The translations under genes were made by a program, and so were the position numbers. A stretch of 16,742 nt of DNA, taken from contig CANLGS010000015.1 of NCBI GenBank assembly GCA_947490035.1, forward strand, positions 1 through 16,742. The letters run 5' to 3'. Under the pieces are notes generated by a model. It was not told the origin of the DNA and ran no database searches. It was given only the letters and a program-made list of their open reading frames with translations. Positions within the stretch are counted from its first letter, which is position 1. The number at the start of each line of letters is the position of its first letter. Source of the DNA: Gemmataceae bacterium (lineage in GTDB: Bacteria; Planctomycetota; Planctomycetia; Gemmatales; Gemmataceae). Below, piece by piece: positions 1 through 16,742 of this stretch.

Positions 1-2179
1 CCGATCTGAGCTGGCTCGCGGAGAGCTTCGCGCGGGCGAGCGCTTCGGCGGCGGCCGCGCGGGTGTTGCCGGGCTGGCTATTCACAACGAGCTTCACCGC
101 CAGCGTGAAGTCCTCAGCGGCGAATTCCGGCGTGCCCGGTGTGGCACCGAAGACGAGCATGCGCGTTTCGTCGGTCCACGGCTTCCCGAACCCGCGCTCG
201 TTGAGCTTCTTCGCGTCCCTGATCGCAATGGCGAACTGTTCCGCAGTCGGCGGGATCGCACGCAGCACCGCGAAGGCGTCCTTCGACGCTTCCTCGGACG
301 ACGTGAGGGCGAGCGTCAAACCCGGCACCCACGATTCGGGAAGCGCCTTTAGCCCGCCGCGGAGGAAGCCGCGGAGGATCGCCCGCTGTGAGCCGGGGTC
401 GATGGTCGCTCGCAGCGCCTCGCCGATCTCCTTCTGGATCGCGTCCGTTTTCAGGAACGGTACGGCGCGGTTCACCAACTCGTCGCGCTCCGGCGGCGTC
501 ATCTTCTCCAACAGCTTGAACTTCTCCTTGAAGTAGCCCGCGAGCTGGTCGCCCCACTGCGGGTGCCGGCCCGCGATCCACCACGCGGTCTCGCGCAAGG
601 CCGCGTCCTTCGCGTCGAGTTCGGCGAACACCGCCTTCGCGTCGAGGCCGCTATTGGGGATGTTCTCCAGTGCCGCGAGCGCGGCTCGGCACACGCGCGC
701 GGATGTGTGCGACAGCCCTTTCGCCGTCTCCTTCGCGTCACCGACTTCGATCAGCGCGTAGGTGAGCGCGTGGTCGAGCGTGCGGTCGTTCTTCTCGTCC
801 GCGAGGGCGTCAAGCAGCGCGGGCACGGCCTTCGCGTTTCCGATTCGGCCAAGCGCTTCGGCCGCGACTCGGCGCGTGTGCGGGTTCGTGTCGCGGAGCG
901 AGGCGACGGCTTCGTCCAGACCCGCGGCCTCTCGTTTCAGGGCGATCTCGCGCAGCCGCGAGAGTGGTTGGGCTGCCGGTCGCTTCCGCTCTTTGTGCGC
1001 GCCGGCCCTCTTCACGCGATAGATCGCGCCGGTCACGTCAGGCTTCACGAGTTGCGACGTGGGGCAACACAGCTTGTACCAACCGCCGGTGTCCACGATC
1101 AGCAGCGAGCCGTCCGCGTCCTCGATCACGTCCGTCGGGTGGAAGTCGAGGTTGTCCGACACCACAAAATCCGAGTCCTTCGTCTCGTAGGTCGAACCCT
1201 TCGGAACGAGAGTATGGCGCGACACCTTGCGCAGGTTGAACTGACAGCAGAAGATGTTGTTCGCGTAGTCCTTCCCGAACTGATCCGATTCGTAGCGGTG
1301 CAGCCCGCACGGGGCGGCCGGTCCCATGTGCGTGAGTACCGGCATCAGGTCTGGCGATGTCCGCGGGTGGTCGTGGATCACGTCGTGATCCTTGCCGTAC
1401 ACGCCGCCGTAGATCGCGTGAACGAGGCCGTCGCGCTTGCCGTTCGCGGGGTGTTGGAAGAACGTCGTGCTGAAGATGATGTCGCCGCCCGGCGTGAACA
1501 CCAGGTCTACGGGGTTGTCCATGCCGCCCGTCATCACCGGTTCGATGTTCTTGCCGTCCGGCGTCGCGCGGAAGATGTGCGCCGCGCGCGTCGTGAACTT
1601 CTTGCCGTTGGCGAGCGTGTACTCCTGTTTCGCGAACGCGCCTTTCGTCCAGTAGATGTAGCCGTCCGGGCCGCGATACGGGCCATGCAGGTCGTTCGCG
1701 CAGCCGGTCAGCGTTTTGCCGTCGAACCAGATTTCCTCCTTGTCCGCGACGCCGTCGTCGTCGGTGTCGGTGAACTTCAAGATGTGCGGCGGGGCCGCGA
1801 CGTACAGCGAGCCGTTCAGCCACATGCAGCCTTCGGGCAGCATCACGTTCTTCACGAACACCGTCTGCTTGTCGAACTTGCCGTCGCCCTTCGTGGATTC
1901 GAGCCGCAGGATGCGGTGCGGCTTCTTCTCCGCCTGCACCGCGGACTTCTCGTTCGAGCCGCTGGAATCGGTGACGTACAGCCGGCCCTTCTCGTCGAAC
2001 GCGGCGGCGATGGGTCGCGGCGCCACGTCCGCGCCGACCGCGAGTTCGATGGTGAAGCCGTCCGGCAGCGTGAACGTGTGGCCGTTCAACTTCACCTGGT
2101 GCGTGGGCGAGCGGGGGGAGTCAGCCCCCCGAGCAACGGCCACAAGCGCGAGCAGCGCGGCGAACGAGATGCGGAACAT
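1..2179 (-). CDS. PVC-type membrane-bound dehydrogenase / HEAT-repeat protein (TIGR02604-like), 3' end outside window
   Basis: The minus strand reads open from the ATG at 2179 to the window edge (726 codons, no stop), so this is the N-terminal part of a larger exported protein. A signal peptide of about 19 residues (hydrophobic ALLALVAVA, then ARGA) is followed by a sorbosone-dehydrogenase/NHL-like beta-propeller (about residues 30-390). Recognisable stretches are HGPYRGPDGYIYWTKG, DFHPTDVIEDADGSLL and VDTGGWYKLCCPTSQL, with the Cys pair at 371-372. From about residue 420 the sequence is Ala/Leu-rich and helical, as in HEAT repeats (RRVAAEALGRIGNAKAVPAL). Relatives in planctomycetes and verrucomicrobia usually end in a cytochrome c domain with CxxCH; that part would lie left of position 1 and is not seen. 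The start is supported by GGGAG 7 nt upstream and a TATACT box at 2210-2205. Substrate unknown; probably periplasmic oxidation of a sugar or alcohol. It is divergent from the lactonase gene. Confidence 0.85.
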   Translation of the reverse strand, partial: MFRISFAALLALVAVARGADSPRSPTHQVKLNGHTFTLPDGFTIELAVGADVAPRPIAAAFDEKGRLYVTDSSGSNEKSAVQAEKKPHRILRLESTKGDGKFDKQTVFVKNVMLPEGCMWLNGSLYVAAPPHILKFTDTDDDGVADKEEIWFDGKTLTGCANDLHGPYRGPDGYIYWTKGAFAKQEYTLANGKKFTTRAAHIFRATPDGKNIEPVMTGGMDNPVDLVFTPGGDIIFSTTFFQHPANGKRDGLVHAIYGGVYGKDHDVIHDHPRTSPDLMPVLTHMGPAAPCGLHRYESDQFGKDYANNIFCCQFNLRKVSRHTLVPKGSTYETKDSDFVVSDNLDFHPTDVIEDADGSLLIVDTGGWYKLCCPTSQLVKPDVTGAIYRVKRAGAHKERKRPAAQPLSRLREIALKREAAGLDEAVASLRDTNPHTRRVAAEALGRIGNAKAVPALLDALADEKNDRTLDHALTYALIEVGDAKETAKGLSHTSARVCRAALAALENIPNSGLDAKAVFAELDAKDAALRETAWWIAGRHPQWGDQLAGYFKEKFKLLEKMTPPERDELVNRAVPFLKTDAIQKEIGEALRATIDPGSQRAILRGFLRGGLKALPESWVPGLTLALTSSEEASKDAFAVLRAIPPTAEQFAIAIRDAKKLNERGFGKPWTDETRMLVFGATPGTPEFAAEDFTLAVKLVVNSQPGNTRAAAAEALARAKLSASQLRS

Positions 2180-2204
2180 GGGAGTCTCCCAAGAGGTGCG
2201 CGAC

Positions 2205-2210
2205 AGTATA
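2205..2210 (-). promoter_or_regulatory. putative -10 box for the membrane-bound dehydrogenase gene
   Basis: TATACT on the minus strand, about 26 nt upstream of the ATG at 2179. This distance leaves room for a short leader with its GGGAG ribosome site. The hexamer at the -35 distance (TCGGAG, 2233-2228) is a poor match and lies inside the GGAGT/ACTCC repeat cluster. Sequence match only. Confidence 0.35.
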
Positions 2211-2226
2211 CACGAGAAGTGTCTTT

Positions 2227-2248
2227 ACTCCGAAGGAGTTGTACTCCT
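2227..2248. promoter_or_regulatory. alternating ACTCC/GGAGT repeats between divergent genes (possible operator)
   Basis: Three half-sites occur at 8-nt spacing: ACTCC (2227-2231), GGAGT (2235-2239) and ACTCC (2243-2247). The central element can pair with either neighbour; the right-hand pairing extends to 6 bp (AGGAGT, 3-nt loop, ACTCCT). The cluster sits between the candidate -10 boxes of the two divergent genes and overlaps the -35 position of the leftward one. GGAGT also occurs at both ribosome binding regions (2181-2185, 2332-2336). Operator function is inference. Confidence 0.3.
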
Positions 2249-2291
2249 CAGCCAGGGTCTGAAAACACTACCAGTCACCCCGCGTATCCTT

Positions 2292-2297
2292 TACAGT
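2292..2297 (+). promoter_or_regulatory. putative -10 box for the lactonase gene
   Basis: TACAGT lies 44 nt upstream of the ATG at 2342. The same hexamer appears at 5316-5321 in front of another gene. No convincing -35 hexamer was found at 17 nt. Weak, sequence match only. Confidence 0.28.
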
Positions 2298-2341
2298 GTC
2301 GAGCGTCGGCCCGCTCCCACACCTTCTTTTCGGAGTCCCGA

Positions 2342-3583
2342 ATGAACGTCTCCCGTCGAGCATTCCTCGTGATCGCGTCGGTCGTCGCGGGCGTGTCGTC
2401 CTCGCCGGCTCGTTCCCGCGGCGCCGATCCCGACAAGTATCACGTGTACATCGGGACGTACACGGAGGCCGAAGGCAGCAAGGGCGTCTACCGCTGCGAA
2501 CTGGACGCCAAGACCGGCGAGTTGAGCAAAGCGGAGTTGGCCGCCGAACTGACCAACCCGTCGTTCCTGGCGATCAGCCCGAACGGCAAGTTCCTTTACG
2601 CGGTGAGCGAGACGCAGGGCAACGGCGAGAAGAAAGAGGGCGGCGTGTTCGCGTTCAAGATCGACCCCGGCACCGGCAAACTGACCAAGCTGAACGAAAC
2701 GACGAGCGGGGGCGGCGACCCGTGCCACATCTCGGTCAGCGGCTCGGGCCGGTACGCGCTCGTCTCCAACTACACCGGCGGCAGTTGGGCGGTGTTCAAA
2801 CTCGGGGAGGACGGGAAGCTCGGCGACCGCACCGACTTCCACGCGTTCAAAGACAAGCCCGCCGAGGGCGCGAACAAGGAGCGGCAGGACAAGGCGCACA
2901 CCCACTGCGGGGTGTTCGGGAACACCCGCGGCACCGAGTTCGCCTACGTGGTGGACCTCGGGCTAGACCGGGTGTACTCGTACAAGTTGGACGAAGCCAC
3001 CGGCAAGATGGCGCCGACCAAGCCGGCGTTCGTGCAACTCCCGGCCGGCACCGGCCCGCGCCACATCGCCTTCCACAGCGCCGCGGGCAAGGCGTTCGTG
3101 TGCGGCGAACTCAACTCCACCCTCGTCACGCTGCGCGCCTACGCGACCGACGGCACCCTTCAGGCGTACGACGGAAAGACGGTGGGCATCGACCTGCGGG
3201 CGGACGCGACTTTGTCCACCCTGCCGGCCAAGGTGGCGGACGACGTGCGGAAGAAGAACTCGACGGCCGAGGTGCTCGTCCACCCGAAGGACGCGCACGT
3301 GTTGGTATCGAACCGCGGGTACAACAGTCTGGCGATGTTCGGGTTCAACGCGAACAAGACGGAGTTCGCCGCCGAGATCAAGTCCGCGGGCGACGGGCCG
3401 CGCGCGATCGCCACCCCGCGGAACTTCAACATCGTCCCGACCGGCAAGTGGATCCTGATCGCCAACCAGGACGGGGGCAACGTGGTCGTGGCCCAGTACG
3501 ACGCGAACGGGGGCGGCAAGTTGACCGGCAACGCGGTCGAAGTGGCGAAACCGGTTTGCATCAAGCTCCTGGCGAAGCCGTAA
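2342..3583 (+). CDS. Tat-exported lactonase-family beta-propeller (6-phosphogluconolactonase-like)
   Basis: This 413-residue protein belongs by pattern to the YbhE/Pgl seven-bladed propeller lactonases. Blade-like segments recur: HVYIGTYTEAEGSKGVY near residue 34, NPSFLAISPNGKFLYAVSE, GPRHIAFHSAAGKAFV, EVLVHPKDAHVLVSNRGYNS, and near the C-terminus GKWILIANQDGGNVVV. The N-terminus carries S-R-R-A-F-L at residues 4-9, a hydrophobic stretch and a likely cleavage near residues 25-28, which reads as a twin-arginine signal. The protein is therefore probably exported folded. Export argues against the cytosolic pentose-phosphate role of E. coli Pgl; the real substrate is unknown. The start at 2342 is chosen because the Tat motif begins there and CGGAG lies 7-8 nt upstream. 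The longer open frame further upstream is antisense to the dehydrogenase gene and is not used. The gene ends convergently against the muramidase remnant. Confidence 0.85.
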   Translation: MNVSRRAFLVIASVVAGVSSSPARSRGADPDKYHVYIGTYTEAEGSKGVYRCELDAKTGELSKAELAAELTNPSFLAISPNGKFLYAVSETQGNGEKKEGGVFAFKIDPGTGKLTKLNETTSGGGDPCHISVSGSGRYALVSNYTGGSWAVFKLGEDGKLGDRTDFHAFKDKPAEGANKERQDKAHTHCGVFGNTRGTEFAYVVDLGLDRVYSYKLDEATGKMAPTKPAFVQLPAGTGPRHIAFHSAAGKAFVCGELNSTLVTLRAYATDGTLQAYDGKTVGIDLRADATLSTLPAKVADDVRKKNSTAEVLVHPKDAHVLVSNRGYNSLAMFGFNANKTEFAAEIKSAGDGPRAIATPRNFNIVPTGKWILIANQDGGNVVVAQYDANGGGKLTGNAVEVAKPVCIKLLAKP

Positions 3584-3610
3584 CTTCGCCGCCGGAGCCG
3601 GTTCTGAAGC

Positions 3611-3635
3611 GCGCCCGTGCGGTCGCACGGGGCGC
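3611..3635. terminator. hairpin between convergent genes, possible bidirectional terminator
   Basis: GCGCCCGTGCG (3611-3621) pairs with CGCACGGGGCGC (3624-3635), with one bulged G and a 2-nt centre. The inner 8 bp, CCCGTGCG/CGCACGGG, are perfect. It lies in the 68-nt gap between the lactonase stop and the stop of the leftward muramidase remnant. No T-run follows on either strand, so an intrinsic terminator is not certain. Confidence 0.4.
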
Positions 3636-3651
3636 CCGGGGCGAGGTCACA

Positions 3652-4182
3652 TCAGTCGCCCGATTTCTTGCCCTTCGTGACCTCGGCGTACGACTCGGCC
3701 GCCGCTTTGATCTTGGCGCCGTAGGCGGCGGGCATCCCGGAGCCGTTGTACCCTTCGGCGAACAGGACGTAGTTCTTGTCCTTCAACCCCTTCATGCACT
3801 TCGGGTTCGTCTTGATCAAGGCGACGAACGCGTCGAGTTGCGGCTTGATGCCCTCGTCGAACTTCTTGACCATGTCTTGGACCGACGCGTAGCCGACGCC
3901 CTTATGATTGAAGCCCATGACCTGCCCGACCCCCCAGCTCGCGGACTTCAGAGCAGCCGCTTCGTCCAGTCCTTTCGCGAATTCCAACACCTCTCAGCGG
4001 CTCGGCTGACGCATTTTCAGACAATCCAACCAGTCGCCGTTCGCCTCCTTCCGCCACTCGTGCCCCAGGTAGTGCTGCTTCGGCGTCTCGTCGAACTTGA
4101 AGTGCTGGTCGAACTTGTCCTTGTTGGCCTTGCCCCACTGGCCCCGGAACACGTGGTCGGCGGTCGGCGGTGCGGTCGCCAG
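3652..4182 (-). pseudogene. N-acetylmuramidase-domain (DUF3380-like) remnant interrupted by an in-frame TGA
   Basis: The distal part (3990-3652, 112-113 residues) closely resembles the second half of the N-acetylmuramidase domain (PF11860/DUF3380): LDEAAALKSASWGVGQVMGFNH, then a QLDAFVALIKTNP stretch and FAEGYNGSG. In the same reading frame immediately upstream, separated only by TGA at 3996-3994, is a 62-codon open stretch (4182-3997) containing HVFRGQWGK, KFDQHFKFD and GHEWRKEANGDWLD, which looks like the middle of the same domain. The first part of the domain, where the catalytic acid is expected, is absent. The upstream piece begins 15 nt after the nadA stop with a strong AGGAGG at 4196-4191, but the codon at the right spacing is CTG (4182); the next possible start is GTG at 4152. 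No good ribosome site precedes the GTG at 3990. The best reading is a decayed gene; the alternative is two short expressed proteins. Confidence 0.6.
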
Positions 4183-4196
4183 GGTCGTGTCCTCCT

Positions 4197-5174
4197 TCAG
4201 TCCCCGTGCGGATGGACGGCCACCGTCACCGGCGGGTTCAGCAGGCTCCGCGCCAGCACCTCCTTCGCCTTATCGAACTCCGGCTGCCACAGGATTTCGG
4301 GAGAGCCGGTCTTCATGCAGTCGCGGACCTTCTCCAACGTGTTCCGCGCCATGTGCGGGCACTTGTTGCACGAGCACGTGATTCCGGGCACGCCGAGGTA
4401 CGTGTGCCGCGGGTGGCGGCGCTCCAGCTCCCACATCATGTTCGCTTCGGTCGCGACCAGGAACTCCGTCGGCTCCGCGAACGTGCCGACGTGTTTAATC
4501 ATCGCCTCCGTGCCGCCGGCGTAGTCCGCGAGGTCGAGAATGTTCTTCGGGCATTCCGGGTGCGCGATCGTCACCGCGCGCGGGTGTTCGCGCTTCTGCT
4601 TGAGGAGATCGTGAACGCTGAATATCTCATGAACCATGCACGAGCCGTCCCACAGGATCATGTCGCGGCCGGTCACTTCCGCCATGTAGCGGCCGAGGTG
4701 CTTGTCTGGCACGAACAGGATTTCGTAGCCTTGCGGCACCTTGTTCCGCACCACGTCCTCCGCGTTGCCGCTGGTCACGACCCAGTCGGAGAGCGCCTTC
4801 ACCTTCGCGGACGAGTTGATGTAGCACACCGTCTGGAACGTGCGGCCGTTCTCGCGGAGGCGCTCCTGGTAGCGTTCGAGCTTGTCCGCGGGGCACGCGT
4901 CCACGAGGCTGCACCCGGCTTGCAGGTCGGGCAGCAGCACGCGCTTGGACGGGTTGAGCATCTTCGCGGTCTCGGCCATGAACAGCACGCCGCAGAACAC
5001 GATGACGGGCGAGTCCACCTTGGTGGCCTCGCGCGCGAGTTTGAGGCTGTCGCCGGTCACGTCGGCGAGCGCCTGGATTTCGCCTTCCTGGTAGTAGTGG
5101 GCCAGGATGGTGGCGCCGAGTTGCTTCTTGAGGTCGAGGATTTCGGCGGAAATGTCGTCGAGAATAGCCGGCAT
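4197..5174 (-). CDS. nadA: quinolinate synthase A
   Basis: NadA condenses iminoaspartate with dihydroxyacetone phosphate to give quinolinate in de novo NAD synthesis, using a [4Fe-4S] cluster in the cytosol. The 325-residue protein has the family landmarks: [83 protein letters not shown] and HPECP. The expected cluster cysteines are C88 (QAGCSL), C179 (DGSCMVH) and C272 ([12 protein letters not shown]), by comparison with E. coli C113, C200 and C297. The ATG at 5174 is preferred over the one at 5210 because AAGGAG lies 6 nt upstream of it and homologues begin near this point. No nadB or nadC is adjacent. It is divergent from the 5359 gene and followed after 14 nt by the muramidase remnant. 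Confidence 0.96.
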
Positions 5175-5227
5175 CCGAGGCTCCTTGTTTTTACTGTGGC
5201 GGAGGGCCAACCCACGTAACTCAACTG

Positions 5228-5256
5228 TTTATACCGTCATAATACGCTGGCATTAA
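5228..5256 (-). promoter_or_regulatory. putative nadA promoter in an AT-rich patch
   Basis: On the minus strand TATAAA (5233-5228) lies about 54 nt upstream of the nadA ATG, with TTAATG (5256-5251) 17 nt further up (3 of 6 matches to the -35 consensus). The stretch 5219-5268 is clearly more AT-rich than its surroundings. TATTAT at 5244-5239 is an alternative -10. Confidence 0.35.
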
Positions 5257-5292
5257 GTGGAAACGGTAGGAAATCGCGGCGCCGCCGCGAAC

Positions 5293-5321
5293 TCGACACG
5301 GCGCGCGGGGCTTGGTACAGT
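5293..5321 (+). promoter_or_regulatory. putative sigma-70-type promoter for the 5359-7753 gene run
   Basis: TCGACA (5293-5298, 5 of 6 to TTGACA), a spacer of exactly 17 nt, then TACAGT (5316-5321, 4 of 6 to TATAAT). It is 38 nt upstream of the ATG at 5359. This is the best promoter match in the window, and it argues against the earlier in-frame ATG at 5257, which would lie upstream of it. Confidence 0.5.
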
Positions 5322-5358
5322 GAACGTGAGTCGAGACCGCCCTCACGAGCCAACAGCG

Positions 5359-5763
5359 ATGGGCGAACACAATATCAGCGGCACAGCTCAAATCGAGGTA
5401 TCGGCGCACCACACCCACGAACCGACGGTCGCCCCAGGGGAGACAGTCGAGACACGCGCCGAGCGCATCCTGGCGGGCGACATCCGCCCCGACGACTACC
5501 TCGAAGTGCCGCCGGGGGTGACCGCTCGGGTCGATTGGGAGATCGCGAAATGCGGTGTCGCGGTTACCACCGAGATGCGCCAGTGGATGCTCGACACATA
5601 CGCGCTCCAGTTCCACTGCTCCGGGAACAGGGTCGTCTGCTGGCGAACCGGCAAAGGGGTCATCGTCCTCGGCGTCGGGGAAACTGAAGCGCGAGCGGTG
5701 TTGGCACTCATGTATCCCATCACCCCCGAACGGCACCCGGACATCGCCGTTGAATACCCATGA
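5359..5763 (+). CDS. small GDIRPDDY-motif protein, copy A (partner of retropepsin-like gene)
   Basis: A 134-residue protein with no family I recognise. It has a polar, low-complexity N-terminus (about residues 1-30), then RAERILAGDIRPDDYLEVPP (33-52) and a C-terminal GKGVIVLGVGETEARAVLAL (98-117). The same blocks in the same order occur in the protein at 8337-8771 (RARRIFSGDIRPDDY and GVIVIAVGLERIRAIL), so the two are paralogues. No signal peptide or membrane segment is seen, so it is probably cytosolic. The ATG at 5359 was chosen over 5257 because of the promoter match at 5293-5321; the ribosome site is weak. Its stop overlaps the next start as ATGA (5760-5763), indicating translational coupling with the retropepsin-like gene. 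Function unknown; the coupling suggests the two proteins act together. Confidence 0.7.
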   Translation: MGEHNISGTAQIEVSAHHTHEPTVAPGETVETRAERILAGDIRPDDYLEVPPGVTARVDWEIAKCGVAVTTEMRQWMLDTYALQFHCSGNRVVCWRTGKGVIVLGVGETEARAVLALMYPITPERHPDIAVEYP

Positions 5764-6305
5764 CAGCGCCCGCCCCCTTCCGTTACACCATCCAGTTGTG
5801 GCCGGGAGAGTGTTCGCCGCCGGCGGACCCGCCGGGCACACCTCCTGATCCGCTGGCGATCGAAACGCGGGTCGCAAAGGTGCCGCTGCGCATGATCCGT
5901 CAACCGGACACGTCGAACGAAACGCGAGTGACCGCGCCGGAGTGGTTCGCCATCGACCCCGGCGCCGGGATCACACAACTGAGCCTGGAAGCCGCGCTGC
6001 TCGGCGAGGAACACGGGGGATGGGATCTGAGCGTCGGCCCAAACTGGCGGCGCGTCAAGCGAACCACGGCGCGCGGGACGGATCGGGTGAGGGCACACCC
6101 CGGCTCGATCCGCGTGCTGTTCCCCAACTACGCCGAACCGTTCGAGTTCACCTGCCTGTTCATCGAGAACTGGCCGGTCGGCGTTCCGCCGCTCCTCGGT
6201 CTGCACGACGTTTTGAAGCACGTCCGCATCACCTTCGATAGCACTAAACTGCGCCCGTTCGGGGCCGTCACCTTCGAGCGCTACGACACGACACCTCACG
6301 AGTAA
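5760..6305 (+). CDS. retropepsin-like protein, copy A, with DPG in place of D(S/T)G
   Basis: A 181-residue protein. FAIDPGAGITQLSLEAALL (about residues 63-81) matches the active-site region of clan AA (retropepsin-like) aspartic proteases, where Asp-Ser/Thr-Gly-Ala is usual; here it is D66-P67-G68-A69. The C-terminal PPLLGLHDVLKHVRITFD (143-160) corresponds to the second conserved region, usually LLG..(F/V)L....(V/I)TFD. The paralogue at 8744-9250 keeps DSGAG. Ser/Thr next to the catalytic Asp supports the active-site hydrogen-bond network, so Pro suggests lost or altered activity. This is inference from family structure. The first 35 residues are Pro-rich, and no signal peptide or membrane span is seen. 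It overlaps the upstream gene by 4 nt (ATGA) and ends 5 nt before sthA, so the three are probably one transcript. Confidence 0.7.
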   Translation: MTAPAPFRYTIQLWPGECSPPADPPGTPPDPLAIETRVAKVPLRMIRQPDTSNETRVTAPEWFAIDPGAGITQLSLEAALLGEEHGGWDLSVGPNWRRVKRTTARGTDRVRAHPGSIRVLFPNYAEPFEFTCLFIENWPVGVPPLLGLHDVLKHVRITFDSTKLRPFGAVTFERYDTTPHE

Positions 6306-6310
6306 CACCC

Positions 6311-7753
6311 ATGCCTGCCGCGACCGAGTACGACCTGATCGTGATCGGTGCCGGGCCGGGCGGCGTCGCCGCCGCCGACACCGCGGCACTGCTCGGCAAG
6401 CGCGTCGCCATCGTCGAGCGGCAGGCCGCCGTCGGCGGCGCCGCCGTCAACACCGGCACCATTCCGAGCAAAACGCTCCGCGAGGTCGCGCTCGCCATCG
6501 CCGGCGTCAAGGCCCGGCAGCTCATCGGCGTGGACGTGTCCGTCAGGCACCAAGCCAAGATCGAAGACCTCGTCCGCCACGAGCGCGTGGTGAAGGCGTC
6601 GGAAGCGCACCAGATACGCACCCTCCTCGACCGGTACGGCGTGACCGTCGTCCGGGGCACCGGTAAGTTCCTCGACCCGCACACAGTCCGCGTCGCGCGT
6701 CCGAACCCGCCCGGCGGGTTCCTCGACCTGCGCGCCGAGAAGATCGTCGTCGCCATCGGCTCGTGCCCGGTGCGACCCGCGGTCTTCCCGTTTGAGCACG
6801 CGCGCATCCACGACTCGGACGAACTGCTCTACATCACCACCATCCCGCGGTCGCTCGCCGTGATCGGCGCCGGCGTGATCGGCAGCGAGTACGCGTGCAT
6901 GTTCGCCGCGCTGGGCGTGCGCGTCCACCTGATCGACGGGCGCAACGTGCTGCTCCCGTTCCTCGACCCTGACCTCTCCACCGCGCTCATGCATGCGATG
7001 GAACAACAAGGTATCGTGTTCCACTGGAACGAGCAGGTGGCCGCGTGCAAGGCGCCGCGGTCCGGGGAAATCGAACTGAAGCTCACGTCTGGCAAGGAAC
7101 TGGCGGTCGGGCACCTACTGGTGTGCGCGGGGCGCACCAGTTACGCGGACCGGCTCGTGCCCGAGGCCGCCGGCTTCGGACTCACCTCGCGCGGCCTGAT
7201 CCCGGTGGACGACCACTTCCGCACTACAGTCCCGCACATCTACGCGGTCGGCGACGTGATCGGTTTCCCGGCGCTGGCCAGTACGAGTTCCGAGCAAGGC
7301 CGCGTCGCGGCGTGCCACGCGTTCGGGTCCAACGCGAAGGAGGCGCTGGCGCAGTTCCTCCCGGCCGGCATCTACACCATCCCCGAACTGAGTTCGGTCG
7401 GACTGACGGAACAGCAAGCGCGAGAAAAGGGCATTCCGGTCGTGGTCGGCCGTGCCGACTACGACCAGAACCCGCGCGGCAAGATCATCAACGACAAGAC
7501 CGGGTTCCTGAAGCTCGTATTCGAGCGCGACGAGATGAAACTGCTCGGCGTCCACGTGATCGGCGAGCAGGCCACGGAGTTGATTCACGTCGGGCTGACC
7601 GCGATGATGATGGGAGGAGGGGCAAACCTGTTCCTGGCGACGTGTTTCAACTATCCGACGCTCGGCGACCTGTATAAGTTGGCAACGCACGACGCGATCC
7701 TCAAGCGGTCCGAGTTGCTCGGAAAATCGAATACCGGGCTGAGCCGGTGGTGA
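6311..7753 (+). CDS. sthA: Si-specific soluble NAD(P)+ transhydrogenase
   Basis: This cytosolic FAD enzyme of 480 residues exchanges reducing equivalents between NADPH and NAD+. It has the class I pyridine nucleotide-disulfide oxidoreductase layout: FAD-binding VIGAGPGG (11-18), a TIPSK motif (50-54), NAD(P)-binding VIGAGVIGSEYA (184-195), FAD motif YAVGDVIGFP (311-320) and the dimerisation domain from about residue 355 (YTIPELSSVGLTE). The two redox cysteines of lipoamide dehydrogenases (CxxxxC) are replaced by A45 and T50 in VGGAAVNTGTIPSK, which is the expected signature of the SthA branch and rules out dihydrolipoyl dehydrogenase and glutathione or mercuric reductase. Ending in CFNYPTLGDLYK is also typical. 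It starts 5 nt after the retropepsin-like gene, an unusual partner. The window shows no reason for that linkage beyond a shared promoter. Confidence 0.92.
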   Translation: MPAATEYDLIVIGAGPGGVAAADTAALLGKRVAIVERQAAVGGAAVNTGTIPSKTLREVALAIAGVKARQLIGVDVSVRHQAKIEDLVRHERVVKASEAHQIRTLLDRYGVTVVRGTGKFLDPHTVRVARPNPPGGFLDLRAEKIVVAIGSCPVRPAVFPFEHARIHDSDELLYITTIPRSLAVIGAGVIGSEYACMFAALGVRVHLIDGRNVLLPFLDPDLSTALMHAMEQQGIVFHWNEQVAACKAPRSGEIELKLTSGKELAVGHLLVCAGRTSYADRLVPEAAGFGLTSRGLIPVDDHFRTTVPHIYAVGDVIGFPALASTSSEQGRVAACHAFGSNAKEALAQFLPAGIYTIPELSSVGLTEQQAREKGIPVVVGRADYDQNPRGKIINDKTGFLKLVFERDEMKLLGVHVIGEQATELIHVGLTAMMMGGGANLFLATCFNYPTLGDLYKLATHDAILKRSELLGKSNTGLSRW

Positions 7754-7761
7754 CCTACCGA

Positions 7762-7857
7762 GTGTGCGGTGTGCAGCGGGCAGTGGGCAGAGAAGAAACG
7801 GGAGTACGAGTCTCTGTCTTCTGCTCCTCTGCCCACTGCCTGCTGCACACCGCACAC
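7762..7857. repeat. 31-bp inverted repeat (30/31), large hairpin after sthA
   Basis: Arms at 7762-7792 and 7827-7857 are reverse complements except for one position (7778), with a 34-nt loop. The arm begins GTGTGCGGTGTGCAGC. TTTT follows the second arm (7858-7861), so it could end sthA transcription in the rightward direction. The ribosome site of the next gene (GGAGGG, 7866-7871) comes right after. It could equally be a dispersed palindromic element that has settled in this gap. Confidence 0.75.
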
Positions 7858-7874
7858 TTTTGGCGGAGGGAGCT

Positions 7875-8288
7875 ATGACCGACGACGCCCGCGAGGAAGC
7901 GGAGCGGTTCCGTTGGCTCGAAAGCGAGAAGGCGGGGCACGGCCTGGGCGAGGAGGCCATCCGGCAGTGGGTGACCCTCTACTGGCCGGCGTTCGTCCGC
8001 GGTCGCGCGCTCGAACACCTGAGCGGCAAGCGGTTCTGGCTGGAGATGCCGCGCGCCGAGTTCGGCGTCCTGCTCCGCGAGTTCCCGGACCGGCAGGAGT
8101 TGGTGCGCGAGATCGTGACGCGGCTCGCGGCCGGGGCCGACAACCTGAACATCCTCCAGTGGGCGACGGACGCGGCCGTCGCCATCGACGACGTGTGCAA
8201 CGTCCTCCAGCGGATCGACATCAACGGGCTGCGCGCGCGGTTCCCGCCCCCGGACGACGCCGACCCGCCGCACATCGTCCACGGCTGA
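7875..8288 (+). CDS. hypothetical protein, acidic, helical
   Basis: A 137-residue protein that I do not recognise with certainty. It is rich in Trp and charged residues (WLESEKAGHGLGEEAIRQW, TLYWPAFVRGRALEHLSGK, FWLEMPRAEFGVLL) and appears alpha-helical throughout, with a short Pro/Asp-rich tail (PPPDDADPPH). No signal peptide or membrane span is seen. The start at 7875 has GGAGGGAGCT immediately upstream. It lies between sthA (after the 31-bp inverted repeat) and the second copy of the GDIRPDDY/retropepsin pair, from which it is separated by 48 nt and a candidate promoter. Whether it belongs with that pair is unknown. Confidence 0.7.
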   Translation: MTDDAREEAERFRWLESEKAGHGLGEEAIRQWVTLYWPAFVRGRALEHLSGKRFWLEMPRAEFGVLLREFPDRQELVREIVTRLAAGADNLNILQWATDAAVAIDDVCNVLQRIDINGLRARFPPPDDADPPHIVHG

Positions 8289-8303
8289 CGCCCGCGCCCG
8301 TGT

Positions 8304-8309
8304 TATCAT
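8304..8309 (+). promoter_or_regulatory. putative -10 box for the 8337 gene
   Basis: TATCAT lies 28 nt upstream of the ATG at 8337, in the 48-nt gap after the preceding stop. No good -35 hexamer is seen. GGAGG (8325-8329) is the ribosome site. Confidence 0.28.
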
Positions 8310-8336
8310 GAAGCGGAGCAAAACGGAGGACTCGCG

Positions 8337-8771
8337 ATGTCGCACGAACACGAAACCCTCGACGCCGAACCCGCGAACGCGGTAACGGAACCCGCTCCCA
8401 CGCCGCGAAGCGAACCGGAGCCGGATTTCATCACGCGGGCACGCCGCATCTTCAGCGGTGACATCCGCCCGGATGACTACACACCGGTGCCGCCGGAGGT
8501 GCAAGCGGCAGTCGATAGTTGTCACACGCCCGAACACGCGGCCAAGTTCTGGGTCGCCCGGCAGAACACGCTCAACGACTGGACGCTGTCGTTCCTGTAC
8601 GGCGAGATCGGCCCAGTCTTCTGCCGCGAAACCGAACAGGGCGTCATCGTCATTGCCGTTGGCTTGGAACGGATTCGCGCCATCCTCGACCACTTCCCGC
8701 ACCGAGAACAGCGGACGGGGTTCTCTCACACCCATGCATTCCCATGGCAATCGCCCGGCTTGATGAGATAG
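8337..8771 (+). CDS. small GDIRPDDY-motif protein, copy B (partner of retropepsin-like gene)
   Basis: A 144-residue paralogue of the 5359-5763 product. The N-terminal 30 residues are polar and rich in Glu, Pro and Thr. Then come ITRARRIFSGDIRPDDYTPV (32-51) and EQGVIVIAVGLERIRAIL (100-117), matching copy A in order and spacing. The middle sections (about 60-95) differ strongly apart from a hydrophobic/aromatic pattern. There is no export signal. GGAGG lies 7 nt upstream of the ATG. The last 28 nt overlap the start of the next gene in another frame, so the pair is probably translationally coupled, as in copy A. Function unknown. Confidence 0.72.
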   Translation: MSHEHETLDAEPANAVTEPAPTPRSEPEPDFITRARRIFSGDIRPDDYTPVPPEVQAAVDSCHTPEHAAKFWVARQNTLNDWTLSFLYGEIGPVFCRETEQGVIVIAVGLERIRAILDHFPHREQRTGFSHTHAFPWQSPGLMR

Positions 8772-9250
8772 CGGTACCGCTGAAGAAAACCGCGGCGGCG
8801 TTCCGACCGGGCACGACGCCACCGCTCGAGGCGCGCGTCAAGGTCAACGTGCGCACCCGCGCCGGCGGTACCGAGGAGTTGGAATTCGTCATCGACTCCG
8901 GTGCTGGCGTCACGAGCATTCCTTGGGCGACTGCGGTCAGTTGGGGAATCCCCATCGGGACGACTCGCGTGACCTCAAGTCACACCACGTTTCAGGGACG
9001 TGTTGCGATTGATACTTGGCGACATCAGGTTGAAATCGAGTTCGTTGGTCTTCCGGGCAAGTGGTTCGTGTTCGACTGCCAGTTCCCCGACGTAACGACA
9101 ACCGTTCCGTGCATCCTCGGCATCGGCGGCGATGTACTGCGGCACCTCACCATCGCGCTCGACGGCACCCCGCAACCGCCGCACGCGGATTACGGCTTCG
9201 CCCGCATTACGGTCGTCGATCCTGCACATTCGCTCTCACCTTCGCCTTGA
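8744..9250 (+). CDS. retropepsin-like aspartic protease, copy B, intact DSG motif
   Basis: A 168-residue protein. VIDSGAGVTSIPWATA (about 49-64) carries the clan AA active site D51-S52-G53-A54-G55. The second conserved region is PCILGIGGDVLRHLTIALD (122-140), equivalent to the LG.....L...T.D segment of retropepsin-like proteins. Enzymes of this type work as homodimers, each chain giving one Asp; that is family knowledge and not visible here. Substrate unknown. No signal peptide is seen, so it is probably intracellular. The ATG at 8744 lies inside the end of the upstream gene (28-nt overlap) with no clear ribosome site of its own, consistent with coupling. Several codons in about 8970-9060 end in A or T, less GC-biased than the neighbours. 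It ends 20 nt before rsmH. Confidence 0.75.
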   Translation: MAIARLDEIAVPLKKTAAAFRPGTTPPLEARVKVNVRTRAGGTEELEFVIDSGAGVTSIPWATAVSWGIPIGTTRVTSSHTTFQGRVAIDTWRHQVEIEFVGLPGKWFVFDCQFPDVTTTVPCILGIGGDVLRHLTIALDGTPQPPHADYGFARITVVDPAHSLSPSP

Positions 9251-9270
9251 CTCAATCCCCGAAGTCGCCT

Positions 9271-10170
9271 ATGTCCACCGACCGCGTCCCGGTTCACGTG
9301 AGCGTGCTGCCGGCCGAAACGCTCGCCCTGCTCGACCCGCGGCCGGGCGAAACGTGGGTCGATTGCACCGTCGGCGGCGGCGGGCACACGCGAATGCTCG
9401 CCGCGCGCGTCGGACCGACCGGGCGCGTGATCGGGCTGGATCAAGACCCGACCATGCTCGCGCTGGCGCGGGCGCGGTTGGAAGGGTTGCCGGTCGAACT
9501 GGTCCACGCGAACTTCGACCAGTTGGCCGAAGTGTTGACCGCGCGCGGCCTCGACCGCGTGGACGGCGTGTTCGCGGACTTGGGGTTCAGTTCCGACCAG
9601 ATGGGCGAGAAGGCCCGCGGCCTGAGCTTCCGCGACGACGGCCCGCTCGACATGCGGTTGGACCCGACCGCCGGCGCGACGGCCGCCGACTTGGTGAACA
9701 CGATGAGCGAGGCGGGACTCGCGGACGTGTTCTGGGAGTTCGGCGAGGAGAGACACAGTCGCCGAGTGGCGAAGCGCATTGTCGCGCGGCGTGAGGAAAA
9801 GCCGTTCGCGACCACGGGCGACTTCGCGAGCGTGGTGCGGAGTTGCGTGCCGCGGTCGGGAAGCATCGACCCCGCGACGCGCGTGTTCCAGGCGCTGCGG
9901 ATCGCGGTGAACGACGAACTCGGTTCGCTCGACCGTCTACTGGCGATGCTGCCGCGGGCAGTGAGGCCGGGCGGCCGCGCCGGGGTCATCAGCTTCCACT
10001 CGCTCGAAGACCGGCGGGCGAAGCAAGCGTTCCGCGCGGCGGGATTGTGGCGGCAAGTGACGAAGAAGCCGGTCGAAGCCGGCGACGAAGAAACGGCCCG
10101 CAACCCCCGCGCGCGGAGCGCCAAGTTGCGGGTCGCGGTCCGAATCACGCAAGGTCAGCAGGGGGCATGA
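9271..10170 (+). CDS. rsmH: 16S rRNA (cytosine(1402)-N4)-methyltransferase
   Basis: RsmH (MraW) methylates N4 of C1402 in 16S rRNA using S-adenosylmethionine. The 299-residue length is typical. Family motifs are all present: HVSVLPAETLALL, the SAM-binding VDCTVGGGGHTR, GLDQDP, ADLGFSSDQ, GPLDMRLDP, FGEERHSRRVAKRI, FQALRIAVNDEL, ISFHSLEDRR and the C-terminal NPRARSAKLR. The ATG at 9271 fits the usual beginning just before HVPVL/HVSVL; the frame is open further upstream, but that overlaps the protease gene. No strong ribosome site is seen. In many bacteria rsmH starts the division and cell-wall cluster (mraZ-rsmH-ftsL-ftsI). Here no mraZ precedes it and ftsL is not recognisable after it; a LysM membrane protein takes the ftsL position. 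Confidence 0.96.
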   Translation: MSTDRVPVHVSVLPAETLALLDPRPGETWVDCTVGGGGHTRMLAARVGPTGRVIGLDQDPTMLALARARLEGLPVELVHANFDQLAEVLTARGLDRVDGVFADLGFSSDQMGEKARGLSFRDDGPLDMRLDPTAGATAADLVNTMSEAGLADVFWEFGEERHSRRVAKRIVARREEKPFATTGDFASVVRSCVPRSGSIDPATRVFQALRIAVNDELGSLDRLLAMLPRAVRPGGRAGVISFHSLEDRRAKQAFRAAGLWRQVTKKPVEAGDEETARNPRARSAKLRVAVRITQGQQGA

Positions 10171-10203
10171 GCCGCCCTGTTCAACCGCAACACGAGGTCA
10201 CGG

Positions 10204-11751
10204 ATGACCGAACCCATCGCCGTTGACGTGCCGGCCAAGCCGTTGTTCTCGCGCTCCGGCCCCGGTCCCACCCAGGGGCCGTCGCCGACACCCGCTCCTG
10301 CCCCGACACCAACCGCGCCGCCAGCGCCCGTGCCGAAGGTCGAGGCGCCCAAACTCGCGCCGATTGCGACCGCGGTGGTGGCCGTGGCGACCACTGCGGC
10401 CACGGGAGCGCCCGCGCCCGTCGCGGCCGGCTTCCTCGCGCAATTCAAGAAGAAGCAACTCGTCGTCGGTGCGGTCGCCGCGCTCAGCCTGTTCGCGGGC
10501 ATCGGCGCGGTGCGCATGATGTTCCCCGCGAAGGACGACGCGCAGCCGCCCGCACCGGTCACGGCCGCGGTCGATGACAAGGTGAAGTTCGCGACACCGC
10601 CGGCCGCGAAGCCGCCCGCGCCTGAAGTGGAAACGCCGCGCACGCTTTCCACGTTGCCGCCGTTGCCGCCGTTGCCGACATTCCCGGCCGCGCCCGTCGG
10701 CGGCCCGCCGCCCGCGATCAACCCGACCGGCATTTACGCGCTTCCGCCGTCCGCAGCGCCGACGATCGCCGTCGAACCGCAACCGGTCGTGCTGCCGCCG
10801 ATTCCCAACTTCACGGCTCCACCCCCGCCGACCGGCGTCGTGCCGGCCGCATTCCCCGCGATGCCGCCCACTCCGCCGGCCGTGGTACCGACACCGCCCG
10901 CGCCGGGTGCCGGGCTTCCGCCGCTGCCCGCGCTCCCGGCCGCGCCGCCAAGCGGACTCGCGCCGCCGTCGGTCGATCTGCCACTGCTTCCGGCACCCGG
11001 TGGCGTTGCCCCGCCCGTCATTCCGAAGGCCGCCGACCCGGTGTTCCCGCCGATCCCCGGCGGGGTTGGTGCTCCTCCGCTCGGCACGCTGCCGCCAGTA
11101 CCTGAAGTGAAACCAGCGTTCCCCGACGTGAAACCGCCAGCGGTGGTTGCGCCGCCGGTCGGCGTCACCCCGCACCCGTTCCCGGTAGGCGTCGGGCCGA
11201 AGACGGACGTGAAGCCGCCGGCGTTCGACCCGCCCGCGCTGGGCACGCCCACGGGGTTCACGAAGCCGGCGGGCGCGTCGGACGCGAAGCCGATCGCGCC
11301 CGAGTTCGCGCCCAAGACGACGTTCGACGTGGACGTTCACGACCCCAAGGCGAACGACACCTACGAAACGATCAGCCTGGAGTTCTACAACGACAAGCGG
11401 TTCGCAACGGCGCTGAAGGCGTTCAACCAGAACCAACCGCTCCAGGGCGGGCGGTACGTCAACGTGCCGCCGATCCACGTGTTGAAGCGGCAGTTCCCGA
11501 CCCAGGCCGGCGGCGCCGTGGTTCCCGTGGGCGCGTCCGGCGCGCCGTCGTCCGACCCGGTGTGGGGCGCCGTGCCGAAGCCGGCCGCGCGGAACACCTT
11601 CACCGTCCCGCAAGGCGGGATGACGCTCCGACAGATCGCGCGCCAGGCGCTGGGCAACGAACAGCGGTGGAGCGACATCTACGACCTGAACCCGCAGATC
11701 ACGAAGCCGTCCGACCTGCTGCCGGCGGGCACCGAGTTGAAACTGCCGTAG
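10204..11751 (+). CDS. proline-rich bitopic membrane protein with C-terminal LysM-like domains
   Basis: A 515-residue protein. Residues 1-80 are Pro/Ala-rich and probably cytoplasmic. FKKKQ (81-85) is followed by one membrane span (about 85-103). A long Pro-rich linker (about 110-365) follows, with recurring short units such as PPLPPLP, VPEVKP and FPDVKPP. A LysM-like domain lies at about 373-429 (DVDVHDPKANDTYETISLEF, then ATALKAFNQNQP), and a second at about 464-515 (FTVPQGGMTLRQIARQAL, IYDLNP, LLPAGTELKLP). LysM domains bind N-acetylglucosamine-containing polymers such as peptidoglycan, so the protein probably links the inner membrane to the cell wall. GAGGT lies 6 nt upstream of the ATG. 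The gene starts 33 nt after rsmH and is probably co-transcribed, occupying the position of ftsL in classical clusters; a division or envelope role is inference. Confidence 0.78.
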   Translation: MTEPIAVDVPAKPLFSRSGPGPTQGPSPTPAPAPTPTAPPAPVPKVEAPKLAPIATAVVAVATTAATGAPAPVAAGFLAQFKKKQLVVGAVAALSLFAGIGAVRMMFPAKDDAQPPAPVTAAVDDKVKFATPPAAKPPAPEVETPRTLSTLPPLPPLPTFPAAPVGGPPPAINPTGIYALPPSAAPTIAVEPQPVVLPPIPNFTAPPPPTGVVPAAFPAMPPTPPAVVPTPPAPGAGLPPLPALPAAPPSGLAPPSVDLPLLPAPGGVAPPVIPKAADPVFPPIPGGVGAPPLGTLPPVPEVKPAFPDVKPPAVVAPPVGVTPHPFPVGVGPKTDVKPPAFDPPALGTPTGFTKPAGASDAKPIAPEFAPKTTFDVDVHDPKANDTYETISLEFYNDKRFATALKAFNQNQPLQGGRYVNVPPIHVLKRQFPTQAGGAVVPVGASGAPSSDPVWGAVPKPAARNTFTVPQGGMTLRQIARQALGNEQRWSDIYDLNPQITKPSDLLPAGTELKLP

Positions 11752-11790
11752 CGCGCCGGGTTTTCCTGCCCGCGTCAATGGCCCCGGCGC

Positions 11791-11819
11791 GGTGTTCGCG
11801 GTATATTGTCGCGAACACC
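11791..11819 (+). promoter_or_regulatory. perfect 10-bp inverted repeat enclosing a -10 box (candidate operator/promoter)
   Basis: GGTGTTCGCG (11791-11800) and CGCGAACACC (11810-11819) are exact reverse complements around a 9-nt centre that contains TATATT (11802-11807), 28 nt upstream of the lipoprotein ATG. A dimeric repressor bound here would cover the -10 region. The geometry is seen directly; regulation is inference. Confidence 0.5.
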
Positions 11820-11834
11820 CCCGGAGATCGCGGC

Positions 11835-12197
11835 ATGAAGCGGTTCGTGGCCCTCGGCGTCGTCTGCGTCCTACTCCTCAGCGTAACCGGCTGTGGCGGC
11901 CCCAACGCGCTGATGAAGGAGTTCATCGCCAACCTCAACGGCTACGCCGAGACGCTCGAAAAGAAGGAGTCGAAGGAGCGCCAGTTGTCGGCGCTCGAAC
12001 GGATCAAGAACACGACCGAGAAACTGGACCGCGCCAAACCGAGCCAGGACGAGAAGGACAAACTGCTCGCGAAGTACGATGACGAGTTCAAGAAGGCGAA
12101 GGAGCGCGTGGTGAAGGCGCAAAAGGCGCTGGCGGTGGAGGGCGGTTCCGCCGCCGACGCCCCCCCGGACCTGTTCGACGCCTTCAAGGCGAAGTGA
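11835..12197 (+). CDS. small lipoprotein with charged helical body
   Basis: A 120-residue protein with a lipoprotein signal: MKRFVALGVVCVLLLSVTGC, where SVTGC gives a lipobox ending at C20, the expected lipidated residue. The mature part is highly charged (ETLEKKESKERQLSALERI, DEKDKLLAKYDDEFKKAKER) and likely forms long helices or a coiled coil (about residues 35-105), with a short Pro/Asp tail. GGAG lies 9 nt upstream of the ATG. It probably sits in the periplasm, anchored to a membrane. No family recognised. Its promoter carries the inverted repeat at 11791-11819, and it converges on gyrB across the 36-bp inverted repeat. Confidence 0.8.
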   Translation: MKRFVALGVVCVLLLSVTGCGGPNALMKEFIANLNGYAETLEKKESKERQLSALERIKNTTEKLDRAKPSQDEKDKLLAKYDDEFKKAKERVVKAQKALAVEGGSAADAPPDLFDAFKAK

Positions 12198-12211
12198 GTT
12201 CGGAGATCCAC

Positions 12212-12337
12212 TTGGCTCGGGTAGGTGCCGCTTGCCGAGCGGCACGGGATAGCCCACGTGAGAGCGATGCAAACGTCCGTGAAGTAATGCGAGTTGCGAA
12301 GCCGTGCCGCTCGGCAAGCGGCACCTACCCGAGCCAA
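12212..12337. repeat. perfect 36-bp inverted repeat with self-palindromic arms, between lipoprotein gene and gyrB
   Basis: Arms at 12212-12247 and 12302-12337 are exact reverse complements with a 54-nt loop. Each arm also contains its own hairpin: GTGCCGCT (12225-12232), loop TGCCG, AGCGGCAC (12238-12245). It fills most of the 153-nt gap between the convergent lipoprotein gene and gyrB, so it may terminate transcription from both sides. No T-run is adjacent. Identical long arms suggest a recent or maintained element, such as a dispersed palindromic repeat or a miniature mobile element; no transposase is present. Confidence 0.9.
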
Positions 12338-12350
12338 CACAGGCTCCCTC

Positions 12351-14786
12351 TCACGCCCCGTAGTCGATGTCTTCGACGCTCTTGAGCGTGTTGTTGAAGA
12401 TGAACGCGCGGCGGTCCTGCACCTCTTTGCCCATCAGCGTGCGGAACATCTCTTCCGCCTTGAACGCGTCGTTGAGCGTCACGCGCAGCAGCGTGCGGTG
12501 CTGCGGGTCGAGCGTCGTCGCCCACAGTTCCTCCGGGTCCATTTCGCCCAACCCCTTGAACCGCGTCACGGCCATGCCCTTTTCGCCAAGGCGCCGAATC
12601 TCTGTCACTAACTCGCGAAGACTCACGAGGTTCTTCGTGTGGCTGTCGTGTTCGAGCGTGTACCGCACCGGCGGCTCGCGCCCGGCGATGCGCTGAAGCG
12701 GGATCATGTCCGACGTGTCGAATCCCGTGCTTTTCATCTTGGCGAGCGCGCGGTTGAGCGCTTTCAGGTCGTGCCACTCGTCGAGCGTGTAGTCCACGCC
12801 CACGACCGGTTCGTGCTTCAACTGCTCGGTCAACTCGGCCTTGAACGCGGCCACGTCGTCGGCCGTGCGGAACCAGTGTTCCTTGTTCTTCGCGCGCTCC
12901 GAGACGTGGTACGTCGGGAACGCGCCGTCCACCGCGCGCGGCAGCAGCTCTTCGAGCGTCCGCCCGCGGCGCTCCAGCCCGACCACCGCGGTTTCCGCCT
13001 CCGCGAGCGCCGGCAGCAACTTCGTGAGGTCGTCGCCGGTCACCGTGCGCGCCGGTTGGTCCGGCTTGGTGACGTGCAGCGTGGTCGCCTTCAGCCCGCG
13101 GCTTGTGAGTTCGACCACCATCTCTTCGCGAGTCTGCACGAACCGCGTTTCCTTCTTCTGCGTGACCTTGAACAGCGGCGGGCGGGCGACGAACACGTGC
13201 CCGGCTTCGATCAACTTGCGCATCTGACGGAAGAAGAACGTCAACAGCAGCGTGCGGATGTGCTGGCCGTCCACGTCGGCATCGGTGAGGATGATGACCT
13301 TGCCGTACCGCACCTTGCTCACGTCCTCGACGTTGTCGATGTCGATACCCACCGCGCCGATGAGCGCCGCGATTTCGTTGTTCTCCAGCAGCTTCTCGAA
13401 CTTCGCCTTCTCGACGTTCAGCACCTTCCCCTTGAGCGGGAGAATCGCCTGATAGTACCGGTCGCGGCCACTCTCGGCGCTGCCGCCGGCGGAATCGCCT
13501 TCGACCAGGAACAGTTCGTTCTGCATGTGGTCGCGCGAGGTGCAGTCGTAGAGCTTGCCCGGTAGGCCGGCGCCGAGCGCGTTCTTGCGGTTCTTGAGGG
13601 CGTCGCGTGCCTTCTTCGCGGCAAGCCGCAGTTCGGCGGTCAGCGCCACCTTCTGGCAGATCTTCTTCGCCTCCTTCGGGTTCTTCTCCAGGTAGTCCGA
13701 AAGCAACTCGTACATGACGCCGGACACCATGCCCTCGACTTCCGGGCTGGTCAGTTTCACTTTCGTCTGCGACTCGAACCGCGGTTGCGGGTGGCTGATG
13801 TTAATAACCGCGGTTAGCCCCTCGCGGAAGTCGTCGCCGCGCAATTCCATGTCTTGGAAGAAGTTCTCCTTCTTGCCGTAGGCCGTGATCGACCGCGTCA
13901 GCCCGGCGCGAAAGCCGCTCAGGTGCGTGCCGCCGTCCTTGTTGTAAGCGTTGTTGGTGAAACACATCTCCAGCTTGGTTTCGCCGGTGATGTACTGGAG
14001 ACACACCTCGACGGTGACGCCTTCGACCTGCTTGCTGATGTAGACTGACGGGTGTTCGACCGGCTCGTTGCGGTTCAGGAACTCGACGTACTCCGCGATG
14101 CCGCGCTCGGAGTAAAACACCTCGTTCTTGCCGACACGTTCGTCCAAGATGGTGAGCCGCAGCCCCTTGTTGAGGAACGAGATCTGTTGGAACCGGGTGG
14201 CGAGCCGTTCGTAGTCGAACACGAGGTCGCCGAACTTCTCCGGGTCCGGCTTGAACGCGATCGTCGTGCCCCGCTGCCCGGCCGGAGCCGGGCCGAGGTT
14301 CTGTAGCGTGCCCCCCGGCGCGATGTACCCGCGCTCGAACTCCATCTTGTACACGCGGCCGTCGCGCCGGACCTCGGCCGTACACCACTCGGACAGCGCG
14401 TTCATGGCCTTCGCGCCCATGCCGTGCAGCCCGGCCGAGGTCTTGTACGCGTCGTTGTTGAACTTGCCCGACGAGCCGGCGATGGTCAGCGCCTCTTCGA
14501 GCGTGGACTTGCCGGTGTCGGCCTTCGTGCCGACCGGGATGCCGCGGCCGTCGTCGGCGATGGTGATGGAGCCGTCGATGTGGACGACGGTGTTGATGTT
14601 CTTGCAGTGCCCGGCAAGCGCCTCATCGACGGAGTTGTACACCACCTCCCAGACGAGGTGGTGCATGCCCTCGATGTCGGTGTTGCCGATGTACATGCCG
14701 GGCCGGTGCCGGATGTGCGCCGCGTCGCGCAGCGTCTGCACGTTGTCCTCGCCGTACTCGACGATCCCCAGCGTCTCGGTGCTCAT
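12351..14786 (-). CDS. gyrB: DNA gyrase subunit B
   Basis: GyrB is the ATPase subunit of gyrase, which introduces negative supercoils with GyrA. The 811-residue protein has the GHKL ATPase (VWEVVYNSVDEA with N51 and E55; DDGRGIP at 78-84; GLHGMGAKAMNALSEW at 119-134), the transducer domain, and the TOPRIM domain (LFLVEGDSAGGSA near 426-437; LTDADVDGQHIRTLLLT at 500-516). The C-terminal signature FKGLGEMDPEELWATTLDP is also present. Length exceeds the short 640-residue type: an insert follows VFVARPPLFKV (about residue 540) before the final domain, as in E. coli-type long GyrB. The usual GVGxSVVNAL loop reads GMGAKAMNAL. The ATG at 14786 has GAGG about 10 nt upstream. GyrB rather than ParE is favoured by the dnaN-DUF721 neighbourhood. 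No intein. Confidence 0.95.
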   Translation of the reverse strand: MSTETLGIVEYGEDNVQTLRDAAHIRHRPGMYIGNTDIEGMHHLVWEVVYNSVDEALAGHCKNINTVVHIDGSITIADDGRGIPVGTKADTGKSTLEEALTIAGSSGKFNNDAYKTSAGLHGMGAKAMNALSEWCTAEVRRDGRVYKMEFERGYIAPGGTLQNLGPAPAGQRGTTIAFKPDPEKFGDLVFDYERLATRFQQISFLNKGLRLTILDERVGKNEVFYSERGIAEYVEFLNRNEPVEHPSVYISKQVEGVTVEVCLQYITGETKLEMCFTNNAYNKDGGTHLSGFRAGLTRSITAYGKKENFFQDMELRGDDFREGLTAVINISHPQPRFESQTKVKLTSPEVEGMVSGVMYELLSDYLEKNPKEAKKICQKVALTAELRLAAKKARDALKNRKNALGAGLPGKLYDCTSRDHMQNELFLVEGDSAGGSAESGRDRYYQAILPLKGKVLNVEKAKFEKLLENNEIAALIGAVGIDIDNVEDVSKVRYGKVIILTDADVDGQHIRTLLLTFFFRQMRKLIEAGHVFVARPPLFKVTQKKETRFVQTREEMVVELTSRGLKATTLHVTKPDQPARTVTGDDLTKLLPALAEAETAVVGLERRGRTLEELLPRAVDGAFPTYHVSERAKNKEHWFRTADDVAAFKAELTEQLKHEPVVGVDYTLDEWHDLKALNRALAKMKSTGFDTSDMIPLQRIAGREPPVRYTLEHDSHTKNLVSLRELVTEIRRLGEKGMAVTRFKGLGEMDPEELWATTLDPQHRTLLRVTLNDAFKAEEMFRTLMGKEVQDRRAFIFNNTLKSVEDIDYGA

Positions 14787-14814
14787 CGTGTTGGTTTCCT
14801 CTTCTTATGTGTTC

Positions 14815-14879
14815 GTGGCACAGACATTCCTGTCTGTGTCCGCAAAGCTAAAGCGCACAGACAGGAATGTCTGTGCCAC
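14815..14879. repeat. perfect 24-bp inverted repeat with palindromic arms, upstream of gyrB
   Basis: Arms at 14815-14838 and 14856-14879 are exact reverse complements separated by 17 nt. Within each arm CAGACA and TGTCTG form a second palindrome around TTCC (or GGAA). It occupies much of the 108-nt gap between the DUF721 stop and the gyrB start and ends 28 nt before the gyrB ATG, so it would be transcribed in any dnaN-gyrB read-through message. Confidence 0.9.
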
Positions 14880-14894
14880 AAAACCAAAGCAAAT

Positions 14895-15206
14895 TCACCA
14901 CGCGGCGGCGCGGAACTTCAGGTCGGTGAGCGTCACGCCGGGCATCGCGGTGCGGAGTTTGGCGAGCAGCCCGCGCTTGTGGAACTGCGCCAACTCCGAC
15001 ATCAGCACCGAGTTCCGCACAGCGACCTCCATTACGCCGCGCTTCATGCCCAGCACTTGCGTGTCCTTCAGCAGTTCCTCTCCCGCGACGCTGGCCCACG
15101 CCGTTTCGAGCCGCAGCCGGTCGTTCTTCCGCCCCCAACCGCGGGACGTGAACAACTTGCCGAGGATGTCGGCGATCTTCTCCGGGCCGCGGTTGTCGTT
15201 CGCCAT
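14895..15206 (-). CDS. DUF721 domain protein
   Basis: A 103-residue basic protein with the DUF721 pattern: KIADILGKLFTSRGWGRKND near the start, LETAWASVAGEELLKDTQVL in the middle, then MEVAVRNSVLMSELAQFHKR and a C-terminal MPGVTLTDLKFRAA. In actinobacteria a DUF721 gene lies between recF and gyrB (Rv0004 in Mycobacterium tuberculosis), and the same neighbourhood is seen here without recF. The biochemical role is not settled; proposed links are to DNA or RNA binding near the origin. The ATG at 15206 was chosen: GAGG lies 8-9 nt upstream and overlaps the end of dnaN (stop at 15217). A GTG at 15215 would add three residues. The gene is probably co-transcribed with dnaN. Confidence 0.85.
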   Translation of the reverse strand: MANDNRGPEKIADILGKLFTSRGWGRKNDRLRLETAWASVAGEELLKDTQVLGMKRGVMEVAVRNSVLMSELAQFHKRGLLAKLRTAMPGVTLTDLKFRAAAW

Positions 15207-15216
15207 TGGTCGCACC

Positions 15217-16344
15217 TCAGCCCGTGAGCGGCATCACGAGGTACGAATAGTCTTCGCCGCAGTGGAACAGCGCCGCGCGAGTGCCTGTGGACATCTCCAG
15301 CACCACCGTCGGCTCGCCTTCGAGCGCCCGCAGGAACTCCACCAGGTATTGCGGGTCGAACGCGATCTCCGTCTTCGGACCGTCGTACTCCGGTAGCGCC
15401 AGCGTCACCTCGCTCGAACCCGTCTTCGCGCCGCGGGCCTTCATCGTCACCTGACCCGCGTCGAACGTCATGTCGATGCGCATGCTCTCGTCGTCCGTCA
15501 TGATGGCCGCCTGCCGCACGCGCGACAGGAAGCCGTCAACGGGCAGCGACACCCGCTGCGTCGCCTCCTTCTTGGTCTTCGCGATGATCTCCCGGTACGG
15601 CGGGAACTTCCCCTGCACGAGCGACGTGTAGATCATCGCCCGCTCGGTCTGGAACAGCGCGTCGTTGGCACGCAGTCCGACCCGCACCAGTTCCTGATCG
15701 CTCGTCAGGTTCTTTTCCAGAAGTGAAACGGCCTTCAGCGGTACAAGGTGAATCGACTTCACGGTGTCGGCCACGCCGAACACGGCCGCCGGGCCGTGGC
15801 ACACCGCGAGCCGCTTCGTGTCGGTCGCGACCAGCCGCGCGTCCTTGCCTTCCGCTTCCCACAGCACGCCCGTCAGGGAGAACTTCGCGGTGGTGTCCTT
15901 CTTGTCCGCGGAGAACGACGTGCGCCGAATCATCGTCTTGAGCGTGCCGGCGGTGATCTCGTGGTAGCGCCCGCCGTCGTCGAACGACGGGATATCGGGG
16001 AACTCGTTCACGTCGAGACTCGGCATCTCGAACCGTCCGCCGTTCATCTTCGCGACGATGGCTTCGTTCCCCGCGTCCAGGTTGATGTCGGGGTCGTTGC
16101 TCTCGCGTAAGATTTTCACCAGTTCGGTGATGGGCAGGATGCACGACCCGGCCCGTGCTACGGTGATGCCGCGCAGCTCGTAGCGGATGCCCACTTCCAT
16201 GTCGTAAGCGACGAGCGTGAGGGCGTCGTCCTGTGCGACCGCCTTGATGTTGCTCAACACCGGCTTCGTCGTTCGAGCCGCGACTGCCGCTGATACCAGT
16301 TGGCACGCGGTCAGTAGGCTGTCTCGCTGGCACGTTATCTTCAT
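15217..16344 (-). CDS. dnaN: DNA polymerase III beta subunit (sliding clamp)
   Basis: DnaN forms the dimeric ring that tethers the replicase to DNA. The 375-residue length is normal for the three-domain clamp. Recognisable parts are MKITCQRDSLLTACQLVSAA at the N-terminus, KPVLSNIKA, FPDIPSFDD, the domain 2 segment VLWEAEGKDARLVATDTKRLA, GKFPPYREII, and the C-terminal FDPQYLVEFLRAL followed by YLVMPLTG, matching the usual FNxxYLxdxL and VMPx end. AAGGAGG lies 7 nt upstream of the ATG. The gene is read leftward away from the putative origin at 16345-16742, with a DUF721 gene 10 nt downstream and gyrB next. dnaA would be expected beyond the right edge, in either orientation. Confidence 0.97.
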   Translation of the reverse strand: MKITCQRDSLLTACQLVSAAVAARTTKPVLSNIKAVAQDDALTLVAYDMEVGIRYELRGITVARAGSCILPITELVKILRESNDPDINLDAGNEAIVAKMNGGRFEMPSLDVNEFPDIPSFDDGGRYHEITAGTLKTMIRRTSFSADKKDTTAKFSLTGVLWEAEGKDARLVATDTKRLAVCHGPAAVFGVADTVKSIHLVPLKAVSLLEKNLTSDQELVRVGLRANDALFQTERAMIYTSLVQGKFPPYREIIAKTKKEATQRVSLPVDGFLSRVRQAAIMTDDESMRIDMTFDAGQVTMKARGAKTGSSEVTLALPEYDGPKTEIAFDPQYLVEFLRALEGEPTVVLEMSTGTRAALFHCGEDYSYLVMPLTG

Positions 16345-16524
16345 GGTCGATCCTCCTTGCGTTTCGTGGGGTATTGGGGCTTTGCGTCGTGCATCCCCTC
16401 TTACTTGTTACTCTTCATTTTAAATAACCAGTAGCAGTAGTAAGGCGGACGGCGTTTCTGGCGCGCACTCCTCGTCACCGCTCCGAAGTTCCTTCACTGC
16501 AAGCACTTCGCCTTTGACCTCGCC

Positions 16525-16533
16525 TGTGGAAAA
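16525..16533 (-). promoter_or_regulatory. DnaA-box-like site
   Basis: TTTTCCACA on the minus strand, one mismatch to TTATCCACA. It is part of the 12-mer CCTGTGGAAAAC (16523-16534), whose exact reverse complement occurs at 16657-16668. Confidence 0.55.
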
Positions 16534-16633
16534 CTTGGCGCGCGGATGGCGCGCCCGTGATATCCCGCGACGCGCCGATTCCGGGGCGCGTCAACCGTTC
16601 GTAACTCGACCCACTGCGCGCCAGTTGGGATAA

Positions 16634-16655
16634 CTCGCGCGCCACTCGCGCGCCA
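16634..16655 (+). repeat. tandem 11-bp direct repeat (CTCGCGCGCCA x2)
   Basis: Two exact adjacent copies, 16634-16644 and 16645-16655. A related CTGCGCGCCA lies at 16614-16623. A weak DnaA-like TTATCCCAA (minus strand, 16633-16625) sits between them and the degenerate copy. Iteron-like arrangement next to a DnaA box. Confidence 0.6.
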
Positions 16656-16657
16656 CG

Positions 16658-16666
16658 TTTTCCACA
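16658..16666 (+). promoter_or_regulatory. DnaA-box-like site
   Basis: TTTTCCACA on the plus strand, facing the site at 16525-16533 and starting 3 nt after the tandem repeat. Confidence 0.55.
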
Positions 16667-16672
16667 GGGTTC

Positions 16673-16711
16673 TTCTCTTGCCCTCTCCCGCAAGGGGAGA
16701 GGGCAAGAGAA
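16673..16711. repeat. perfect 17-bp inverted repeat, 5-nt loop
   Basis: Arms at 16673-16689 and 16695-16711, loop GCAAG. The core CTCTCCC...GGGAGAG resembles palindromic repeats found widely in high-GC bacterial genomes (recollection, not checked). No T-run follows on either strand, so a simple intrinsic terminator is unlikely. Confidence 0.8.
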
Positions 16712-16742
16712 AACAGCCTCACACCAGTCCCGCGCGCAAGTC

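Follow-up and report, generated by a model that had tools for sequence, protein, structure and literature searches.

Coupled genes for a small partner protein and a retropepsin-like aspartic protease in Gemmataceae: a candidate regulator-protease module

Two gene pairs in a 16,742-nucleotide stretch of DNA from a Gemmataceae bacterium (contig CANLGS010000015.1; the whole stretch is called the window below) each couple a small partner protein to a retropepsin-like aspartic protease, and the same arrangement recurs in other genomes. Comparison at the sequence level establishes the pairing, its gene order and coupling, the fusion of both parts into one ORF in some cases, the joint loss of both genes, and an occurrence in two phyla. 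The reading that we prefer, at a probability of roughly 45%, is that each pair would be a regulator-protease module, soluble and dispensable, whose small protein serves as an inhibitory pro-domain made separately from its protease, much as in a toxin-antitoxin system. The relevant features of the window are the following.

5359-5763, plus strand: partner 1, 134 aa, homologue of partner 2 (E = 7.4e-12, 42% identity across the match)
5476-5499, plus strand: GDIRPDDY motif of partner 1
5602-5679, plus strand: C-terminal hairpin core of partner 1 (DUF5678-like region)
5760-6305, plus strand: retropepsin-like protein 1 (protease 1), 181 aa, homologue of protease 2, family profile E = 1.3e-49
5955-5963, plus strand: active-site motif DPG of protease 1, in which Pro replaces Ser/Thr
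6311-7753, plus strand: flanking pyridine nucleotide-disulphide oxidoreductase gene (PF07992, PF02852), outside the module
7875-8288, plus strand: flanking conserved ORF without Pfam match, outside the module
8337-8771, plus strand: partner 2, 144 aa
8457-8480, plus strand: GDIRPDDY motif of partner 2
8586-8663, plus strand: C-terminal hairpin core of partner 2 (DUF5678-like region)
8744-9250, plus strand: retropepsin-like protease 2, 168 aa, with matches under the curated cut-off to PF13975 (E = 7.5e-5) and to PF13650 (E = 5.8e-4)
8894-8902, plus strand: active-site motif DSG of protease 2
9127-9250, plus strand: stretch of protease 2 retained in the relative G013, where the remainder of pair 2 is gone
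9271-10170, plus strand: flanking rsmH/mraW gene (PF01795), outside the module, found in 19 of 19 genomes of the genus

Each of the four pair genes has homologues at the protein level elsewhere and is therefore coding. The oxidoreductase gene and the conserved ORF separate the two pairs, and rsmH follows downstream. The assembly that holds the window (G000) is estimated to be 68% complete. A first-pass annotation of this DNA had reported two pairs, at 5359-6305 and 8337-9250, with the same gene order, overlaps of 4 nt and 28 nt between partner and protease genes, and paralogy of both members. All of this was confirmed, the shorter overlap being an ATGA in pair 1 and the two proteases matching at E = 6e-8 in a two-sequence comparison (28% identity over 114 aa). 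Both partner translations indeed contain GDIRPDDY and GVIV(L/I).VG, and the proteases share D(P/S)GAG, which reads DPGAG in pair 1 and DSGAG in pair 2. A further protease pattern, LG....D.L.H, is slightly off, the actual sequences being LGIGGDVLRH and LGLHDVLKH. GDIRPDDY, by which the first-pass annotation named the partners, is not their conserved core: in the family alignments, that core is a C-terminal hairpin around G..V.....GV.VLAVG, which is kept while the N-terminal parts vary in length and sequence.

As a family, the second genes group with the clan AA, or retropepsin-like, aspartic proteases, an assignment supported by profile comparison. Clan AA profiles match the family, as the first-pass annotation had expected, with protease 1 by itself giving no Pfam match. 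PF13975 and PF13650 each match seven of nine family members at E <= 1, and PF13650 matches four of four further proteases at E <= 0.1, several of these family matches falling below the curated cut-off. Compared with the PDB, the family profile finds DDI1 (E = 0.0055), the ApRick protease (E = 0.019) and the HTLV-1 protease (E = 0.021). A catalytic D[ST]G motif is present in 15 of 19 paired proteases, including protease 2; the other four, window protease 1 among them, carry DPG, and some of these may be inactive and possibly unable to cut. The hydrophobic-hydrophobic-Gly motif that follows the catalytic half reads ILGI in protease 2 and LLGL in protease 1, and this region is conserved across the family alignments. 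No 19-residue stretch in the 19 pairs exceeds a hydropathy of 1.6, and the highest 19-residue mean among the 19 paired proteases is 1.44, which speaks against a membrane anchor of the SpoIIGA kind; the best reading is that both modules are soluble.

Partners were sought in 95 genomes of the family and in 397 of the class; at class level up to 10 candidates per genome were scored, which makes those counts lower bounds. In 24 of 26 distinct partner loci, the two window loci included, the partner gene is immediately followed by a retropepsin-like ORF; the two exceptions are L011 and L077. The protease profiles behind this tally drew some of their seeds from these loci, and the Pfam matches supply an independent check. 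This adjacency, together with the profiles, supports the earlier proposal that a small partner and a single-domain clan AA protease form a conserved functional unit. Neither of the results named beforehand as refuting it was obtained, namely, partners that mostly lack an adjacent retropepsin-like gene or second genes that fall outside clan AA. The protease ORF of L076 runs off its contig, and those of L010 and L073 are frame-disrupted. The 26 do not include six partner matches of lower significance (L043-L046, L052 and L054; E = 5.6e-5 to 0.0097), of which L054 adjoins a protease and the other five do not, as well as L003, a chance-level match in the window's own genome (E = 0.0186) with no D.GA ORF among those listed for it. 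From the protease side, a profile built from paired proteases returned 19 rows at 18 loci in the 95 genomes. At 15 of these loci the partner is of the window type, at two (L024 and L025) it belongs to another subfamily, and the last, L031, lies about 107 nt from a contig end. Among the searched genomes, there was no clear case of an orphan protease of the window subfamily. The distribution is patchy, with partner matches (E <= 0.01, weak ones counted) in 14 of 95 family genomes and, in a second family, matches at E <= 1e-4 in 5 of 45.

Where both genes are present, the partner comes first, and the spacing to the protease ranges from -28 to +12 nt in 17 tabulated pairs, which is the toxin-antitoxin-like arrangement of a small leading gene that overlaps or nearly touches the next. 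One genome (G030) holds three partner-protease pairs in tandem. Mantel tests gave r = 0.58 for all 19 pairs (reached by 0 of 5000 shuffles) and r = 0.45 for the 13 Gemmataceae pairs (reached by 120 of 5000); trees of the 19 partners and the 19 proteases are poorly resolved. Co-inheritance of partner and protease is supported by these comparisons. A specific one-to-one co-evolution is not apparent: when partners and proteases are re-paired within genomes, the true pairing ranks 21st of 96 and is not singled out. A further reading is that the two genes are simply expressed together from one operon and their products neither bind nor regulate each other, as the modest agreement in Gemmataceae and the uninformative re-pairing would allow. 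We consider this very improbable, given that adjacency is kept across families and in a second phylum, and given the two fusions, the tandem arrays of whole pairs and the joint loss of both genes.

This loss is visible upstream of rsmH, at the site of pair 2. Counting the window's own genome, a pair precedes rsmH in 4 of 19 genomes of the genus (G000, G014, G015 and G020). Of the 15 genomes that have no pair there, 12 carry the oxidoreductase gene no more than 1.5 kb upstream of rsmH, and in the remaining three neither a pair nor the oxidoreductase gene was found at this place. G013 keeps the counterpart of 9127-9250, that is, the last 39 residues of protease 2, inside a stretch of 85% identity that begins where the conserved ORF ends, and G025 keeps about 12 codons of protease 2, with breakpoints that differ from those in G013. 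Site 1 is empty in both. The remnant 3' end of protease 2 indicates that pair 2 is ancestral and that both of its genes were deleted jointly in G013 and G025. A gain of pair 2 by transposition is ruled out, because G013 retains the 3' end of the protease gene. By this comparison, the site-2 module was inherited and then lost, with no visible mobility.

The pairing described by the first-pass annotation exists, yet it is not confined to this family and extends much more widely. A PF18929 (DUF5678) search of 148 class genomes gave 19 loci, and a retropepsin-like ORF is directly downstream of, or fused to, the DUF5678 part in 16 of them, 12 being recognized by profiles (five of these are profile seeds) and four by a DTG motif only (L086, L091, L095 and L097); L088, L089 and L096 have no protease. 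When ten of the downstream or fused proteins were scanned against Pfam, four (L081, L082, L087 and L097) had an aspartic-protease match at E <= 0.05 and the other six had none at that threshold. L082 and L094 are single ORFs in which DUF5678 is followed by the protease; both fusions occur in G020, and the junction in L094 has no Met. We also assembled 36 small retropepsin loci from 11 genomes (PF13650 matches in open frames of at most 262 aa), leaving out matches at loci already analysed, known pairs and one short G091 frame. A DUF5678 profile built without these 36 loci was run on the 1055 six-frame ORFs around them and hit, at E <= 1, 17 ORFs (16 loci) just upstream of the retropepsin and one ORF elsewhere, whose end is 44 nt from the start of a further PF13650 match on that contig. 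Iteration of the profile raised the count to an upstream ORF at 18 of 36 loci (15 at E < 0.005), with seven ORFs elsewhere (E <= 1). Half of the small retropepsins are left with no detected partner, including a TIGR03698-like group (L139, E = 4.8e-8, below the cut-off). The small ORF that precedes the L142 protease has no Pfam or NCBIfam match, and an antitoxin-like reading of it was set aside.

DUF5678 proteins resemble the window partners in being small, in carrying a hairpin (G[KRQ][YW]VA...VVA.G) and in lying directly upstream of, or being fused to, a retropepsin-like ORF. They differ in that the window partners have a longer N-terminal part with GDIRPDDY and find no match in the Pfam model: neither window partner matches it, nor does any of 15 partner sequences at E <= 10, so that the gathering cut-off is not reached. 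Profile-profile comparison with hhalign aligned the hairpin of the window-type partners with that of 17 DUF5678 sequences at P = 0.0013 and 0.0023 (probability 18% and 13%) and with 29 such sequences at P = 6.3e-5 (probability 64%). With an enlarged DUF5678 profile, the best four of 1064 ORFs were window-type partners at weak E values of 0.012 to 1.2, neither window partner being among the best matches listed. Conversely, a window-partner profile run on the 36 loci ranked the upstream partners of L140, L143 and L145 as its top three ORFs (E = 0.008-0.06). The window partner is thus probably a distant DUF5678 relative that falls below the Pfam cut-off.

G020, which belongs to the same genus, carries a pair at each of the two chromosomal sites that are occupied in the window. 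At site 1, its partner domain makes up the C-terminal end of an ECF sigma factor (Sigma70_r2 and r4), and the gene that follows encodes a DTG protease. The fusion protein has an identical entry in a protein collection under a sigma-70 name, from two contigs (the longest of 44 kb). It is tempting to speculate that the partner is a dedicated substrate, signal-triggered cleavage of which would release an active N-terminal part, the product of the sigma-fused form being a free ECF sigma factor. According to PMC13174948, SpoIIGA of Bacillus subtilis is such a case, an aspartic protease with five N-terminal transmembrane domains that is cotranscribed with the gene of its sigma-factor substrate, and the G020 locus resembles SpoIIGA/pro-sigma-E in that a protease is coupled to a sigma-factor gene. 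Variable N-terminal parts on a constant C-terminal hairpin would also suit a substrate. However, the window proteins are unlike SpoIIGA in having no membrane segment and no sigma domain, a second sigma-partner fusion was not seen among the partner loci, and most partners have no recognised effector domain. Moreover, the one-ORF fusions are also compatible with a pro-domain, and the DPG proteases (4 of 19) may not cut. A substrate role appears rather unlikely to us.

The arrangement reaches a second phylum. A planctomycete partner of another subfamily (L169) matches eight cyanobacterial plasmid records. Of the two proteins of the Nostoc MS1 pair, used as queries in turn, the partner matches 9 records and the protease 10, the two being neighbours in eight; these represent perhaps five independent plasmid cases, since several records come from near-identical strains. 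Seven of the eight plasmid pairs overlap by 4 nt, and one does not. The same two-gene arrangement is present in Planctomycetota and cyanobacteria. In the ninth partner record, from Oscillatoria, the partner is intact and the protease frame stops just past the active-site Asp, and on two Nostoc plasmids the protease query matches over part of its length (59% and 47%) while the partner query finds no match. One plasmid pair is flanked by the BREX-1 genes pglZ and pglX, and others neighbour toxin-antitoxin genes, including ParD/RelE-family ones. Seven proteins scanned with the PADLOC models gave only two matches (E = 0.024 and 0.032), and no defence system was recognised. A plasmid search with one DUF5678 protein and a search of phage records with partner 2 returned no match.

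Broken and missing proteases also bear on whether the partner might help the protease as a positive subunit, aiding its dimerisation or targeting in the manner of an assembly factor or adaptor and not inhibiting it. Tight coupling and one-ORF fusions would be expected of such a subunit, and PMC11957791 states that other protein factors take part in activating the characterised bacterial A2-family peptidases. Partners with no protease (five loci) or with a broken one (Oscillatoria) are less expected for a pure helper, and we judge this role unlikely.

Type II toxin-antitoxin modules and staphopain-staphostatin protease-inhibitor operons both consist of two small coupled genes with an inhibitor-like partner. 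The window module shares with type II systems its small coupled genes, patchy occurrence and dispensability, and here also a presence on plasmids. A DNA-binding domain of the antitoxin kind was not detected by Pfam among 15 partners, one relative being fused to the ECF sigma factor. Among known bacterial operons, RimABK and RloABC of Pseudomonas likewise place a retropepsin-like protease with functional partners (PMC11957791, PMC12239564). There, the partner role falls to an ATP-grasp protein, a cyclic-di-GMP phosphodiesterase or an inactive transglutaminase membrane protein instead of a small hairpin protein, and RloA differs from the window proteases in having a signal peptide. No ATP-grasp gene, as in RimB/RloA, occurs among the nine window proteins scanned, which include the products of the genes flanking both pairs. 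We found no published account of the pairing of such a partner with a retropepsin-like protease in the open-access literature, subscription papers being mostly outside its scope, and a term search of the TASmania paper (PMC6504116) gave no mention of an aspartic protease.

That the two proteins are physical partners is suggested by the order and coupling of their genes, by the fusions and by the joint loss. Within such a partnership, we favour a trans-acting pro-domain or inhibitor, because partners without a protease (L011, L077, L088, L089 and L096) or next to a broken one (Oscillatoria) occur while no clear orphan protease of the window subfamily was seen, a pattern that suits a protective partner. 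The partner would then be a regulatory protein, small and evolving fast, that ends in a DUF5678-like hairpin domain, its gene translationally coupled to that of a single-domain, presumably homodimeric retropepsin-like aspartic protease. The hairpin domain would bind its own protease as a pro-domain in trans and keep it inactive, and the variable N-terminal part, which in G020 is an ECF sigma factor, may link release of the protease to an output. If the partner were lost, cut or titrated, the protease would be freed, as a toxin is from its antitoxin. Several observations argue against an inhibitor module, namely, the within-genome re-pairing (21 of 96), the 18 of 36 small retropepsins for which no partner was found, the lack of visible mobility at site 2, the lack of a defence-model match and the two protease-only partial matches in Nostoc. 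In addition, a pure-toxin role fits poorly, since 4 of 19 proteases carry DPG and some of them may be inactive. More broadly, DUF5678-like proteins might be trans-acting inhibitory pro-domains of soluble retropepsin-like toxins in at least two phyla, on chromosomes and plasmids, some of them rewired to sigma factors so that the protease would control transcription directly; we offer this generalization, a widespread class of modules for conflict or regulation, as a tentative one, possible but doubtful.

PF13650 matches number 4 to 21 per genome in each of 11 planctomycete genomes, and only a few bacterial retropepsin-like proteases have been characterised, according to PMC12239564. A dedicated small partner for many planctomycete retropepsins would provide a handle on them, as the effect of the partner on its protease is directly testable, and it places the domain of unknown function DUF5678 in a concrete context. 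Should the partner hold its protease in check, the pairs would form a class of toxin-antitoxin-like modules that use the HIV-protease fold; should it instead be the substrate, the sigma-fused form would be a soluble parallel of sporulation sigma-factor processing.

In the paired proteases of several lineages, the serine or threonine that follows the predicted catalytic aspartate is replaced by proline, the protease at one DUF5678 locus (L087) carrying the motif DPAA; such variants may be inactive. By sequence motif, the proline variants are as follows.

Window 5760-6305: protease of the first window pair
L063, L064, L073, L074 and L076: paired proteases at five further loci
L087: protease of a DUF5678 locus

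One genome (G030, locus L025, where the partner belongs to another subfamily) holds a tandem array of three partner-protease pairs within about 2 kb. In G014, a 382-aa open frame (L007:808-1953) ends in the partner, and its first part matched no Pfam family. In G088, an ORF that by eye resembles an HNH nuclease lies immediately 5' of the partner (L005, reverse complement 447-1274). On a Nostoc plasmid (L204), a BREX-1 system has a partner-protease pair between its pglZ and pglX genes. The partner of an Isosphaeraceae MAG (L077/L098) stands without a protease and is followed by two small ORFs resembling, by eye, an antitoxin and a MazF-like toxin.

Three further regions of the window hold the following ORFs.

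Window 7875-8288: conserved ORF with the motif RWLESE..G..LGEEAIRQW
Window 10204-11751: proline-rich ORF of 515 aa
Window 12351-16344, minus strand: long ORFs resembling, by eye, gyrB and dnaN

The end of the proline-rich ORF, which may be LysM-like, weakly matched Phage_tail_X (E = 0.007, below the cut-off). The conserved ORF, without a match in Pfam or NCBIfam, is also present in several relatives, where the oxidoreductase gene lies on one side of it and rsmH on the other.
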